A stretch of DNA of 64,000 nucleotides, from positions 1 through 64,000 of IMG/VR virus record IMGVR_UViG_3300042389_000724. The stretch is one strand, 5' to 3'. Shown one piece after another: positions 1-64,000 of this stretch; within the stretch, counting starts at the first letter, position 1, and each line of letters begins with the position of its first letter. A program made the position numbers and the translations under genes. The DNA comes from a virus. The notes under the pieces were generated by a model. The model made no database searches, had not been told where the DNA came from, and worked only from the letters and a program-made list of their open reading frames with translations.

Positions 1-1043
1 CCGTGGAGTTGCCGATCAAAACGACGGGAGCGGTAGTCCACCTGTTTCTCTGAGTATTGGGTGTCGCCATACGAACGCCATCCACTAGTGGTGACGAGAT
101 TTCCGCCAGTCATTTCGGACAGCATCAAATCGCTCAACTCCACACGATCACCCATGCGGATGCGCGGCAGTGATTCCTTCGTCTTCGTGCTACCGATGTA
201 GCCCATGAGCATCCAGCCTTCGTCCGTCTGTATACGAACGCGCCATCGCCACACGCTCATCTTTATGTCATACGCTTTTTGTCCAGGAGAATCCACATAC
301 GGGCTGTACCCCTCCCGATCTCCAATACGAAAGCGCGTCCTCTTGTACTTTTCTGTCTTCACGGGAATATCAAACACTGGATACAACTGCACGATCTTGC
401 CGCTGATGTCAAACGGACGCTTGAAATACTCGGGCTTCGGCTTTGGGCGGTCGCCGTGTTCCACGCCTTCGCGCAGTTCTCCCTCTACATCCATGTCAAC
501 CACTGTGTAGCCTGGAAACATACGCGCCAGATTGTTTGCCACGCGATTCTTGCCGCGCTGAAGCGCACGATCACGCAGCAGGTTCTCGCCTGTTGCCGCA
601 GAGATAATGGAAACAGTCTTGCGGAAGCGGTCAACGCGACCCTGATAGTCCGTCATGCCGCTCGGGTTGCGTGTTCGCTTTGCAGCAGCAAGGTACTCAG
701 GCAGATCACCGTGAATCACATCATGTGCGGTTTCGCCTTGCGGAATCTCGTACACCACGATCTTGCCGTGATCCCACCACCACAGCAGCGGCAAGTACTG
801 GCGCAGAGTCTTTACATCGGTTGTGGGTGGCAGTCCCCACTTCTCAAGCCAACGAGCATTGGGGTTGTCATGTCCTGTGTCGGTGTACGATGCGTACTGT
901 TTGCCGTCATAGGTGGTTTCGCCACGCAACCGCTCAAGCGTCTTCGCAGCGGTTTTTTTGTAGCCGCGTGGCTTGCGTGCGCCCTTGACCGCTTTGGTTG
1001 CAGAGATCACGGCTTCGCGGAGATGGTCGGTGAATGATTTCAT
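1..1043 (-). CDS. Putative internal head protein, C-terminus beyond window
   Basis: Open frame of 347 codons starting at ATG 1043 and running off the left edge, so the C-terminus is missing. No family recognised. The N-terminus MKSFTDHLREA resembles the capsid-targeting peptide of T4 internal proteins (MKTYQEFIAEA) and contains a possible prohead-protease site (L-R-E before A). A Trp-rich stretch (LLWWWDHGKIVVYE) lies near residue 85; the rest is basic and looks soluble. It is last in a minus-strand run, two bases after the stop of the preceding gene, whose start peptide is similar. A role as a head-packaged protein is inference from the N-terminus only. Confidence 0.7.
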   Translation of the reverse strand, partial: MKSFTDHLREAVISATKAVKGARKPRGYKKTAAKTLERLRGETTYDGKQYASYTDTGHDNPNARWLEKWGLPPTTDVKTLRQYLPLLWWWDHGKIVVYEIPQGETAHDVIHGDLPEYLAAAKRTRNPSGMTDYQGRVDRFRKTVSIISAATGENLLRDRALQRGKNRVANNLARMFPGYTVVDMDVEGELREGVEHGDRPKPKPEYFKRPFDISGKIVQLYPVFDIPVKTEKYKRTRFRIGDREGYSPYVDSPGQKAYDIKMSVWRWRVRIQTDEGWMLMGYIGSTKTKESLPRIRMGDRVELSDLMLSEMTGGNLVTTSGWRSYGDTQYSEKQVDYRSRRFDRQLH

Positions 1044-1045
1044 GT

Positions 1046-1447
1046 TCACGCTGTTTTCAGTTGGTAGGACGGAAACAACCGCTCTAGTTTGCGAGTGATG
1101 AGTTCTGTGGTGCGCTCACTTGCTCCAATGTTTGCGGACATGGTTTTGGTCTTGTGGTCAATGCGCCCCTGTGCCTCTATTTCACTGAAATCAAATTCAG
1201 GAAAAAGATCGGTGTGGTGCTGCTGTGTGTGCTGCAAGTCGCGCTGAACGATTCGCCCACGATGCCACACCCACAAGGACACTACGCCTGGACGAAGCCA
1301 CTTTGCGCCCATCGGTGCGGTCTTTGCTTCTTTTGCAGTAGGCTTTCGGAAACTCTTTGCGTGTGCGGCATCGCTTGCCGCAAAGAATCCAACGCGGAAG
1401 TAGTCCATCGGACTGGCTTCAGAAATGTACTGCATGAACGACTTCAT
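1046..1447 (-). CDS. Putative capsid-targeted small protein
   Basis: 133 aa, function unknown. I chose the internal ATG at 1447 because it overlaps the stop of the upstream gene (ATGA) and because the protein then begins MKSFMQYISEAS, matching the T4 capsid-targeting pattern with a protease-like site I-S-E before A. The longer frame from 1477 would lie inside the upstream gene. The middle contains WLRPGVVSLWVWHRGRIV, a Trp/His-rich patch also seen in its neighbours. ATGA overlap suggests translational coupling with the 247-aa gene before it. Packaging into the head is inferred. Confidence 0.7.
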   Translation of the reverse strand: MKSFMQYISEASPMDYFRVGFFAASDAAHAKSFRKPTAKEAKTAPMGAKWLRPGVVSLWVWHRGRIVQRDLQHTQQHHTDLFPEFDFSEIEAQGRIDHKTKTMSANIGASERTTELITRKLERLFPSYQLKTA

Positions 1448-2187
1448 GCGGTCTGCCATTCCCGTGGACGAGTCCACTTGTACGCTTCGGTGCCTCGCGC
1501 ACCGCCCACGCGAATGGTCTGCACCTTGCCGTCCGCGCTGTTCAGCGTGGCAGGAGCGCGGCTGATCTCGCGGAGTGCTGCGCGGATGGAGGTGTTGTTG
1601 GTGCCCTCAAGGGTGGGCGACCCTCCGAATCTGCCGCCGCTGTACACCTTCAGCCAGCCCCTCATGTACGCCACACGCTGCACTTCGTATGCCAGGTCAA
1701 CGCTGCCGCTCAGAATCGCGGCGCGTGTAAAATCCTCGTCATACGGATACTCCGTGCCTTCGTTGTCGTAGTACTGTCTGCCCAGAGAGTTCAGGTACTG
1801 GGCTTCGGCAGCCAGTGCGCGATTCAGTTCAGCGGTGGTGATCCCGAATCGCTTGGGGTCTTTCACGATCTGTGTCACATGGAACTGTCCTTGCAGGTTC
1901 AGTTCGTCCATGTGGGAGAAGGTGAACCACCCGCGCTGCGGATGCCACCAGCCTGGTGTGTTCTTGTCGCCCATCCACGGGAACACTTTGCGACTGGTCT
2001 TTCGTCCTGCCGCTGCCAGTGCCGCCGCCGCTGTCCGTGACATGACACCGCCGTACCGCTGCGCCTGTCGCCGCTCGAACGCACGATCCTTTGCAGAGCG
2101 TGGCTGTGTCCATGCTGCGGGTGTGTACGCATTGGGGTTGTCCTCAATGGCAAGACGCTCGGAGATGTACTGGCGGAATCCCTTCAT
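1444..2187 (-). CDS. Putative capsid-targeted protein, 247 aa
   Basis: Unknown function. The start at 2187 gives MKGFRQYISERL, similar to the two following genes and to T4 capsid-targeting peptides; upstream codons of the longer frame run through a terminator hairpin and are unlikely to be translated. The body is rich in Trp, Tyr and Arg (for example PGWWHPQRGWFTFSH near residue 80) and ends with basic residues. It follows a minus-strand terminator and a late-type box (CCTAAATA) that ends only five bases before the ATG, so the transcript could be nearly leaderless. It probably heads a three-gene late unit. Confidence 0.72.
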   Translation of the reverse strand: MKGFRQYISERLAIEDNPNAYTPAAWTQPRSAKDRAFERRQAQRYGGVMSRTAAAALAAAGRKTSRKVFPWMGDKNTPGWWHPQRGWFTFSHMDELNLQGQFHVTQIVKDPKRFGITTAELNRALAAEAQYLNSLGRQYYDNEGTEYPYDEDFTRAAILSGSVDLAYEVQRVAYMRGWLKVYSGGRFGGSPTLEGTNNTSIRAALREISRAPATLNSADGKVQTIRVGGARGTEAYKWTRPREWQTA

Positions 2188-2192
2188 GCCCT

Positions 2193-2200
2193 TATTTAGG
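2193..2200 (-). promoter_or_regulatory. T4-type late promoter box (minus strand)
   Basis: Reading the minus strand, CCTAAATA matches the T4 late -10 pattern TATAAATA at six core bases. It lies directly after a terminator and within GCC-TAAATAA-GGGC, a short inverted repeat. The ATG of the 247-aa gene follows after five bases. Confidence 0.45.
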
Positions 2201-2202
2201 CA

Positions 2203-2227
2203 AAAGAAAAACCCCCTTGCGGGGGTT
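2203..2227 (-). terminator. Rho-independent terminator
   Basis: On the minus strand the stem AACCCCC-GCAA-GGGGGTT is followed by a T-rich run. It lies about 30 bases after the stop of the 192-aa gene and separates it from the next late unit. Confidence 0.8.
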
Positions 2228-2257
2228 GGGTGGCGTACACGAACCAAAGGCTTCGTT

Positions 2258-2836
2258 TCAATCGTAACCATCAAGTCCTGGACCGTCCATCTCGCGCCGA
2301 GTGGGACGGGTGGCACGGCGTTGGTCATCGGCATCCCTGTACCCGCCCATCTGTGCGTTGTAGTCTGCTCGAACAGCCCTGTCGGGATGGTTGCTCATTG
2401 TTCTGTGCCACTCTCTGGTCCGTGCGTGGTGTGCAGCCCAGTCACCCTTGCTTTTTTGTTTTGCGGCTGCGTGGGCGGGAGTGCCTTTGCGGATTGCTTT
2501 TCCTCCCTTTCCGTACAGAGTCTTGGATTTTTCCTCTCTGCTGGATGCCCGTTCGTGAGCCGCTAGAGCCTTGCGTGCTTTTGAACCACTACCAGGCTTC
2601 ATCCAGTCTGCCATTAACTTGTCGTGTTTGGCTTTGGTTTCTCTCCAACGATCATAGGTCTGTGCCATCTCAAACAACTCATCGGGAGCCAGGTCTAGTT
2701 CCTCGCAGAGAGCCAGCAGTGCGGCTTCAAGAGCAGCGGTGTACTCCTGTGCCTCATTCAGTGCAGCCTGTGGGTTCTGAACTTTGGCAATGCTCTCGTT
2801 GAGCGAGCGGTAGTTGTCGTGGTTGAATCGTGCCAT
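2258..2836 (-). CDS. Putative head-associated basic protein, 192 aa
   Basis: Unknown function; basic and Ala/Arg/Lys-rich. The start at 2836 has a good AGGAGA site. The N-terminus RFNHDNYRSLNESI resembles that of the 179-aa protein at 16708 (RFNSQTYKSLNESV), so the two share a leader peptide. L-N-E before S or A gives possible T4 gp21-type protease sites. The central part is predicted helical, and the C-terminal half has many basic residues and His (WAAHHARTREWHRT), suggesting nucleic-acid contact. It is followed by a strong terminator. Head location is inference from the leader. Confidence 0.7.
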   Translation of the reverse strand: MARFNHDNYRSLNESIAKVQNPQAALNEAQEYTAALEAALLALCEELDLAPDELFEMAQTYDRWRETKAKHDKLMADWMKPGSGSKARKALAAHERASSREEKSKTLYGKGGKAIRKGTPAHAAAKQKSKGDWAAHHARTREWHRTMSNHPDRAVRADYNAQMGGYRDADDQRRATRPTRREMDGPGLDGYD

Positions 2837-2855
2837 GTGTAGTCTCCTGTGTGGA

Positions 2856-3614
2856 TTACTTGCGCTTGGACTTTTTCGCTGAAGTCTTTCTCGGTGGATT
2901 CTCGTAGCGATTCAGTTCAGCGTCCAACTTGTCTGCCAGTTTTTCAAAACTGGTAGCCCACTTCTGCAACTCTGCCTTGTGTGCAGGTGTCAGGTCTTCG
3001 GGTCCAGCAACCATGTATCCCAACATATCCCAGTTCCCGCCTCTTGACCACATATCAAACAGTCTGCTGGCTTTATCGTAGATTCGGGTCATAGCCAGTG
3101 CGGTGCGGAACTCGTCTTCGTTTTTGATTGCCTCTGACAGTGGTTCGGTGGTGTCTCGCGCCTCGCCCACCACGCTCTTGATGGTGGTGTGGAGCCGCTT
3201 GTGGGCTTTCTCTCCTGCCTTGCCTGGCTTCTCCTCTAGGTCTTCGGCATTGGCGGCTTTCAGCCGTGCCGCTGCTGCTCGTTCACACGCGCTCGCTTCT
3301 TCCAGAGCGTGTCCCGCGCCCTTCGACCGCAGAATGCCACGAATGTCTGCCAGTTCACGGGAAGCGTCCTTGTCGCCGCGCAGCACCAGCCGCTCGTACT
3401 TCTTCTTTAGTTCACGCAACTGTGTGGTGCTTAACTTTTCCAATTGGGCGCGAGTGTGGGATTCGGCTACGGGCTTCGCCTCGTACTTGCCACCCTTCGG
3501 ATCATGCGCCTTTGGCTCTCCCTTTGGGGTCTTCTTGCCCTTCGGTGCAACAATCTCAGAAATGGTGCGAGTGAGGTCGGGATGGGAGTCTTTACGGAAT
3601 GGAAACTGGTTCAT
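2856..3614 (-). CDS. Lys-rich hypothetical protein, 252 aa
   Basis: No family recognised. It is highly charged, with a Lys/Pro/Gly-rich low-complexity segment (residues 25-50), a helical, probably coiled-coil middle (about 55-150, rich in Ala, Glu, Arg and Lys) and a Lys/Arg C-terminal tail. Residues 14-20 (LTRTISE) include an I-S-E triplet like a prohead-protease site. The start codon overlaps the stop of the 77-aa gene (ATGA), so the two are probably co-translated. Such a protein could bind DNA or be an internal head protein, but nothing in the sequence proves it. Confidence 0.65.
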   Translation of the reverse strand: MNQFPFRKDSHPDLTRTISEIVAPKGKKTPKGEPKAHDPKGGKYEAKPVAESHTRAQLEKLSTTQLRELKKKYERLVLRGDKDASRELADIRGILRSKGAGHALEEASACERAAAARLKAANAEDLEEKPGKAGEKAHKRLHTTIKSVVGEARDTTEPLSEAIKNEDEFRTALAMTRIYDKASRLFDMWSRGGNWDMLGYMVAGPEDLTPAHKAELQKWATSFEKLADKLDAELNRYENPPRKTSAKKSKRK

Positions 3615-3844
3615 TGTGGGCGGTTCTCCTGTGAAATTATGTAGCCTTCCAAAGGAGTACGAGCAGAGGAGATGCGTAGCAAACGATTGAAGAATTCACG
3701 GCGTTTACCACAGCCACCACACTCGGGAATGCCTAGAGCGTGTGTGATGGAGGATATGGCATCACCTAGACCGAAACCCGCACTGGTAGCACCAGAAGGC
3801 GGATTAGAGGGAATATTTGAGAATGTAGCCCCACTTTGTGACAC
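3611..3844 (-). CDS. Small phage protein with CGGC motif
   Basis: 77 aa. It contains a Gly-rich segment (AGFGLGDAISSITHALGI) followed by CGGCGKRREFFNRL. The combination of a G-L-G-D helix and a C-x-x-C-x-K-R box is one I associate with small conserved phage proteins of unknown role, possibly metal-binding. It overlaps the next gene by four bases (ATGA). The first 25 residues are Ser/Pro-rich and may be disordered. Confidence 0.6.
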   Translation of the reverse strand: MSQSGATFSNIPSNPPSGATSAGFGLGDAISSITHALGIPECGGCGKRREFFNRLLRISSARTPLEGYIISQENRPQ

Positions 3845-3898
3845 TTTGACCCACCTTTTGTATGCTGTGAAATAATAGGGTTGTGCGTGTGATACCGT

Positions 3899-4183
3899 TT
3901 ATTGGGGTCCGTACTTGCGACCACGCAGAGAGGCAGCGCGATCTAAGTTCTCGCGGTATTTCTTAGGCACACCCCGCGCAATCTTCGCCGCGAGTTCTTT
4001 AAAGTCCGCGCCTGGTCCCACCTTAGCGTCTGCACCCATCACTGGCGCAGAGATACCGCGCTCTACTTTGCGCTTGCGGCAAGCGGGACACGGCTCCCCA
4101 CAGGGGAGGTCACGGTCGTCTATCTTTTTAATGTCTTCGAAAGCGTGGTGACACGCACGGCACTGGTACTCATAGGTGGGCAT
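3899..4183 (-). CDS. FmdB-type zinc-ribbon protein
   Basis: 94 aa. The N-terminus MPTYEYQCRACHHAFE is the classic start of the FmdB/CxxC regulatory-protein zinc ribbon, with Cys 8 and 11 paired with Cys 28, 32 and 35. The zinc ribbon occupies roughly the first 40 residues. The C-terminal half (FKELAAKIARGVPKKYRENL) is basic and helical. Such proteins are small putative regulators of unknown target. It lies between a metalloprotease-like gene and a CGGC-motif gene on the minus strand. Confidence 0.8.
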   Translation of the reverse strand: MPTYEYQCRACHHAFEDIKKIDDRDLPCGEPCPACRKRKVERGISAPVMGADAKVGPGADFKELAAKIARGVPKKYRENLDRAASLRGRKYGPQ

Positions 4184-4208
4184 GGTGTAGATTCTCCACC
4201 TCTATGTA

Positions 4209-4628
4209 TCAGCACTCCCGTGCGAGTTTCCTCATGTACTTGCGGTGTTCCTGTAGCAGTACACGGCGAGGGATGGGCAATTTAAACTTTCTGCACAGTT
4301 CTAATGCCTCGGTTTCGGTCTGTGCTTCCAGCGTGTAGTAGTCCTTCTCTCTGTAGATGGGATCGTCACGCTGCCACTGTAGAAAATGGGCGTACTCATG
4401 GACAAGGGTGTACAGCCAGTCAGAGGTGCGGCGACCACCAACGGCGACACGCAGCACGCCGTTCTGTCCTCTGGCGTGCCACGGCTCCAAGAAATAGCCT
4501 TGGCAGCGTTCACCCCCACCATTTACTTCATGACCAGGTGACAGGATGAACCGCACATTGCACTTCTTGCACTGCTGGCGCACGGTTTGGAGAAAGGTTT
4601 GTACGCGGGGGTTTTTCATGTAAGCCAT
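4209..4628 (-). CDS. HExxH metalloprotease-like protein
   Basis: 139 aa with HEYAHFLQW at residues 77-85, the zincin HExxH signature. A further Glu in QTETEALEL about 20 residues later could be the third zinc ligand. Two Cys (CKKC, residues 20-23) lie near the N-terminus. The start at 4628 is preceded by GAGGAG at good distance. It is divergent from the CobT-like gene, across a 340-base promoter region. Substrate unknown; a SprT- or ImmA-like peptidase fold is possible but the similarity I can see is limited to the motif. Confidence 0.7.
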   Translation of the reverse strand: MAYMKNPRVQTFLQTVRQQCKKCNVRFILSPGHEVNGGGERCQGYFLEPWHARGQNGVLRVAVGGRRTSDWLYTLVHEYAHFLQWQRDDPIYREKDYYTLEAQTETEALELCRKFKLPIPRRVLLQEHRKYMRKLAREC

Positions 4629-4932
4629 TGGAACTCCTCGGGTTAGACCACTAGTAGGTAGTCTAGTCTAGCACAGAAATCCGTGAAGAATAGGGGCGGG
4701 AACTACTTTAGTTCGCATTCAAAAATTTGTGCTGCTGGAGCACCCAGCGTGCTGGCGTGCAGGCTCGTGACTGTACTCATTAAGTGCGGTGTTAATTGAT
4801 TCATTCGGTGCGGACGATTGGAATATTCGGGGCGCGGGAACAGGGCAGAAACGCCCCCTGCGAGGTTATCGGACCTCGCTGTCCCCGTAACTCCTTATTT
4901 GACAGGTAGTTACGATTTTCGGCGGGTGACCC
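4629..4932. other. Divergent intergenic region
   Basis: About 300 bases without a gene between the minus-strand metalloprotease-like gene and the CobT-like gene. It holds one copy of the decamer CGCTGTCCCC (4867-4876), directly preceded by TTATCGGAC (4865 region), the same pair seen before the CobS-like gene. The in-frame extension of the CobT-like reading frame from 4818 is not needed, because a promoter lies downstream of it. Confidence 0.5.
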
Positions 4933-4961
4933 TTGCCGAAACCCACATTTTCCAGTACAAT
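4933..4961 (+). promoter_or_regulatory. Sigma70-like promoter, leaderless type
   Basis: TTGCCG, 17-base spacer, TACAAT. Six bases (TTAGGC) separate the -10 box from the ATG at 4968, so transcription should start at or next to the start codon. Confidence 0.7.
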
Positions 4962-4967
4962 TTAGGC

Positions 4968-7316
4968 ATGGTTCCGATTCTCTCTGCCACTACCCCGTCC
5001 GCTCCCACTGCTGCGAAGTCGATGCTTGCGCGTCTGCTTGCGGCTGAAAACATTTCGGTTGTTCACCAGAACATCCCGACCGCGTTCTTTGACCTGAAGA
5101 CGCGCAGTCTGCACCTCCCGCTGTGGAGCAACGCCAGCGGTGCGCTCTACGATATGCTTGTGGGTCACGAAGTGGCTCACGCGCTGTTCACTCCTGCGAA
5201 CGGTTGGCGGGATGCGATTGATTCGGTTGCTGCCGCCACTGGCTGCGACAAGGACACTGCGAAGCAGTACCTGAACATCGTTGAGGACGCGCGCATTGAG
5301 CGCATGATCCAGGCGAAGTTCCGTGGTCTGAAGTCGGACTTCATCGGTGCGTACAAGACCCTGATGGAGCGCGAGTTCTTTGGCGATATTTCAAATCCCA
5401 ACAGCATGATCTTTGCTGACCGCTTCAACCTCCACTTCAAGTGCGGTGTCCACGCTGGCACGGTGATCCGCTTCAGCGCGGAGGAAGCCGTGTTCGTGAC
5501 CCGTGGCGAGACTGTTGCGACTTGGGCGGATGTCGTGACCCTCGCGCAGGACATGATCACCTACGCGCAGGAACAGGCGGCGAAGGCGCAGCAGCAGCAG
5601 GATCAGCAGTCTGCCGCTGCTCCCTCGGACGAAGGCGACGAAGACGGCGAAGGCGTGGATGCCGAAGGCGAGACTGGTGAGCCGCAGGACGGCGATGCCG
5701 AAGCGAACAACGGCAGCGGCAAGGGTGACGAGTCGCAGTCGGACTCGCAGGATCAGTCGCAGTCGCCTGGCGACAAGCCCTCGGATTCGCAGGAAGACGG
5801 CGAGTCTGCCGCGAAGGGCAACAACGCGAAGCGTGTCGTGAACAACGAGATGCAGAGCGCGATTGCTCCGCAGACGAATCAGAACCTTGAGAAGGCTCTT
5901 GAGCAGTTTGCGAAGACGAGTGACGGCGTGGACGAGATCGTGCGCGTGAGCGCGGACAATATTTCACAGTCGGCGCGTGTGGTGGACTTCAAGACCGTGC
6001 TTTCTGATATGCGTTCGTCTGCCATGAGCCGCTACATGGGTGCGCCTGTCCGCATCGCTGACTACACCACTGCCTCGGTCACGATGGCGACCGCGTTCAA
6101 CCGCCGCAAGGCTGCTGACAACTGGCGGCGCACTAGCGTTGCGAAGACGGGTTCGCTTGATACCCTCCGCATGAACCAGTACAAGTGGAACGAAGACATC
6201 TTCCGCCGCACCACCCGCATCGCTGACGGCAAGAACCACGGCATCGTGATTCTGCTTGACTGGTCGTCCTCCATGAGTCCGATCATGCAGTCCACCATCG
6301 GTCAGTTGTTCATCCTCGCGGACTTCTGCCGCAAGGTCGGCGTTCCGTTCGAAGTGTACGCTTTCTCGGATCAGATGTACACGAACGGCAAGGACTACCT
6401 CAGCGCGACCGCTGTGCAGGAGCGCGAAGCGGCGTGGGATGCCGATCAGAAGCGTCGCAAGAACGCCCAACTCGTCACCCGCGATGTCACGATGCTGAAC
6501 TTCCTGTCCTCGCGCATGAACGGTGCGGAGTACGAAGCCGCGAAGACCTGCCTGTGGAACTGGCGACAGATGGGTACTTGCGACCACCGCTACGCGCTCA
6601 ACGGTACGCCGACCACTGCGGCTCTCGTTGCTGCTGCTGATCTTGTGGAGTCTTTCGTGAAGCGTACCCGTGTGCAGATCGCGCACACTATCGTGCTGAC
6701 TGACGGTGAACCGACCGACTGCATTGACTTCAACATGGATGCCGTCACTGGCACTACCGCCAACAGCCGCGACTACTCCAAGCGTTCGGCTGTCGTGATC
6801 GCTGATCCGCGCACGGGTGCTACCTATGACCTGTCGCGTCTCCGCAAGTACACGAAGGACGAGTACGGCTACCGCAAGTTCGCGGGTTACTTCCAGTTCG
6901 GTTCGGAAGGCATTCCTGAAACCGTTCAGCACCCCCACGCCATGATCGCTGCGGACATCATCCGCCGCCGCACTGGCGCGAAGATCCACTGGATCGGTCT
7001 GACGCTGCACCGCAGGAGCATTGATCCCTCGCACTACGGCATGGTGTGCAAGGACAACAATTGGAAGCGTGACGGTTTCATGCGCGGCGATGTTTGGGGT
7101 TGGGACTCTGCCATCGTGGTGGATGCCGACCGCTTCCTCCGCGAGGCGAACGGCGAAGTGTCCCGCACCGCGCAGCAGTTCCTTGACAAGGCTGAAGAGC
7201 GCATGGACAATGCCCACACGAAGGGCGCACTGGCGAAGGCGTTCATGGAAACGCAGATCGCGCAGGGTTCGCTCCGCACTGTGGCGACCCACATCGGTGA
7301 ATGCCTCGCGGTGTGA
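4968..7316 (+). CDS. cobT: CobT-like von Willebrand A protein with HExxH
   Basis: 782 aa. HEVAH at residues 67-71 is a zinc-protease-like motif, and the N-terminal third has the layout of phage CobT-like peptidases. Residues about 205-300 are a Gln/Glu/Asp/Ser-rich acidic linker. The C-terminal half is a von Willebrand A domain with the metal-site motif DWSSS at 431-435 and LTDGEPTD near 576-583. Cobaltochelatase CobT and related proteins pair with a MoxR-type ATPase; the neighbour is CobS-like, so the two probably form one ATP-driven complex that inserts metal or remodels a target. I chose ATG 4968 because the promoter -10 box lies six bases upstream; the longer frame from 4818 would cross the promoter. 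GC-rich codon use. Confidence 0.85.
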   Translation: MVPILSATTPSAPTAAKSMLARLLAAENISVVHQNIPTAFFDLKTRSLHLPLWSNASGALYDMLVGHEVAHALFTPANGWRDAIDSVAAATGCDKDTAKQYLNIVEDARIERMIQAKFRGLKSDFIGAYKTLMEREFFGDISNPNSMIFADRFNLHFKCGVHAGTVIRFSAEEAVFVTRGETVATWADVVTLAQDMITYAQEQAAKAQQQQDQQSAAAPSDEGDEDGEGVDAEGETGEPQDGDAEANNGSGKGDESQSDSQDQSQSPGDKPSDSQEDGESAAKGNNAKRVVNNEMQSAIAPQTNQNLEKALEQFAKTSDGVDEIVRVSADNISQSARVVDFKTVLSDMRSSAMSRYMGAPVRIADYTTASVTMATAFNRRKAADNWRRTSVAKTGSLDTLRMNQYKWNEDIFRRTTRIADGKNHGIVILLDWSSSMSPIMQSTIGQLFILADFCRKVGVPFEVYAFSDQMYTNGKDYLSATAVQEREAAWDADQKRRKNAQLVTRDVTMLNFLSSRMNGAEYEAAKTCLWNWRQMGTCDHRYALNGTPTTAALVAAADLVESFVKRTRVQIAHTIVLTDGEPTDCIDFNMDAVTGTTANSRDYSKRSAVVIADPRTGATYDLSRLRKYTKDEYGYRKFAGYFQFGSEGIPETVQHPHAMIAADIIRRRTGAKIHWIGLTLHRRSIDPSHYGMVCKDNNWKRDGFMRGDVWGWDSAIVVDADRFLREANGEVSRTAQQFLDKAEERMDNAHTKGALAKAFMETQIAQGSLRTVATHIGECLAV

Positions 7317-7404
7317 AAAACTCCCTATTTTCTGCAAATGGTGTAAATCGTTTAGTTACAAGAGGTTACAACGGATATTATCGGACGCGCTGTCCCCGTT
7401 GGGA

Positions 7405-7433
7405 TTGAAAAAAGCCTAGGAATACAGTACAAT
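7405..7433 (+). promoter_or_regulatory. Sigma70-like promoter, leaderless type
   Basis: TTGAAA, 17 bases, TACAAT; the ATG at 7441 follows seven bases after the -10 box. TTATCGGAC and CGCTGTCCCC (7378-7398) lie just upstream. Confidence 0.7.
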
Positions 7434-7440
7434 GAACCAC

Positions 7441-8793
7441 ATGAAGACCGCTTCTTTTACCGTTTCGTCCACTCAGCACTCTTTCATCGCCGCCGTGCGT
7501 TCGCACCTTGCGAAGCACGGACTCACTGCGAAGTCCACTTGCAACGGTCAGAGCGTTCAGTTCTCGCCGCTGTTCAAGGCGGCTCACGCCGCTGGCTACG
7601 CTGCTGTTCCCGCGTGGTGCATGAGCAGCGACCGCAAGGTGGGTCGCGGCGTGTACGCGCTGCCTGAACTCTTTGCGGACGATGCCGCGTTCACGATCAC
7701 CGAAGTGAAGCGTGGTCGCAAGCCTGGCAGCAAGTCTGCCAAGACCGCGAAGCGTATGGAGTCGAAGGCTGTTGCGGCTCCCGCTCCTGTCGTGACTGCG
7801 AACGCTCCCGTTGTTGAGGAGTGCAGCGCGGTCGCTCTGACCGCTGGCACGGACACTGCGGAACTCGCTCGTACGATCACGCAGGGCGAGAGCGAATCGT
7901 TCACGCCGTCCACGGATGACAACTACATTCCGTGGGGCTACCACAACGAGATCAAGTCGATCATCAAGTCGAAGCGGTTCTGCCCCGTGTTCATCACGGG
8001 TCTGAGCGGCAACGGCAAGACCACGATGGTCGAACAGGTCTGCGCGTCCCTCAAGCGCGAGTGTGTGCGCGTGAACTTCACCGCCGCGACCGATGAGGAC
8101 GAACTCCTCGGTGGCTTCCGCCTCATCGGTGGCGAGACTCGTTTCGTGCCTGGTCCCGTGCTTGTCGCTATGGAGCGCGGTGCGGTGCTGCTCCTTGACG
8201 AGATTGACCTCGGCGGTCACCTCATCATGTGCCTTCAGTCGGTGCTTGAGGGCAAGGGCAAGTTCATCCCGAAGATCGGCAAGTATGTGCGTCCTGCGCC
8301 TGGCTTCACCGTGGTCGCCACTGCGAACACGAAGGGCAAGGGCAGCGATGACGGTCGTTTCGCTGGCACGAACATCCTCAATGAGGCGTTCCTTGACCGC
8401 TTTGCGTTCACCTACGAGCAGGACTACGCTGACCCGAAGATTGAGAAGCGGATTCTCAAGAAGGTCGCGGACGGGCTTGGCGTGGACGATGATGCGTTCC
8501 TTGACAACCTCGTTTCGTGGGCGGACATCATCCGCAAGTCGTTCAAGCAGCAGGTGGTGAGCGAGATCATCACCACGCGCCGTCTGCGCGACATCGTGTT
8601 CGCGTACTCCGTGTTCGGTGACAAGATGACCGCGATTGAGCGGTGCGTGTCGCGGTTCGACCCGACCACGAAGGAGTCGTTCGTGCAGTTCTACACGAAG
8701 GTGGACGCGGACGCGCAGCCGAAGCCCGCTGAGGCGACCGATGCCGCCGCGAACACCGCGAAGGCGAACGATCCCAACGCTTGCCCGTTCTGA
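7441..8793 (+). CDS. cobS: CobS-like MoxR-family AAA+ ATPase
   Basis: 450 aa. Walker A is GLSGNGKT at 187-194 and Walker B is VLLLDEID, with D253-E254; VVATANTKGKGSDDG further on matches the sensor 1 region of MoxR/CobS ATPases. These work as rings that act on a partner with a von Willebrand A domain, which is the gene just upstream. The first 110 residues are not part of the ATPase: they form a small domain (VPAWCMSSDRKVGRGVY) plus an AT-hook-like KRGRKPGS, and recur as the separate 129-aa protein at 9144. ATG 7441 is preferred over 7432 because the latter lies inside the -10 box. CobS homologues are common in cyanophages; their role in infection is not settled. Confidence 0.88.
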   Translation: MKTASFTVSSTQHSFIAAVRSHLAKHGLTAKSTCNGQSVQFSPLFKAAHAAGYAAVPAWCMSSDRKVGRGVYALPELFADDAAFTITEVKRGRKPGSKSAKTAKRMESKAVAAPAPVVTANAPVVEECSAVALTAGTDTAELARTITQGESESFTPSTDDNYIPWGYHNEIKSIIKSKRFCPVFITGLSGNGKTTMVEQVCASLKRECVRVNFTAATDEDELLGGFRLIGGETRFVPGPVLVAMERGAVLLLDEIDLGGHLIMCLQSVLEGKGKFIPKIGKYVRPAPGFTVVATANTKGKGSDDGRFAGTNILNEAFLDRFAFTYEQDYADPKIEKRILKKVADGLGVDDDAFLDNLVSWADIIRKSFKQQVVSEIITTRRLRDIVFAYSVFGDKMTAIERCVSRFDPTTKESFVQFYTKVDADAQPKPAEATDAAANTAKANDPNACPF

Positions 8794-8805
8794 TCGGAGG
8801 ACACC

Positions 8806-9123
8806 ATGAGTACGCTCGGCGGAATCAAAATCGTCCACACCCCCCAACAGGGGAAAACGCTTCACGAACACAACCAACTCAAAATCAAGTTTCCGAACGG
8901 GTACTCCGCAAGTGTGATCTATGGCGCACTCGCGTACAGTACAAACGAACGCGGTGAGCGTATCACCGCACCGCTCGGAGACATGGAGTACGCAGCCAGT
9001 GTAGAAATCGCAATCTACAATCCGCAAAATGAACCCGTCCCGTTCAAGGACGGCACCGAAGTCAAGGGATTCGTCCCGCTCACCGAACTGTTTCAGATTC
9101 TCAACTGGGTCGCAACCCGCTAA
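8806..9123 (+). CDS. Hypothetical protein, 105 aa
   Basis: Not recognised. A soluble, beta-rich-looking protein with no obvious motif. It starts 12 bases after the CobS-like gene with a strong GGAGG site and is probably co-transcribed, so it may work with the ATPase pair. The base composition is less GC-rich than cobS. Confidence 0.7.
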   Translation: MSTLGGIKIVHTPQQGKTLHEHNQLKIKFPNGYSASVIYGALAYSTNERGERITAPLGDMEYAASVEIAIYNPQNEPVPFKDGTEVKGFVPLTELFQILNWVATR

Positions 9124-9143
9124 CACAAAAGGAAATGCCTTCA

Positions 9144-9533
9144 ATGACTACGAACAACAACACGCTTCCCCTTCTCGCCTCCTACACGCCTGGTCAGATC
9201 GAATTCATCAAGTTCCTTCAGACCAATCGCGCTGCACTCACGGTGTACGATCACTGCACCGTGAACCGCAAGGACTTGGTGGAATTGCTTCAGAAGTCTC
9301 CGTACATCGCGGTTCCTGCTTGGATCGCGGCTACGAAGACTCGCCGCGCGGGACGGGGCAACTATCTGATCCCCGAAATCCACGCGGACATCTCCACGCT
9401 CACTGTGAACACGAACAAGCGCGGTCGCAAGCCTGGTTCGCCCAATCAGAAGGGACGAATCTCGCCGCCGACCACGCCTCCGACCGCTCCGATCACCACT
9501 GCACAGCCCCAATTCAGCACCACGAACGCCTAA
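9144..9533 (+). CDS. Stand-alone paralogue of the CobS-like N-terminal domain
   Basis: 129 aa. It aligns by eye with residues 1-110 of the CobS-like ATPase: IAVPAWIAATKTRRAGRGNY against AAVPAWCMSSDRKVGRGVY, followed in both by KRGRKPGS, an AT-hook-like basic box. The domain looks like a small helical (possibly winged-helix) DNA- or protein-binding unit; the tail is Pro/Thr-rich. ATG 9144 has AGGA ten bases upstream; ATG 9135 would be too close to it. It may compete with or adapt the ATPase, but this is inference. Confidence 0.7.
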   Translation: MTTNNNTLPLLASYTPGQIEFIKFLQTNRAALTVYDHCTVNRKDLVELLQKSPYIAVPAWIAATKTRRAGRGNYLIPEIHADISTLTVNTNKRGRKPGSPNQKGRISPPTTPPTAPITTAQPQFSTTNA

Positions 9534-9537
9534 ACCC

Positions 9538-9798
9538 ATGCGACTCATCGCCATCATCGTCACTTCCCTCTCGCTCACTGGCTGCTACACGCAGACGAAC
9601 ATCACTCGCACCGTGCGACACCCTGACGGATCGGTTGAAACCTACGAGAATCGCTCTAACGGTTACAACTACAATCCGAATTTCACGGGTCACATGGACA
9701 ACAACTACCAGATTCGCGCAAATTCGGACGCATCGCAGCGCATCAATGCGGATTTTGCCCCGCCGATGTCGCCCAACGGTCAGTACACCATTCGCTAA
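9538..9798 (+). CDS. Small lipoprotein
   Basis: 86 aa. Residues 1-16 form a lipoprotein signal: a hydrophobic helix ending in the lipobox LTGC, with Cys16 as the lipid-modified residue. The mature part is Asn/Tyr-rich (GYNYNPNFTGHMDNNY) and lacks a recognised domain. It should sit on a membrane of the infected cell. Phage lipoproteins often act in superinfection exclusion or lysis, but no such family is recognised here. Confidence 0.75.
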   Translation: MRLIAIIVTSLSLTGCYTQTNITRTVRHPDGSVETYENRSNGYNYNPNFTGHMDNNYQIRANSDASQRINADFAPPMSPNGQYTIR

Positions 9799-9817
9799 AC
9801 CCCTCGGAGACTCAAAA

Positions 9818-10054
9818 GTGGCACTCGGAATGACTACGATCAAGATTCAGCGCGCACGGATCGCGTATCTCACTGCTGAAATCTCTCGTCTGCGGCGTGA
9901 AAACGAGCGTCTGCGCCGCGCTTGTGAAGTTTTTGACTTCAATCCCACGCCTGAACCGCGCACTGACGAGCGCGACTACGGTTTGGGCGGCTCGGAGTGG
10001 GTTGATCCCGTCAGTGGGATCGACTCATGGGACGGAAAGAACGGCGCAGACTAA
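9818..10054 (+). CDS. Small coiled-coil protein
   Basis: 78 aa from GTG 9818, which has GGAG eight bases upstream; ATG 9830 is the alternative. Residues about 8-40 form a short coiled coil (AEISRLRRENERLRRACEV); the tail is acidic. Function unknown. tRNA-Arg follows after seven bases, so the two are probably on one transcript. Confidence 0.6.
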   Translation: MALGMTTIKIQRARIAYLTAEISRLRRENERLRRACEVFDFNPTPEPRTDERDYGLGGSEWVDPVSGIDSWDGKNGAD

Positions 10055-10061
10055 AAAATCC

Positions 10062-10135
10062 GTCCCTGTAACTCAGTTGGATAGAGTAGCGACCTTCTAA
10101 GTCGCAAGTCAGTGGTTCGAATCCACTCAGGGACG
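10062..10135 (+). tRNA. tRNA-Arg (TCT)
   Basis: Full cloverleaf: acceptor GTCCCTG/CAGGGAC, anticodon stem GCGAC/GTCGC with loop CTTCTAA (anticodon TCT, codons AGA/AGG), T-loop TTCGAAT. No CCA encoded. Confidence 0.95.
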
Positions 10136-10140
10136 CTCAA

Positions 10141-10350
10141 ATGACCATGCACTACACCACCGTTTCACAAAATCGTGTGCTGCTCTGGCAGCACGGCAGC
10201 AATTCACCCTCCGCAACCGTTGCCCGCAACGCTCAAACCGCCTGGGTCAGTGGAAATCAAATCATTGTGCAGTTCACAAACGGCTCAACAGGCATTTTTG
10301 AAATCACTCGCTCTGGCACGAACGCCTATCCCGTCCGCATCACTCGCTAA
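10141..10350 (+). CDS. Hypothetical protein, 69 aa
   Basis: Unrecognised small protein, probably beta-rich (NQIIVQFTNGSTGIFEITR). It starts six bases after tRNA-Arg, without a clear ribosome-binding site, and is followed closely by the acidic 54-aa gene. Confidence 0.55.
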   Translation: MTMHYTTVSQNRVLLWQHGSNSPSATVARNAQTAWVSGNQIIVQFTNGSTGIFEITRSGTNAYPVRITR

Positions 10351-10363
10351 AAGACCACACACC

Positions 10364-10528
10364 ATGCCCCGACTTCTCATTTCTGACGCTGACCTCCGTG
10401 ACGACACCATTGACTGGGACGATTTCGCAAATTCAATCCGCTCGGACGCTGATCCCCGCGAGATCCGCCGCCCCACTGACGAAGACGAGTGGGAAGACGA
10501 GTGGGACGGCGACGAAGATCCCGACTAA
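10364..10528 (+). CDS. Very acidic small protein, 54 aa
   Basis: Begins at ATG 10364 (MPRLLISDADLRDD). Asp and Glu make up a large share of the residues, and the last third is almost wholly acidic with Trp. Small acidic phage proteins can mimic DNA or inhibit host enzymes, but there is no direct evidence here. It lies between two small genes and ten bases before a tRNA. Confidence 0.55.
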   Translation: MPRLLISDADLRDDTIDWDDFANSIRSDADPREIRRPTDEDEWEDEWDGDEDPD

Positions 10529-10538
10529 TTAAATCCTC

Positions 10539-10611
10539 GGCACTGTAGCCCAATGGCAGAGGCATTCGACTCAAAATCGAAACAGTGTGGGTTCGAGTCC
10601 CACCAGTGCTA
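10539..10611 (+). tRNA. tRNA with CAA anticodon (Leu by code)
   Basis: Acceptor GGCACTG/CAGTGCT with a G1-U72 wobble, anticodon stem TTCGA/TCGAA, loop CTCAAAA giving anticodon CAA, T arm GTGGG/CCCAC with loop TTCGAGT. The variable loop is only about five bases, unlike ordinary bacterial tRNA-Leu, which has a long variable arm. The amino acid charged is thus uncertain. Confidence 0.8.
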
Positions 10612-10628
10612 TTCAAGAAAGACCACCA

Positions 10629-10943
10629 ATGAACACTAAAGTATTCCAATCCACTGCCCACACCCACCACTGCTCCCACTACCGCGTCCTCATGGAACCG
10701 TTCAGCCAAGGCTCCACCACTGTGACCTTCCACTACGATCCCAACGGTGGCTCCACATTCGTGTGGCTCACCTGTACAACGCGGGACGGCTCACCCCTCG
10801 CAGTGCTGAATGATGCCTACCGCCTAGAGCGCGACTGGCACATCTCCCTGTTCACTGACAATGCGCGTCAGGTATGGGATGACCTGACTGCGCGAGGATG
10901 GGTTCTGATTGCACAGGGCTTCCTCGGCATCAAAACTAAATAA
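10629..10943 (+). CDS. Small protein with ARxxWxxL motif, 104 aa
   Basis: Begins at MNTKVFQ (10629). The C-terminus NARQVWDDLTARGWVLI resembles the end of the 260-aa protein at 19421 (EARSIWNGLIADGWVLA), and shorter versions occur in the genes at 16254 and 17780. The motif defines a small paralogous family in this phage. The N-terminal half is beta-rich. Function unknown. A strong terminator follows. Confidence 0.65.
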   Translation: MNTKVFQSTAHTHHCSHYRVLMEPFSQGSTTVTFHYDPNGGSTFVWLTCTTRDGSPLAVLNDAYRLERDWHISLFTDNARQVWDDLTARGWVLIAQGFLGIKTK

Positions 10944-11000
10944 AACGCAGAGACTAGTGGTTCGTCCACTGGCGTGATTCGTTCGCGCCTCATCTGCAAC

Positions 11001-11040
11001 GCCCCTGTCTGCCTACGCACAGACAGGGGCTTTTTTTATT
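11001..11040 (+). terminator. Rho-independent terminator
   Basis: Long stem GCCCCTGTCTG / CAGACAGGGGC followed by seven T; ends the cobT-to-10943 gene run. Confidence 0.9.
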
Positions 11041-11309
11041 TCTACGCTCTGCGCTCTCTGCGCCACTCTGTCGGAGAACAGTGTACGGCGAGTGCGGTGG
11101 GGGTTTACCGTGCGCGTTAGCACAGCGAAACCAAATCCATTCATTTCAGTTTTAAAAATTGACCGTGGGACTCCCACCCCACCACAGTTTTCAAATATTG
11201 GGTTCCCATCCCCACCCCCCACAACTTTTCAAATATTCAGACCGCCGAGACTCCCCCCGCACCCAATCGGTTTCCCACAGTAAAGTACACTAAAGTAAAC
11301 CCCACACCA
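11041..11309. other. Intergenic region with imperfect repeats
   Basis: About 270 bases without a gene. It contains three related AT-rich blocks, CAGTTTTAAAAATTG (about 11148), CAGTTTTCAAATATTGGG (about 11186) and CAACTTTTCAAATATTC (about 11221), separated by C-rich runs. They could be protein-binding sites or the remains of a duplication. Confidence 0.45.
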
Positions 11310-11337
11310 TTGACTGCCTCCCCCCACACGCTACACT
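11310..11337 (+). promoter_or_regulatory. Sigma70-like promoter
   Basis: TTGACT, 16 bases, TACACT; 31 bases before the ATG at 11369. Confidence 0.65.
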
Positions 11338-11368
11338 CTACCTGTAACCCCCCAACAAAAGGACACAC

Positions 11369-11794
11369 ATGGACACAGATACATTTAGCCCCTCTGATCT
11401 TGATTTGCTCCACCTCCGAAACACGGCAGAGGCATTCATAAACTCAAAAACCGCAGACGATGCGGATATAGACGAAAAGGTGTCTGTAATCGCCCAAGCG
11501 TACATGACGGCTCTTGCCTACGAGTACTTCACCCAAAACGCTCCTGCGCTGGCGCAGTCGGCTAGGGAGTCTGTGCTGCGAAACTTCACGAAACATGAGT
11601 CGTATGGGCTGTTCCTGTCTGCTTTACGCCACACAGGGGAAAACCTGCCACCACGGGAACTGGTGTTTTTTGTTCAATTTATGATGATGCTCCACACCGA
11701 ACTGTGCAGGGATCGTGGGCTGTGGGCGGCGGCGCGTGACCACGCAATCGCTCATCACGGGCTGAACATGACTGTTGGCTACGGTCGCCAGTAA
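11369..11794 (+). CDS. Hypothetical protein, 141 aa
   Basis: No family recognised. Mostly helical by composition, with a His-rich C-terminus (DHAIAHHGLNM). AAAGGA lies eight bases upstream of the ATG. It has its own promoter, and the next gene also has one, so the two can be expressed independently. Confidence 0.65.
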   Translation: MDTDTFSPSDLDLLHLRNTAEAFINSKTADDADIDEKVSVIAQAYMTALAYEYFTQNAPALAQSARESVLRNFTKHESYGLFLSALRHTGENLPPRELVFFVQFMMMLHTELCRDRGLWAAARDHAIAHHGLNMTVGYGRQ

Positions 11795-11830
11795 AAGTAA
11801 AACCCGCCCACAAATCCCATCTTTTAATTC

Positions 11831-11858
11831 TTGACTGTTTGCTGTCTGACAGTACAAT
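11831..11858 (+). promoter_or_regulatory. Sigma70-like promoter
   Basis: TTGACT, 16 bases, TACAAT; then AAAGGAGAC and the ATG at 11883. Confidence 0.7.
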
Positions 11859-11882
11859 TCAGACCAAAGGAGACACTTTACT

Positions 11883-12596
11883 ATGGACACTACAGACACA
11901 GACAACACCACAACCGATTCCACCCCTCGCCATTTTGTGCCGTTCGCGCCGAACATCACCCCCGAAGAACTGGAAGCAGGAGGATGGGTGTGCAAGACAA
12001 GCAAGTGCGGCTCAAGCGATACATGGACGCTGCCAGGCACCAACATGATGATCACGACAAACCACTTGTGGAGGGCAAGCGAATTGCCACAGTGTAATGC
12101 CGATTATTTCAAGCCGCTGCTGACGGACACAGAGGAGTCCATGTGGTGGCAAATACAGGTGTGTGTCAGCGGGTTCGAACTAGACGAGGAAGGATTCCCA
12201 TCAGGTGATGACGGGAATATTATTATTCGGACAATTTCACACCTGTTCCTGACTCCAGAAGGGCGGGAGCATATTGAGAAGGCAGAGCAGGAAAACGATT
12301 TTTGGTGTTTGCAAGACGAACACTTCTCCACTACAGTAGATGTGTTCACGGAAACTGCCGCCGAGTGGTGCGAGTATCAGAAAATGATCCGATCCGAAGC
12401 CTACAAGCCAGAGTACTCATGGGAGAGCGACCCCACTGCCATCGTGTTCACCGTGGATGTGCAGGGAACACGCGCTGCACAGGTGGTGGCAGACTGGTTT
12501 GCGACGCGCTGTCCCCATCGCGTTGTGTACTCCCGTGTGTGTGGCGGGTATGTGAACGGCAGATCGCGCCGCGCTCAATTTCTGCAACTGTCCTGA
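11883..12596 (+). CDS. Hypothetical protein, 237 aa
   Basis: No family recognised. The N-terminal 20 residues are Asp/Thr-rich and probably disordered; the rest is Trp-rich and acidic, with several Cys. The start is supported by AAAGGAGAC and a promoter. One copy of the decamer CGCTGTCCCC lies in its 3' part. A terminator follows within 25 bases of the stop, so the gene forms a one-gene unit. Confidence 0.68.
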   Translation: MDTTDTDNTTTDSTPRHFVPFAPNITPEELEAGGWVCKTSKCGSSDTWTLPGTNMMITTNHLWRASELPQCNADYFKPLLTDTEESMWWQIQVCVSGFELDEEGFPSGDDGNIIIRTISHLFLTPEGREHIEKAEQENDFWCLQDEHFSTTVDVFTETAAEWCEYQKMIRSEAYKPEYSWESDPTAIVFTVDVQGTRAAQVVADWFATRCPHRVVYSRVCGGYVNGRSRRAQFLQLS

Positions 12597-12616
12597 AACA
12601 ACCCCTTCCGTGCCGC

Positions 12617-12649
12617 AAAAGCCACCCCAACGGGTGGCTTTTGTTTTTT
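12617..12649 (+). terminator. Rho-independent terminator
   Basis: Stem AAAAGCCACCC / GGGTGGCTTTT with a CAAC loop, then six T. Confidence 0.88.
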
Positions 12650-12654
12650 GAATG

Positions 12655-12727
12655 CCACCGAAACACTTACAGGAATCCCAAAACTGTGACAGGGCGGCAC
12701 TCGCGCACCAAAACACTTACAGGAAAA
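12655..12727. repeat. Direct repeat pair, about 20 bases
   Basis: CACCGAAACACTTACAGGAA (about 12656) recurs as CACCAAAACACTTACAGGAA (about 12707) with one mismatch. The copies are about 51 bases apart, between two convergent terminators. Possibly a duplication scar or binding sites. Confidence 0.6.
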
Positions 12728-12754
12728 GAAAAAGGGGAGTCTTTCGACTCCCCC
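12724..12754 (-). terminator. Rho-independent terminator (minus strand)
   Basis: Stem GGGGAGTC-GAAA-GACTCCCC with a T-rich tail on the minus strand, 31 bases after the stop of the 520-aa gene. Confidence 0.85.
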
Positions 12755-12784
12755 TTCCGTGTACGCAAATCAGATTGTAACAGA

Positions 12785-14347
12785 TCAACCAAACAGCATT
12801 GTTGTGCTGAACTGATTTCCAGTACCTGGCTTTATCGTTGCTGCGTTCGATTGCGGAACAATGGTCATGTTTGCCGTGCCATTGAACTGCGGAGAAGCAG
12901 GAGTAAGGTCAAGGATACTGTTTCCAGCAAGCGACAGGTTGTTGATTTCAATCATGGCGCGAGCAGGCAGTGCTGGATCGAATTGCAGTGTGCCTGCATT
13001 CAACCAGAAATTCGTTCCCTGATAGTTGCCTGCCAGAGAGTAAACCACTGGTATCGTTCCTGGTTCGGCAAAGAAGTTGTTTACCGCCGTGGACTGCTTG
13101 GTGCCTTCCGAAGACGGATATCCCAGAGTAACGATTGCTGGTTCGGTTCCGTCTCGTAGGGGTGCCTGAAAACTAATCGAACCATTCGGAATCAGAACAC
13201 CACCGCTTACTCCAGAAGATGCTCCCTCTGGATACACACAAGGGAATCCTCCAGAAGCAGTCACATCTCCGTGAACAACAATTTCTCCGTTGATTTGATC
13301 TATTCTGCCCATGACGATAGCACGAGCGGTGCTGTTTTGATCCATATAGAAACCACCAACATCAAACCAAGACATTGTTGTTCCAGTGTTGCTTAGGTAC
13401 ATCGCATAAGCAGTAATTCCTGATACTATAGCCTGACTTGGAGTAAACTTCACCGCATTAACCTTTGCGTTGGTGAGTATTACTTTAGCGTCTCTGGTGC
13501 AAGAGATGCTACTAATGCTGTTGTAGTGTCCGCTCACCTCAATACCTCCGTGACGATATACTTCGCCAGCGACTGTTTGAACACCGTGAGAGTATCCAAA
13601 CGGTCCGAACATGGTTGACACATTGCTGAAATAGCCAAAACCTGGAACATGATCAGACTCTATGTAAACACGGTTTGTTGTACCGTCATAATTGTAACCA
13701 GTTCCACCAGCACCTGCGGTGTTTCCTGTTACTCCAAATATAGAAGTCATGGTTCCATATTTTGAAGTATCGCGCCATCCTCCACGGTGACGGATTGTAT
13801 ATGATGGTTGATTTCCATAAGAAATTCCAACAGTTGCTCCGTACCATGTTGAAACATACGCTGCATCAACATACTCGGTTCCTGAAGCAACAGTCCACTG
13901 ATTGGGTCCAGTTGCTATGGCAGAACTTCCAAGCCAGTAATTCACCTGAAGGTTGCGTGTCCACTCTTCAAGAATCTGCTCATCAATCTTGCCGCCGAGT
14001 TTGCTGAACGGGTAGGAAGGGTAGACAGTCACAAAAATCCCACCATGTTTTTCTGAAAGACTGGATCCAGCCGTTGCTCCACTCCACCAAGAAGAGGTTG
14101 CTGTGGTGATGCCACCGAACAAGCACGGAGACAAAGTTGTATTAGAAGATGCTTGAGTTACCCCTTCAAGATAATTTGTTCCGAAGAAGACATTATCTCC
14201 TCCCATTGGCAGTCTTGGTGCTGCACTATAGACTGATCCTGCTGTTGCAGAATATGTACGAATTCTCCAGTTTGTTTGTGTGTCCCAACTGAGCGAATTT
14301 ATGTTCGCTGCGGACGACCCTCTCCAGTAAAATGCTAGTGATGGCAT
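12785..14347 (-). CDS. Putative virion surface or fibre protein, 520 aa
   Basis: Ser/Thr/Gly/Asn-rich and beta-rich throughout, with few charges, as in phage fibre and decoration proteins. The N-terminus (SLAFYWRGSSAANINSLSW) resembles autotransporter- or fibre-like beta-helix starts; no catalytic motif is seen. The start is supported by AAAGGA, and a late-type box (CATAAATA) lies about 60 bases upstream on the same strand, placing it with virion genes although it sits among early genes. Its A/T-rich codon use also matches late rather than neighbouring genes. It may have been inserted as a unit with its own promoter and terminator. Confidence 0.7.
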   Translation of the reverse strand: MPSLAFYWRGSSAANINSLSWDTQTNWRIRTYSATAGSVYSAAPRLPMGGDNVFFGTNYLEGVTQASSNTTLSPCLFGGITTATSSWWSGATAGSSLSEKHGGIFVTVYPSYPFSKLGGKIDEQILEEWTRNLQVNYWLGSSAIATGPNQWTVASGTEYVDAAYVSTWYGATVGISYGNQPSYTIRHRGGWRDTSKYGTMTSIFGVTGNTAGAGGTGYNYDGTTNRVYIESDHVPGFGYFSNVSTMFGPFGYSHGVQTVAGEVYRHGGIEVSGHYNSISSISCTRDAKVILTNAKVNAVKFTPSQAIVSGITAYAMYLSNTGTTMSWFDVGGFYMDQNSTARAIVMGRIDQINGEIVVHGDVTASGGFPCVYPEGASSGVSGGVLIPNGSISFQAPLRDGTEPAIVTLGYPSSEGTKQSTAVNNFFAEPGTIPVVYSLAGNYQGTNFWLNAGTLQFDPALPARAMIEINNLSLAGNSILDLTPASPQFNGTANMTIVPQSNAATIKPGTGNQFSTTMLFG

Positions 14348-14404
14348 ATGGTTGATCCTTTTGAATATTGCGTGTGAGATTTCATCAGCAAATAGTAGTG
14401 AAGT

Positions 14405-14412
14405 TATTTATG
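14405..14412 (-). promoter_or_regulatory. T4-type late promoter box (minus strand)
   Basis: CATAAATA on the minus strand, 58 bases before the start of the 520-aa virion-like gene. Confidence 0.65.
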
Positions 14413-14484
14413 ATGCTTTATGTTTTGCTGCTACTTTACATTGAAATGAAATACTCGTTCTGCCGCTTTTGCCCCCTCTCCCTC

Positions 14485-14512
14485 TTGCTTCCCCACACAC
14501 ACTCGCTATACT
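14485..14512 (+). promoter_or_regulatory. Sigma70-like promoter, leaderless type
   Basis: TTGCTT, 16 bases, TATACT, then six bases (TGAGGC) and the ATG at 14519. Confidence 0.7.
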
Positions 14513-14518
14513 TGAGGC

Positions 14519-14869
14519 ATGACCACTCCTCCCACCGAGCCGTTCACCCGTCCTGCCTCCTACTCGTACCTTGCGCGGTACGGTCTGCTGCGTACCGTCA
14601 CGAAGGTGGCTCCGTTCACCTACATCGTCCACGGCAAGAGCGCGTATATGCGTGGCGCAGAGGGCATGATTGATTTTGAGGGCGGTCCGTACATCGTGGT
14701 GGGCATGAGGGCTACGCTGGCTCTGGACGCGCCGCCGTGGGTGGGCAAGACCGAAACCGTGAGCGCGGTAGAAGTCATTGGTGCGGCTGAAGGGCGCGAA
14801 CTGTGCGGTTTGGTGCCTGTGGCGGAAGACCGTGACGCATGGGTGATTGTGCGTACCCGTGCGCGGTAA
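14519..14869 (+). CDS. Hypothetical protein, 116 aa
   Basis: Not recognised; a soluble, probably beta-rich protein. There is no separate ribosome-binding site, because the -10 box of its promoter lies six bases before the ATG. The mRNA is predicted to be leaderless. The decamer CGCTGTCCCC directly follows the stop codon. First gene of a run to 16646. Confidence 0.65.
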   Translation: MTTPPTEPFTRPASYSYLARYGLLRTVTKVAPFTYIVHGKSAYMRGAEGMIDFEGGPYIVVGMRATLALDAPPWVGKTETVSAVEVIGAAEGRELCGLVPVAEDRDAWVIVRTRAR

Positions 14870-14935
14870 CGCTGTCCCCACGATCCCACCAATTCACAAT
14901 TTTCAATTCATACTTCACACAAAAGGATTCTGGCA

Positions 14936-15373
14936 ATGAGCATGGTGACTGTTTTCTACGGCATTGGTAACACGGAGTACCGCAGCGAGGCACAGGGCGG
15001 TGTGTATCAGAATTGGGCGTACACCGCTCCTCTCACTTGGCACGGCGCGTACAGTGCGCCCACTCCCACGGGCGAGGCACTGAATCTGCCCACTGTGGCG
15101 GTGTCGATTCCGCACAACCTGTTCACGGGCTTCTCCGAGGGCTATTGGGTGCATCGTGTGTTTCTTGACGGACACCTGACTGGCACATACACTTTCGTGG
15201 ATCAGCAGTTCGCGCTGCCTGTGCAGTACGATTACATTCAGAGCGTGGCTCTGCCGTTCTCTCCTGCCGAAGCCGCAGCGCGTGGCGGCGATCCGTGCGT
15301 TCCCTCGCCTGGTGGCGCGGCGGCTCTCCTGTGTGCGGCTCTGTTCACTCGTTTCCGTGCGCGAAAGGCTTGA
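14936..15373 (+). CDS. PEP-CTERM-like tail protein, 145 aa
   Basis: The C-terminus is VPSPGGAAALLCAALFTRFR and ends in basic residues. That is a Pro-containing motif, a hydrophobic helix and an Arg cluster, as in PEP-CTERM sorting signals (VPxPG variant of Planctomycetes). Exosortases recognise such tails on exported proteins. The main part is Tyr/Thr-rich and probably beta. No clear N-terminal signal peptide is visible from ATG 14936, which is unusual for this class; either the tail is only a membrane anchor or export uses another route. It lies upstream of a stomatin-like membrane protein. Confidence 0.7.
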   Translation: MSMVTVFYGIGNTEYRSEAQGGVYQNWAYTAPLTWHGAYSAPTPTGEALNLPTVAVSIPHNLFTGFSEGYWVHRVFLDGHLTGTYTFVDQQFALPVQYDYIQSVALPFSPAEAAARGGDPCVPSPGGAAALLCAALFTRFRARKA

Positions 15374-15385
15374 GGAATCAATCAC

Positions 15386-15811
15386 ATGAATTACTACACG
15401 AACAACACCCCGTCCCCGAAGGAAACCGCCATTGCTTCAGCCGTGTGGATCGGCTGCGGAATTTTTGTCTTGTCAACCGTCATCGGTGGCTGTGCGTACA
15501 TCAAGCCGAAGTGGGGCGTGTGGGCAGCAGAGATGGAGGGCGCGGCACAGTACGCGCAAGCAGAGCAGAACCGCAAGATCACCATTCTTGAGGCAGAGGC
15601 GAAACTTGAGAGCGCAAAGGCTCTTGCAGCAGCCGAAGTGGAACGCGCCCGTGGCGTGGCAGAAGCAAACAAGATCATCGGAGAATCGCTGAAGGGCAAC
15701 GAGGCGTATCTGCGTTGGCAGTGGATTCAGAATCTTGAGAGCGGGAGCAACAGCGTGATCTATGTTCCCACCGAAGCAGGGCTTCCCATTCTTGAGGCAG
15801 GGCAGCGATGA
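15386..15811 (+). CDS. Stomatin/prohibitin-like membrane protein
   Basis: 141 aa. A transmembrane helix (about residues 19-38, ending GGCAYI) is followed by a long Ala/Glu-rich coiled coil (EAEAKLESAKALAAAEVERA). The C-terminus (VAEANKIIGESLKGNEAYLR, then VIYVPTEAGLPILEA) is typical of the end of prohibitin/SPFH-type proteins; the SPFH core itself is missing. Similar short forms occur in other phages. It may scaffold proteins at the host membrane. The stop overlaps the next start (ATGA). Confidence 0.72.
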   Translation: MNYYTNNTPSPKETAIASAVWIGCGIFVLSTVIGGCAYIKPKWGVWAAEMEGAAQYAQAEQNRKITILEAEAKLESAKALAAAEVERARGVAEANKIIGESLKGNEAYLRWQWIQNLESGSNSVIYVPTEAGLPILEAGQR

Positions 15812-16257
15812 ACCACAACGAAGACGAACGGCTACGCGCACAGTTTGATTCGCTTCAGGAGCAGTACGCGGCGGTGTGCCGTGATCGTGACGCACTGCGC
15901 GAGTCGGTTGCAAACGCACTGGTGCTGCTGTGGGACTATGACGGCTACTACTGCCGCAACAAGGGTGAAGGTGACGCGACCGCGCTTGCAGGACTCATTG
16001 ACGATGCGTATCGCATTCTGAACGGCAAGCACTGGACAGAGCCGAAGCCTGAAGGCATTGCTGAAGTGGAGCGGCTGAAGGCAGAGAATCGCGCACTGCG
16101 TCAGCGTTCAGAAATCGCGGAGTACTATTGGGATCGTGCGCGGCGCGACCGCGAATCCATGCGGCGCGAATTGGACGCGGCAACGGCAGCGGCGATTGAC
16201 GGCAAGCCGTACAATCCTCCGTATGGAGTGGGATGGGGCAAGGGGAAGGATGAATGA
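15808..16257 (+). CDS. Coiled-coil protein, 149 aa
   Basis: Unknown. The N-terminus (about residues 5-40) and the middle (about 85-125, VERLKAENRALRQRSE) are coiled-coil-like; the C-terminus is Gly/Pro/Tyr-rich. It overlaps the stomatin-like gene by four bases and the next gene by four bases (ATGA in both cases), so the three are translated as one coupled set. Confidence 0.65.
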   Translation: MNHNEDERLRAQFDSLQEQYAAVCRDRDALRESVANALVLLWDYDGYYCRNKGEGDATALAGLIDDAYRILNGKHWTEPKPEGIAEVERLKAENRALRQRSEIAEYYWDRARRDRESMRRELDAATAAAIDGKPYNPPYGVGWGKGKDE

Positions 16258-16646
16258 ATCCCTTACTCACGGAACACAAGCAGTATTTCCTTGACGATGG
16301 GCGAGGACAGGTGTGGAATTTTTGTGTTCACCCTGTGACCGAAACCGTGATCGTGCAATCGCCCGTGATCACCACAGGCGAACCGTGTTCCATGATATAC
16401 AGTAGAAAATTCCTGCGCGACACACTGGCGCAGTTGCCACAGGACGCGGTGATGCGGATGTTTGCAGAGGCACGGCTGTTCACCAACTACTACCCGACTG
16501 TGGTAAAGCCGTATGAACACAATGACGGCATGAGCAATACTTTTGAAGTGGGCATCCGCATACGGTTCACACGGGATCACCCGTCCGTGGTCATGGAGCG
16601 TGGGGATGCGCGGCGGCTGTGGGAACTGCTGCGGACTGCGAGATGA
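16254..16646 (+). CDS. Hypothetical protein with short ARxxWxxL end
   Basis: 130 aa. The C-terminus DARRLWELLRTAR carries a shortened form of the motif shared with the genes at 10629, 17780 and 19421. The rest is beta-rich. The start overlaps the preceding stop. Last gene before a late promoter and hairpin, so probably the end of this accessory operon. Confidence 0.62.
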   Translation: MNPLLTEHKQYFLDDGRGQVWNFCVHPVTETVIVQSPVITTGEPCSMIYSRKFLRDTLAQLPQDAVMRMFAEARLFTNYYPTVVKPYEHNDGMSNTFEVGIRIRFTRDHPSVVMERGDARRLWELLRTAR

Positions 16647-16659
16647 ATAGGCGAGAAAC

Positions 16660-16667
16660 CATAAATA
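16660..16667 (+). promoter_or_regulatory. T4-type late promoter box
   Basis: CATAAATA, 40 bases before the 179-aa gene at 16708. A terminator-like hairpin begins directly behind it. Confidence 0.72.
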
Positions 16668-16668
16668 G

Positions 16669-16696
16669 GAGCGGCACACGCCGCTCTTATTCTTTT
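16669..16696 (+). terminator. Hairpin, probable terminator of upstream operon
   Basis: GAGCGGC-ACAC-GCCGCTC followed by TTATTCTTTT. It overlaps the expected start of the late transcript, so it could end the upstream operon and also form the 5' end of the late mRNA. Confidence 0.6.
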
Positions 16697-16707
16697 GAGG
16701 AATCCCC

Positions 16708-17247
16708 ATGCGCTTTAATTCACAAACATACAAGTCCCTGAATGAATCCGTTCTCCGTATTGACGAGGCTCCAAGCAGCGGCGTTGAGGGCGACTACGAA
16801 GGCGAGATGGCGCGTGGCGAACTAAAGTCTTTGATTGCGAACGCACAGGAACTCCTGAAGATGCTGGGCGAGGACGCGGAGATTGAGGCGTGGGTGCAGT
16901 CAAAAATCACGAAGGCTGCGGACTATGTTTCAAGCGTTCGCAACTACATGGTGGGTGACTCCGTGAACGAAGCCGTGGCTGCATGGCAGCGCAAAGAGGG
17001 CAAGAACCCCGAGGGCGGTCTGAACAAGAAGGGCGTGGAGTCCTACCGCCGCGAGAACCCAGGCTCCAAACTGCAAACCGCCGTGACCACGAAGCCCAGC
17101 AAACTGAAGCCAGGCTCCAAGAGCGCGAAACGCCGCAAGTCGTTCTGCTCACGCATGAAGGGCATGAAGGCGAAACTCACCTCCGCAGAAACAGCGCGTG
17201 ATCCTGATTCGCGCATCAATAAATCCTTGCGGAAATGGAATTGCTGA
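16708..17247 (+). CDS. Virion-linked phage protein with DUF6321-like C-terminus
   Basis: 179 aa in three parts. Residues 1-21 (RFNSQTYKSLNESVLRIDEA) form a leader like that of the 192-aa gene at 2258 and offer an I-D-E before A protease site. Residues about 37-80 (ELLKMLGEDAEIEAWVQSKI) form a helical domain often found in phage and marine viral proteins. Residues about 90-179 match the DUF6321-like basic domain: WQRKEGKNPEGGLNKKGVES, then a SFCSRMKGMKAKL box and a C-terminal LRKWNC. A late promoter and the leader suggest packaging into the head; the biochemical role is unknown. Confidence 0.8.
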   Translation: MRFNSQTYKSLNESVLRIDEAPSSGVEGDYEGEMARGELKSLIANAQELLKMLGEDAEIEAWVQSKITKAADYVSSVRNYMVGDSVNEAVAAWQRKEGKNPEGGLNKKGVESYRRENPGSKLQTAVTTKPSKLKPGSKSAKRRKSFCSRMKGMKAKLTSAETARDPDSRINKSLRKWNC

Positions 17248-17420
17248 TATAGATAAGAATGTCACAGGGCAGTAGTGTAGACAGTGCGAACTGGATTACG
17301 CTATTCATGCGTTACGGGAATTTCGCTACCTGTTGACCGTCAGAGATGGGGGAGTCGCAAGACTCCCCCAACTTTTTTAATCCGTGAAGTATTTCCGAGT
17401 GAATACTTAAAACCCGTTCC
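17248..17420. other. Structured intergenic region
   Basis: About 170 bases without a gene. It contains ACAGTGCGAACTGG, a short stem closed by a GCGA (GNRA) tetraloop, then TTACGC/GCGTTA, the terminator at 17348 and an inverted repeat AAGTATT/AATACTT (17387-17409) before the next promoter. I could not fold the first part into a known RNA family. Confidence 0.4.
17348..17378 (+). terminator. Rho-independent terminator
   Basis: GGGGGAGTC-GCAA-GACTCCCCC, then AACTTTTTT. Confidence 0.9.
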
Positions 17421-17448
17421 TTGCGGCAAGCCGTCTAGATACTATACC
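17421..17448 (+). promoter_or_regulatory. Sigma70-like promoter
   Basis: TTGCGG, 16 bases, TATACC. The inverted repeat AAGTATT/AATACTT lies just upstream and could be an operator. Confidence 0.55.
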
Positions 17449-17485
17449 CTTCAATACCGAAGGAATATTCTTAAAGGAGATTGTT

Positions 17486-17653
17486 ATGGCTACTACAAAT
17501 GCTACTGCGAAGACTTGCCCCGTCACTGGTTCGTTCTCTTGGACGAACCCCATTCACCTCGCGGCGTTCTTTGCGCTGCTCCCTTTTGCAATCAAGGGAG
17601 TCATGTTTGCATTCAATGCTCTGGCAAAGGGCGTTGACGCACTTGTTAAGTGA
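17486..17653 (+). CDS. Small membrane protein, 55 aa
   Basis: Starts MATTNATAKTCPVTG with AAAGGAG eight bases upstream and ends GVDALVK. One hydrophobic helix (about residues 22-46, IHLAAFFALLPFAIKGVMF) indicates a single-pass membrane protein. It has its own promoter and terminator. Function unknown; small phage membrane proteins may be holin-like or host-inhibiting. Confidence 0.7.
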   Translation: MATTNATAKTCPVTGSFSWTNPIHLAAFFALLPFAIKGVMFAFNALAKGVDALVK

Positions 17654-17684
17654 TTAAGCCCCACTTAATCCATTAAGATGAACG

Positions 17685-17713
17685 GGAGGGCAGAAATGCC
17701 CTCCTTTTCTTTT
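17685..17713 (+). terminator. Rho-independent terminator
   Basis: GGAGGGCA-GAAA-TGCCCTCC followed by TTTTCTTTT. Confidence 0.9.
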
Positions 17714-17745
17714 CCCGAAGTAGACAAAACAAATATTGCGGGTGC

Positions 17746-17773
17746 TTGTTTCAGATATTGCCCGTGCTATACT
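17746..17773 (+). promoter_or_regulatory. Sigma70-like promoter, leaderless type
   Basis: TTGTTT, 16 bases, TATACT, then six bases (TTGTGC) and the ATG at 17780. Confidence 0.65.
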
Positions 17774-17779
17774 TTGTGC

Positions 17780-18271
17780 ATGACCCCGATTGATCGCAGC
17801 ACTCGCCACGCACGAATGGAAGACCCGTTCCCGAAGCAGCACTACTTGTCCCGCCACGGCGGTCAGTGGGTGTGGGGATACTTTCCGTGGAACGGCAGCG
17901 TGATCGTGGTGGGCTTTGACGGCTCACGCCCCGACTCGCTTCAGCACATCAAGGAGAACTCGGTGTGCGAACTCCTCACGGTGGACGCGGCGCGGCGGCA
18001 TTGGAATGAACGCCTTGAATGGGAGTACAGTGCTGTTGATCCAAAGGATTGGGCTGCGCTCACCTACCGAATCACGGTACACGGGATCGCGCTCAATTTT
18101 GTCAATAGGCGACAGGCGAACACTGCATTCGGAATGATGCAGGATTTCTTCAACACGAACAGCACCCCCGCAATTCAAGAGATCCAAGAGAAATTGGATA
18201 CACTCATTTCAACGCACTACGAGAACTGCGAACACAAGAACGAATACACGAACTACGCACTGGAGGCATAA
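17780..18271 (+). CDS. Hypothetical protein, 163 aa, ARxxWxxx motif
   Basis: Begins MTPIDRSTRHARMED. The middle DAARRHWNERLEWEY resembles the motif in the genes at 10629 and 19421, placing it in the same loose family. The C-terminal third is helical and acidic, with two Cys/His-rich spots (HYENCEHKNEY). The predicted mRNA has no leader, since the -10 box ends six bases before the ATG. Function unknown. The next gene follows after three bases. Confidence 0.65.
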   Translation: MTPIDRSTRHARMEDPFPKQHYLSRHGGQWVWGYFPWNGSVIVVGFDGSRPDSLQHIKENSVCELLTVDAARRHWNERLEWEYSAVDPKDWAALTYRITVHGIALNFVNRRQANTAFGMMQDFFNTNSTPAIQEIQEKLDTLISTHYENCEHKNEYTNYALEA

Positions 18272-18274
18272 ACC

Positions 18275-18709
18275 ATGAGCAATCAAGACACCACATACGA
18301 AGATTGGAAGACCCGTTTCCCTCTGTGCTTTGAGCGCACAGGCTCCTGCATGGGGTTTGGCATTCAACACAACAAGGGATGGAACGGCATCATTGAGCGG
18401 CTGCTCCAAAAGATTGAAGCGTACCTCGCAGAGAAGTACGCCGCAGGGTTCCGCGATCCCGACTACGGATTTCAGATTGATCAGATCAAGGAAAAGTTCG
18501 GAACGCTGCGGTTCTATGTGTGCGGCGCAGACGATCAGATTTTTCAGTGGATTGTGGAAGCCGAGCGCGAAACCGCACAAACCTGTGAAGCGTGTGGTGC
18601 GCCTGGTTCACTGCACTCCCGCATCGGTGGGTATTGGGTGTATACTCGTTGTCCACAGTGTGCCACCGAAAACATGGAACCATACAAGGCGGAAGACCAT
18701 GATTTCTGA
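18275..18709 (+). CDS. Zinc-binding hypothetical protein, 144 aa
   Basis: The C-terminal part has two Cys pairs, TCEACGAPG and TRCPQCA, that should bind one zinc. The middle (YGFQIDQIKEKFGTLRFYV) is a conserved motif of a phage and bacterial protein family of unknown role. The N-terminal part is helical. It is transcribed with its neighbours; the end overlaps the start of the next gene by 11 bases. Confidence 0.7.
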   Translation: MSNQDTTYEDWKTRFPLCFERTGSCMGFGIQHNKGWNGIIERLLQKIEAYLAEKYAAGFRDPDYGFQIDQIKEKFGTLRFYVCGADDQIFQWIVEAERETAQTCEACGAPGSLHSRIGGYWVYTRCPQCATENMEPYKAEDHDF

Positions 18710-19295
18710 TGACGAACTGTTTGCCGCGATGCGGCGCGTGAACGCGCAGTACAAGCGCACACTTCAGCGATTAGCCGAAAGCGAAAAAGGAGAACGCATG
18801 ACACTGCCTTACGAAGAAGTCCACAGTCTGCAAGCCGTCCGCAGATTTCTTTACGATCTGCTTGACCCCACTACCACTCCGCGAGTGCCGAAGGCTATTC
18901 GTGAACGAGCGCGGAGAGTGTGCAAGCATTTCCCGATGGACTACAGCATCCAAGAGCGTTACCCCGAAGTGTTCAACCCCAAGCAGGAGACTACCGTGAG
19001 CAACACCACCAACACTACTCGCAAGAACCATGTCGCAGAATATGCCGAACAATATCTGAAGAACGGTGAAACCATTACCGTGGTGTTCACGAAGAAGGAC
19101 GGCACGGAACGCGCCATGCTCTGCACCCGCAACTTGGCAGCGATTCCCGAGGACAAGCACCCAAAGGGCAGCGGCAAGGCAAAGGCAGCGCATCTCATCG
19201 TAGCCTTTGATTTGGAAAAGGGCGAGTGGCGTTCGTTTGACGAAGAGTCCGTGCTGTCCGTGCAGCGCGGCTCCATGCTCCACGAATCCGCCTAA
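18699..19295 (+). CDS. Composite protein ending in a DUF2693-like SH3 domain
   Basis: 198 aa from ATG 18699. The C-terminal half (about residues 110-195, ETITVVFTKKDGTERAMLCT onward) resembles DUF2693, a small SH3-like domain found in T4-like phages. Two strong internal signals lie in the same frame: AAAGGAGAACGC before ATG (MTLPYEEV) and AGGAGACTACC before GTG (SNTTNTT). They suggest either a fusion of three once-separate genes or production of shorter proteins from internal starts. The N-terminal part is helical and basic. A terminator follows. Confidence 0.68.
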   Translation: MISDDELFAAMRRVNAQYKRTLQRLAESEKGERMTLPYEEVHSLQAVRRFLYDLLDPTTTPRVPKAIRERARRVCKHFPMDYSIQERYPEVFNPKQETTVSNTTNTTRKNHVAEYAEQYLKNGETITVVFTKKDGTERAMLCTRNLAAIPEDKHPKGSGKAKAAHLIVAFDLEKGEWRSFDEESVLSVQRGSMLHESA

Positions 19296-19321
19296 AATAT
19301 TCAACATTTCTGCACCCCACG

Positions 19322-19348
19322 AAAACCCCTGCAAACACAGGGGTTTTT
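19322..19348 (+). terminator. Rho-independent terminator
   Basis: AAAACCCCTG / CAGGGGTTTTT hairpin just after the DUF2693-like gene. Confidence 0.85.
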
Positions 19349-19382
19349 GCAAATAAATTATCGGACTTTGTGAATCCGCCTC

Positions 19383-19412
19383 TTGACGGAAACCCCTGTT
19401 TTCCAGTACAAT
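19383..19412 (+). promoter_or_regulatory. Sigma70-like promoter, near-leaderless
   Basis: TTGACG, 18 bases, TACAAT; the ATG at 19421 follows eight bases later. TTATCGGAC lies about 22 bases upstream of the -35 box, as before the cobT and cobS genes. Confidence 0.68.
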
Positions 19413-19420
19413 TGTGGTCT

Positions 19421-20203
19421 ATGGCTACCGCCTCACCTACCGCACCCGTTCGCCGTTCCGCCCGTTCGCCCATGCAGTACACTCCGTACACGCTCAACCC
19501 GTCCGCAATGCCCTACGGTCTGTGGATTGACATCCCGTTCCGCAAGCGCGGCAGTACGCAGATCCGCTCCGAAGCAAAGGGTCGCGGTGCGCGTTTCTGC
19601 CCCGCTGCGAAGGGCGCGATCAAGTGGTGGATGCCGAAGAACCGCCTGACTGCGGACACCGTGAACTGGCTCAACTCTCACGAAATGATTCGTGGTGAGC
19701 GCAAGGCTCCCGTGTTCAACCCCAACGCGATGACGGTCGCGGACATCAACCTCGCGTATCCGTTCCGCGTGTTCCTTGCCGTGCCGTTTGAGGACAAGGA
19801 CATTGCGAAGGGCGCGGGTGCGCTGTGGAGCAGCGAGGACAAGCGGTGGTTCTTCAACGCCACCAACCTCACGCAGCACCGCTTTGATGAAATGCTAAAG
19901 AAGCAGTGGGTGTTCTCGTTCCACGGTGTGCTGAAGAGCGACCCCACGCACACCGCTACGGGCGTGTATTTCTTCACCGAAGACTTTGGCGGCGCGGCGG
20001 CTCCCGCTGCTCCTGCTGCGGCTCCGTTCGTTCCGCAGGTGTGGACTCTTCAGAAGGACAGCAACCTGGCGATCATGTCCACGACCGCAGACGGTCGCAT
20101 CGTTCTTGTGTGTGATGAGTTTGGCTTGAACGCCACCCACACGAAGGACGAAGCGCGTTCCATTTGGAACGGACTGATTGCTGACGGTTGGGTGCTTGCC
20201 TAA
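19421..20203 (+). CDS. DUF5710-repeat protein with ARxxWxxL end, 260 aa
   Basis: Two copies of a DUF5710-like unit are visible: LWIDIPFRKRGSTQIRSEAK with KWWMP (about residues 27-72) and FLAVPFEDKDIAKGAGALW with KRWFF (about 110-147). This small domain occurs in phage and plasmid proteins linked to DNA metabolism, but its role is unknown. An Ala/Pro linker follows, and the C-terminus EARSIWNGLIADGWVLA is the best copy of the family motif shared with three other genes. The start is set by the promoter. It heads a unit of three to five genes. Confidence 0.75.
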   Translation: MATASPTAPVRRSARSPMQYTPYTLNPSAMPYGLWIDIPFRKRGSTQIRSEAKGRGARFCPAAKGAIKWWMPKNRLTADTVNWLNSHEMIRGERKAPVFNPNAMTVADINLAYPFRVFLAVPFEDKDIAKGAGALWSSEDKRWFFNATNLTQHRFDEMLKKQWVFSFHGVLKSDPTHTATGVYFFTEDFGGAAAPAAPAAAPFVPQVWTLQKDSNLAIMSTTADGRIVLVCDEFGLNATHTKDEARSIWNGLIADGWVLA

Positions 20204-20219
20204 AAGGAGAATGACTCAA

Positions 20220-20606
20220 ATGTGCAATTACGAATATTGCGATGACTGTGGCTATCGCGTCTACCCGAAGGCGCGTTGTGTGGTGGAGTCCCTGCCCTGC
20301 GACATTGCGTCCGCGAACGAGGGCGAGAGCGCGACCCTGTGCCGCCGCTGCTACGGCATCGTGACGGGACAGGACGCGCCTGTGCCTGATGACAACACGA
20401 ACCCGTGCCGCTGCTGCGGCGAAATCGTTTACGACACCGACTACGACACCTGCGAACTGTGTGAGCCGAGCGATCACACTCCGCAGGGCATGGAGCGTAT
20501 GTGGGGCAAGAAGTGCAAGCGGTTCAAGAAGGGTTGCGGCGGATGTGAGGCGTGGCGACTGTACGAGCAGACGGGACGAGTCCCGTCTGCGGACGATGTG
20601 CCTTGA
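20220..20606 (+). CDS. Cys-rich zinc-binding protein, 128 aa
   Basis: It has at least five Cys pairs, including CDDCG, CRRCY, CRCCG and CELCE, so it should bind two or more zinc ions. The spacing does not match a family I can name. GGAG lies ten bases before ATG 20220. It is co-transcribed with the DUF5710 gene and the basic 45-aa gene. Possible nucleic-acid or protein adaptor; function unknown. Confidence 0.7.
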   Translation: MCNYEYCDDCGYRVYPKARCVVESLPCDIASANEGESATLCRRCYGIVTGQDAPVPDDNTNPCRCCGEIVYDTDYDTCELCEPSDHTPQGMERMWGKKCKRFKKGCGGCEAWRLYEQTGRVPSADDVP

Positions 20607-20615
20607 GGAAACACT

Positions 20616-20753
20616 ATGAACATCAGAGCAGGAAAGTTCGTACACGATGCGTTCCGCGAGGGGCAACGCTTGCGCCCGAAGACATGGGGCAAGAAGTCAC
20701 GCTGTCCCCGCAAGGCGCGGCGTGAAGCCAAACGCGAACTCCAAAATAGTTGA
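20616..20753 (+). CDS. Small basic protein, 45 aa
   Basis: MNIRAGKFVHDAFREGQRLR and a Lys/Arg-rich end; about a third of the residues are basic. GAGG lies six bases upstream of the ATG, and a terminator follows at once. Contains one CGCTGTCCCC copy. It could bind nucleic acid; function unknown. Confidence 0.6.
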   Translation: MNIRAGKFVHDAFREGQRLRPKTWGKKSRCPRKARREAKRELQNS

Positions 20754-20762
20754 ATCGCCCAC

Positions 20763-20789
20763 AGCCGCCCCCAACGGGGCGGCTTTTTT
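20763..20789 (+). terminator. Rho-independent terminator
   Basis: AGCCGCCCC / GGGGCGGCT with a short CAAC loop, followed by six T. Confidence 0.9.
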
Positions 20790-20813
20790 CATAGATACTT
20801 TTGGAGGTTCACG

Positions 20814-21137
20814 ATGTCTGACTACGAAAAAATCGTAGGCATTGATCTTGAAGAAATTCAGAACGGTATCGCTCTCTACTGCATATACGAATCCAAAGAC
20901 GGTGGCAAGGAGTGGATGCCTGTTCTGAAATCTGCAAATATTGTGATGCTGTTGGAATACGCAAAGGCTCGGTACGATGACAATACTCCGCTCGTAATGC
21001 AGCCACACATCCAAGACATTATGCTTTCACAAATCGTGCAGGAAGCACGGCAGACAAAACAAAAGGCACTACAGCACAACACGCCGCCACGAAAAAATTG
21101 GTTCAGAAGGGTTTGGGATTTCTTCAGAAGGAGATAG
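20814..21137 (+). CDS. Hypothetical protein, 107 aa
   Basis: Not recognised. Acidic N-terminal two thirds, then a strongly basic amphipathic end (RKNWFRRVWDFFRRR) that could touch membrane or nucleic acid. GGAGG lies upstream. Followed after two bases by a 57-aa gene. Confidence 0.6.
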   Translation: MSDYEKIVGIDLEEIQNGIALYCIYESKDGGKEWMPVLKSANIVMLLEYAKARYDDNTPLVMQPHIQDIMLSQIVQEARQTKQKALQHNTPPRKNWFRRVWDFFRRR

Positions 21138-21139
21138 CC

Positions 21140-21313
21140 ATGAAGAAAACCGAGAAGGAACTCAACGAGGAACTGCTCAACGCAGCAGCACTAGCCGTCC
21201 ACTCGTATGAGGAATACCTTCTGGACCAAATAGGATGGCGCGAATTGGCTCAAGTCATGGACGCGCTACGCAAGGCTGTGACCGCCGTGGACAAACACAA
21301 ACTTTCAAAGTAA
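21140..21313 (+). CDS. Small helical protein, 57 aa
   Basis: Begins MKKTEKELNEELLNAA with AGAAGGAG upstream. Entirely helical and charged; function unknown. The AGAAGGAGATAGCC leader is at proper distance, which sets this start rather than 21098. Confidence 0.6.
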   Translation: MKKTEKELNEELLNAAALAVHSYEEYLLDQIGWRELAQVMDALRKAVTAVDKHKLSK

Positions 21314-21388
21314 TCCGTTTTCGTGAAGTATTGACTTTTATATTGGGGTGAATTTTCCACTCGTCTAACTATCTGTGTAGGGTATGGA

Positions 21389-21508
21389 ATGATGGATTCT
21401 ATAAAGAATACACCAGTACCAGTAGAGTACCAGAGGGACACCCCACAGAATCAAATAGACGAATCTTTGTGCAACCCATTGCACTCCTGTTCCGACACGC
21501 TACAATAA
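21389..21508 (+). CDS. Possible micro-gene, 39 aa
   Basis: ATG-ATG start, MMDSIKNTPVPVEYQR, ending CSDTLQ. The ribosome site is weak (GGGTATGGA), and the following promoter overlaps its end. Coding status uncertain. Confidence 0.3.
   Translation: MMDSIKNTPVPVEYQRDTPQNQIDESLCNPLHSCSDTLQ
21479..21506 (+). promoter_or_regulatory. Sigma70-like promoter
   Basis: TTGCAC, 16 bases, TACAAT; 30 bases before the ATG at 21536, with AAAGGA between. Confidence 0.6.
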
Positions 21509-21535
21509 GAGCGTACCAAAGGAACCCACTACACC

Positions 21536-21799
21536 ATGTTCCGTCTACACATTGACATTCCACTGCCACTCACCGAAGAGCAATGCGCCGAGGTTACTCG
21601 CCGCGTGATGGCTGGCTTTTACGATCCTTCTCTTTTGGACTTCCTGCGTAGTGTGGGAGTCCCATCCGTGAACTACCGTTTGGGTCACGATGATGACCGC
21701 CAAAAGAGCAACTACCTTATCAAGTCCACACGCGGTCATGTGGCAAACAAGAAGAGCAGAATTTCAATCTGCGAGGAAGAAACCCGTGAAGAAGAGTGA
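21536..21799 (+). CDS. Hypothetical protein, 87 aa
   Basis: Unrecognised. The N-terminal 60 residues look like a small alpha/beta domain (IDIPLPLTEEQCAEVTRRVM); the end is basic, then acidic. It has its own promoter and ribosome site. The end overlaps the next gene by 14 bases. Confidence 0.62.
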   Translation: MFRLHIDIPLPLTEEQCAEVTRRVMAGFYDPSLLDFLRSVGVPSVNYRLGHDDDRQKSNYLIKSTRGHVANKKSRISICEEETREEE

Positions 21800-22016
21800 A
21801 GCAAAGACGGCTACGAAGCGCGTGAATCGCATGAGCAAGAAGATCAGCAAGAGCAGCGCACCGCTGTTCATCCCGAACGCCTCCGAGACTCCTGCGCCGA
21901 AGGCGTACACCCGCGAGGAGATTGAGGCAATTCTCACGAATGTGATGCTAGTGTCCGTGAGCCTTGCGGCTGTGCTGCTTGCCCTGTCAATTTTCATCAC
22001 GGTGGTACGCAACTAA
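21786..22016 (+). CDS. Small membrane protein, 76 aa
   Basis: Starts at GTG 21786 with GAGGA seven bases upstream; the first 25 residues are Lys/Ser-rich. One transmembrane helix near the C-terminus (MLVSVSLAAVLLALSIFITV), so it is probably a tail-anchored protein with a basic cytoplasmic part. tRNA-Ile begins eight bases after the stop. Function unknown. Confidence 0.65.
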   Translation: MKKSEAKTATKRVNRMSKKISKSSAPLFIPNASETPAPKAYTREEIEAILTNVMLVSVSLAAVLLALSIFITVVRN

Positions 22017-22024
22017 AAACTACT

Positions 22025-22095
22025 GGGCAGTGGGCGGATGGCTTCGCAGGGCGACTTATAATCGTTTCAATCAGGTTCAATCCCTGAACTGCCTA
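22025..22095 (+). tRNA. tRNA-Ile (TAT)
   Basis: Acceptor GGGCAGT/ACTGCCT (G1-U72 wobble), anticodon stem GGCGA/TCGTT with two wobble pairs, loop CTTATAA giving anticodon TAT (codon AUA), T arm TCAGG/CCTGA with loop TTCAATC. A UAU anticodon reads AUA directly, without lysidine modification. Confidence 0.88.
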
Positions 22096-22111
22096 TTTGA
22101 AAGGAATTGGT

Positions 22112-22408
22112 ATGAACTACGAGAACGCTGACGAGTTTGATCGCACCTTCAACGATATGCAGGAGTGGTTCCGTCCTGAAGAGGCGGATGATCAGATGGC
22201 ATTCATTGACTACGAGGGGAACGGCAAGTGGATTCTTGGAATCATGAATCCGCAGACCCGCACCGTGCTTGATGTGCTTGACGAGGATGAGTGCATACAT
22301 ACTCTTGCACGGAGAGCAGTGGACGCTTGGGGTGCAGACCCCACCGAACTGTGGCTCTCCCCGTGTGCAGCAATTCTCGCCCTGTTGGGCGTGGGCATGG
22401 AAGTGTAA
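22112..22408 (+). CDS. Hypothetical protein, 98 aa
   Basis: Acidic; contains FDRTFNDMQEWFRPEEADD and a Trp/Cys-containing C-terminal half. The start at 22112 has AAGGA seven bases upstream. No family recognised. The next gene starts 12 bases after the stop. Confidence 0.62.
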   Translation: MNYENADEFDRTFNDMQEWFRPEEADDQMAFIDYEGNGKWILGIMNPQTRTVLDVLDEDECIHTLARRAVDAWGADPTELWLSPCAAILALLGVGMEV

Positions 22409-22420
22409 AAGGAGTACAGT

Positions 22421-22678
22421 ATGGCAACCCCCAAGAAGACAACCACCATTTCACTGGACATGAGCATTGGCGACTCTGCATTCCTGAAGATTGCAAAGAT
22501 GGCTCATGCCAACAACATGACATTCAACGAGCAGATCAACAAGATCGTGCAGGACGCGGTGAACTCGCTTGATCGCCCTGCGGTCGCTGTCCCCGCAAGT
22601 CTCAACATTCGCAAGGCATCAGAGATTGAGCCTTACGAGCCAAAGCCTTTCGGGTTCGCAGCCAAGCCACAAGCATGA
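22421..22678 (+). CDS. Ribbon-helix-helix-like regulator, 85 aa
   Basis: The N-terminal 50 residues fit a ribbon-helix-helix fold: a beta strand (KKTTTISLDMS), then two helices with a T-x-N-E-Q turn (NNMTFNEQINKIVQ). Such Arc/MetJ-type proteins bind DNA as dimers and repress promoters. The C-terminal tail is Pro-rich. It may regulate the accessory promoters nearby, but no target is proven. GGAG lies upstream. Confidence 0.65.
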   Translation: MATPKKTTTISLDMSIGDSAFLKIAKMAHANNMTFNEQINKIVQDAVNSLDRPAVAVPASLNIRKASEIEPYEPKPFGFAAKPQA

Positions 22679-22724
22679 GGTGCAGCGTGTTGGATGAAGC
22701 GGTTCAGGCAGTAGGAGGTGTGCT

Positions 22725-22943
22725 ATGCGTGAACGGGAAGAGAGCGAACTTCAGACCCTTCGTGAACTGGCGAAAGCCTTTGATGACTTATGCGGCGACT
22801 TGCCAAAACTTGAGAAGTACCGCCGTGACGGGCGGGGTCGCATCGGATACACCCCTCACACCCTCGCTCTATTCCGCGCGGCTAAACGAACTCTGAACGA
22901 GTGGAAGCGTTTCTTAAAAAAGGAGAATGACAATGGGAATTGA
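22725..22943 (+). CDS. Hypothetical helical protein, 72 aa
   Basis: Charged and helical (EREESELQTLRELAKAFDDL), with no recognised domain. AGGAGG is placed seven bases before the ATG. The 3' end overlaps the next gene by 11 bases. Confidence 0.6.
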   Translation: MREREESELQTLRELAKAFDDLCGDLPKLEKYRRDGRGRIGYTPHTLALFRAAKRTLNEWKRFLKKENDNGN

Positions 22944-23067
22944 TGACGGATTTGGAAATTTGCTAGCGATTTTCATGGGCGGCGTGGTGATTGCACTGGC
23001 GTTCACGGCGGTGGATCGCCTGTTCAACATTTCTCAATGGAAGCCCAAGCCGCGCCGCAAGAAGTAA
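22933..23067 (+). CDS. Small membrane protein, 44 aa
   Basis: Begins MGIDDGFGNLLAIF with AAAAGGAG upstream. One transmembrane helix (about residues 8-28) and a basic end (KPKPRRKK): a single-pass protein with its C-terminus likely cytoplasmic. The topology could fit a holin-like or spanin-like role, but the length is short and no lysis partner is seen nearby. Confidence 0.6.
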   Translation: MGIDDGFGNLLAIFMGGVVIALAFTAVDRLFNISQWKPKPRRKK

Positions 23068-23090
23068 ATATTGCGCTAACGCGCTACTTC

Positions 23091-23129
23091 AAACTCCTGT
23101 AGAGACATAAATAGTCCTACGGGAGTTTT
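23091..23129 (+). terminator. Hairpin enclosing a late promoter
   Basis: Stem AAACTCC-T-GTAG / CTAC-G-GGAGTTT, then TTCTATTT. The 14-base loop contains CATAAATA. As RNA it could end upstream transcription; as DNA it carries the late promoter. Confidence 0.6.
23106..23113 (+). promoter_or_regulatory. T4-type late promoter box
   Basis: CATAAATA inside the loop of an inverted repeat, 53 bases before the PEP-CTERM gene at 23167. Confidence 0.7.
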
Positions 23130-23166
23130 CTATTTGTCCTGATCCCAACACAGGAGGTATGGACAG

Positions 23167-23943
23167 ATGACACACAAGCACAGCGCAGGATCGCCGTGTG
23201 AATGTGAAAAACTAAAGAATGCCGAGCGGGAAGAACTCCGCGAGGGTCTTAAGAAATGTGTTGAAGCCCGTGAAGCCGAACGGCGCGAGCGGGAAGCCGA
23301 AAACGCAAAGCGGGCAGACGAAGCCGAGGCTGAAGTCAAAAGCCTGAAGAAAAAACTTATTGCATTCCAACTGGCTACCGCTATTGGTGGTGCAGTGATC
23401 GGGCAGGAAATGGTGAACAAGATCACCGCGAAGATCGACTCTGCCAAAGCAATGCAGGAGAAAATCACGGGCGAGGCTGCACCATCGGATCAGTCTGCTG
23501 CTCCTGCTGGCAACACCACGAAGATTGGTTGGGGTGGCGGGTGGAAGCCGTACATTCCAAAGAACAAATTCATAACAAATCAAGATTCAGGCAGCAACGG
23601 AGACATCTCTGGTGTCTGGGCAGGCAGCAGAATTTCGGTGACAGGAGAGCAGCCCTCTCCCATTGTTGAAGACTGGAGTCCGTACACCACAGACACTAAC
23701 ATCAGCAAGCCAGGCTTGCAGCAGATCACCTCTGCCGAAGTACAAGAAGTTTCCAAAAATCTCATTGCGGCGTTGAGCGAACCTCTTCCGCCGCTGTACA
23801 CGATTTCGTTTGGTGCGCCTCTGCTTCCGTTTGATGACAGCAGCGGGTTTGCGTACTCATATGCAGGAGCGGTTGTTCCCTCTCCTGCTCCCATCACTCT
23901 TTTTGCCATGAGCGGACTCATTCACAATCGCAGACGGGCATAA
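23167..23943 (+). CDS. PEP-CTERM-like protein with N-terminal coiled coil, 258 aa
   Basis: Residues 15-65 form a charged coiled coil (EREELREGLKKCVEAREAER); residues about 68-82 are hydrophobic (FQLATAIGGAVIGQE). The central part is Ser/Gly/Thr/Pro-rich. The C-terminus VPSPAPITLFAMSGLIHNRR is a PEP-CTERM-like tail: V-P-x-P, hydrophobic helix, basic end. No N-terminal signal peptide is evident, unlike the next gene. A late promoter precedes it, so it may be made with virion proteins. It might bring phage products to the host envelope, but this is inference. Confidence 0.75.
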   Translation: MTHKHSAGSPCECEKLKNAEREELREGLKKCVEAREAERREREAENAKRADEAEAEVKSLKKKLIAFQLATAIGGAVIGQEMVNKITAKIDSAKAMQEKITGEAAPSDQSAAPAGNTTKIGWGGGWKPYIPKNKFITNQDSGSNGDISGVWAGSRISVTGEQPSPIVEDWSPYTTDTNISKPGLQQITSAEVQEVSKNLIAALSEPLPPLYTISFGAPLLPFDDSSGFAYSYAGAVVPSPAPITLFAMSGLIHNRRRA

Positions 23944-23952
23944 GGAGATTAG

Positions 23953-24585
23953 ATGCAAAAGCAAATACTTTCGGCTATCGGTGCAGCAACTGTCAGCACA
24001 TCCGCTATGGGCGGATTGGTTGATGGAAGTTTTGAGAACAACGATGTGTATTACGGATACGGATTTGTACAGGGTGGAATCGACACTTCATGGCTCACTA
24101 CTGCTCCCGACAATCTCATTGAGATTTGGGGGCAATACATGGAGATCAGCGCATATAGTGGAACTCGTTGCGCGGAACTGAATGCAAACTACGCTTCCAC
24201 TCTGTATCAGACGGTGGCTCCCATCAGTGCTGGTTCTTCAGTGAACTGGCACTTTGCCCACCACGGACGGTACGGCACAGACACAATGCGTCTGACCATT
24301 ACTGATCTTGGTGCGGATCAGGATTGGGGCGGTGGGGATGACACCACCGTGTACACTAGTGAATTTTCCGCAGACAATACTGCATGGGTATTGAACTACG
24401 GTAGCGTCACATCTTTGGGAAATTCCATGCGATTTGCGTTTGAGGCTGTGAGCGCAGTGGGTGGCAACACGCAGGGCAATCTGATTGACTGGTGCGATTT
24501 CGGCGTGGGTGTTGTGCCAGCACCTGGCGCAATTTCTATTTTGATGTTTGCTGGTATTTTGGGTTGCATTAGACGCAGAGGGTGA
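23953..24585 (+). CDS. Secreted PEP-CTERM protein, DUF642-like
   Basis: 210 aa. Residues 1-20 look like a signal peptide (QKQILSAIGAATVSTSAMG). The body (LVDGSFENN, then LIEIWGQYMEISAYSGTRCA and ELNANYASTLYQTV) has the pattern of DUF642/carbohydrate-binding-like beta-sandwich proteins of bacterial surfaces. The end, VPAPGAISILMFAGILGCIR plus Arg/Gly, is a clear PEP-CTERM tail of the VPAPGA type. All parts needed for export and exosortase processing are present. It follows the other PEP-CTERM gene after nine bases. Such a protein from a phage could alter the cell surface or matrix of the host during infection. Confidence 0.82.
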   Translation: MQKQILSAIGAATVSTSAMGGLVDGSFENNDVYYGYGFVQGGIDTSWLTTAPDNLIEIWGQYMEISAYSGTRCAELNANYASTLYQTVAPISAGSSVNWHFAHHGRYGTDTMRLTITDLGADQDWGGGDDTTVYTSEFSADNTAWVLNYGSVTSLGNSMRFAFEAVSAVGGNTQGNLIDWCDFGVGVVPAPGAISILMFAGILGCIRRRG

Positions 24586-24652
24586 TTAGACTCTGTGAAG
24601 ATACATAACTGTAGGCGACTACCGCCTGTGAATATGTGAAAGGAATACAGAA

Positions 24653-24817
24653 ATGGAAGGTAAGCATGGCGCAGGAAAAGGTGACACTTATCGCAAGGTT
24701 GATCAGGTGGCTTGGGAACGCAATTGGAACGCTATTTTCGGGAAAGCCGAAACTGAACGAAAAGCCACCAAGCGGAAACCGCGCACTCGGACGGTTAAGC
24801 GACCGCGAAATCCATAA
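24653..24817 (+). CDS. Small conserved phage protein, 54 aa
   Basis: Begins MEGKHGAGKGDTYRKVDQVA. The G-K-G-D-x-x-R-x-V-D pattern followed by W and IFGK is one I recognise in many phage small proteins of unknown function. AAAGGA lies eight bases upstream. The end is highly basic. A longer overlapping frame from 24636 is rejected in its first part because this one matches a known pattern. Confidence 0.75.
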   Translation: MEGKHGAGKGDTYRKVDQVAWERNWNAIFGKAETERKATKRKPRTRTVKRPRNP

Positions 24818-24821
24818 GCAG

Positions 24822-25070
24822 ATGCTCCTACGCATCATGCGCGATCTGAGCGAGGAGTACTACGCTTCAGGATGGATGCAGGGTCTTGAGCATTACCTGT
24901 GGAATCTGGCTCTCCGTCAGAACACCATTGAAGGACAGATGCTCCTGCGGTGCGCGGAGATCAGCGGCGGGTGGTGGATCTGGGACGACAAGGCAGGTGG
25001 TCATGTTTTCGTTCCGCTTGCAGCATGGCAGAGTGCGTATCGTGAAGATGAAATGCTTGAGCCAGCATAA
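24822..25070 (+). CDS. Small conserved phage protein, 82 aa
   Basis: Contains IMRDLSEEYYASGWMQGLEH, a pattern typical of a widespread phage family of unknown role, then LWNLALRQNT and a Trp-rich segment (GGWWIWDD). I start it at 24822, just after the 54-aa gene; 24837 is a shorter option. No clear ribosome site, so it may be coupled to the gene before it. The stop codon is part of a late-type box leading into the tmRNA gene. Confidence 0.7.
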   Translation: MLLRIMRDLSEEYYASGWMQGLEHYLWNLALRQNTIEGQMLLRCAEISGGWWIWDDKAGGHVFVPLAAWQSAYREDEMLEPA

Positions 25071-25073
25071 ATA
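25066..25073 (+). promoter_or_regulatory. T4-type late promoter box before tmRNA
   Basis: CATAAATA overlapping the preceding stop codon, about seven bases before the first structured part of the tmRNA gene. It may drive tmRNA late in infection. Confidence 0.5.
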
Positions 25074-25079
25074 CAAACG

Positions 25080-25389
25080 GTATTGTTGATAGCGGATCGA
25101 CACACATTCAGCACGGGGGTTCGAATCCCCCCGACTCCATTCAAAGATGCGCGAACGCGAAGTGACTGCATCACTCGCCTCTTCCCGCAGTCAAGTCCTC
25201 CAGTTGCAGTGGGGGCAAATATACGGGGTCGATACGGAATCGACTGGTGTGCAGTAGAGAAGCAGGAGATACCCGAGGGGTGCATCAGACCCTCGTTAAA
25301 AACACTGGCGCAACTACAAACGCCAACAGAATGGCGATGGCGGCTTGAAGCCGTGGGGACTGATCCTCCCGCATCTGAACGGATCAAGG
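25080..25389 (+). ncRNA. ssrA: Circularly permuted (two-piece) tmRNA
   Basis: The 3' part of a normal tmRNA comes first: T arm GGGGG-TTCGAAT-CCCCC (25115-25131), acceptor CGACTCC and A discriminator (25132-25139). After a spacer of about 85 bases comes the normal 5' part: acceptor GGGGTCG (25225-25231), which pairs fully with CGACTCC and forms the G3-U70 wobble that marks alanine tRNAs, then the D-loop-like ATACGGAATCGACT. A pseudoknot stem follows (CGAGGG/CCCTCG, 25274-25295), then a tag frame ending at TGA 25346-25348 and reading ATTNANRMAMAA. GTGTG/CACAC pairing joins the two pieces. The boundaries are approximate. It would rescue stalled ribosomes and tag products for proteolysis. Confidence 0.88.
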
Positions 25390-25415
25390 GGAGCCGCAAG
25401 GCTCCCTTTTCTTTT
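25388..25415 (+). terminator. Rho-independent terminator of tmRNA
   Basis: GGGAGCC-GCAA-GGCTCCC then TTTTCTTTT. A late promoter follows three bases later. Confidence 0.9.
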
Positions 25416-25417
25416 GG

Positions 25418-25425
25418 TCTAAATA
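25418..25425 (+). promoter_or_regulatory. T4-type late promoter box
   Basis: TCTAAATA directly after the tmRNA terminator, 20 bases before the 337-aa virion-like gene. Confidence 0.65.
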
Positions 25426-25444
25426 GGGTACTGGAGGAAAAGGT

Positions 25445-26458
25445 ATGTCTGATGGATACGATGTATATTCAAAGGTAGCGCGGATGGGTTTTACGGGAGT
25501 GAACACCCCCTATAATCTATTGGATAGCGGAAATAGTCCAATTGCAAACAAATATTGGTATCATCCCGACACCATCCGATCCAAAAGCAACACAAAAGGA
25601 CTACTCGCTGTAAACACATCAGCAAATGGAATATCATTCAATGCTCACTGTTACGGTGAAGTCATGGCAGGTGTTACGAATTATTTCATGTTGAGTGAAA
25701 ACATTCAGAGTGGTCTAACATCAGACACAGCAGGATCTTCTGGTTCTCAGCCGTGGATTCTCTTTTCTTCAAATTCTGGTGGCGCAGGCTTCGCTCCTTC
25801 TGGCTCGGCGCGATGGTCGCCAATCAGAATGCCTGATGGCAGCACCAACGGAGTTCGTATGTGGGGTGTGTCTGGTGCAACAAATTCTGGAATTTTTCAA
25901 CCGATTCGTCAGCAAAACATTTTCCCGAAAGGCAAGGTGTACACCGCGTCTGTGTGGGCGTGTGGTGATTCTGGAGGCGGTGTATACACATCCACTCCCA
26001 AGTTTAGGTTTTCCTACTTTACCGATCCCCCGAACAGTGTGAGTGTATTTTCAGAAGAATTCACTCTATCGGAAACACCTACTAGGTACTCGTACACTTT
26101 CGTTTCCAATACTAATCCTGGAGTATCATATGATAATATTGCTCTATGTGCTTCGTATAATGTGGGAGGAGCAACCACACAATTGGTATTTTGGGGAGCG
26201 CAATTGTGCGATGGGAACACGGAGAACAATTACATTCCAACCAATACTGAATGGAACGGCAGACTGACTTCTATTGGAGTTGCAACGGCTGGAATCGCTG
26301 GACAAGCAGCGGCAGGAAGTCGCTATATTGAATCGTTCCCAGTGGTTGTTGGTGGAAGCAGCAGTGTTCTGCTGAACAGTGATATTATTACTGTCTCTGC
26401 AAATACTAGTGCGTCCTATACGACTCCTACAACCCTTTCAATCTACGGACTTTACTAA
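25445..26458 (+). CDS. Putative virion or fibre protein, 337 aa
   Basis: Ser/Thr/Gly/Asn-rich, beta-rich. The central part (KVYTASVWACGDSGGGVYTS and LVFWGAQLCDG) has the pattern of carbohydrate-binding-like sandwich domains often fused to phage tail proteins. It ends SIYGLY, echoed by SVYGLF at the end of the next gene, suggesting a shared C-terminal unit. GGAGG lies upstream, and a late promoter precedes it. Location on the virion is inference from promoter and composition. Confidence 0.68.
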   Translation: MSDGYDVYSKVARMGFTGVNTPYNLLDSGNSPIANKYWYHPDTIRSKSNTKGLLAVNTSANGISFNAHCYGEVMAGVTNYFMLSENIQSGLTSDTAGSSGSQPWILFSSNSGGAGFAPSGSARWSPIRMPDGSTNGVRMWGVSGATNSGIFQPIRQQNIFPKGKVYTASVWACGDSGGGVYTSTPKFRFSYFTDPPNSVSVFSEEFTLSETPTRYSYTFVSNTNPGVSYDNIALCASYNVGGATTQLVFWGAQLCDGNTENNYIPTNTEWNGRLTSIGVATAGIAGQAAAGSRYIESFPVVVGGSSSVLLNSDIITVSANTSASYTTPTTLSIYGLY

Positions 26459-26461
26459 ATA
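26454..26461 (+). promoter_or_regulatory. T4-type late promoter box
   Basis: ACTAAATA, overlapping the stop of the 337-aa gene, in the palindrome ACT-AAAT-AGT; 18 bases before the 83-aa gene. Confidence 0.62.
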
Positions 26462-26479
26462 GTCTAGGAGAACTCAAAA

Positions 26480-26731
26480 ATGGATATCTACCACAAGACT
26501 TCACTTATTACTTCTGGAGCATATGCTGCAACCGTTACCACACAGGTAAAGGGTGTGTTGTTTGTCAACACCAACGGTTCTCCCTCAAATGTTGACCTGT
26601 TTCCGTGGGGAGCCACTGGCGCGACTTTTTCAATGCGGATGGTTGCTGGCGCGAGTTCTTCAACCATTTTCCCAATTAAAACAAGTGGTGCGTCCTGCGC
26701 CACAGGCGTTTCAGTCTACGGACTATTTTAA
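26480..26731 (+). CDS. Small virion-like protein, 83 aa
   Basis: Beta-rich and hydrophobic (TTQVKGVLFVNTNGSPSNVD), ending GVSVYGLF like its neighbour. It matches the short repeat-like C-terminal unit seen in phage decoration or fibre proteins. The promoter and ribosome site (AGGAG) are its own. Role unknown. Confidence 0.65.
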   Translation: MDIYHKTSLITSGAYAATVTTQVKGVLFVNTNGSPSNVDLFPWGATGATFSMRMVAGASSSTIFPIKTSGASCATGVSVYGLF

Positions 26732-26744
26732 TCTCATCTACCTG

Positions 26745-26772
26745 TTGACACGCCGCACGGAGCCGCTATACT
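26745..26772 (+). promoter_or_regulatory. Sigma70-like promoter, leaderless type
   Basis: TTGACA, 16 bases, TATACT, then CTGTGC and the ATG at 26779. Best match to consensus of the leaderless group. Confidence 0.75.
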
Positions 26773-26778
26773 CTGTGC

Positions 26779-26979
26779 ATGGCAAAGCGAGTCCTAGACC
26801 CAATTGACCTTGAAGCAGAACGGCAGGGTGCAGCCCTGCGGCGCGGACGGCAGCAGCAGTGCAAGCCGTTTGGTTTCAACAAGCGCACCCACAAGGAGCG
26901 CAAGGCGCGGCTTGACGGCGAGTTCCGTCAGCAGTGCCGCATCATCCGTGGAATCCGTATCATGTTGGAGCAGCAGTAA
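26779..26979 (+). CDS. Small basic protein, 66 aa
   Basis: Very Arg/Gln/Lys-rich (GAALRRGRQQQCKPFGFNKR). The mRNA should start at the ATG. It could bind RNA or DNA; no family recognised. The stop overlaps the next start (TAATG). Confidence 0.62.
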   Translation: MAKRVLDPIDLEAERQGAALRRGRQQQCKPFGFNKRTHKERKARLDGEFRQQCRIIRGIRIMLEQQ

Positions 26980-27194
26980 TGCCCCGTACTTGTGACACCT
27001 GTAACTGCGTAATTCCCCCTGCGCGTCTTGAGGCTCTGCCCAACACCACCACTTGCGTGGGGTGTTCGCGGGTCACCACATTCGTGGGCTTCATGGATTG
27101 GTCGCACAAGACCGCTCCTGAACTCGTTGTCGTGAACAGTGCAGACAGTGAGAACTTGCGCCGCGCAAAACGGATCAACGCCCGAGCGCGTTGA
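26979..27194 (+). CDS. DksA/TraR-like zinc-finger protein, 71 aa
   Basis: Cys 5, 8, 26 and 29 in CDTCNCVIPPARLEALPNTT, then CVGC, match the C4 zinc finger of DksA/TraR proteins (C-x2-C, I-x3-RL-x-A-x-P, C-x2-C). DksA and TraR bind the secondary channel of RNA polymerase and tune initiation; here the N-terminal coiled-coil tip is absent, so it may be only a zinc-finger remnant or adaptor. It is coupled to the basic 66-aa gene (TAATG). tRNA-Gly follows. Confidence 0.72.
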   Translation: MPRTCDTCNCVIPPARLEALPNTTTCVGCSRVTTFVGFMDWSHKTAPELVVVNSADSENLRRAKRINARAR

Positions 27195-27199
27195 AAAAA

Positions 27200-27271
27200 G
27201 CGGGTTTCGTATAGAGGCTATTACGCGGGTTTTCCAAACCCGTCACGGGAGTTCGATTCTCCCAACCCGCA
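27200..27271 (+). tRNA. tRNA-Gly (TCC)
   Basis: Acceptor GCGGGTT/AACCCGC, anticodon stem CGGGT/ACCCG with loop TTTCCAA (TCC, codon GGA), T arm GGGAG/CTCCC. Confidence 0.93.
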
Positions 27272-27287
27272 TTCAAAGGAGACACCC

Positions 27288-27530
27288 ATGACCAATGTTG
27301 ACCATCTAGACAATATCATTATGCAGATCACCACCAACCCGCACATTGAAGGAGAACCTACTCTGTGCATTCGCGGCTTGGACACGCCCGAGCAGGTGGA
27401 TACATACTGTATTGACGAGGTTGAGGAAATCATCAACCGCCTTTCGCTCTTGCTTTCCGAAATGGAAAACAAGCGCAGAATGATTGAGTTGTCCAAGTCA
27501 CCCACTCTGTGGGATGCAGCACGGGATTGA
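27288..27530 (+). CDS. Hypothetical protein, 80 aa
   Basis: Acidic, helical in its second half (EVEEIINRLSLLLSEMENKR). AAAGGAG lies upstream of the ATG. It is sandwiched between tRNA-Gly and tRNA-Lys and is probably expressed from the same transcript. Not recognised. Confidence 0.6.
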   Translation: MTNVDHLDNIIMQITTNPHIEGEPTLCIRGLDTPEQVDTYCIDEVEEIINRLSLLLSEMENKRRMIELSKSPTLWDAARD

Positions 27531-27537
27531 ACTATTC

Positions 27538-27610
27538 GCCTTGGTAACTCAGTTGGTAGAGTAGCGGACTTTTAATCCGCAAGTCGCGGGTTCGAACCCC
27601 GCCCAAGGCA
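27538..27610 (+). tRNA. tRNA-Lys (TTT)
   Basis: Acceptor GCCTTGG/CCAAGGC, anticodon stem GCGGA/TCCGC with loop CTTTTAA (TTT, codon AAA), T arm GCGGG/CCCGC. Confidence 0.95.
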
Positions 27611-27631
27611 TCTGCCTAAAGGAGACACGAA

Positions 27632-28111
27632 ATGGCAAAGAAGAAGATTACAAAGCCCGTCAGCAAACGAGTCAAAAAGACTGATTCCCCAAAATCCCGT
27701 AAGCCTCGCGCCAAGAAGCCGAAGAGCGTGGTCACCACTGAACCCGCGATCAAGACGGTTTGGAGCGAAGGCTCTGTGAACGACTTTCTTGCGGATGTTG
27801 GTGCGGTTCCCACTCCCGCTCCAGTTCATGCGGACACTCCACTAGTTCCGCCCGTGGAGTACACAAAGATCAGCGTTCCTAGCCGTCTGGACTATCTGGA
27901 CGATTCGGAAAAGCCTAATAGTTGGACTTCAGCAATTAAAGAATTGGCTGAAGACTCATCGGCTTGGCTTGACAATTTTACAGATGGTCAGTTTGAGAAA
28001 TTGAAGAATTTCGCATTCAACCATCCTCTTCTTTTTGCAATTGCTTTCTGCACTGCTCTCACGGGTGTTGCCATCGGCGTGGCTGCTGCCATGCGATATT
28101 TTAGATGGTGA
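27632..28111 (+). CDS. Tail-anchored membrane protein, 159 aa
   Basis: Residues 1-35 are Lys/Arg/Ser/Pro-rich like a histone tail (KKKITKPVSKRVKK). The middle is acidic. The last 30 residues hold one transmembrane helix (LFAIAFCTALTGVAIGVAAA), followed by a short basic end. It thus has a cytoplasmic, possibly nucleic-acid-binding part and a membrane anchor. It could tether DNA or a complex to the host membrane; that is inference. GGAG is present before the ATG, 22 bases after tRNA-Lys. Confidence 0.66.
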   Translation: MAKKKITKPVSKRVKKTDSPKSRKPRAKKPKSVVTTEPAIKTVWSEGSVNDFLADVGAVPTPAPVHADTPLVPPVEYTKISVPSRLDYLDDSEKPNSWTSAIKELAEDSSAWLDNFTDGQFEKLKNFAFNHPLLFAIAFCTALTGVAIGVAAAMRYFRW

Positions 28112-28144
28112 CCAATTGAAATACAGGAAAGTGGTGTCCACCTA

Positions 28145-28172
28145 TTGACACCCACCACAGACCTGCTACAAT
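28145..28172 (+). promoter_or_regulatory. Sigma70-like promoter
   Basis: TTGACA, 16 bases, TACAAT; about 80 bases before the helix-turn-helix gene at 28253. Confidence 0.75.
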
Positions 28173-28252
28173 CTACTCAACGAAACGCGGAACGATGTGT
28201 GAGCCGACATCCGAAGCGTAAACTTTCAGAGGCTCAATTTGGAGATTTCGTT

Positions 28253-28528
28253 ATGAAGACTGCTAAGATTTCGAACCGTCGTCGCGTCCTGAACTTCCTC
28301 GCTTCTGGCAAGACCCTCACGGCTAGCCAGGCTGCCAGCAAGTTCGGCGTGAAGAACTTCCGCGCCATGATCAGCGACATCCGTTCGCAGGTTGAGGCGT
28401 TCGGCAACTGGGAGGTCACGCAGACCGTTCGCAACGGCGAGACTGCCTATGGCATGATCGACACCCATGACGGTGACCGCACCTACGGTTTCCGCCAGGA
28501 CGGTTCGCGCTACCTGATCAACGCCTAA
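28253..28528 (+). CDS. Helix-turn-helix DNA-binding protein, 91 aa
   Basis: The start at 28253 (MKTAKISNRRRVLNFL) has GGAG eight bases upstream. Residues 8-50 fit a winged-helix domain with the turn TLTASQAASKFGVKNFRAMI; the C-terminal 35 residues (WEVTQTVRNGETAYGMI) would form the wing and strands. Probable transcription regulator of phage genes; target unknown. It has a strong promoter and a 110-base leader. Confidence 0.75.
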   Translation: MKTAKISNRRRVLNFLASGKTLTASQAASKFGVKNFRAMISDIRSQVEAFGNWEVTQTVRNGETAYGMIDTHDGDRTYGFRQDGSRYLINA

Positions 28529-28552
28529 TTCGTTGATCTGACTCATGCCCTT

Positions 28553-28585
28553 GGGGTGGTTGCGACCGATTGGCGCAGCCACCCC
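28553..28585 (+). terminator. Hairpin, possible terminator
   Basis: GGGGTGG-TTGCG / CGCA-GCCACCCC stem followed by TTTGGGTTT; the T run is broken, so termination may be partial. Confidence 0.5.
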
Positions 28586-28618
28586 TTTGGGTTTACGCAT
28601 CAAACAAAAGGAAAAATG

Positions 28619-29005
28619 ATGAACAACAAGACTTCTATTTTCGTTTCGTATGCCCTGCTCGTTCTCGTTGGCTTTGGTGGCACGGCTCTGCTTGGTTTCA
28701 CTGGCAAGAACGGCGACACCAACGCTGTCGTGGCGTTCCTTGGCTTCTACGGCTTCCTCTGCACCACTGGCGCGTTCTATGTGCTTGGCAAGCAGAAGGC
28801 GGCTTTGGACTCTCTTGTGGAACACATCAACGAGGTGAATGATTCTCATTACAAGAATTCGGAGAGCATTCATCGCCGTCTTGATGATGGACTCGCTTCG
28901 CTTGAACGCGACACGCAGAAGCAGATGGATTCGGTGTGGCTGAACATTGACCGTCTTGAGACGGAGTTTGAAACCAGCCGCGCTTGCACTCCCTGCAAGA
29001 AGTGA
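28619..29005 (+). CDS. Two-helix membrane protein with coiled coil, 128 aa
   Basis: Two transmembrane helices (about residues 7-27 and 37-60, VSYALLVLVGFGGTALLGF and VVAFLGFYGFLCTTGAF) are followed by a cytoplasmic coiled coil (about 65-120) and a Cys-containing end. ATG 28619 is seven bases after AAGG; 28616 is also possible. Hairpin helices plus a charged tail are seen in class II holins, but the long coiled coil is atypical. Function unknown. A terminator follows. Confidence 0.65.
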   Translation: MNNKTSIFVSYALLVLVGFGGTALLGFTGKNGDTNAVVAFLGFYGFLCTTGAFYVLGKQKAALDSLVEHINEVNDSHYKNSESIHRRLDDGLASLERDTQKQMDSVWLNIDRLETEFETSRACTPCKK

Positions 29006-29018
29006 GCAACCCCCTTTG

Positions 29019-29053
29019 CGGCTTGTGGGTGAAATATCCCCCAAGCCGTTTTT
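29019..29053 (+). terminator. Rho-independent terminator
   Basis: CGGCTTGTGGG / CCCCCAAGCCG, then TTTTT; directly before the ATG of the deaminase-like gene. Confidence 0.8.
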
Positions 29054-29056
29054 GAT

Positions 29057-29494
29057 ATGAACACGAAACAGATTCAGCGTCTGCTGCGGATTGCGTACCC
29101 CTTGTGCTTGGAGATTCCCCGTCCCAAGAAGCACATCTCCATCATTCTGTACAAGGGCAGAATTGAATCCATCGGTACGAATCAGTTGAAGACCCACCCC
29201 GAAGCCGTGAAGCACGGCTACCTGTTTGGTGAAATGCACTCCGAACTTGACGCATTTTTGAAACTCGGGGAGCGCAAGCGGGGACTCACCCTTTTCAATA
29301 TTCGCTTCAATCGGTTTGGACAGATGCGTATGTCCCGTCCGTGCTTTCGCTGTATGCCGTGGTGCGTGGGGTGCTTTGACGAGATTTGGTATACCACAGA
29401 CGAAGGTGTTTTGCTTCACGGTGACGGACTGCTACCTATAAATACAGGTAGCATCAAGGAGATTCTAAATGAAAAAGTTCACACAGTATCTTGA
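29057..29494 (+). CDS. Cytidine-deaminase-fold protein, 145 aa
   Basis: H61-S-E63 (FGEMHSELDAF) and P95-C96-x-x-C99 (SRPCFRCMPW) are the zinc-binding signature of the cytidine deaminase superfamily: the first motif gives the His ligand and catalytic Glu, the second two Cys ligands. The length suits a single deaminase domain. T4-like phages carry a dCMP deaminase (cd) in nucleotide metabolism, but this sequence lacks the usual T4 features, so the substrate (nucleotide, RNA or DNA) is open. There is no clear ribosome site, and a terminator hairpin lies just upstream; translation may be leaderless or read-through. A late promoter lies in its 3' end. Confidence 0.75.
   Translation: MNTKQIQRLLRIAYPLCLEIPRPKKHISIILYKGRIESIGTNQLKTHPEAVKHGYLFGEMHSELDAFLKLGERKRGLTLFNIRFNRFGQMRMSRPCFRCMPWCVGCFDEIWYTTDEGVLLHGDGLLPINTGSIKEILNEKVHTVS
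29437..29444 (+). promoter_or_regulatory. T4-type late promoter, perfect TATAAATA
   Basis: Exact match to the T4 late -10 box. It lies in the loop of GCTACCT/AGGTAGC (29431-29452) inside the 3' end of the deaminase gene, 25 bases before the ATG at 29469. Confidence 0.8.
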
Positions 29495-30320
29495 TACGCG
29501 CGGTCTACAGGAGGCACTGTCCCACAAGGAAGCCACCGAGGTTTCGCTTGTCGAAGCCAAACTGTCCCGCGTGTTTCAATATGTGGAAGACGACAAGAAG
29601 GACTTTGGCATCGTCAGCGCGTTCCGTGGTACGAACTCCGACAAGGAGAACAAGGCTCGTCACGAAGAACTAAAGAAGATGGTTCGTCAGATGGGCTACG
29701 GATTCATTGAACTCCGTGGTGGATACAAGGGTGATGAAGGCTATGTGGAGGAATTGAGTCTCCTCATTCCGAACATCACGAAGAAGGGTATCGTGGATCT
29801 TGGTCGCAATTTCCAACAGCACTCTGTGATGTACAAGAACGATCAGGACTTCTATTACATTGGCACAAACGAAGAGGCTGGCGTTGGCAAGGTTCTCATG
29901 CGCTTCAAGAAGGGTGCTGGACAGGACAATCTTGAACTTGCCAAGCACAAGGTCATTGACTTCTTCTCTAGCCTGAAGAAGGGACCGCACAGCGACACGA
30001 AGTTCGTGTTCAATGTAAAGGACGAAACCCCACAGCAGAAGGCACAGGGCAAGGAAGCAGAAGCCCGCGTTGCCCAACGCCACCGTCCAGGCGACATCTG
30101 GAAGACATCCAGTGGCTTGTGGGGCGGAATGGATGACCAAGGCAACTACGAGTATTTTGATGACGAACAGTCTGCTCGTAGGTTCTCAAAGAAACACCGC
30201 AAGGGATATCGCATCCAAGAGCGCGAAGAGTGGAATTTCGCAAAGGCTGCGTACTTGCGTAGAGGCGAAGACCCCAAGTGGATCACAATCTACGAGGATT
30301 CCACCGAAGACCACGACTAA
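29469..30320 (+). CDS. Putative head-packaged protein with capsid-targeting leader, 283 aa
   Basis: Starts MKKFTQYLDTRGLQEALSHK, like the capsid-targeting leaders of the left-end genes, with L-Q-E before A as a possible protease site. The body (SRVFQYVEDDKKDFGIVSAF onward) resembles a phage protein family with an F-R-G-T-N-x-x-K-E-N pattern, unknown function; the last 90 residues are basic with Trp. GGAG lies upstream, and the gene has a perfect late promoter. It overlaps the deaminase-like gene by 26 bases. A protein injected or packed with the DNA is the most likely role, by inference. Confidence 0.72.
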   Translation: MKKFTQYLDTRGLQEALSHKEATEVSLVEAKLSRVFQYVEDDKKDFGIVSAFRGTNSDKENKARHEELKKMVRQMGYGFIELRGGYKGDEGYVEELSLLIPNITKKGIVDLGRNFQQHSVMYKNDQDFYYIGTNEEAGVGKVLMRFKKGAGQDNLELAKHKVIDFFSSLKKGPHSDTKFVFNVKDETPQQKAQGKEAEARVAQRHRPGDIWKTSSGLWGGMDDQGNYEYFDDEQSARRFSKKHRKGYRIQEREEWNFAKAAYLRRGEDPKWITIYEDSTEDHD

Positions 30321-30323
30321 ATA
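30316..30323 (+). promoter_or_regulatory. T4-type late promoter box
   Basis: ACTAAATA in the palindrome CGACT-AAATA-AGTCG (30314-30328), overlapping the preceding stop; the next ATG is 15 bases on. Confidence 0.55.
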
Positions 30324-30337
30324 AGTCGGAGGAGTAA

Positions 30338-30445
30338 ATGAAAAAAGATACTGCTAGGACAGCATTGAAAAAATCACTGCTGCGGAACGCTGTGCAAAAT
30401 ATACGGCGTGAAATAGTGGATCGCAAGAAGGGTCAAAAGAAATAA
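30338..30445 (+). CDS. Small basic peptide, 35 aa
   Basis: MKKDTARTALKKSLLRNAVQ and a Lys-rich end, with GGAGGAG seven bases upstream. Short, helical and basic, with its own late-type promoter. Role unknown. Confidence 0.55.
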   Translation: MKKDTARTALKKSLLRNAVQNIRREIVDRKKGQKK

Positions 30446-30465
30446 TCGTATAGCATCGTGTGGCA

Positions 30466-30493
30466 TTGATCTTCTCGTCTGTTCTGATACAAT
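30466..30493 (+). promoter_or_regulatory. Sigma70-like promoter
   Basis: TTGATC, 16 bases, TACAAT; AAAGGAG and the ATG at 30515 follow. Confidence 0.7.
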
Positions 30494-30514
30494 CATGTGT
30501 GAAAGGAGTTCGTA

Positions 30515-30967
30515 ATGAACTTTAGCACTCTCGTTTCGTCTGTCGTGGTTAGTCTCGCTCTCTCGTCTGCTGCCTCGGCGCAGTGGAGCAGCGGCGGCTT
30601 TAGTGTCGGCGTTGGTGGTTCGTACAACAAGACTACCCTGCCCAATGGTCAGTCCATCACCAACAACAACCTCAATTGGGGTGTTGGTCTTGGTGGATCG
30701 TCTTTTAACACCCCATATGGTGGCTACGGCATGGGTGGCTACGGCGGTGGTTGGGGCTACGGCATGGGTGGCTACGGCGGTGGTTGGGGTTACGGCGGTG
30801 GGTGTGGCTACGGTGGCGCGATGGTTCTGCCGTACTATGGCGGGGGCTGCTACCCGACTGTGGTTCCGTACTCGCCGTTCACCCGCTGCTACGCGACTCC
30901 CATGTACACTCCGCAGTATCCTTGCGTTCCCGCTGCGGCTCTTCCGCAGGCTCCGATTTGCTGGTAA
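30515..30967 (+). CDS. Secreted Gly/Tyr-rich repeat protein, 150 aa
   Basis: Signal peptide at residues 1-22 (LVSSVVVSLALSSAASA before QW). Residues about 68-105 are repeats of G-Y-G-M-G-G-Y-G-G-G-W; the end is Pro/Tyr/Cys-rich. Glycine/tyrosine repeats of this type occur in cell-wall and adhesive proteins of many organisms. It should be exported by the Sec route, unusual for a phage product. It is driven by a host-type promoter and GGAG site, so it may be made early, perhaps to coat or shield the infected cell. Function unknown. Confidence 0.75.
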   Translation: MNFSTLVSSVVVSLALSSAASAQWSSGGFSVGVGGSYNKTTLPNGQSITNNNLNWGVGLGGSSFNTPYGGYGMGGYGGGWGYGMGGYGGGWGYGGGCGYGGAMVLPYYGGGCYPTVVPYSPFTRCYATPMYTPQYPCVPAAALPQAPICW

Positions 30968-30977
30968 TAGGAATACA

Positions 30978-31007
30978 ATGAAGAATCATACTATTAGATT
31001 TTGGTAA
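30978..31007 (+). CDS. Possible leader peptide, 9 aa
   Basis: MKNHTIRFW, stop overlapping the next ATG (TAATG). Coding status uncertain; the chain of three coupled tiny frames is the reason it is listed. Confidence 0.3.
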   Translation: MKNHTIRFW

Positions 31008-31093
31008 TGCCTATCCCTTCCTGCACCGATGATCACGGTCGGCTGATCCCCATCAAACGCAGGAAAAAGCCAACGGTACTTGTATTCTTATGA
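31007..31093 (+). CDS. Possible micro-protein, 28 aa
   Basis: Begins MPIPSCTDDHGRLIPIKRR; the stop overlaps the next ATG (ATGA). Basic. Unrecognised; may be part of a coupled chain of tiny genes. Confidence 0.35.
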   Translation: MPIPSCTDDHGRLIPIKRRKKPTVLVFL

Positions 31094-31179
31094 ATACAAT
31101 GTATGCGCGGAACGCAAGAGAAGATTGGGCTTCTTGCGGCGGTGACTTCAGAGTACCGTGGCACACAGCACTCATCTGA
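31090..31179 (+). CDS. Possible micro-protein, 29 aa
   Basis: MNTMYARNAREDWASCGGDF and further; ends just before a terminator. Third in the coupled chain. Unrecognised. Confidence 0.35.
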   Translation: MNTMYARNAREDWASCGGDFRVPWHTALI

Positions 31180-31187
31180 AAATGGTT

Positions 31188-31218
31188 CGGCGGCTCCATT
31201 CAAAAGCCGCCGCTTTTT
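31188..31218 (+). terminator. Rho-independent terminator
   Basis: CGGCGGCT / AGCCGCCG with a nine-base loop, then six T; just upstream of the tRNA cluster. Confidence 0.88.
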
Positions 31219-31219
31219 T

Positions 31220-31308
31220 GCGTAGTCAGCGTCCAGGCTGCTAGGGTCACCTACTTGCAAGGGGTGATCTGATACAGAGCAACAGAGGTGCAAGTCCTCC
31301 GCTACGCT
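31220..31308 (+). ncRNA. tRNA-like element, atypical
   Basis: 89 bases with ends GCGTAGT/GCTACGC forming a seven-pair acceptor-like stem. A T-arm-like segment AGAGG-TGCAAGT-CCTCC precedes the 3' end, but its loop has G where the invariant second T is expected. A CTTGCAA loop (TGC, Ala) sits on a weak stem, and an insert of about 17 bases resembles a long variable arm. It lies at the head of a tRNA cluster. It may be a degenerate tRNA or a tRNA-shaped RNA with another role. Confidence 0.5.
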
Positions 31309-31311
31309 TTC

Positions 31312-31384
31312 GGTCCTGTCGTCTAGTTGGCTAGGATACCGCCCTTTCACGGCGAGAACACGGGTTCGAATCCCGTCAGGATCA
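31312..31384 (+). tRNA. tRNA-Glu (TTC)
   Basis: Acceptor GGTCCTG/CAGGATC, anticodon loop CTTTCAC (TTC, codons GAA/GAG) on stem CCGCC/GGCGA (last pair mismatched), T arm ACGGG/CCCGT. Confidence 0.9.
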
Positions 31385-31389
31385 CTTCG

Positions 31390-31478
31390 GGACAGGTGGC
31401 AGAGTGGTCGAATGCGGCGGTTTGCTAAATCGCTGAAGGCAGATATGTCTTCCGAAGGTTCGAATCCTTCCTTGTCCG
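31390..31478 (+). tRNA. tRNA-Ser (GCT)
   Basis: Acceptor GGACAGG/CTTGTCC, loop TTGCTAA (GCT, codons AGC/AGU), long variable arm (TGAAGGCAGATATGTCTTCC), T arm GAAGG/CCTTC, G discriminator at 31478, which is also the first base of the next tRNA. Confidence 0.93.
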
Positions 31479-31552
31479 TTCCCTTGTTGTGTAAAGGTAG
31501 CACAGGAGATTTTGATTCTTCTAGTCTTGGTTCGAATCCAAGCGAGGGAACG
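31478..31552 (+). tRNA. tRNA-Gln (TTG)
   Basis: Acceptor GTTCCCT/AGGGAAC, stem GGAGA/TCTTC with loop TTTTGAT (TTG, codon CAA). The G discriminator at 31552 is also the first base of tRNA-Thr. Confidence 0.9.
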
Positions 31553-31623
31553 CCACCTTAGCACAGCGGCAGTGCAGCGGTTTTGTAAACCGCAGGTCAT
31601 CGGTTCGAATCCGATAGGTGGCT
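31552..31623 (+). tRNA. tRNA-Thr (TGT)
   Basis: Acceptor GCCACCT/AGGTGGC, stem GCGGT/ACCGC with loop TTTGTAA (TGT, codon ACA), T arm ATCGG/CCGAT. Confidence 0.92.
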
Positions 31624-31667
31624 TTGTTAAGGGACTGTTCAAGCACAAGCGCGGATGAACATAGGGT

Positions 31668-31856
31668 ATGGAAACACTGCAACTCACATCACTGGGAATC
31701 GGAGTAGTCGCCGCCGCCGTTGCGGGTCTACTGAAATTTTACAGCATCGCGTATTCGCGTGGCTATGAGGACGGCAAGCACTGTGGCTTCACCGAAGGTC
31801 TGTATCGTGCTGCACAGCGGGAAGCGCGTAAGACTCGCATATTACAGAGTGTCTAG
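31668..31856 (+). CDS. Small membrane protein, 62 aa
   Basis: One N-terminal transmembrane helix (LGIGVVAAAVAGLLKFYSIA), then a basic cytoplasmic part with GYEDGKHCGFTEGLY. Signal-anchor topology. AGGG lies close before the ATG. It meets the minus-strand fibre gene end to end (overlap of four bases). Role unknown. Confidence 0.6.
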   Translation: METLQLTSLGIGVVAAAVAGLLKFYSIAYSRGYEDGKHCGFTEGLYRAAQREARKTRILQSV

Positions 31857-33160
31857 TATACATTTAGACCAAGTGTCAGGCTTGGTTTGTTGTCTGCTAT
31901 TGATACTTCTGTGTCCATGCCTATTCTATTTTCCGAAACTGTTGCTTCGTTGAAGAAAATTCTGATTCTGTTCTTGTGTCTAGTCTCATCAGACACCATT
32001 GCAACAGTGAAATCTTTTGAATTGTTTGTTTGTGATTGAGTGTAGTATCTGATTTTTAGTTTCTGATCTGGTACAAGGCTCATGCTTTCCGTTTTGGTTT
32101 CTTCAGATGGATTTTCTATCTCTAAAAGATACGATCCTTGCGGAATAGTTGATTCTGTTGCTATCTCTACTGTTGTATTGTGTGTCGATATTCCATTCGG
32201 CAAGGTAAATCCACTCAACAGCATGGAATCAGCAGACGGTTTGTCAACAACTGTGCATATTTTTGATCCCAACGAAACAGAATTGTTGGTATCTGGATCA
32301 AAAATCTCTAGTGTGGAACCAACAGACATAGAAAATTGACATGAGTAGAACTGTTTTAGTCTGTTTTCGTCAGTTTCTTGTTGTGTTAGTAAAACATACT
32401 GACCATTTTCTGTCAGTTGTACATACACACCCTCGGTCTTGATGCTGTTTGTGTCTTCTGATCGAAGAAACTTGCAGTTCTTTAGTACTTCGTCTCCTAA
32501 AAACCCTTCATTTTCTTCCCAAGAGTGGAATGTGGCATACCCGTGTTCGGTTTCTCTGCTCTTGATGATCAGTGCTAGTTGATTATTCCCTGATGTTTGC
32601 CATAAATGACACTGATGTGTGATGTCAAATTCTATTTGACCATCAACAACAGAAGAAAACGACGAACTAGCATCCAATTCGTTTTCGAATACCCCACCTT
32701 GAATCTCCCAGATATCATCTGATGCTTCTGATGGTTTATTCCAAGACACTGATGGGTCTATTCCCGATCCCAATCTCACAAGTTTTGCTTCAAACTCGGT
32801 TGTCGATGGTGTATCTGTGGACAGAATCAGGGATGCCCTGTCAATTCCATATGAAGCGGTTCCAATTTCTTTTTGAATCGCTTCTAGTGGATAGAAAAAC
32901 AGAACAGAGCGATATGTGACATCACCACTGATTCCTGCTTTAAGATATTGTCTGTGTCTAATCAGAAGTTCGCCGTCTTCTCCCTCTGGTAAGAGGGTGA
33001 ACTTCTTTGATATTGAGTCGAATACTGTTCTTGTTGATAGTGGAGAATTGGTTATGAATGTATCATTCTCGTCTATCCCACCAAAAATCTTCACCTCTAC
33101 AGGTGTGTACTCGGATCTATGTGAGCCGCTTATGTTGTTTCGATATCGTTGAGACAGCAT
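31853..33160 (-). CDS. Putative tail fibre/virion protein with DNRLRE-like domain, 435 aa
   Basis: Beta-rich and Ser/Thr-rich. Residues about 80-215 (SLILSTDTPSTTEFEAKLVR, then FDITHQCHLWQTSGNNQLAL and ESREKE-type turns) look like a DNRLRE-type beta sandwich found on bacterial surface and phage proteins. The N-terminus (SQRYRNNISGSHRSEYTPVE) resembles phage virion proteins. It follows the 638-aa fibre-like gene after eight bases on the same strand. Likely a distal tail or capsid-surface protein; the assignment is from composition and context. Confidence 0.65.
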   Translation of the reverse strand: MLSQRYRNNISGSHRSEYTPVEVKIFGGIDENDTFITNSPLSTRTVFDSISKKFTLLPEGEDGELLIRHRQYLKAGISGDVTYRSVLFFYPLEAIQKEIGTASYGIDRASLILSTDTPSTTEFEAKLVRLGSGIDPSVSWNKPSEASDDIWEIQGGVFENELDASSSFSSVVDGQIEFDITHQCHLWQTSGNNQLALIIKSRETEHGYATFHSWEENEGFLGDEVLKNCKFLRSEDTNSIKTEGVYVQLTENGQYVLLTQQETDENRLKQFYSCQFSMSVGSTLEIFDPDTNNSVSLGSKICTVVDKPSADSMLLSGFTLPNGISTHNTTVEIATESTIPQGSYLLEIENPSEETKTESMSLVPDQKLKIRYYTQSQTNNSKDFTVAMVSDETRHKNRIRIFFNEATVSENRIGMDTEVSIADNKPSLTLGLNVY

Positions 33161-33168
33161 TCTTCATT

Positions 33169-35085
33169 TCAAGAGGCATAGAAGGAGAATGTCAGTCCTG
33201 GACCAGTGTTGTGTGGTGCAGTTGAAGCGGAATACGGAGGATAGAAAACATAAACTTTGTTGATGTTGTCTACCTCTATAAACATTTCTTCTCCGTGATA
33301 TAGCGTGTATGCGGCGGATGTTGCTGTAAGACCGTAAGCATTCGCGTCTTGAGCAGAAATCACACACATGAATTCGTTCGATGAAGCAGATGCACCTGTT
33401 GCTACTCTTGAGGTTTTTATTCTCACACCCGTTGAACAGGTGAATCCAGGAGCAGAGTTGTATTCAGACAGATTCTTTGAAGCGTATCCGACAAATCCAG
33501 TTCTGGACATGAAGGTTGGCTGTTGCTTCACCGAAAGTACGGATACACCAATACTCTTCTGCGTTGAAACATTTACACCTTCTACAACTGCACTGTTAAG
33601 TACGGATTGGCTGACAGGAGTAATGTTGTTGTCTATTGCAGACTTTACGAGTGAATACAGTGATTCGCTGTATTTGAAATCCGTAGATCCAACAGACACA
33701 TTTTGAGAATACAGTGCTGCCTTTAGAGCAGCCATGAAATCGGTGCCGTTTTTAATCTGTGACAGAGATGTTGTCAAACTGGATGACACGCTCGACAGTG
33801 TTGTGTCCAGATTTGGCAGTTCTACTGGAAGAAGTCCTCCGCTGAATCCTTTCACTAGCACAGGACCGTTGGCAGTGTCTCCGACAACCCATACACCCAC
33901 GGTTGATGATGTTGATCCTTTTACTGGAACTGGATTGTATGCTTCTTGAGAAATTCCTATTCCAGTGCTGAATGTGGCATATGCATTGAAAGATATTCCC
34001 GTGTTGACGAGATATACATTTACAGCAGATCCGCTCCATCCAGCACCAGTGAATCCTCCGACTCTCTCCATGTTTCCATTCGGTAGAATGGTGTTCATGT
34101 AAGTTGGTACTGTAGACTTCGATTGGGTATCTGTGGCACCTTGTCCGACTACGGTGATCGTGTCTCTTGTGTAGTCTACGCTGCGAATATCAAGACTTGC
34201 GCCACTTACTGTTATGCCAATCGAAGACTTGATATTCACATTCAGAGCGTTGTTTTCTGAATATATGGGAGCCGCTGTTGATCCCGTGAATCCAAATAGA
34301 CCCACCGACACGGTAGAAGCGGTTCCTCCACCATAAACAGTGACAGTATCCGATGCGGCAGTAAGACCTCGGATTACTATTGTTCCGAATGTAACTCCGA
34401 TAGCAGTGGCACCAGCGACACCGAATACTCCCAAGTCAGAGAAAGAAGATACTGTTACTGGCAGTGCTTGTGAAACAGTGATTCCGACAGGATACCCGCT
34501 GCAAATTCCCTGAATGCTAACATAGTCAATTGCTGATGTGTCACTGGTGACACCGATTCCACCACCTTGTAGTTTTCTGATGTTTAGGTTTGTGGAGTTT
34601 ACCGTCAACTCACCTACGGTTATTCCGATTGGAGTTGCGCCAGACGCGCCTGTTACAGGCATATAGTCCATAGACGCGCCTAGACCGACCAATGTGGTTG
34701 CTATGCTGTAGTAACCGCTGTTAGAGATGTAGTCGTATCTCTGTAGAGGACCGTCAATGGTTACATTAAGGGTCGTTCCTGTTGCAAAACTGAGAGAAAC
34801 GCCAGTAGCCCCCGCAATACTTACAAGTAGGGGTGATGTATTTGCGAATGAATTTACCTGAACTGGAATCGTTCCAACAGATGCTGTTGAGATATCAACA
34901 GCCAACGGACTAACATTGGTTACATTTACAGGAAGACCGTTGCCGCTAGTGACATCAATAGCAGAACCAGACGCTCCATATACAATTTGCACTCTCTGAT
35001 GGTGTGCATCATTGACAAAACTGCTGGCTATGGTATAAGTAGTACCACTGGTTACAATGTCGTAGTTGTCGCTGGTTGCTCCCAT
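33169..35085 (-). CDS. Putative tail fibre protein, 638 aa
   Basis: Long, low-charge, beta-rich protein with irregular repeats of V/I-x-V-x-G/A and frequent GATG/GVTV turns, as in trimeric phage fibres. The C-terminal 120 residues (SEYNSAPGFTCSTGVRIKTS onward) may form the tip. GGAG is four bases before the ATG. No late box is seen directly upstream on the minus strand, so the promoter is unknown. Together with the 435-aa gene it forms a minus-strand pair between the tRNA cluster and gp33. Confidence 0.65.
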   Translation of the reverse strand: MGATSDNYDIVTSGTTYTIASSFVNDAHHQRVQIVYGASGSAIDVTSGNGLPVNVTNVSPLAVDISTASVGTIPVQVNSFANTSPLLVSIAGATGVSLSFATGTTLNVTIDGPLQRYDYISNSGYYSIATTLVGLGASMDYMPVTGASGATPIGITVGELTVNSTNLNIRKLQGGGIGVTSDTSAIDYVSIQGICSGYPVGITVSQALPVTVSSFSDLGVFGVAGATAIGVTFGTIVIRGLTAASDTVTVYGGGTASTVSVGLFGFTGSTAAPIYSENNALNVNIKSSIGITVSGASLDIRSVDYTRDTITVVGQGATDTQSKSTVPTYMNTILPNGNMERVGGFTGAGWSGSAVNVYLVNTGISFNAYATFSTGIGISQEAYNPVPVKGSTSSTVGVWVVGDTANGPVLVKGFSGGLLPVELPNLDTTLSSVSSSLTTSLSQIKNGTDFMAALKAALYSQNVSVGSTDFKYSESLYSLVKSAIDNNITPVSQSVLNSAVVEGVNVSTQKSIGVSVLSVKQQPTFMSRTGFVGYASKNLSEYNSAPGFTCSTGVRIKTSRVATGASASSNEFMCVISAQDANAYGLTATSAAYTLYHGEEMFIEVDNINKVYVFYPPYSASTAPHNTGPGLTFSFYAS

Positions 35086-35133
35086 TGGGTTCTCCGCTGT
35101 GCAGGCTGTGCAGGGGGTTTCCGACTCAATCCA

Positions 35134-35141
35134 ACTAAATA
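35134..35141 (+). promoter_or_regulatory. T4-type late promoter box
   Basis: ACTAAATA 13 bases before the first possible gp33 ATG. Confidence 0.55.
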
Positions 35142-35154
35142 GGATTACTTACCT

Positions 35155-35397
35155 ATGTATATTTCCGAAAGCAAGGCTAACATGGACATCAACAACATCC
35201 GTTTTCCCCGTGAAGTAGAAACCCATGTCAAGAAGTATGAAGTTTCGTATATTGATGCGGTCATAGCCGTGTGTGAGCGGTTTGGTATTGAGCCACAGGT
35301 TGCTGCCAAATTCTTGAGCAAGCCCATCATTGAAAAAATCAAGGCTGAGGGGCAGGAATTGAACCTGCTTCCCAAAAAGTCAAAACTGCCTGTTTGA
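35155..35397 (+). CDS. 33: Late promoter transcription co-activator, gp33-like
   Basis: 80 aa. The segment YEVSYIDAVIAVCERFGIEP and IIEKIKAEGQELNLL align by eye with T4 gp33 (FGMSYLEATTAFLEENSIPE and IIEKIQSEAIDENLL). gp33 links the sliding clamp and the gp55 sigma factor to host RNA polymerase at TATAAATA-type promoters. A shorter start at 35182 (MDINNIRFPREVE) has a better ribosome site (AAGG, five bases away) and would still contain the whole conserved part. Located just before gp32, as in related cyanophage-like genomes. Confidence 0.85.
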   Translation: MYISESKANMDINNIRFPREVETHVKKYEVSYIDAVIAVCERFGIEPQVAAKFLSKPIIEKIKAEGQELNLLPKKSKLPV

Positions 35398-35400
35398 CCA

Positions 35401-35428
35401 TTGACTACACACAGGCTTGTGGTATCTT
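35401..35428 (+). promoter_or_regulatory. Sigma70-like promoter of gp32
   Basis: TTGACT, 16 bases, TATCTT; about 70 bases before the gp32 start, which has AAGGAGAC. Confidence 0.6.
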
Positions 35429-35501
35429 ACCTACATACCTGTGACTGAATTGTTCGTCACACATTCAACACACAGCGTACACCTCGTACAAGGAGACAAC
35501 T

Positions 35502-36440
35502 ATGGGTTTTAAGGACATGAAGAGTGCATCAAAGAACGCCTATCAGACTCTTGCATCCGAAATGGACAAGATGGCAAAGAAGTCGGAGTCTTACAAGGAC
35601 GACCGCCTTTGGAGGGCTGAAACTGACAAGACTGGCAACGGCTATGCGGAGATTCGGTTTCTCCCTGCTCCCGATGGTGAGGATCTGCCGTGGGCGCGGG
35701 TCTGGCATCACGGTTTCCGTGGTCCAGGTGGTTGGTACATTGAGAACTCACTCACCACGATTGGTCTGAAGGATCCAGTCAGCGAGATGAATTCCATGTT
35801 GTGGAACAGCGGTTCCGACAAGGACAAGGCTATTGCTCGTGATCGCAAGCGCAAGTTGTCCTATGTCAGCAACATTCTTGTGATCAGCGACCCTAAGCAC
35901 CCCGAGAACGAGGGCAAGGTGTTCCTGTTCAAGTACGGCAAGAAGATCTTTGAGAAGATTCAGGAAGCAATGAATCCGCAGTTCCAAGACGAGAAGCCTC
36001 TGAATCCGTTTGATTTTTGGTCGGGTGCAAACTTCAAGTTGAAGATTCGTCAGGTGGATGGGTACACGAACTACGACAAGAGCGAGTTCGCTGCCCCCTC
36101 TGCTCTGCTTGGTGGCGATGACGCTGCGCTTGAGAAGTTGTGGAAGACGGAACACTCTCTGAAGGAGTTCACCGATCCGAAGTCCTTCAAGTCTTATGAT
36201 GAACTCAAGGCTCGTCTTGAGATGGTTCTTGGTGGCAACATTCGCGCAACGGCTGATTCGGCTGAAGCAAAGGGTGGTGCTGAAAAGGCTTCGTTTGATG
36301 ACGAAGACGAGACTCCTGCTCCAGTTGCGAAGAAGGCTGCTCCGCAGCCCCCGAAGAAGAGTGTGAAGGAAGCCGTCAGCAATGACGACGATACTGAAGA
36401 TGCACTCTCTTACTTTGAGAAGTTGGCTAGTGACGACTAA
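35502..36440 (+). CDS. 32: Single-stranded DNA-binding protein gp32
   Basis: 312 aa, close to the T4 length (301). GWYIENSLTTIGLKDPVSEM, SNILVISDPKHPENEGKVFL and FDFWSGANFKLKIRQVDGYT match the core of T4/cyanophage gp32. The N-terminal basic segment serves cooperative binding and the acidic end (DDDTEDALSYFEKLASDD) serves contact with replication proteins. There is no Cys in the whole protein, so the zinc site of T4 gp32 (one His, three Cys) is absent, as in marine relatives. gp32 coats single-stranded DNA in replication and recombination. It has its own host-type promoter and a terminator. Confidence 0.95.
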   Translation: MGFKDMKSASKNAYQTLASEMDKMAKKSESYKDDRLWRAETDKTGNGYAEIRFLPAPDGEDLPWARVWHHGFRGPGGWYIENSLTTIGLKDPVSEMNSMLWNSGSDKDKAIARDRKRKLSYVSNILVISDPKHPENEGKVFLFKYGKKIFEKIQEAMNPQFQDEKPLNPFDFWSGANFKLKIRQVDGYTNYDKSEFAAPSALLGGDDAALEKLWKTEHSLKEFTDPKSFKSYDELKARLEMVLGGNIRATADSAEAKGGAEKASFDDEDETPAPVAKKAAPQPPKKSVKEAVSNDDDTEDALSYFEKLASDD

Positions 36441-36470
36441 ATACTAGCAGCCTTCGGTTTCGCAGCAAGG

Positions 36471-36497
36471 GGCGCACTTCGGTGCGCCTCTTTCTTT
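36471..36497 (+). terminator. Rho-independent terminator of gp32
   Basis: GGCGCAC-TTCG-GTGCGCC followed by TCTTTCTTTTT. Confidence 0.92.
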
Positions 36498-38705
36498 TTA
36501 GAAAGAGTGTGATGCTCTTTGCATCGTTAGTATTGTTGGTTCACTGTTTCGTAGTCTCAAATCGTCATTGAAGTTGTTGGTGGTGTTGTTGATCTTGGTT
36601 TGCACAACGGAGTTGACAGATGGAGCAGCAGGCTTCGCTGTCCCCACTGCTGCTGCTTTTTCTGCATCAAGAGCATTCATCTCATTATTGTACTGCTGAA
36701 CCATCTTGCCTAGCGAAGTGTTTGGCGAGGCGGGAGCAGATATTTTCCCTTCAACCACAGAGGATTGATTTTGTCCCTGCTCTCCTTGTGATGTTGATAC
36801 TGTTGAAGCACTTGCAATTCCTGCTGCTGCTCCTTCTGCCGCTTTTTCATTCTTCTGTTGCTCGGCTCCCCCAACATCAATGAGCGATCCGATTCCTGGA
36901 ATAGATGAAACCATGTCATAGATTTTTCTTCCACCGACCGCTTCACCCAAATACTCTGCAATATTAGATCCTACCCATTCTCCACCCAGTGTTCCTACAA
37001 GCGTTCCTATTCCTGGAATTGGAATCATTGAGCCTAGGATACCGCCACCAACAGATCCGAGAACACTTCCCAAAACTTTAACCAGTCCTACGCCTAGTTT
37101 TTCTTTCTTTTCGTCTGGTGACATTTCGGCATCATTTTTAATGCTTGCCAAATCTATTGCGCCCATGCCAGCAGTTATCAATGCCCCTAGACCTGGTATG
37201 GATACGATAGCCTTCAGAATTTTTCCTGAACTAGACTTTACTGCACTGCCTATAGCCTTTGCTGGACTCAGATTGCTTACTGCTCCAGAAACAGAACCCC
37301 ATGCACGCGACAGCCATCCCCCCGCTTTGCCAGCGGTTGATGCTATTGAAGTTCCCATTCCTTTTGTTGCGGAAGCCACAGATGAACCAACAGTTTTTGC
37401 AGCACCAACAACTTTTCCTCCAGCCTTTCCTATCATGCCACCGATAGACTTGGCATCTCGTACAAGAGGTGTATCTTTGATCAATCCGAATGCCTTGCTT
37501 CCGAGACTTCCTATTGCTCCAAGAGCCTTGCCGCCTAGTTTTTTAGCACCAGATAGAATACCGCGACCCGTTCCCGCTAATCCTGTTTCAGTTAGCATGG
37601 ACATTAGGTTTCCTAGAATACCGCTTTCGCCGTCTTGTTTTCCGAATCCTAGTAGTTTTGCCAAACCAGAAAGAAGACCACCGCTTTTTTGTGGTTTTTC
37701 TGATGCTGGTGTTGGTTTTATTCCAAGAGACTCTAGTTCTGCTTCTCTATCAGACAGTTCTTTTGTCTGTGGTTTGAATTGCTCTACTAGAAGTTTTCTT
37801 ATCTCTGATATTTCTTTGTAGATTGAACCTAGAGTTGTGTCTTCTCTTCCAGAAATTAGACCTGGTATATCTGATGCCCGAGTGCCACCCGACATCTGAC
37901 GGGGAATTCGACCACCAGCATAGATGTCGATGTCTGCGTTTCTCTTTCCTCTTCGTGCAATTGATCTCTGAAGACCCCCAGAATATCTTTCTAGTTCTTC
38001 CTGTGTTTCTCTTCTTTGCTTTAGGAACTCACCTAGAATTCCTCCAACAACTGGTATCTTTGAAGCCAGTCTTTCGGGAAGAGTCTTTCGGAAAGATTGT
38101 GCTTTTTCCTTGATGAACTCTTGGAAAGATGTTCTTTTCTTCAATTGCTCTTCTACGGGCGCAACAATCTCATCTAGTTTCGCTGCGATGTCAGATTGTT
38201 CACCCTGAGTCTTCTTTGCCAACTCTCGGATGAATTTGATTTTAGCGTAGATTCGTTTTGCTTCATCGTATGATGCGCCGATAGATTGCTCGGATAACTG
38301 CGTGGCTTCATCCATCAATTCTCTTGCAGCCGCAGCAGCAGGATCTTGTCCCAAGAATCGACTTCTGTTTTGGGATATGTAATCTTCTACGGTGGAGCGA
38401 ACACCTTTCTGCCCTTCCATCCCGACAACATATTTGTCTAGTTCAGATGTTTCAAACCCCATCTCTTTTCTTCGTATCCCTATGGATTCCAGCAGACCAA
38501 TTTCTTTTGGCTGATCTGTAGTCTGTTGGGTGTTCTCTGCTGATACTACTGTGGGTGCTGCTGTGGCTGAAGCAGGACTCATTACGGATTCAAGAGTAGC
38601 AGTGGACGCTGATTTTTCGATGGGCATAAACCGACCCATAGCGTCTCTCTTTCGAGTCGCTGCTAGTTTCTGCCGTGTTGAAAGTTTAGACCGTCTTCTA
38701 GCCAT
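36498..38705 (-). CDS. Putative tail tape-measure protein (gp29-like), 735 aa
   Basis: The N-terminus is basic (residues 1-28) and residues about 90-330 are helical and charged. Residues about 350-620 carry Gly/Ala-rich hydrophobic helices (KSIGGMIGKAGGKVVGAAKT; VKVLGSVLGSVGGGILGSMI), as in tape-measure proteins that enter the host membrane. The C-terminus (INNTTNNFNDDLRLRNSEPT) ends in a short conserved-looking tail. It follows directly after gp26/gp51, the position of tape-measure genes behind frameshifted chaperone genes in other phages. In T4 the tail-length protein is gp29, in the hub. AAGGAG lies before the ATG. Assigned mainly by architecture and position. Confidence 0.7.
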   Translation of the reverse strand: MARRRSKLSTRQKLAATRKRDAMGRFMPIEKSASTATLESVMSPASATAAPTVVSAENTQQTTDQPKEIGLLESIGIRRKEMGFETSELDKYVVGMEGQKGVRSTVEDYISQNRSRFLGQDPAAAAARELMDEATQLSEQSIGASYDEAKRIYAKIKFIRELAKKTQGEQSDIAAKLDEIVAPVEEQLKKRTSFQEFIKEKAQSFRKTLPERLASKIPVVGGILGEFLKQRRETQEELERYSGGLQRSIARRGKRNADIDIYAGGRIPRQMSGGTRASDIPGLISGREDTTLGSIYKEISEIRKLLVEQFKPQTKELSDREAELESLGIKPTPASEKPQKSGGLLSGLAKLLGFGKQDGESGILGNLMSMLTETGLAGTGRGILSGAKKLGGKALGAIGSLGSKAFGLIKDTPLVRDAKSIGGMIGKAGGKVVGAAKTVGSSVASATKGMGTSIASTAGKAGGWLSRAWGSVSGAVSNLSPAKAIGSAVKSSSGKILKAIVSIPGLGALITAGMGAIDLASIKNDAEMSPDEKKEKLGVGLVKVLGSVLGSVGGGILGSMIPIPGIGTLVGTLGGEWVGSNIAEYLGEAVGGRKIYDMVSSIPGIGSLIDVGGAEQQKNEKAAEGAAAGIASASTVSTSQGEQGQNQSSVVEGKISAPASPNTSLGKMVQQYNNEMNALDAEKAAAVGTAKPAAPSVNSVVQTKINNTTNNFNDDLRLRNSEPTILTMQRASHSF

Positions 38706-38734
38706 GTTACTCCTTTGGGATCATGGTGAATTGG

Positions 38735-38923
38735 TCACAATTGCTTTTGATTGCTAACCTTGTCTTTTTCTTTTTTCAGGTGAGCAATTAGCATTTGTAT
38801 GTATACCTCTCTCTCCCAAGGTATCATGCTTTCTAATTCTGCAAGAGAATAGCCGTGGTGCTGTAGAAGGCTGAAATTCAACTGGAAGAATGCCCCCAAG
38901 TCAGTATGACAGAGGGCTATTGA
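38735..38923 (-). CDS. 51: gp51-like frame, expressed as a -1 frameshift extension of gp26
   Basis: 62 codons in the -1 frame after the T7 run at the end of gp26. FFQLNFSLLQHHGYSLAELE and SMIPWEREVYIQMLIAHLKK match the gp51 (baseplate hub assembly) family of cyanophages. There is no ATG or GTG before the conserved part and no ribosome site at the only TTG, so -1 slippage on T-TTT-TTT is the most likely way to express it, giving a gp26-gp51 fusion of about 297 aa. The end is basic (KKEKDKVSNQKQL). The tape-measure-like gene begins 29 bases later. Confidence 0.75.
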   Translation of the reverse strand, partial: SIALCHTDLGAFFQLNFSLLQHHGYSLAELESMIPWEREVYIQMLIAHLKKEKDKVSNQKQL

Positions 38924-39627
38924 AAAAAATCAGATACGCTCTTGAGTTCTACCTTTACCGCACTTCCACAAGATGGGCAATTGTAGTTGAATGAATACTT
39001 CAACTCGGGTGATGTCTGAATGAAGTCTATGAGTTTTGCAAACTGATCTGGCATCATGTTATCCACGAAGTCAGATATTTCTTTTGGAGATATGTCTGAT
39101 GCTTGATGGAGTTGATCGTTCAGCACTACCGCTTCTATGCACTTCTTTGAAAGTTCAAAAGCCATCTCTACTTCGTCTTTTGTGTAGTCAAAGTCATGGA
39201 TGGATGGATACCGCATGATGAGAGATAGATTGTCGTTTATGATAACCGATGTGTCTTCCGCCTGTTCTTGTTTTTTGCCGATGGTTATTTCATCTAGTTT
39301 GATCTTGATGTTCGTTGATTTTTGGCAATTAGTGCAGGTCACTTGGGGTTTGACTTCCTCACCCACAGACTTGGATCGTATCTGTAGGAATGCATACTCT
39401 GTGTCAGCAGCACACAACTTTCGTGTATCCAACACACCGTTTGTGCATACAGAAATGACATTTCGCATAGCGTCATTGATCTGATTTGGATTTTTTGATT
39501 GGAGGGCGATAAGAAGTATCTTTTCTTCCTTTACGACGAACGGACGAAACTTTACTGTTTGGTTTGAAACAGGAAGCGTCATTGTATATTGAGGAAGAGA
39601 AGCATTTTGTAAATTCAGTGTAGCCAT
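38917..39627 (-). CDS. 26: Baseplate hub subunit gp26
   Basis: 236 aa. TVKFRPFVVKEEKILLIALQ and LQIRSKSVGEEVKPQVTCTN are typical of the T4 gp26/T4_baseplate family. Cys pairs near 121/124 (CTNC) and 222/225 (CPSC) suggest zinc binding. In T4, gp26 is needed for hub assembly. The frame ends ...SDFFQ in a heptamer T-TTT-TTT that sets up -1 slippage into gp51. AAGGAT lies upstream of the ATG and a late-type box 26 bases upstream. Confidence 0.88.
   Translation of the reverse strand: MATLNLQNASLPQYTMTLPVSNQTVKFRPFVVKEEKILLIALQSKNPNQINDAMRNVISVCTNGVLDTRKLCAADTEYAFLQIRSKSVGEEVKPQVTCTNCQKSTNIKIKLDEITIGKKQEQAEDTSVIINDNLSLIMRYPSIHDFDYTKDEVEMAFELSKKCIEAVVLNDQLHQASDISPKEISDFVDNMMPDQFAKLIDFIQTSPELKYSFNYNCPSCGSAVKVELKSVSDFFQ
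38923..38929 (-). promoter_or_regulatory. Slippery heptamer for -1 frameshift
   Basis: On the minus strand GA-T-TTT-TTT-C: seven T in the X-XXY-YYZ frame, two codons before the gp26 stop. Slipping back one base opens the gp51 frame. Confidence 0.72.
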
Positions 39628-39652
39628 AGTGATCCTTTCAATGAAGATGAAC

Positions 39653-39660
39653 TATTTATC
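39653..39660 (-). promoter_or_regulatory. T4-type late promoter box (minus strand)
   Basis: GATAAATA at the stop of the tail-tube-like gene, 26 bases before the gp26 start. Confidence 0.6.
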
Positions 39661-40402
39661 GTCTTATTCTTGTGGGTGCGCCGCCATTCATCAAGGAAAA
39701 CGCTGTTTGTGGGTCGTATAGACCGTTCACGGTTCCGTCTGCACCTACTCGGTAGATTTTCCCGTCTGGTCCGTTTACGAACTTTTGAACCTGTGCTTGT
39801 GGAGCAGATTGTGCTGCGGATGGATTTGCGGCGGCAATAGACGAGTTGATGCCTGGTCCGATGTATTGTGGTGTGTATTTTCTGAACGATAGAGTAATGT
39901 CTTGGCGCATCACTTCGTTGTCTTTTTCATATCCTAATTGGATATCACCTAGTGCTTTGGGGTAGACTTCTTCCACTATGAATTTGTGTGTTGCAAAATC
40001 ATTCTTTGTGATAACGCTTATTTCCATGTTGCTGATGTAGTCTTCGTAGTACGCAAATTTGTAGTTTGATGTGCTAGAGACAAGACTCATCCATGTTTCA
40101 AAAAATGCTCGTTCTCGGAGATCAGCGGACAGAACCATCGACAAGTTTAGTTCTCCGCTATAGATTTGCTCGTATGGCATATTTCTAGCAGGACCATACA
40201 ACCTGTACGGTGTTGTAGAGAACGATCTGCCTGGTATGGTTGCAGAATCGCAGCGGATCATGATTTGTCGTAGATCTTGAGGATCTTTGGTGGGAAATGT
40301 TTTGGGGTAGTTCACAAGCACTTCGTACCTGTTGCTGTACGCTATGCCAGTCTGCGATATAGAGTTGATCAATTCGTTGATGTTTGACGGAAGAAAGGTC
40401 AT
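39656..40402 (-). CDS. Tail-tube-fold protein, probable tube initiator gp54
   Basis: 248 aa. The pattern NRYEVLVNYP, IRCDSATIPGRSFSTTPYRL, then YGPARNMPYEQIYSGELNLS and ADLRERAFFETWMSLV is that of the gp19/gp48/gp54 tail-tube fold. Since gp48 is encoded at 41459, this is most likely gp54, which with gp48 starts tube growth on the baseplate; a second tube protein is the alternative. The end is Ala/Gln-rich and basic. GAGGAT lies before the ATG; the gene follows the 194-aa gene after two bases. Confidence 0.72.
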   Translation of the reverse strand: MTFLPSNINELINSISQTGIAYSNRYEVLVNYPKTFPTKDPQDLRQIMIRCDSATIPGRSFSTTPYRLYGPARNMPYEQIYSGELNLSMVLSADLRERAFFETWMSLVSSTSNYKFAYYEDYISNMEISVITKNDFATHKFIVEEVYPKALGDIQLGYEKDNEVMRQDITLSFRKYTPQYIGPGINSSIAAANPSAAQSAPQAQVQKFVNGPDGKIYRVGADGTVNGLYDPQTAFSLMNGGAPTRIRR

Positions 40403-40404
40403 GG

Positions 40405-40989
40405 TTATCCTCGGAATGATTTGTGTAGTGTATCTCTGTACACTGTTGTGGCTCTTGCTTTAACGAATCTTGATGTCTCCGACTTTACCATGTCTTCCCA
40501 TATCTGAAACGGAATCACAACAGGTCGCCGTTTCATTCCACCCCAAGTGTATCTTCGGTAGCAAGGTTTGAAAAATCTGTATCGTCTGCTGGCATCTAGG
40601 CGATCATAATCAACCATCAATCTAGTTCTCCACTCATCTGACGCTTTTATTGTGGGTAGATTACGCATGATTGAATCGAACAGAAAGGTTCTGTGTTGGG
40701 GCATCAAAAAATGTAGATTGATACCTTCGAATCCTCCCCTATAAACATCGGTGATCAGTACTAGTGGAAAACTGTCATAGTATGTATTTCTCAAAATGAA
40801 AGATTGGCTTTCTGGTTTGTATTTGAAGAAAACCATCTGACCCTGAAATAGGCGGTTTGGTATGGACAGGGTTCCGTTTTTTTGCAGGGATTGAATAAGA
40901 CCGATGTAGGTTTGATCCGTTGCACCCAAAGCCGTTGTGGTTTCGGCTATTACGGACTGTATTTCTTTCTGTAGATCGGGCGTGTTCAT
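40405..40989 (-). CDS. Conserved T4-like virion-associated protein, 194 aa
   Basis: LFQGQMVFFKYKPESQSFIL, VYRGGFEGINLHFLMPQHRT and RFFKPCYRRYTWGGMKRRPV form a pattern shared with conserved proteins of T4-like marine phages; I do not know its assigned function. ATG 40989 overlaps the gp4 stop (ATGA), so I prefer it to the longer start inside gp4. Being coupled to gp4 (head completion) and followed by the tail-tube gene, it probably acts at head-tail joining or DNA packaging completion. Confidence 0.68.
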   Translation of the reverse strand: MNTPDLQKEIQSVIAETTTALGATDQTYIGLIQSLQKNGTLSIPNRLFQGQMVFFKYKPESQSFILRNTYYDSFPLVLITDVYRGGFEGINLHFLMPQHRTFLFDSIMRNLPTIKASDEWRTRLMVDYDRLDASRRYRFFKPCYRRYTWGGMKRRPVVIPFQIWEDMVKSETSRFVKARATTVYRDTLHKSFRG

Positions 40990-41423
40990 GGTTTTTTGAA
41001 CAGGTCTTGTTCGGTAAGTATCTTGAATTCCCACCCCTTTGCTTCGGACACCCTCTTCGCTGCTTCCCACTTTGCACTATTTACGAGCCAGGTCTTTACT
41101 TCGGAGATGTATGTTCTTGTTACTTTGGTTTTCTTCTCTGGTTGTTTGCACTGCTTCATTGGCTTGATTTCTACCAACCAAGTCTTTATACCTTCTGGTG
41201 TTTTGACCTCAACTAAAAAATCTACAAAGTATCTGTGTTGTTTCTTGTCCACGGGGCTTACATATGGAATGACTACCTCTTCCGATGCCCAGCGAATAAC
41301 ATTGGAGTTCTGATCACAGAACTTCATGAATTTTCTTTCCCACATACTTCTGTACATGATCTTGGTGGGATCGCCCATGTATTTGGACGAATTATGAGGT
41401 TTAAAAAAGCCCTTGTATGCCAT
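40986..41423 (-). CDS. 4: Head completion protein gp4
   Basis: 145 aa from ATG 41423 (MAYKGFFKPHNSSKYMGDPT). IMYRSMWERKFMKFCDQNSN and RYFVDFLVEVKTPEGIKTWL match T4 gp4 (gp50) of the head-completion family, which has a nuclease-like fold (E-x-K near the end of the second segment: VEIKPM). gp4 is needed to finish filled heads before tail joining. Codons upstream of this ATG lie in a promoter for the other strand and are rejected. It ends by overlapping the next gene. Confidence 0.9.
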   Translation of the reverse strand: MAYKGFFKPHNSSKYMGDPTKIMYRSMWERKFMKFCDQNSNVIRWASEEVVIPYVSPVDKKQHRYFVDFLVEVKTPEGIKTWLVEIKPMKQCKQPEKKTKVTRTYISEVKTWLVNSAKWEAAKRVSEAKGWEFKILTEQDLFKKP

Positions 41424-41424
41424 A

Positions 41425-41432
41425 CATAAATA
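41425..41432 (+). promoter_or_regulatory. T4-type late promoter of the baseplate operon
   Basis: CATAAATA within the palindrome TACAT-AAAT-ATGTA (41423-41436); the gp48 ATG is 26 bases downstream. Confidence 0.72.
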
Positions 41433-41458
41433 TGTAGCCGCACCAACATAGGATTTCA

Positions 41459-42985
41459 ATGCCAACACCCTCAAATCCATTTCCATCGACACCACCTAGC
41501 GGAATAGTAACCTCTAGCGGTCGTCAGTTTGCTGCTAGCAATAAAACTACCCGCGTTTCGAAGGAATTGTTCAATCAACAGCAGCAAGACAATGTTCTTC
41601 GTTCTTTAGAAGGAACGCCAAAACTAGAGAGGGGATCCAGGAGTAGACCTAGTGTTTTGAAATATCCTGTAGACATAGGCACAGGAGAGGTTCCCCATGT
41701 CATGCAGTTTAAAGTTTTCTGGCGGTGGGAGAACAAAGACCTGAAGGAGCAGATGGCTGGTGGCTTGAACGCAGCAAAACTGGAATCCGAAAAGAAGATT
41801 GGTGAATTGTCTACTCTCGCGGGTCTTATACAGAATGGAAACCTGACCAAAGAGATGCTTGAGCAGAGTGGTCTTCCCCGAGAGAATATTGCCGCTCTTA
41901 AAGAACTGGCAAACAGCACCGAGTTACTGAAAATCGTAGACCCGTCAATCAAGGATAATTTGGCTACTCTGCTCCAAACCAATCCAGGAAAAGCCAAAGA
42001 TATAATGGAGCAAACGATTAGTTCATATCAGACTCGGCTTTCCAGTATTGAGTCTGAACTTAATGGTTCTTTTGGTAAAGTTGGGCTGGATGAACAAGAG
42101 CGGCTGATTGTTCAGAATAGATTGGGAGAAGACATATCTGGAACAAGTGTCGGTCAGTCCGCTATAACTGGTGCTGGATCTGGTGCGATTGCGGGTGGTT
42201 TGATTGGGTTGCTGCTTGGCGGCGGAAAAGGTGCAGCAATAGGTGCAGCAGGAGGCGCAGCAGCGGGAGCAGTAGTTGCTCCTCTGGCGGTTGCGGGAGC
42301 AAAGGCATATCAGAATCAAGCGGTCTATGATCAAATGGTTTCTCTGTACTTGCCTTTCTGTACCAAGATAAACAACGAAGACACATTTCAGTATGAAGAC
42401 TCAAGTCAGTCTGCTGCTGGTGCTGCTTTTGATTTTTTGGGAAGACCGATTGAAACTGCTGCTCAGGGTCTTGAAGTCGGAGTGGAAAAGGCAGCAGGAG
42501 CAGTTGGTGCAGCAGGAGCAGGCGCACTTGCTCGTGGAAAAGTTGTGAACCCTAGATTGGAGAAGTTGTTTCGTCAGAAAGACTTTAGAAACTTCTCGTT
42601 CAGTTGGGATTTCTATCCAAAGACAAAGGAAGAAACCGAAGCAATACGAAACATCATAGAGACATTCAGGTATCACGCTCATCCTGCATCTGATGATACC
42701 AACGCAGGAGAGGGTGAATCAAAGGTAGAAGTGGTTCTTCGTGTTCCAGCAGAATTTGAGATTCGATTCTTGTCAAGCAATCCCAATCCAAATGTTGCTG
42801 GATTTGTTGAGAACGAGTACATACCCAAGATTGGTAGATGTGCTCTTAATTCTATTTCCGTGGACTACACATCAAACTCTATTTTTAGTTCTTTCGTTGA
42901 CAATTCACCCACAGCAATCACACTAACACTACAGTTCAGCGAGATGGGTGTGCTGACCAGAGAAGTAGTAGACAAGGGCTTCTGA
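41459..42985 (+). CDS. 48: Baseplate tail-tube cap gp48
   Basis: 508 aa (T4: 364). NPRLEKLFRQKDFRNFSFSW, DFYPKTKEETEAIRNIIETF and the end LTLQFSEMGVLTREVV match the gp48 family. Residues about 85-250 are helical and charged, and about 235-285 are an Ala/Gly-rich hydrophobic segment (GAGSGAIAGGLIGLLLGGGK) not found in T4, which explains the extra length and could span a membrane. gp48 caps the baseplate hub and starts the tail tube. First gene of the baseplate operon; ends TGATG with gp53. Confidence 0.85.
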   Translation: MPTPSNPFPSTPPSGIVTSSGRQFAASNKTTRVSKELFNQQQQDNVLRSLEGTPKLERGSRSRPSVLKYPVDIGTGEVPHVMQFKVFWRWENKDLKEQMAGGLNAAKLESEKKIGELSTLAGLIQNGNLTKEMLEQSGLPRENIAALKELANSTELLKIVDPSIKDNLATLLQTNPGKAKDIMEQTISSYQTRLSSIESELNGSFGKVGLDEQERLIVQNRLGEDISGTSVGQSAITGAGSGAIAGGLIGLLLGGGKGAAIGAAGGAAAGAVVAPLAVAGAKAYQNQAVYDQMVSLYLPFCTKINNEDTFQYEDSSQSAAGAAFDFLGRPIETAAQGLEVGVEKAAGAVGAAGAGALARGKVVNPRLEKLFRQKDFRNFSFSWDFYPKTKEETEAIRNIIETFRYHAHPASDDTNAGEGESKVEVVLRVPAEFEIRFLSSNPNPNVAGFVENEYIPKIGRCALNSISVDYTSNSIFSSFVDNSPTAITLTLQFSEMGVLTREVVDKGF

Positions 42986-43908
42986 TGTACTTCTCCAAAT
43001 TTCCATTAGTAAAGTATCCGATCAAAGACGGAAACGAATTCAGGTATGTGTTTGTACGCAATCTTTTGCGTCGAGTTGCTTTGAGTGATGAGTTAAAGAA
43101 TGGCACGGACAGCGTTTTCTTGGAATATGACATCAAAGACGGAGAACGACCAGAACATATTGCCGAGCGTGTGTATGGAGATGCAACATACCATTGGTTG
43201 GTTCTGCTGACTAATGATGTGTTTGATGCTTTTCACGATTGGTATAAATCTGGTTCTGCTTTGGAAGACTATGTTCAGAAAAAACACGCAGGCACATCAG
43301 TCTACTTTACTACTGCATTGAATTCATTCTATTATGATTCACGAATTGTGAGTGGTGTGTGTTTCGGTCAAGGCGGATATACGACTGATGTTTTGGATTA
43401 TCATCCTACTCTATGCAAACTAGTTCTTCGGGGCGGACAATTTGCGGCGGGATCTGGTGTTCTGGGTTTCACTACAGGAGCAACCCTATCAGTGAAAATT
43501 CATAGGTCGGAACCTTCATATCTTGCAGTGCATCACTTTGAGATAAATCGACCAGCAAACGATGAAACGGCTAACGACAAGTACACGGTAGACCCTCTTT
43601 CACAGCAGAGTTCTAGTTTTTCGGTTTTGGGAAGCGTTGTGGGCGTAACACAAGACGAGTATCCGACTCCCGCACAGGGATTGAACTATAGTGGCTCTGG
43701 AGTGGTTGATTTCTACGAGACATATATTGGACAATACATGGGTGTCGGTTCAAATCCTGCCATTACAGGACAACCAGTAAATCTATACAATATCTCAAAT
43801 TACATACACGAAAACAGAATCAATGATGAAAAACGAACCATCAAGATTTTGCATCCACGATTCAAGCGAGCGGCTGCTCAAGAACTAGAATCCTTGTTGA
43901 GGGTATAA
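42985..43908 (+). CDS. 53: Baseplate wedge subunit gp53
   Basis: 307 aa (T4: 196). FSKFPLVKYPIKDG, FVRNLLRRVALSDELKN and GERPEHIAERVYGDATYHWL are conserved in gp53; the region near residues 45-100 is LysM-like. gp53 links neighbouring wedges around the hub. The extra C-terminal 100 residues are lineage-specific. Translation is coupled to gp48 (TGATG). Confidence 0.88.
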   Translation: MYFSKFPLVKYPIKDGNEFRYVFVRNLLRRVALSDELKNGTDSVFLEYDIKDGERPEHIAERVYGDATYHWLVLLTNDVFDAFHDWYKSGSALEDYVQKKHAGTSVYFTTALNSFYYDSRIVSGVCFGQGGYTTDVLDYHPTLCKLVLRGGQFAAGSGVLGFTTGATLSVKIHRSEPSYLAVHHFEINRPANDETANDKYTVDPLSQQSSSFSVLGSVVGVTQDEYPTPAQGLNYSGSGVVDFYETYIGQYMGVGSNPAITGQPVNLYNISNYIHENRINDEKRTIKILHPRFKRAAAQELESLLRV

Positions 43909-43909
43909 C

Positions 43910-45241
43910 ATGGCAGATGGACAAGGACATGGTGGATCAGCACTCAAGGCTGGTGATTACAAACTAGAAAAGTTTGCAATGTATTCGTTGATAAACGGAA
44001 GCACTATAGATTTGTCTAATATGTTCCGATACATTGAAGTATACGAAGACATATTCTCTCCATACATTACAGCAAAGTTGTATATCGAAGACGCTTCAAA
44101 TTTTCCTGAGAGATTCCCAATTGTCGGACAAGAGAAGATTGAGTTGTCTTTCAAATCAGATATAAACAGTCTTCCTCTTGTTGAGTTGGTTTTTCGTGTC
44201 TATAAGTTGGACGGACAGCAGATCAGCGAGACGGGGAAAACACAAACCTATGTTCTTCATCTCATGAGTGAAGCAGGCTATTTCAATTTTTCCGAATACT
44301 GTGGGTATGCATTGAACGGTAGTGTGACAGAGATGGTAAAAACCATCTTACATAAGCATTTTCCGTCTTCTGTGTGGAAAGATAAGGTTGAGGTCGAAGA
44401 CAGTTCAGACAACTATTCATTTGTCTTACCTAGATCGTTTACTCCGCTGAAAGCGATATCTTGGCTGACTTCAAAGGCTTATTCTAAAACAGGTGTTGAC
44501 TATAGCCCGTATCTTTTCTATGAAACTCTTGATGGTCACAAATTCAAGAGTATTTCCAAGATCATAGAAGACGGATCTCGTACTCCCATCAAGTATGTTT
44601 ACACGCAGGCTAACATACCACTATTGGAAGGAGAGAAGGAGAATCTTGGGTTCAACAGCGTTCTTCCGAGCAGGTATCACAAGATTCAGAAGATTGAAGA
44701 GATGAGTCGTTTTGATGCTGCTTCGAACATAATGAATGGGGTGGTGTCGTCCAATCTAGTGGTACATGATTTGATGCGTAAAGAGTTTAGAAAGTCTGAA
44801 TTGTTCGAGAGAGATGTGTTTGACACCATGAAGAAACTGGGAAGCGAAACACATTTTAGAGATTCCGACCCCGAATCATCTCGTGTCATGGAAAAGGGTG
44901 CTGCTTATTACTATCTGCCAACAACACCTTACACTGTGCATAGCAAATACAACCCGATAGTGGACAATACACAGATCGAGTCTCTTTTCCTCAAGAGAAA
45001 CTATCACATGAATTCTTTTCTCACACAGAGAATCATGATTCAAGTATTTGGAGACAGTCGTCGTAGAGTTGGAGACATCGTTTCTATATCTGTTCCAAAG
45101 CCTCAGTCTGATGTCATGTATCAGTACGACAGAGATGACAAAAATATCAGCGGAGAATACATGATCACTAGCATCAAGCATAGCATATCTGGTTCTTATA
45201 GTTGCAAGTACGAACTCTCACGAAACTGTATGGGGGTATGA
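43910..45241 (+). CDS. 27: Baseplate hub protein gp27-like
   Basis: 443 aa (T4: 391). NMFRYIEVYEDIFSPYITAK, LYIEDASNFPERFPIVGQEK and LHLMSEAGYFNFSEYCGYAL match the gp27-type hub family; residues about 300-440 (HMNSFLTQRIMIQVFGDSRR) form the second ring domain. Three copies would make the hub that carries the gp5-like spike. GAGGG lies before the ATG and the stop overlaps the spike gene. Confidence 0.82.
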   Translation: MADGQGHGGSALKAGDYKLEKFAMYSLINGSTIDLSNMFRYIEVYEDIFSPYITAKLYIEDASNFPERFPIVGQEKIELSFKSDINSLPLVELVFRVYKLDGQQISETGKTQTYVLHLMSEAGYFNFSEYCGYALNGSVTEMVKTILHKHFPSSVWKDKVEVEDSSDNYSFVLPRSFTPLKAISWLTSKAYSKTGVDYSPYLFYETLDGHKFKSISKIIEDGSRTPIKYVYTQANIPLLEGEKENLGFNSVLPSRYHKIQKIEEMSRFDAASNIMNGVVSSNLVVHDLMRKEFRKSELFERDVFDTMKKLGSETHFRDSDPESSRVMEKGAAYYYLPTTPYTVHSKYNPIVDNTQIESLFLKRNYHMNSFLTQRIMIQVFGDSRRRVGDIVSISVPKPQSDVMYQYDRDDKNISGEYMITSIKHSISGSYSCKYELSRNCMGV

Positions 45242-46341
45242 TGAAAGGGTTTTTAGGAAAAGAAGGTTTTGTTTGGTGGCATGGTGTCGTTGAAGACACA
45301 GCAGATCCTTTGCATCTTGGTAGATGTAGAGTTCGTGTTTATGGTTTTCATGTAGAAGATAAAACCGAACTACCAACATCTTCTCTGCCTTGGGCGTATC
45401 CCATGCAACCACTTACTAGTGCTGCTCTGTCTGGAGTTGGAACTTCTCCTACTGGTCTTCTAGTTGGATCTCATGTATTTGGGTTTTTCCGTGATGGAGA
45501 AGAGGCTCAAGATCCTGTAATGATTGGATCTTTTGGTGGAGTTCCAATGAAACCCGCCGATACTTCTGTTGGATTTTCCGATTCATCGGGAAAGTATCCA
45601 GCAACGAATGCTGGAATTGCTGCAAAACAATTTCCTCTTGGTGTTTCGGTGGTAGGAGAACAAGACACCAACAGGTTGGCTAGAAATTCTGATTCCGAGC
45701 AAATGAAATCTACTGTTGTGGCATACAAGACATCAACGGTAAAAACAGACATTCCCAGTACACCAGGTGTTCGTGGAGGAAAGAATTGGAGCGAGCCAGC
45801 AACACCGTACTCCGCTGTCTATCCCAAAAACCATGTTCGCTATACTGAGAGTGGTCACATTGAAGAATTTGACGATACACCAGGATCAGAGAGAATCCAT
45901 CAGTTTCATTCCTCTGGTTCGTTTGTTGAAATAGGAAACGGATGGGATAGTAATCCAAATGGAACGAGAGTTCAGAGAATAGTTGGAGATGACTACGAAA
46001 TCGTACACGGAAATAAAAAGGTATACATCAGCGGCGGCGAGGGGCTGGATGTTGTTGTTTCTGGAGGAGTCAATCTAACAGTAAGTGGTGATTGCAGAAT
46101 AGAATTGAATGGTAAAACCGACATACTAGCCACCAGCGATGTGAATCTTCAAATAGAAGGATCTCTCAAGGCTTCGGGAAAAACGATTGAGTTCTATGCG
46201 GATGGAGATATTGGATTCTCGGGCAGAACCATTTCATTCATCACCGATAGTAATATCATGGTGATGCAGCAGGGCAAGCGCATAGAGGTGAACTCTGGCG
46301 ATGCCGTTCTGCGTCCTAAGCGCGTAAATGTGAAGGACTGA
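45238..46341 (+). CDS. 5: Baseplate spike protein, gp5-like without lysozyme
   Basis: 367 aa. The N-terminal 130 residues (DPLHLGRCRVRVYGFHVEDK, then LPWAYPMQPLTSAALSGVG) form the OB-fold of gp5/VgrG spikes. The C-terminal 90 residues are beta-helix-like repeats (KVYISGGEGLDVVVSGGVNL; IEFYADGDIGFSGRTISFI). The lysozyme domain of T4 gp5 is absent from between them, as in many marine relatives. I start at 45238, where ATG overlaps the gp27 stop (ATGA); 45241 is equally possible. The spike pierces the host envelope, with the PAAR protein at its tip. Confidence 0.85.
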   Translation: MMKGFLGKEGFVWWHGVVEDTADPLHLGRCRVRVYGFHVEDKTELPTSSLPWAYPMQPLTSAALSGVGTSPTGLLVGSHVFGFFRDGEEAQDPVMIGSFGGVPMKPADTSVGFSDSSGKYPATNAGIAAKQFPLGVSVVGEQDTNRLARNSDSEQMKSTVVAYKTSTVKTDIPSTPGVRGGKNWSEPATPYSAVYPKNHVRYTESGHIEEFDDTPGSERIHQFHSSGSFVEIGNGWDSNPNGTRVQRIVGDDYEIVHGNKKVYISGGEGLDVVVSGGVNLTVSGDCRIELNGKTDILATSDVNLQIEGSLKASGKTIEFYADGDIGFSGRTISFITDSNIMVMQQGKRIEVNSGDAVLRPKRVNVKD

Positions 46342-46345
46342 TCAT

Positions 46346-46564
46346 ATGAATTACCGAGGTCTTCACCGCAAATATCTTGAAGGTTCTTCTGTGTACGAGG
46401 TGTACAGAAGCGGCGATGTTGTGAAAAGGGGAGACAAGTTCTATGTTTGTGCTGTTGAAGAAACATCAGGATATCTTCCAGAAGACATGGATTCTGGTTT
46501 CGATATCATGTCTTATTTTGTAGATCCTTCTCCCAACAATATCATAGACGGGGGAAACTACTAA
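46346..46564 (+). CDS. Small baseplate-linked protein, 72 aa
   Basis: NYRGLHRKYLEGSSVYEVYR then GDVVKRGDKFYVCAVEETSG looks like a small chitin-binding-type (ChtBD3-like) beta domain with conserved Tyr/Trp positions. It lies between the spike and its PAAR tip, so it may be a spike-associated or fibre-attached module. The stop overlaps the next start (TAATG). Confidence 0.62.
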   Translation: MNYRGLHRKYLEGSSVYEVYRSGDVVKRGDKFYVCAVEETSGYLPEDMDSGFDIMSYFVDPSPNNIIDGGNY

Positions 46565-46830
46565 TGCCAGGATTTGGGGTATGTAGAGCACACATAGATA
46601 CTGCTGGAGGCACTATTTTGATAGGCAATCCATTCTTTTTTGTTGACGGTTTCCCTGTTTCTGTTGAGGGTAATCCTGTACAAGATCACGGCAACAACGA
46701 ACACGATAACGCAGTCATGGTTCAGGGAAATCCTAATTTTGTGCTTGGGGGAATTCCTGTTTGTACTGTTGCGAGTCAGGCTAGTTGCGGTCATCCTCCA
46801 ACAGGTTCGGGAACTTTTTTTGTGGGGTAA
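46564..46830 (+). CDS. PAAR-repeat spike tip protein
   Basis: 88 aa. Starts GFGVCRAHIDTAGGTILIG, has VSVEGNPVQDHGNNEHDN and NFVLGGIPVCTVASQASCGH: the P/A/H/C pattern of PAAR proteins, whose His/Cys bind a metal and sharpen the tip. In T4 this is gp5.4. Coupled to the small upstream gene (TAATG). Confidence 0.85.
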   Translation: MPGFGVCRAHIDTAGGTILIGNPFFFVDGFPVSVEGNPVQDHGNNEHDNAVMVQGNPNFVLGGIPVCTVASQASCGHPPTGSGTFFVG

Positions 46831-46833
46831 CAA

Positions 46834-47637
46834 ATGGCAGATCAGCAGTGTCCATGTAAACAAAAATTGAGCGAAGGCGAAAAGGGTATTCTCAATTTTG
46901 GATTGAGCAGCGAGATGCTTAAAAATCCAAATGCTGCTGCTATCGGATTAACACGGCAGTTGGGTGGCTCGAATGGAAATCGTCTTGCGACTATAATCGG
47001 CAATGCTACAGCGGTTCCTCCCGTTTCGTATTCGCAGCAAATCGCTCCTCTGCTTCCGTCTCTGAATGCTCTGAAAGACAAAATAGATCAGCAATCTGGA
47101 ATTGTTGATGTCTTCGAAGCAGAGTGCAACAGGATGACTGATCCGCGATATCTTACCAGCATCATAAGCAGCCTTTCTCTTTATGGAGAATTGTCCTGTG
47201 CTTTGGGAATCGAAGGTCTTGATATTGGTGTTGGTCTTAATGTGGTCAATCAAAATGGTCAGTTGTCCATACAGGCAGCAGTTGCCGCAAATGTAAACCT
47301 AGAAAAGATACTGAATCAGTTTGATTCTGGTCTTGGAACCGATGTTGCTAGTGCTGTGCAGAGCCTACAGGCTGGATTAGATGGCGCGTTTGCTGCTATA
47401 GATCAGGTAAACGGTGCTATCAATGGTGTCATGGCTGAAGCAGCAGCAATACAAAACGCAGTCGCAGACTTTATTCAAAAATACACAAACATTAGTTCGC
47501 TCGCCAGCCTGGTGGATACTGCAAGCACAGATCCTTGTTTTAAACTTGGATCTACTCTCAATGGTAGTCTTGTTAGTCCAGGATTCTTGAATGTTGTTCG
47601 GGGAGGAACACCGACAGGATTTGGAACAACAAGATGA
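46834..47637 (+). CDS. Conserved baseplate-operon protein, 267 aa
   Basis: N-terminal Cys pair (QQCPCKQK). The rest is long helices rich in Ala, Gln and Ser (LAAI-type pattern, VASAVQSLQAGLDGAFAAID), with a Cys-rich short end (TDPCFKLGST). Proteins of this look occur in the same place in T4-like marine phages, unknown function. It overlaps the next gene by four bases (ATGA). Confidence 0.66.
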   Translation: MADQQCPCKQKLSEGEKGILNFGLSSEMLKNPNAAAIGLTRQLGGSNGNRLATIIGNATAVPPVSYSQQIAPLLPSLNALKDKIDQQSGIVDVFEAECNRMTDPRYLTSIISSLSLYGELSCALGIEGLDIGVGLNVVNQNGQLSIQAAVAANVNLEKILNQFDSGLGTDVASAVQSLQAGLDGAFAAIDQVNGAINGVMAEAAAIQNAVADFIQKYTNISSLASLVDTASTDPCFKLGSTLNGSLVSPGFLNVVRGGTPTGFGTTR

Positions 47638-48305
47638 TTTCCTCCGACAGCAACATCACCGAACTAAAGGATATCTCCCTTATGGTTGGAGAGATATTTG
47701 GTGTTTTTATTGTTGGGCTGGGTTTGGGGGCTTGGGGAATAATCAAGAAGCAAAACCTGAATTGGTCTTCTAGGTGGAAGGATGTAACGGAAAAGAGGTT
47801 TGTTCAGAAGCACACACAGATACATGAACTACTCACGGAGTTGAGGCTTACCTCTAGGTGCTGTCGGTGCTTGATTTTTCAATTTCACAACGGCGGGTCT
47901 TTTGCCGATGGTAGTTCAATCAAGAGGTTTTCCGTAACCCACGAGTCGTGTGCCTCTGGGGTGGGAACTGTTATGCTTGACTCTCAAGATGTGTTACTGA
48001 CAAGGTATGCTGAATTGATACGAGTTTTAGAAGAACAACCTTCAAAAATTCTTTCGATTCGTGATGTTCCTTCTTCTGGATTCCGTTCTGGACTTGAGAT
48101 AAATAGCGTAGATTACTTTACTCTGCTTCCTCTTAGATGTTCCGATGGTATTTCTCCTCTTGGTTTTGTGTGTTGTCAGTGGTGTTCTGGAGATGCACTA
48201 GATGATATTGAGAAAGAGGGTATTTCTCAAACGACTTTAGAGCAAGTGATCTCAGAGGCAGTAGAAAACATCAACGCACACATAAACTTCAAAAAGAACA
48301 AATAA
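47634..48305 (+). CDS. Membrane-anchored GAF-like protein, 223 aa
   Basis: One transmembrane helix at residues 18-38 (MVGEIFGVFIVGLGLGAWGI). The domain behind it (CRCLIFQFHNGGSFADGSSI, then RFSVTHESC and PLRCSDGISPLGFVCCQW) has the pattern of a GAF-like sensor or ligand-binding domain found in phage and bacterial proteins (x-x-FHNG). Its place between a hub-like gene and gp25 is unusual. It might sense something at the membrane or act in superinfection control; unproven. The end overlaps gp25 by one base. Confidence 0.65.
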   Translation: MISSDSNITELKDISLMVGEIFGVFIVGLGLGAWGIIKKQNLNWSSRWKDVTEKRFVQKHTQIHELLTELRLTSRCCRCLIFQFHNGGSFADGSSIKRFSVTHESCASGVGTVMLDSQDVLLTRYAELIRVLEEQPSKILSIRDVPSSGFRSGLEINSVDYFTLLPLRCSDGISPLGFVCCQWCSGDALDDIEKEGISQTTLEQVISEAVENINAHINFKKNK

Positions 48306-48712
48306 TGGCTCTACGCTTAACAGGAACATCCACATCGGTATACACGGACATAGATCCCATGTTTTCGAGGAATCCGAAAACTGGCGATCTTCTTCTTGTT
48401 CGTGACGATCAGGCGATACGAACTTCTTTGAAGAATCTACTCATGACTTCCTTTGGTGAACGGCTGTTTCAGCCGACCATAGGTGGATCTCTTCGTTCTC
48501 TGCTCTTTGAACCCATAGATGCAATCACGACTATGGAGATCAAAGACAGAATACTGAAAACTATATTGGATCATGAGCCAAGAGTTTCAAATGTTGTAGT
48601 TAGTATTAGTGCATCGGAAGATCAGAATGGCTACGGTGTTGAAATAGAGTATTCAATCGTTGCTGCTGGAAAAACTGATAGAGTGTCGGTTGTACTAGAA
48701 AGGGTGCGCTGA
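48305..48712 (+). CDS. 25: Baseplate wedge subunit gp25
   Basis: 135 aa, nearly T4 length (132). LLMTSFGERLFQPTIGGSLR and the HEPRV motif near residue 90 define the gp25/lysozyme-like wedge family (also in type VI secretion). gp25 forms the core bundle with gp6 and gp53. Coupled on both sides (TAATG, TGATG). Confidence 0.93.
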   Translation: MALRLTGTSTSVYTDIDPMFSRNPKTGDLLLVRDDQAIRTSLKNLLMTSFGERLFQPTIGGSLRSLLFEPIDAITTMEIKDRILKTILDHEPRVSNVVVSISASEDQNGYGVEIEYSIVAAGKTDRVSVVLERVR

Positions 48713-50532
48713 TGTCCACTAACAATAACAACTTTAATATCATAGGACTTGATTTCGATGAAGCCAAGGCTTCTCTCAAGGCTTTCTTGCAGTCGCAGGA
48801 TACACTCAAAGACTACAATTTTGACGGATCGGTATTGAGCACTATTCTTGATGTGTTGGCTTACAACACACACTATCAGGCATTTTATGCCAACATGGTA
48901 GCAAACGAAATGTTCTTGGACAGCGCAGTGCTTCGTCCTTCTGTGGTATCTCATGCAAAAACTCTTGGATATGTTCCTTCTTCTCGTAGAGCATCAAAGG
49001 CAGTTCTTACGGTGGATGCGCCTGGAGCAACGGACTCAACATATCTTGCTCGGGGAACTGAATTTGTAGGTACTAATGCTGCTGGAACTCAATACCGATT
49101 TGTTTTGCTTGATACGGTGTATGCAAATTCTACTACGGATAAATTTGAAGAAATTGAAGTGTATGAGGGGACTCTACGCAGGATGAGTTATGTTTATGAT
49201 CCGACAAAAAAGAGCGGATCGGTTCTACTCATACCAAACAACAAGATAGACACCACCACAATTAGAGTTCGAATCAAGAACTCTGCCACAGACAGCACTG
49301 GAATTGGTGATGCATGGACTTATTCGGATTCATACATCGACCTGACTCCAACATCCAAGGTGTATTTTCTTCAAGAAAAAGAAACGGGTATGTACGAACT
49401 GTATTTCGGGGACAACTTCCTTGGAATGCAGCCGCAGTCTGGTAGCATTGTTATAGTGGAATACTTGGAAACCAACGCTGACGAGGCAAATGCCATCAGC
49501 AGATTTAGCACTGCGGTAAATGGTCTGCAAACCATTACTGTTGTGTCTTCTTCTTCTGGTGGAGTTGCCGAAGAAAGTGTTTCCAAGATCAAATTTTTAG
49601 CCCCGAAGTATTACACAGCACAAAGCCGAGCAGTGACGGAAAACGATTACAAAGTAATGGTTTTGCGTGAGTATCCTAGTGCTAATTCTGTCTTTGTTTA
49701 TGGAGGCGAAGATGTTGATCCGCCTCAGTATGGAAAGGTGTTTATTGCAATCAAACCTAGCACTGGTTCTGCGCTTACAAGCCAAGAAAAGATTTCTCTT
49801 GTAAAGCGTCTACGAGAAAATCGTTCTGTTGTTACCGTTACTCCAGAAATAGTAGATCCTGATTACATTGATCTAGTGATTGATTCTATCGTGACATTCG
49901 ATCCGTCTTTGACTAGCATCGGTGCAGGAACACTCAAGAGCATTATCGTGGCGTATTTGTACACATACTCTGCTTCTGTTTTGGAGTCCTTTGGATCTAA
50001 TTTCTACTTGTCCAAGATCATTCAGGGCATCAATGGATTGAATGCGGGTATAATCAGCAACCAAACTACTGTGAAAATGAGAAAGACGATTAATCTTTCT
50101 AGGCTTCTAGTCACAAAGGGGTTCAGCATTGACTTCAAAAATCCGATCAATCGGGTGAGTCACATGGAATCGGATATGCCGACACTTTCTAGTAGCCTGT
50201 TTTCACACAAAGATGTTTTTGGTGTCGTATACAACAATGTTAGTGCAGTGGACAATAGTGACGGAAGAATAGATTTGGTCAGGATTGATGAAGAAGGAAT
50301 GTCTAAACTCGTGTATCAAAACATAGGAAGCGTTGATTACGAAAAGGGAATCGTTCGCTTCAATACTAATTTCTCACCAACCAGCAGCGATATTTTCTTG
50401 ACCGTAACCGTAGAACCCCAAAACGATGATTTGTTTGTTTTCGAGAACAAGATGTTCCGTATCAGCAGAGCATATTCGGATTCGATTTCTGTTGACCTGA
50501 CTACACAGAGCAATCGCAAGAAGGCACTATAA
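48712..50532 (+). CDS. 6: Baseplate wedge subunit gp6
   Basis: 606 aa (T4: 660). GSVLSTILDVLAYNTHYQAF and MVANEMFLDSAVLRPSVVSH, then SKIKFLAPKYYTAQSRAVTE and NDYKVMVLREYPSANSVFVY, are hallmark segments of gp6/baseplate J-like proteins. It dimerises around the hub to form the inner ring of the baseplate. It starts on TGATG with gp25. Confidence 0.93.
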   Translation: MSTNNNNFNIIGLDFDEAKASLKAFLQSQDTLKDYNFDGSVLSTILDVLAYNTHYQAFYANMVANEMFLDSAVLRPSVVSHAKTLGYVPSSRRASKAVLTVDAPGATDSTYLARGTEFVGTNAAGTQYRFVLLDTVYANSTTDKFEEIEVYEGTLRRMSYVYDPTKKSGSVLLIPNNKIDTTTIRVRIKNSATDSTGIGDAWTYSDSYIDLTPTSKVYFLQEKETGMYELYFGDNFLGMQPQSGSIVIVEYLETNADEANAISRFSTAVNGLQTITVVSSSSGGVAEESVSKIKFLAPKYYTAQSRAVTENDYKVMVLREYPSANSVFVYGGEDVDPPQYGKVFIAIKPSTGSALTSQEKISLVKRLRENRSVVTVTPEIVDPDYIDLVIDSIVTFDPSLTSIGAGTLKSIIVAYLYTYSASVLESFGSNFYLSKIIQGINGLNAGIISNQTTVKMRKTINLSRLLVTKGFSIDFKNPINRVSHMESDMPTLSSSLFSHKDVFGVVYNNVSAVDNSDGRIDLVRIDEEGMSKLVYQNIGSVDYEKGIVRFNTNFSPTSSDIFLTVTVEPQNDDLFVFENKMFRISRAYSDSISVDLTTQSNRKKAL

Positions 50533-50534
50533 TC

Positions 50535-53500
50535 ATGAGTGTAAGCAACATCATACTAAACACGAATGAGGAGACACTTGAAAACATACTGTCTCCTTTT
50601 ATAGAACAACAGTTTCCGCAGTTTGTTCGCACAGATCACAGAAAATTGGTTTTGTTTGTCAAGGCTTACTACGAGTGGTTGGAAAAGCAGGGCAATCCTG
50701 GATTTGTTGTTTCTCATCTTGATGAAGTTGCGGACATAGACGGCAACCTCGAACAGTTTTTTGATCATTTCAAACACACATATCTTGAGGGTTTTCCAGA
50801 ACTACTTGCTACCACGGTCACGGGTAACAAACCGAACAAGAAAACTCTGCTCAAGAAGATCAGAGATTTTTACGGAAACAAAGGAACCGAGAGTGCGTAT
50901 AAATTCTTGTTCAAGTTGCTGTATGACAGTGATTTGGAAATCTACTATCCTAACCGAGACATCCTAAAGGCATCGGATGGTATTTGGGTTGAGCCTTGTT
51001 CGATCAAGACAACTTCTGTGTCTGGTGCTGCTTTGTTCGGTGTTGAAGGTGGAAACATTTTGCAGTACACCGATGGAACTCTCACAGGCAGCGCATTCAT
51101 TGAATCTGTAGTTCAATACGAATTCAGCGGATATTCTGTTACCGAATTTTTCATCAAAGATATCAACGGATCATTCGTTTCAAATCAACAGGTAGTGCTT
51201 CAAAAAAATGCATTAGAGTACAGAGAGAATGCTTATTCGGTTTTGGGTGATTTCTTTGTTGAACTGCCAGGAGAAAATTACTCTATTGGTGATCGTGTGG
51301 TTGTGTATGATGATCGCGGAGTTGGTTTTTTGGCAAAGGTCGATCAGGTTGGATTGTTTGGAAATATCAAAAGACTCGGAATCATTAGTTCGGGTATCAA
51401 CTATCCTACCAATATTGTTGTAGACATATTCAACGAACGCGGAGAACGAACCGCAAAAGTTCAAGCACTTGCTACTGCTGTTACAAAGTATCCAGGATAT
51501 TTTTCTGGAAACAGTGGTAAGATATCTTCAAACAAGCGTGTTCAAGACGGTAATTACTATCAGCCGTTTTCTTATGAATTGAGGGGTTCGGTGTCTTTAG
51601 ACACCTACTTTGAGACTTTGAAATCCATTATTCACCCAGCAGGCATGAAAATGTTTGGGTCTATCTTGGTCAATGAAGTCCTGAAATCTTCTGCATATTC
51701 GTCTGCACAGGTAACGGTGTCTGAAACACCACTGATCGGTAGATATACCCCGTATACGCTTCGAACATTCAATGATTTGCGAGACAGTTACTTTTTGCCT
51801 AATCAGGTTACTGGTTCCACCCTACAGGTTTGGTTGAGTGCCTACAACATTGATGGGTTTACTAGCACGGGCGTTACGAATGGCGTGTTTCAACTTTTTG
51901 GCAATAAAAAAGATGCTTACGGAATACGGTATTGGAGAAGCATCAATAATGGAATCACATTTGAGCCAGCAAATGCAACAGGTGTTTTCAATCAAGCAGA
52001 ATCGGCACCGAGTTCCACTATTTGGCTTACTCCAAGACTGAAGGAGAATGCTGTTTCTACTCACAGCACGGTTGACATAAGACCATCCGATTCCACATCT
52101 GAAATTTCTACTGGCAGCGGAAATGCTCGCTCTCTTGGTTTTGCTGCTTCTTCTGAGAGACTTTCCACACTAGGACTAACAATGTCTCGTTCATACTTCG
52201 TGGTCTTTAAGCCTAGAAGTGTTGGAGTGATTGGAAATCTGGGACTAGCCAGTTCAGAAACTCAGCAATGGCTATTGGGCGACGCTGGAGCATATCACGG
52301 AATTCTGCTTGGACGGACAGGTCCTTCCACAGATACTGCTCTGAAAGCCATAGCGTTTCAGTGGAACAGTGGTTCAAATAGACCATCGGTTACAGTACCA
52401 ATCGGAAAAACTGGTGAATGGAAGTTGCTTGTAAACACATATGACCGAAACCCCGTAAGCGGAAACGGTCCTCTGTCGCTCTTTTTTAATGGAGTGTGTG
52501 CTGGAACCGTAGCAAACGCAGTTCCTATTGCGGCGGCTGTACAGAATGCGGGTGCCACATTTGGAGTTGGTTGTGTAAACAATTCTATCACCAGACAATT
52601 CGATGGAGAAATAGCAGAAGTTCTACTGTATCAGGGTGATGTTGGTCAACTGAACCGACAAAAAATAGAAGGATATCTTGCCCACAAATATGGTATATCC
52701 TCTGTTCTTCCGTCTACTCACCCGTACAAGTCTGCACCGCCAGGTGGATCGTTTGCTTCTGGTAAATGGTATGGAACCACTGGAGATTACTATCCAAACG
52801 GATACAATCCATACATTGGTTCGACTTCCGATGTCGGTGTCGATGGACTCACAGCACCACCTGGTTCTGTATTCATCCGCAAATATGCAGGATACACATA
52901 TACGGTTGCTCCTGAACTTGGAGTCACAAGCCACTCTCCTCTTGGCTCTCCGCTTGGCGGAATCACTTCTTGGCGTAGAAGGAAAGAAGTGAACAACGAC
53001 ATTTCGCAGATGAGTGGATTGGTGTTGTGGTTGAAGCCAGAAAACATTGGAGTGTGTGGATCTTTTGTCAACGGAGCAAGCATGGATGTGTGGAGAGATG
53101 CCTCTCCCTCTTCTAATGATGCAGTTCCACCAACATGGAATCGTTGGAATGGTATTGCTCACATAACAAAAACATCGGATGCAGCAAGCGATTGGGCGAT
53201 GCAATCATATGCGGGCAACGCTCCCATCACTAAACTGTCGTTTTTGCTTAATGGATTGTGTGGAGGATACACTAAAGGTAGACTCTTGATGGCTGGTTTG
53301 AATCAGAGTGGGGACATTGCCAATGCAAGTTATGCTGGAATTGATTATGCGTGGTATTCTGTTGGACCATATAGTACTGCTTTAACCCAGCAGCGAACTA
53401 TGAGAATTTATGAGTCTGGAACCAACATTGGCATAATCATGAATGCTGGAAATGATATTTCTGCATACGATGATGTTGTTTTTGATGTTGAGTATGAAGA

Positions 53501-56390
53501 GCCTTATATCGTGTATAGAGCCGATGGTGTTGAAAAGCGCAAAGTGTTTTCTGGTTACGGCAAGCAGTTTTATTTTGATTCTTCTTTCAATGCGACAACA
53601 TCAACGGGTATTGAAAAGGGACACTCTATCACGATCAAGGAGATGAGTTATCGCGGTATACCCGTTGTGCCTGCATTCACCAACACTACAGGAATAGAGA
53701 CAAGAAATTACGCTGGTAGCACACTGGATCATCTCCGTCCAGTGATACAGTTTGCTTCTGCTGCTGGTGCAACTGGAATCAGTTTCAACGGAGGGGTGAT
53801 TTATTCTCCGAACAGTGTTTGGGGAGGTCAGACTCTTCTGGCAGATTCTATTGATTTCGGAAAAACCTTCGGCACAGGAACCACCGCAAGTAAAATACTG
53901 ACGGGTCAGCACTTCTATCTCAGAACACCCCTAAAACTTTCTGAAGACGCTGATGTGTTCATGGTTTTCCGTAACACGGGAGAAACATGGGACAAGGGAG
54001 TTGGATTTGTTTGCTCTGAAGATGATTTGAGAAATCCTATCAACGACTCTGTGATTTTCCACAGATCATACAATTCAATTGATTCGGATCTTTCAAAGCA
54101 AGCACTAGGAACCGTTTCGTCGTATTACAAGGTGACACCTGGCGGGACGATATTGTATCCGAGCAACACCCCAACTGGTCTTGTTGGATTCCGCCCCGCT
54201 GGTGGAAGAACCGACTTGCAGTTGAACACCGTTGCATACGATCCTCATGTTTCTGGCGCTTGTTTGGGAACAGTGGTTGGGGAGTGGAGAAGAGGAGCGG
54301 ACAACAAAATCGAGTCTTTCTTGAACGGAGATTTGTCAACCAACGAATCCAAGATTACTGGAAGGAAGATAGCCTCTACCAATTTCCTTGGTGGAGATGG
54401 ATATGTTATTCGTAATGGTCTTCTTACCGAACTGGATGGAGTCACTTCGAATACTAGAAATCTTATTGCTGACTACGAAAACAATCTGCTTGCCCCGTAT
54501 ATTTCTGCGTGGCAACCAACTCCTGTGAACTGGTTGAATGAAACTCTTACTTGGACGGGAGATGGAACAGGAACATTTACGGCTGTTGATGTCACTGATC
54601 AGTATGATCGTTACGGTTTGATTCCCGCTACCCGTTACGGAATGAATCAAACTTATGAGATTCGTCCCAAATCATCCAACAACGCTTATTTGCAGTCGAA
54701 CAACGACTGGATTGCTGGTTTCAATGCAAATGTGTGGACTTTCAATGTTTGGGTGAAGAGAATAGATGAAGTGGATCTTCCTGGTTCTATGGGTGTGTAT
54801 GTCTACTCTCATGGAGTTGTTAGTGGCGCAGCAGTCACTCCTGTAAAAGAACAAAACGGTTGGCACAGACTGTCTCTGACAAGAACTGGTGGAGCGTATT
54901 CAGCGACAAATACGAATTGGGCTACTTCTGCGTCTCTTGTTGGAGTCTCTGGTCTACCAGCAGGAATAACTCTTCTTTTTAGCAACCCACAGTTGCTAAG
55001 TACAGGAACTGTTGCGGGTCAGTACTATTCTTCTAGTCTTGCTTCTAATGGCAGCAGCACTCCTGCAATATTCTCTAGTTTGCACAGTCACCTCAATCTA
55101 CCCACTGGATGGTCTGCATCTGGACCAATAGGAAATCATGAGATAGTGCATGGCTCTGACACAGAAGGATCAAACTTCAATCTCATATGGAGACTAAAGA
55201 ATAGAGTGGGTGCAACAGCAGAACGAGGAGTTACAACTGGATTCCATAGTCCTCTTGTTTCTGTTGACAGAACAAAGACCTATAGAATTTCTACATGGGT
55301 TCGAAGAGTAAACACCACTTCGGATAGTGGAACCGTGCTTTTTGGAATCACTTTTGCTGGATTGAGTCCCATCACGACAAAGAGTGGTTCTGGTTTCTCT
55401 TTCGGAAACCAATACGAACCATATGCAATTGCATCCACATCTCACGAAACTGTTGGTGGTGGGGATTGGAACTTGTATGTTGCTCATATTCATCCACACG
55501 GAAGTGCTATAGGTGAAAATCACTACGATACTGGACGATACCTATTTGATGTTGCATCAGCCAAAGGTATAAGTGCATCTCCTGAACCCGAAATTCTTGA
55601 GGATCTTGTTTGGGGAAGCGACACTTCTTCTGTTGGTGTTTCTTGTCTTGTTAGCGGAGCAGGCAACAAGAATTTGGAATTGTATTTCACCCAACCAAGA
55701 ATAGAACTGGTGGACGGAGCCGAGATATTTGTGAACGAATTGGTGAGTGCAAAAAACAGAAATTGGGAGGGGACTGGACTTGTTGGTGATGATCCATATC
55801 TTTACAATGGAACCTATCCGTCTTCACAATTCGATGGTGTTTTGCAGTTTGATGGCAAGAACACAAAGGTACTGACTACCGATTTGCAACAACTCACTGC
55901 AAACAGTTCATTCGAGTGTTGGGTTCGTTGTGATGAAATAGTGAATTACTACAATATGTTTGCGGGTTATTATGTTCCGTACATTGCACTTTCATCCCCA
56001 TCCGCTGGTAAGATCAGACCGAATGTGTGGAATAATTTTGGGGGTGTAGGCAAGAGTATCAGTACTCCATTGTTGTATGACATAAATCAGTGGCTTCACT
56101 TCGTGTATATCCAAGACTACGATGGATCAGCCAACACAAAGGCAAAAATATACATCAATGGATCAAAGACTATTGAAACTATATTTGCAGGCGCACCAAG
56201 ATCAGTCAAAGACAATCCACTGACAATTGGTGATGGAGGATCAGCACGGGACTTCTTTGCCACAGGATTCCGTACATCGTGGTATCCGTTCAAAGGAAAA
56301 GTGTCTAATGTTCGTGTATACAATCGTGTATTGGCTGATGAAGAAGTCTTGCAAAACTTCAATTCTCTGAGAAACCGTTTCGGTGTGTAA
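50535..56390 (+). CDS. Giant baseplate wedge/adhesin protein, gp7-like with LamG domains
   Basis: 1951 aa. The N-terminal 170 residues (SPFIEQQFPQFVRTDHRKLV; IRDFYGNKGTESAYKFLFKL) match the conserved N-terminus of wedge proteins in T4-like marine phages (gp7 position, after gp6). The rest contains several concanavalin/LamG-type modules, seen in FNGVCAGTVANAVPIAAAVQ with EVLLYQGDVGQLNRQKIEGY (about 640-730), MSGLVLWLKPENIGVCGSFV (about 825) and FECWVRCDEIVNYYNMFAGY to the C-terminus (about 1780-1951). These modules bind glycans in other proteins, so it probably joins baseplate assembly and host-surface contact. A/T-rich codons. Confidence 0.8.
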   Translation: MSVSNIILNTNEETLENILSPFIEQQFPQFVRTDHRKLVLFVKAYYEWLEKQGNPGFVVSHLDEVADIDGNLEQFFDHFKHTYLEGFPELLATTVTGNKPNKKTLLKKIRDFYGNKGTESAYKFLFKLLYDSDLEIYYPNRDILKASDGIWVEPCSIKTTSVSGAALFGVEGGNILQYTDGTLTGSAFIESVVQYEFSGYSVTEFFIKDINGSFVSNQQVVLQKNALEYRENAYSVLGDFFVELPGENYSIGDRVVVYDDRGVGFLAKVDQVGLFGNIKRLGIISSGINYPTNIVVDIFNERGERTAKVQALATAVTKYPGYFSGNSGKISSNKRVQDGNYYQPFSYELRGSVSLDTYFETLKSIIHPAGMKMFGSILVNEVLKSSAYSSAQVTVSETPLIGRYTPYTLRTFNDLRDSYFLPNQVTGSTLQVWLSAYNIDGFTSTGVTNGVFQLFGNKKDAYGIRYWRSINNGITFEPANATGVFNQAESAPSSTIWLTPRLKENAVSTHSTVDIRPSDSTSEISTGSGNARSLGFAASSERLSTLGLTMSRSYFVVFKPRSVGVIGNLGLASSETQQWLLGDAGAYHGILLGRTGPSTDTALKAIAFQWNSGSNRPSVTVPIGKTGEWKLLVNTYDRNPVSGNGPLSLFFNGVCAGTVANAVPIAAAVQNAGATFGVGCVNNSITRQFDGEIAEVLLYQGDVGQLNRQKIEGYLAHKYGISSVLPSTHPYKSAPPGGSFASGKWYGTTGDYYPNGYNPYIGSTSDVGVDGLTAPPGSVFIRKYAGYTYTVAPELGVTSHSPLGSPLGGITSWRRRKEVNNDISQMSGLVLWLKPENIGVCGSFVNGASMDVWRDASPSSNDAVPPTWNRWNGIAHITKTSDAASDWAMQSYAGNAPITKLSFLLNGLCGGYTKGRLLMAGLNQSGDIANASYAGIDYAWYSVGPYSTALTQQRTMRIYESGTNIGIIMNAGNDISAYDDVVFDVEYEEPYIVYRADGVEKRKVFSGYGKQFYFDSSFNATTSTGIEKGHSITIKEMSYRGIPVVPAFTNTTGIETRNYAGSTLDHLRPVIQFASAAGATGISFNGGVIYSPNSVWGGQTLLADSIDFGKTFGTGTTASKILTGQHFYLRTPLKLSEDADVFMVFRNTGETWDKGVGFVCSEDDLRNPINDSVIFHRSYNSIDSDLSKQALGTVSSYYKVTPGGTILYPSNTPTGLVGFRPAGGRTDLQLNTVAYDPHVSGACLGTVVGEWRRGADNKIESFLNGDLSTNESKITGRKIASTNFLGGDGYVIRNGLLTELDGVTSNTRNLIADYENNLLAPYISAWQPTPVNWLNETLTWTGDGTGTFTAVDVTDQYDRYGLIPATRYGMNQTYEIRPKSSNNAYLQSNNDWIAGFNANVWTFNVWVKRIDEVDLPGSMGVYVYSHGVVSGAAVTPVKEQNGWHRLSLTRTGGAYSATNTNWATSASLVGVSGLPAGITLLFSNPQLLSTGTVAGQYYSSSLASNGSSTPAIFSSLHSHLNLPTGWSASGPIGNHEIVHGSDTEGSNFNLIWRLKNRVGATAERGVTTGFHSPLVSVDRTKTYRISTWVRRVNTTSDSGTVLFGITFAGLSPITTKSGSGFSFGNQYEPYAIASTSHETVGGGDWNLYVAHIHPHGSAIGENHYDTGRYLFDVASAKGISASPEPEILEDLVWGSDTSSVGVSCLVSGAGNKNLELYFTQPRIELVDGAEIFVNELVSAKNRNWEGTGLVGDDPYLYNGTYPSSQFDGVLQFDGKNTKVLTTDLQQLTANSSFECWVRCDEIVNYYNMFAGYYVPYIALSSPSAGKIRPNVWNNFGGVGKSISTPLLYDINQWLHFVYIQDYDGSANTKAKIYINGSKTIETIFAGAPRSVKDNPLTIGDGGSARDFFATGFRTSWYPFKGKVSNVRVYNRVLADEEVLQNFNSLRNRFGV

Positions 56391-56405
56391 ACGAAAGGCG
56401 CAACC

Positions 56406-56945
56406 ATGCCAAGCGAAATAGTAGATCCCGATGACGAGTCACAGTTTCCCGCCGCTCCCGAGCAGTACAATTCTGCTCCTATTACTATTAGTAGGTTTGG
56501 TGCATATGTGCGTTCAACTGCTGAAAGCACATCATCTAGCCCTGTGTCTTCTTGGGTAAATGACCTCACAAACAACGCAACGAATCCTTCATTTTCTTTT
56601 TCGGGTGTTTTGAGTGAGGTAATAGTCTTCAATCGCAAACTGAATGAAACAGAAAGACAACAGGTATATGCCTATCTGTCGCAGAAATACAATTTGAACG
56701 AAAGACTGCCAAAATCTTTTGATCAATCTAGGAATTCTGCATATCAGGCTGGTCTTACATTCTGGGATGTAGAGAATCACCCAAACAAAAAGAACTTGGA
56801 CGAGTTGCCGTTTGTGTGTGAGTTTTCTGGTCTTACTTTGCAGTCGTTTTTCTCTATTCCTGATCTTGTGTATAAGTCTGTCGGAACTCGTCTGGCGGAC
56901 GGAACTACTCTTTCGGGCGATACATATACAAACATAGGACTGTAA
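56406..56945 (+). CDS. LamG-end fragment protein, 179 aa
   Basis: SGVLSEVIVFNRKLNETERQ and QVYAYLSQKYNLNERLPK are the last strands and helix of a LamG/concanavalin domain like those of the 1951-aa protein, but the front of the domain is missing. The first 60 residues are Ser/Pro/Asp-rich. It may have split off by a stop in a once longer protein or act as a partner subunit. It starts 16 bases after the giant gene and has AAAGG upstream. Confidence 0.68.
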   Translation: MPSEIVDPDDESQFPAAPEQYNSAPITISRFGAYVRSTAESTSSSPVSSWVNDLTNNATNPSFSFSGVLSEVIVFNRKLNETERQQVYAYLSQKYNLNERLPKSFDQSRNSAYQAGLTFWDVENHPNKKNLDELPFVCEFSGLTLQSFFSIPDLVYKSVGTRLADGTTLSGDTYTNIGL

Positions 56946-56954
56946 GGAGAAGAC

Positions 56955-59321
56955 ATGGCATTCGTAAAAGCATCACTGAAAAGATCATACGCTGAGAGTT
57001 TCCTAGCCGAATTGGAGAGGAACGAAAATCAGTACTTCTTTTTTGTCGCCAAAGGCACTACATGGGAAAATGAAAACACTCCCAGTGAGTACATTGACAC
57101 GATTTTGTCAGAAAATCAAGTCATGGGAGAGATCATCGGATACAAAAAGATCATCCCGCAGGATGTTGTGTTCGCTGTTCCGAGATACGAATGGATCAGT
57201 GGTGTTTCTTATGACCGATATGATGATTCTGTGGAACTGTTTTCCGAAGATGATCCAAAGCAATTCTATGTGGTCACATCTACAAATACTGTGTACAAGT
57301 GTTTGGATAACAATGGTGGAGCAGTTTCTACCGTAGAGCCTACGATAACTTCTCCCACTCCTTTCACTACATCTGATGGTTATCGTTGGAAGTATTTAAC
57401 CACACTTCAAGAATCTGACATTCCATACGAACTCACAGACTATATGCCTATCGACAAGGCTGTTAGTGCTGTTGATGTAAACACGGTCAACCAGTTCAAT
57501 ACACAGATACAAGCCATTCCTGGTGAACTTGTTCGGGTTGATATTAGTAACGCTAGTGGTGCCTCTGCTGGTGTGTACCAAAATAGTGTGTTTAGAACCA
57601 ATGAAAACATCGCCAACGCTTACATTCAAGTTGCTGCTTTCACCAAGATAGATGCTGAAACAAGCACTGTAAAGATAACAGATTCTGTGTCAATTGGTCG
57701 TATCAGACAGGCAAGCGTTTCTGGTTTTAGTGTGTCGAATTATGTTGGACACGCCATTCGTGTCGAAGCAAGTACGGTGAACTCTTCACAGGTTGGAAAT
57801 TACGGAATAATAAGCGCAGTTCAAGAGACAGCAAACGATATTACATTCACGGTGAAGAATGATGTGGTGAATTTCATAGTCAGTCCTTCCACGGGAACTG
57901 GATGGGCATCTGTGGAAATTCTTCCGTTCATCAATATTGTTGGTGACGGTGAAGGTGCTTATGTAAAGCCAGTAATGAATACTTCAAAGAATATCACTGG
58001 CGTGGTGGTAGTTAGTGGTGGAAAAAACTACAACAAAGTTTCTTGCGTTCTCAACAGCAATAAAAATGCTGTTACAGTGCATCCAACTTTAAGACCTGTT
58101 CTGTCTCCTAAAGAGGGTCATGGAAGCAATATTTTGAGTGAACTAAATGCTCAGGATGTGATACTCATCATTAATATTGGAGAAGAACAAGCAAACAAGA
58201 TTATTGGGGGCGGATCTTACAGACAGTACGGAATCATAAAGAATCCTGTTTTGAGTAGTGGATTGAACAGAGTCGCTGGTACAGAAGATCCTCTGTATAG
58301 AGATCTGACAGTGATATGTCCGACGCAGTATTTCTCTCCTAATCATTTTTCTGGTGATCTCTACAATTTTATCACTGGTATCGAAAGTGGTGCTTCCGCC
58401 AAGGTTGTCGAACTTCGTGCATATTCTTCTCCCAATCCATCAGAGACATGGGCTACCATAAAAACAGTGAAGTCTAGTCCAGAGTTTCTGACTCAGCGAG
58501 CAAACAGGGACATTTACTATTTGAGTCTTGATCGCAGCCCTGTCCCCTCTTTTATTCTTGGTGAAACAGTTCGGCAGTCTGTTCCCGCAGGGACTGCAAT
58601 ATTTCAAAGCGTTTCATATGGATTTGATGTGTTGAGTAGAGGAACCGTGTTGTCGGTTTCTGGAGCAACTCTTGAGATTCGTCTGACTAGTAACAGCGGA
58701 TTTGTGGCTAATGTGCCTGGCGCGACTCTTGAGGCTGTTATTTCTGGTGTAACGGCTGCTATTACAGCAGTTTCTCCAAAGAATGGAGAGCGACTACTCA
58801 TCTCTTCGGCTATCGGGGATTCTGCTCAATTTATTGAAGATGCAAGCGGTAATCAGACAGGATATTCGGTTTATGAAATTGGCTCTCCTTACAGCAACCA
58901 AAATGAAATCCCTTCATACAGCGGACTGTATGTCTTGAATCTTGTAACCAGTGCGAACGCTGCTACTGGTGGATTGGACTTGACATCATCGCAGATGACT
59001 TTGAATTCATTTAGCAATGGAGACAAAATCGTTCAAGGCACTACAAGCGGCTATACCGATTACGCAACTGGTGATGTTTATTACTGGGATTTTGTGAATC
59101 CTGCTTATGGCAGACTATATGTTTCCAATGTTCTTGGTGTATTCAGGAGCGTTCAAACACACGGACTGACTGGTACTACTTTGGGGGCATTTGTGGTTGC
59201 CTCTGTTGACAAGCCAGAGATTAAACCTAATTCGGGTGAAATCTTATACATAGACAATGTACGACCCATTCAAAGAATTTTTGGTCAAGAAGAAGAATTC
59301 CGAGTCCGTCTTGGCTTCTAA
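56955..59321 (+). CDS. 8: Baseplate wedge subunit gp8-like
   Basis: 788 aa (T4: 334). The start (SYAESFLAELERNENQYFFF; VPRYEWISGVSYDRYDDSVE) and the end (GEILYIDNVRPIQRIFGQEE) match T4 gp8 (GEMIYMENRPPIIMAMDQTE), with KCLDNNGGA and SDGYRWKYL in between. The middle 450 residues are an insertion of beta-rich domains. gp8 joins gp7 and gp10 in the wedge. GGAG lies upstream. Confidence 0.88.
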   Translation: MAFVKASLKRSYAESFLAELERNENQYFFFVAKGTTWENENTPSEYIDTILSENQVMGEIIGYKKIIPQDVVFAVPRYEWISGVSYDRYDDSVELFSEDDPKQFYVVTSTNTVYKCLDNNGGAVSTVEPTITSPTPFTTSDGYRWKYLTTLQESDIPYELTDYMPIDKAVSAVDVNTVNQFNTQIQAIPGELVRVDISNASGASAGVYQNSVFRTNENIANAYIQVAAFTKIDAETSTVKITDSVSIGRIRQASVSGFSVSNYVGHAIRVEASTVNSSQVGNYGIISAVQETANDITFTVKNDVVNFIVSPSTGTGWASVEILPFINIVGDGEGAYVKPVMNTSKNITGVVVVSGGKNYNKVSCVLNSNKNAVTVHPTLRPVLSPKEGHGSNILSELNAQDVILIINIGEEQANKIIGGGSYRQYGIIKNPVLSSGLNRVAGTEDPLYRDLTVICPTQYFSPNHFSGDLYNFITGIESGASAKVVELRAYSSPNPSETWATIKTVKSSPEFLTQRANRDIYYLSLDRSPVPSFILGETVRQSVPAGTAIFQSVSYGFDVLSRGTVLSVSGATLEIRLTSNSGFVANVPGATLEAVISGVTAAITAVSPKNGERLLISSAIGDSAQFIEDASGNQTGYSVYEIGSPYSNQNEIPSYSGLYVLNLVTSANAATGGLDLTSSQMTLNSFSNGDKIVQGTTSGYTDYATGDVYYWDFVNPAYGRLYVSNVLGVFRSVQTHGLTGTTLGAFVVASVDKPEIKPNSGEILYIDNVRPIQRIFGQEEEFRVRLGF

Positions 59322-59330
59322 GAGGAACAC

Positions 59331-62300
59331 ATGGCATACGATCCAAGCATATTCAATATCAATCCTTACTACGATGACTTTGATGCAGCAAAGGGGTTTT
59401 TGCGTGTTCTCTTCAAGCCTGGATATGCAGTTCAGGCTCGTGAACTAACACAGGCTCAAACACTTCTACAGAATCAACTATCGAAAATAGGAGATCACCT
59501 TTTCAAGGATGGATCTCGTATTATCGGTGGTGGCATTTCTGTGAGAAATGCATCTTACATCATGGTAGATGCTGGAGTTTCTTCTCCTCTACTCGGTGCT
59601 ACCAATTATGAAGACTTGATTGGTTCTGTTTTGACATCAAGTATTGATGGTGACCTGACCGAAGCACGGGTGGTTCATTATGTTGCTCCCGATGTGTCCT
59701 CGGATGGATTGCTGGTACTTATCGTTGATTTTGTCTCTGGATTTGCATTCGAAAGCAGTTTCAATCTCACGAAAGGATCTTTTCAGTATAACGGCTTTGT
59801 TCCTGCTCCATCGGCTTTTTTAGACGGTGTTGAGTACCCATCAACAGGAACCTGCAAACTCGTATCCGTAAACGAGGGAGTCTTTTATATTGATGGATTC
59901 TTTGTGCGTTCTTCCACGCAATTCTTCTCTCCATATGAGAAAAATGCTGTTCGTAGAGATTTTCGATTCGACGGTTTTAGTCAACTGAATAAAAAGATTG
60001 GATTCTTGATTACCCGTGATGGTGTAACGGAACGAGATGACAATACTCTGAGAGATCCTGCAATCGGATCGTACAACTACAATGCGCCTGGAGCAGATCG
60101 TTACAAGATAACTCCTGTGCTTTCACAGGTAGAACTTTTAGATACACCTGATGATTTTGTTGAACTCGTTCGTTTTGAGGGCGGAAAGGTTGTAAAGAAA
60201 GCAGATCGAATTTCTTATGGCGAAATAGAAAAAACACTAGCCAGAAGAACATTCGATGAGTCTGGTTCATACAGCGTGAATCCTTTTGATATCTCTATCA
60301 AGAGGACTGCTGACAGCACAGAGTATTTCAATCTTGTCATGGGTCAAGGTAAGGCTTACATTCTTGGGCAAGAGGTTGAAAATGCCTATCCAAAAGTTTT
60401 GCCGTTTCCTAGAGCGCAGACCGTTCAAGAAGAGGGGACATCAAGTCCTCTTTCCTACGATTTCAGCACGGGAAACTATTTGGATGTAACATTCAACTCA
60501 GATTCTCAAACACTATTCGCCAGCAATCTACCGTCTATTGCGTCAGGCTCTGTGCTTGCGAGATTTTTTGGAACAACCAACAACACCGTTGCAACTGGCT
60601 ATGTTCATGGTGCAATTCCCACGAATGCAAACGGTGTATCAGCGAAAACATATAGGCTCTATCTGTACGGTATAAGCGGAGCAGTTCAGAGTGGAAGATC
60701 TGCTTGCATCTATCTCCACACAAACGGAAACACACTCGGAAGATTTGCTCCATCATCGGGAACAACATTTCCTTCTCCGTCTCAAACCGTACAGCAGTCT
60801 TTGGTTTACGAGGTTACTCCAGGATATGCAGTATCTGATTTTTCTTCTTTGAGGGTTGTTGGCAAACTTGTTGGTGGAAACACCAATCTTGTTGCTGCCT
60901 CGCACACTGCGCCAAACACCACATACAGTGTAACAAAAGATCACTTCAGTGATTCATTAGTGAGTCCGAGTTCTAGTGTTTTTTCTTTCTTCAATTACGG
61001 TTCTGGTGCTAACACTTCCTCAAGCGACACGCAAGAGATTGCTATCATTGATCAGAACGGAAATGCATTTGTTCCTCCAGCATCTGGAACAATATTGTCC
61101 TCTGTTGACACATCTCAGTTTTCGTTGGTGATTACGAATGCTGCAAATGGATTCACCAGCGGTAGTTTCCGTATAGCCGCTCCCGTAATATACACTCCTG
61201 TTATCAGTGATGTGAATACCTACCGATACAAGACCACTGCTACTTCAACTCATCAATTTGTTACCAACTCTTTCAAGACAGATTCTGTTGGCAGAAAGTA
61301 TTTTACGCTTCCGCACATTGATGTGTTCTCGATTTCTTCGATTGTAAATCAGGCTGATCAACAAATTTTTGCAGATGATTTTGAATTGGATGATGGTCAA
61401 CGCGAATCGCATTATGAAAATGCTAGACTGTATATCAAAGAGAATGCTTCTAGCAAGTCCGTTTACAATGGAACAGCAGGAACAGCGATTACTCTTGTTG
61501 TGTCCTACTCCAGGTTTACCCACAATGGTTTGCAGTGTGCTCCATTCATAGGAAAACACTCATACACAGATCTTGAATATGAAAAGATTCCTCTTTACAC
61601 AAATCCCAGAACAGGAAAGACCGTTTCTCTTGCAAATTGCATAGACTTCAGGCGGTCTGGTTTGACATCATCGGTGGCTATGCTCAAGCCATATGGTCGC
61701 TCCGAGTTTGGTACAATTGGCGACACGCAGATCAAGTACAGCCACTACTTGCCAAGAATTGACAAGATTTGTTTGAAGGCGGATGTAGAAGACGGATCTC
61801 CTCTGTTTTTCTTGGAATCTGGTACACCAGATATTTCACCCGTGTCTCCTTCAGATCCAGCAGACTCTTTGGTGCTAGCAACTCTCACCGTTCCTGCGTA
61901 CACACATAATCCAGAAGACATCATGATCTCTCCCGTGAATTCGAAGAGATATACCATGTCTGATATTGGACGAATGGAGAAGCGTGTTGATGATGTAGAG
62001 GTGTTTACTAAACTATCTCTATCTGAAACAGAATTGGAAACGCGATCACTGAAAACATCGGTTTCTCAAACAGAACCGCTGAAGACTTCTATCTTTGTGG
62101 ATGAACTGTATGGACACTCTTCTTCGGATGTAGTATCCAATTTCCATTCATGTTCTATAGATTTGGAGCGATCTGAACTAAGACCATTCTTTGTTCCGTT
62201 TGATGTTGGTTTTGTGGAAGGTGTCACATCCGATACTCGTGAATCTGCTGATGGAATCGTTACACTAAATTACACATCAAAACTCTACATCGACAACAAG

Positions 62301-64000
62301 AAGTACACCAAGACAATCAAGCCAAATCCTTCGAATAATGTAAACTGGTTGGGTTTCTTGAAGATCACTCCTCAAGTGACCACCATTTATGACAAATCGG
62401 TAAGACCTGTTGTGAAAACCAATTCTCTCATGGAGAATGATAATTGGCTTTCATCTAACGCAAATGATGATCGTGGATTCGGTACTCAATGGAACGATTG
62501 GGAGAGCATTTGGTTTGGGATTAACGATATAGAGGAAGAGCAGCAGGACATACAGAACCGAATTCTACAAACTCCTCGTATAAATTCCGAGTCTTCGGTT
62601 TCCAATATCAATTCTGGAAATGTCAAAGTTTCAGCAAGCAGAAACGCACAATCTGTGGATCAGCGCACAAGTAGTTTCATGCGTACCAGATATCTGAAAA
62701 ACCGAATCAAGACAAAAATCGAAAACAAAATAATCGACAGAAGTGTAATTCCATATATCCCATATCAAACTGTGTCGGGATTGGCTACTGGACTGAAGCC
62801 AAATTCTCAGAGTCTTTCTGTGTTCTTTGACAGTGATCTTGTGTTGTCTGGAGTTACGAGTGATGAAAACGGTACATCAAGGTTTTCGTTTGACATCATA
62901 AACTCTTCTGCGCTAGTAGGAAGCAGAACTGTTCGTATTTCTGATGCAGACGCAATTGAAAATTCTACTCTTTCTGCTGATGCGGTTTACCACTGCTCTG
63001 GGATTTTGAATCAGAGAGATTCTGGATCTTTTTCTACAAGACCCCCAGAACTACGCAGGCAGTCTGTTAATAGTGAAACCATAGCAAAAGATCCGTTCAA
63101 CCGCGATCTTGATACAATCGAAAACAATCAGTGGTCAGATCCTCTTTCACAAACATTCTTTGTCGATAAGAAAACGAATGCAGAAGGAATTTTCCTTAAC
63201 AGCGTTTCTCTATTCTTCTCGTCCAAGGATTCGAAACTGCCTGTTGCTGTTCAGATTCGTCCCACTCTTTCGGGATATCCTTCTCCATCTGTTGTTCTGC
63301 CTTTCAGTACAGTTGTCAAGATGCCTTCTGAAGTAAATGCATCTAGCGTTCCAGCCGAAACCAAGTTTGAGTTCAGCAGTCCTGTGTATTTGGAACCTGG
63401 AGAATATTCGATTTGTGTTTTGACAAACAGCGATGACTATGAGTTGTTTGCTGCCGAGTCTTCGTTCAACTCCATACCAAATTCTTCTTCCACATCTGGA
63501 AGAGCAGGAAACAATCAATTGGTGGGAACGCTCTTTGTTGCACAGGGATTGGGTGCTGCTGTTCCAGACAATACCACGGATCTTATGTTCTCATTGGAAC
63601 GCTGCGAGTTTGCTTCTCAAGGAACATATAGCATCAATGGTGCTACCAATCTTTCCGATGTTCAAGTAGTGAAGTTTTATTCGAGTGAGATTATTCCGAG
63701 TGGTTGTTCGATCAGCCGACAGATCGGAACAACAGAATTTTACAATGGAGAGTCGATTTATCCAGAGACTGCTATTACACCAAACATAGTCTATACACTT
63801 CGTCGTGGTGCGAGTAATGCAGTTTCTCCAGTCTTCGACAGGCAGACTCTTGTTGGAACATCCGTTCAAATGTACACCAATCGCACCTCCACATCTCCTT
63901 ATTCTGAATATGTGTCACGAGTTGTTGAGTTGCCCGACTACATTACTTCCAATGGTATTGCGGTTTTCGTGGATGAAAACACTCCCACTCAAACACAGAT
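59331..64000 (+). CDS. DUF4815-type baseplate protein (gp10-like), partial at right edge
   Basis: At least 1556 aa, no stop before the window ends. NPYYDDFDAAKGFLRVLFKP and GYAVQARELTQAQTLLQNQL are the signature of DUF4815 proteins, found in T4-like marine phages near gp8, where T4 has gp10. GSRIIGGGISVRNAS follows. The rest is beta-rich, with helical sections near 720-900. Likely part of the wedge rim that holds fibres. AGAGGA is before the ATG. Confidence 0.85.
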   Translation, partial: MAYDPSIFNINPYYDDFDAAKGFLRVLFKPGYAVQARELTQAQTLLQNQLSKIGDHLFKDGSRIIGGGISVRNASYIMVDAGVSSPLLGATNYEDLIGSVLTSSIDGDLTEARVVHYVAPDVSSDGLLVLIVDFVSGFAFESSFNLTKGSFQYNGFVPAPSAFLDGVEYPSTGTCKLVSVNEGVFYIDGFFVRSSTQFFSPYEKNAVRRDFRFDGFSQLNKKIGFLITRDGVTERDDNTLRDPAIGSYNYNAPGADRYKITPVLSQVELLDTPDDFVELVRFEGGKVVKKADRISYGEIEKTLARRTFDESGSYSVNPFDISIKRTADSTEYFNLVMGQGKAYILGQEVENAYPKVLPFPRAQTVQEEGTSSPLSYDFSTGNYLDVTFNSDSQTLFASNLPSIASGSVLARFFGTTNNTVATGYVHGAIPTNANGVSAKTYRLYLYGISGAVQSGRSACIYLHTNGNTLGRFAPSSGTTFPSPSQTVQQSLVYEVTPGYAVSDFSSLRVVGKLVGGNTNLVAASHTAPNTTYSVTKDHFSDSLVSPSSSVFSFFNYGSGANTSSSDTQEIAIIDQNGNAFVPPASGTILSSVDTSQFSLVITNAANGFTSGSFRIAAPVIYTPVISDVNTYRYKTTATSTHQFVTNSFKTDSVGRKYFTLPHIDVFSISSIVNQADQQIFADDFELDDGQRESHYENARLYIKENASSKSVYNGTAGTAITLVVSYSRFTHNGLQCAPFIGKHSYTDLEYEKIPLYTNPRTGKTVSLANCIDFRRSGLTSSVAMLKPYGRSEFGTIGDTQIKYSHYLPRIDKICLKADVEDGSPLFFLESGTPDISPVSPSDPADSLVLATLTVPAYTHNPEDIMISPVNSKRYTMSDIGRMEKRVDDVEVFTKLSLSETELETRSLKTSVSQTEPLKTSIFVDELYGHSSSDVVSNFHSCSIDLERSELRPFFVPFDVGFVEGVTSDTRESADGIVTLNYTSKLYIDNKKYTKTIKPNPSNNVNWLGFLKITPQVTTIYDKSVRPVVKTNSLMENDNWLSSNANDDRGFGTQWNDWESIWFGINDIEEEQQDIQNRILQTPRINSESSVSNINSGNVKVSASRNAQSVDQRTSSFMRTRYLKNRIKTKIENKIIDRSVIPYIPYQTVSGLATGLKPNSQSLSVFFDSDLVLSGVTSDENGTSRFSFDIINSSALVGSRTVRISDADAIENSTLSADAVYHCSGILNQRDSGSFSTRPPELRRQSVNSETIAKDPFNRDLDTIENNQWSDPLSQTFFVDKKTNAEGIFLNSVSLFFSSKDSKLPVAVQIRPTLSGYPSPSVVLPFSTVVKMPSEVNASSVPAETKFEFSSPVYLEPGEYSICVLTNSDDYELFAAESSFNSIPNSSSTSGRAGNNQLVGTLFVAQGLGAAVPDNTTDLMFSLERCEFASQGTYSINGATNLSDVQVVKFYSSEIIPSGCSISRQIGTTEFYNGESIYPETAITPNIVYTLRRGASNAVSPVFDRQTLVGTSVQMYTNRTSTSPYSEYVSRVVELPDYITSNGIAVFVDENTPTQTQ

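Follow-up and report, generated by a model that had tools for sequence, protein, structure and literature searches.

The A-B locus and its phage

The stretch of DNA analyzed here (the window) covers 64,000 nucleotides of a 95,389-base IMG/VR virus record. On its plus strand, gene A (23167..23943, 258 aa) encodes a Cys-rich charged coil, a transmembrane segment, a variable ectodomain and a PEP-CTERM-like tail. It is followed by gene B (23953..24585), encoding a signal peptide (residues ~1-20), a beta jelly-roll ectodomain and a tail of the same design as that of A. An earlier note on this DNA had placed B exactly: its ATG is at 23953, its stop codon at 24583-24585 and its product has 210 aa. 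The Shine-Dalgarno sequence of B, TAAGGAG, overlaps the stop codon of A (TAAGGAGATTAGATG, 23941..23955, plus strand), and in many relatives the two genes themselves overlap by 1-4 bases. A third gene, C (14936..15373, plus strand), encodes a protein of 145 aa with a similar tail, VPSPGGAAALLCAALFTRFRARKA, and without a signal peptide.

The capsid, terminase, portal, head protease, sheath and baseplate proteins identify the phage as T4-like. The closest named relatives are Pelagibacter phage HTVC008M for the capsid (54%), cyanophages for the terminase (58%) and the Methylophilales phage Melnitz for the baseplate (38%). Other features of the window include a permuted (two-piece) tmRNA at 25079-25348 (plus strand; RF04321, 70.9 bits; ARAGORN tag ANRMAMAA) that is conserved in the related contig L004, an S-adenosylmethionine lyase family protein (29469-30320, plus strand; PF23780, 40.1 bits) encoded downstream of a TATAAATA box, and a Gly/Tyr-rich secreted protein (30515-30967, plus strand) with a clear signal peptide, MNFSTLVSSVVVSLALSSAASA, kept in L004 and L005, which would be another exported protein of the phage. 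Comparable tmRNAs occur in T4-like phages of aquatic habitats, Melnitz being an example.

Pattern and profile searches of IMG/VR recovered B homologues on about 30 other phage contigs, several of them T4-like. Lakes and other waters are the source of the T4-like phages with the pair. The close relatives are those of L004 (93% identity), L005 (86%), L009 (67%) and L006 (62%), with identities to window B of 52-66% in the wider family. The degenerate pattern W-x-F-x-H-[HR]-G-R-x-G-x-D returned 37 stretches, nearly all of which encode a B of 205-215 aa, two Listeria proteins apart. For alignment we used 26 representative homologues from phage contigs; one homologue (L237) is truncated. An A profile matched 29 of the 31 B-carrying contigs and, wherever a locus extends far enough upstream, A immediately precedes B. 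The pair and its distribution across more than 30 phage contigs go beyond the earlier note.

The B domain also occurs in bacterial surface proteins, as it would if the gene were bacterial and had entered the record as host DNA or through a chimeric assembly. However, the pair is embedded among phage genes on more than 30 contigs from many samples, several of which carry T4-like capsid genes; capsid homologues of this type were found in six further contigs with the cassette. In addition, the related contigs L009 (118,564 bases) and L026 come from Lake Soyang viromes, which were prepared from DNase-treated, CsCl-purified particles (PMC7553992), so that the DNA of the cassette is in all likelihood packaged in phage particles. 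The reading of the locus as bacterial DNA is therefore refuted for practical purposes, and the claim that B is encoded by a genuine phage holds.

Domains and C-terminal tails of A and B

A basic/hydrophobic leader, judged by composition, is present in all 26 aligned B proteins, in agreement with the signal peptide proposed earlier. The leaders mostly end in A-x-A-type sites, which are followed by a conserved (L/I)V(D/N)G(S/G)FE. The AlphaFold2 model of B has a moderate pLDDT of 66 (about 80-92 in the core strands) and consists of a jelly roll and a C-terminal helix at residues 193-209. Foldseek matched this model to CBM22, CBM61, CBM4, CBM16 and MAM folds (E down to 4.7e-6, TM 0.5-0.65), which supports the beta domain of the earlier note. 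The modeled domain resembles carbohydrate-binding modules, a likeness of fold only, and B is probably lectin-like. The DUF642 label given to it before was not confirmed, as none of the 26 members matched the PF04862 profile (Pfam, E<=0.5). A search for solved structures related to B by sequence gave none that was convincing. A weak match of some homologues to NF012221 (NCBIfam) was discarded as a clue to function, being far under the cut-off and confined to a beta segment within a long repeat protein.

By sequence, the relatives of B are Listeria LPXTG/SpaA proteins, Streptomyces DUF11/fimbrial proteins, and surface or pilin-like proteins of Enterococcus and Fusobacteria. The conserved motif WHFAHHGRYGTD (24247..24282, plus strand) is common to B and the Listeria surface proteins (LPXTG/SpaA). 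As these relatives are spread over differently anchored surface proteins, the B domain appears to be a surface domain that is combined with many anchors. Records named "Listeria phage LM" (OR846815, OR846807 and similar INPHARED entries) encode an LPXTG/SpaA surface protein that Listeria genomes contain as well; they seem to carry ordinary genes of the Listeria chromosome and are probably host DNA. Strong purifying selection acts on the body of B (dN/dS 0.06-0.10 against L004 and L005), and the tail is looser but still hydrophobic.

CBM- and Ig-like domains decorate many phages and the Foldseek matches include phage tail proteins, which would fit a role of B on the virion, as a lectin or decoration protein. 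Such a role is very unlikely as the signal peptide present in 26/26 homologues would export B from the cytoplasm, where virions are assembled.

Gene A has a transmembrane segment at residues 64-83 (23356..23415, plus strand), a putative signal anchor whose N-in orientation is predicted by the positive-inside rule. Its tail, VPSPAPITLFAMSGLIHNRRRA (23875..23940, plus strand), has counterparts in relatives, among them VPEPSTISVFLAQSFFNQRRRS in L254, a literal VPEPST...RRR. The A protein of most phages bears such a tail of its own, and [VI]P is kept in most of them. In the clade of L242, L244, L246, L253, L256 and L257, A measures just 100-118 aa and lacks both ectodomain and tail. In L026, which has lost B, the last 28 or so bases of A exactly match those of the L006 B gene; a deletion thus fused A to the tail of B, and a tail was retained.

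The B tail (residues 188-210, VPAPGAISILMFAGILGCIRRRG; 24514..24582, plus strand) is supported by conservation in the family and by comparison with shuffled sequence. In the alignment of 26, every tail has [VI]P ahead of a hydrophobic core, usually 12-15 residues long, and closes with basic residues; Pro189 is invariant. This tripartite arrangement was recognized in 26/26 by eye and in 25/26 by script, the exception being L234, which ends in RRRREA. A P-x-P motif, a hydrophobic stretch and a terminal basic cluster occur together in B and in most long A proteins. The combined motif was found in 10 of 1840 ORFs (five phages), every one an A, B or C gene, compared with 4 of the 50,487 ORFs in shuffled DNA and 23 of 200,000 shuffled tails. 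Across the complete record, only A, B and C had such ORF ends. The motif was defined after the tails had been seen, and family conservation rather than the motif count is therefore the main evidence.

The curated profiles gave a different picture. Window B scored 11.7 bits on PF07589 (cut-off 20.7) and had no match to TIGR02595; its 93% relative in L004 reached 15.7 on TIGR02595 (cut-off 16), and this model matched just 3 of the 26 B members at E<=0.1. We thus call the tail PEP-CTERM-like and do not file B as a member. The PEP-CTERM tail of the earlier note stands by architecture, conservation and comparison with shuffled sequences, and falls short by curated profile score. The low score is, however, weak counter-evidence, as the Pfam model likewise misses a classical-looking tail, VPSPGAFALLGMGGLLAARRRR, in an unrelated phage (L093).

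PEP-CTERM-type proteins seem to recur in such unrelated phages. The L093 protein (5529-6191) is a DUF642 protein (26.8 vs 27 bits on the DUF642 profile) encoded on the opposite strand between a lambda-type portal gene and a capsid gene, and its locus is identical in two samples (L093/L082; also L215). Proteins over the curated PEP-CTERM cut-offs are encoded in L147 (2443-3261), a phage contig with a VapE-like gene, and in L177 (4568-5389), whose contig carries 5'-3' exonuclease and tail-fibre-like genes; L189 has a relative of the L177 protein. A further contig from the tail scan, L165, was not counted as phage because it adjoins bacterial-looking genes. The relatives of gene C in L209, L210 and L211 are 54-62% identical and all three keep the tail PSPGG...RFRxRK; neither A nor B was found on these three phage contigs. 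The structure model of C (pLDDT 41) was set aside.

Expression, neighbors and host

A terminator-like hairpin with a late-promoter-like ATAAATA in its loop lies upstream of A (23093..23126, plus strand; z = -6.0), and in L005 the box is likewise found in the loop of a stable hairpin. The canonical TATAAATA taken alone was rejected as a promoter signal, not being enriched in the window phage; it is the shorter TAAATA, close to gene starts, that is enriched. It was present 15-65 bases upstream of 12 of the 106 called genes, gene A and several structural genes among them, compared with 1-3 at shifted positions. In the phage of L009 (G004), it precedes 15 of 140 genes, again including A, against 2-6 at shifted positions. 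We infer that the box is a T4-type late promoter and that A and B are expressed late.

In L242, L244, L246, L256, L257, L226 and L243, a holin gene (phrog_2359, E about 1e-10) is located directly downstream or shortly upstream of the pair. In many other loci, the pair follows two genes, one for phrog_38283, a conserved membrane protein, and one for a small lipoprotein that has a transmembrane segment. The window locus has no adjacent holin, phrog_38283 or lipoprotein gene, and no endolysin was identified near the pair when lysis-cassette neighbors were looked at. The phrog_38283 protein (L009 6386-6820 and relatives; 144-154 aa, highly conserved) is holin- or spanin-like by layout only.

The holin, lipoprotein-TM and multi-TM neighbors seen in several clades also suit an exosortase-free model in which the tails simply anchor the proteins in the membrane by their C-termini, with A and B facing the periplasm from the inner membrane, for example as accessory lysis proteins. 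The curated PEP-CTERM scores under cut-off and the similar tail of gene C, which comes without a signal peptide, would fit this as well. However, a plain anchor does not need P-x-P(G), yet all 26 B tails and the majority of A tails keep [VI]P, a hydrophobic core of 12-15 residues is short for a stable anchor, and the PEP-CTERM proteins of unrelated phages do pass curated cut-offs. We regard simple anchoring as rather unlikely.

Genes for exclusion in T4 are early genes. Superinfection exclusion, with a surface-located B masking a glycan receptor against other phages or progeny, would agree with the CBM-like fold, the secreted surface architecture and the strong purifying selection on the domain. 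The late expression suggested by the TAAATA box and the holin neighborhood speak against it. A variant in which progeny are kept from adsorbing to debris again would still be compatible. On balance, receptor masking is unlikely, slightly more so than simple anchoring.

No exosortase was found in the 36 phage records searched, including that of the window phage, so that processing of the tails would need the enzyme of the host. We predict a host with an exosortase. The earlier note named a planctomycete as an example of such a host, a suggestion that found no support. To our knowledge, VPAPGA-type tails are not lineage-specific. The best lineage model for the phage tmRNA was beta_tmRNA at 48.3 bits, below its cut-off, a faint hint that this RNA most resembles the betaproteobacterial form and no pointer to a planctomycete. 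Scans of genome contigs for a host carrying relatives of the domain yielded only a Listeria farberi surface protein. An Isosphaera plasmid does have an exosortase, with no bearing on this phage. The B proteins of L004 and L229 share 58% of their body and 94% of their tail (z 4.4 among 325 pairs), and the L229 phage has the capsid nearest to that of the window phage (78%). This single case hints that the tail goes with the phage backbone, not with the B domain, and perhaps also with the host of the phage.

Proposed role and comparison with known systems

We favor, with a probability of about 0.5, a model where A and B form a late, host-sorted and probably lectin-like surface cassette that acts around lysis. 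In T4-like phages, the two genes would be co-transcribed and translationally coupled, probably late in infection. B would be exported by Sec and fold as a jelly roll of the carbohydrate-binding type, with its short PEP-CTERM-like tail holding it in the inner membrane until a host exosortase, which is expected to recognize and cut the tail, sends it on to the surface of the cell or the exopolysaccharide. A would be held by its own transmembrane segment, and in its long form it bears a tail of this kind as well. Together, the pair may remodel or coat the glycans of the host envelope and matrix around lysis and release; the modification of the host surface by B proposed in the earlier note is a plausible inference. 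Exosortase dependence is probable, and a role around lysis or release has close to an even chance or slightly less. Counting against the favored model are the tail of gene C without the signal peptide expected of an exosortase substrate, the tailless A of the L242-type clade, the profile scores, the 36 records without exosortase and the window locus without holin. A more specific version is tentative at best: the coupled late pair would be a module dedicated to hijacking the exosortase, with tails matched to the host enzyme, going to exopolysaccharide at lysis and freeing progeny or stopping it from sticking to debris.

Exosortase sorting is common in environmental bacteria, and the roles of its substrates are known in few cases. 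If the favored model is true, a phage family that keeps such a pair would indicate that this pathway is of importance in infection and would serve as a marker of exosortase-bearing hosts. A and B would provide small single-domain exosortase substrates to study, and sorting by a host enzyme would be a new addition to the means that lytic phages have of getting proteins onto the surface of the host. Within the open-access collection searched, we found no report of phage-encoded PEP-CTERM proteins or exosortase substrates.

The substrates of the bacterial PEP-CTERM/exosortase system (EpsH, XrtA; Haft et al. 2006, PMC1569441) share with the phage proteins a signal peptide, a variable extracellular part and a C-terminal P-x-P, hydrophobic stretch and Arg cluster, and occur, as in the phages here, more than once per genome. 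Unlike them, A and B are encoded by a phage without exosortase and score below the profile cut-offs, and in A a transmembrane segment replaces the cleavable signal peptide. Choice-of-anchor (TIGR04362) proteins, DUF642 proteins and the Listeria and Streptomyces LPXTG/SpaA/DUF11 fimbrial proteins have the same kind of beta domain as B joined to different C-terminal anchors. The Listeria proteins also share W-x-F-[AS]-H-[HR]-G-R-x-G-x-D with B. Unlike all of these, B has a single domain (210 aa), and it matches neither the TIGR04362 nor the DUF642 profile. The T4-like methylophage Melnitz encodes curli pore genes proposed to act in lysis and has a permuted tmRNA (PMC9004378). It is thus, like the window phage, an aquatic T4-like phage with a permuted tmRNA and a bacterial component of envelope or matrix export; its curli pore proteins are not exosortase-type substrates, and the two are likened by kind and not by sequence. 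In floc-forming bacteria, PEP-CTERM proteins encoded by host genes act with exopolysaccharide in aggregation (PMC9850573, PMC9012009). A and B might work on the same matrix, with the opposite effect.
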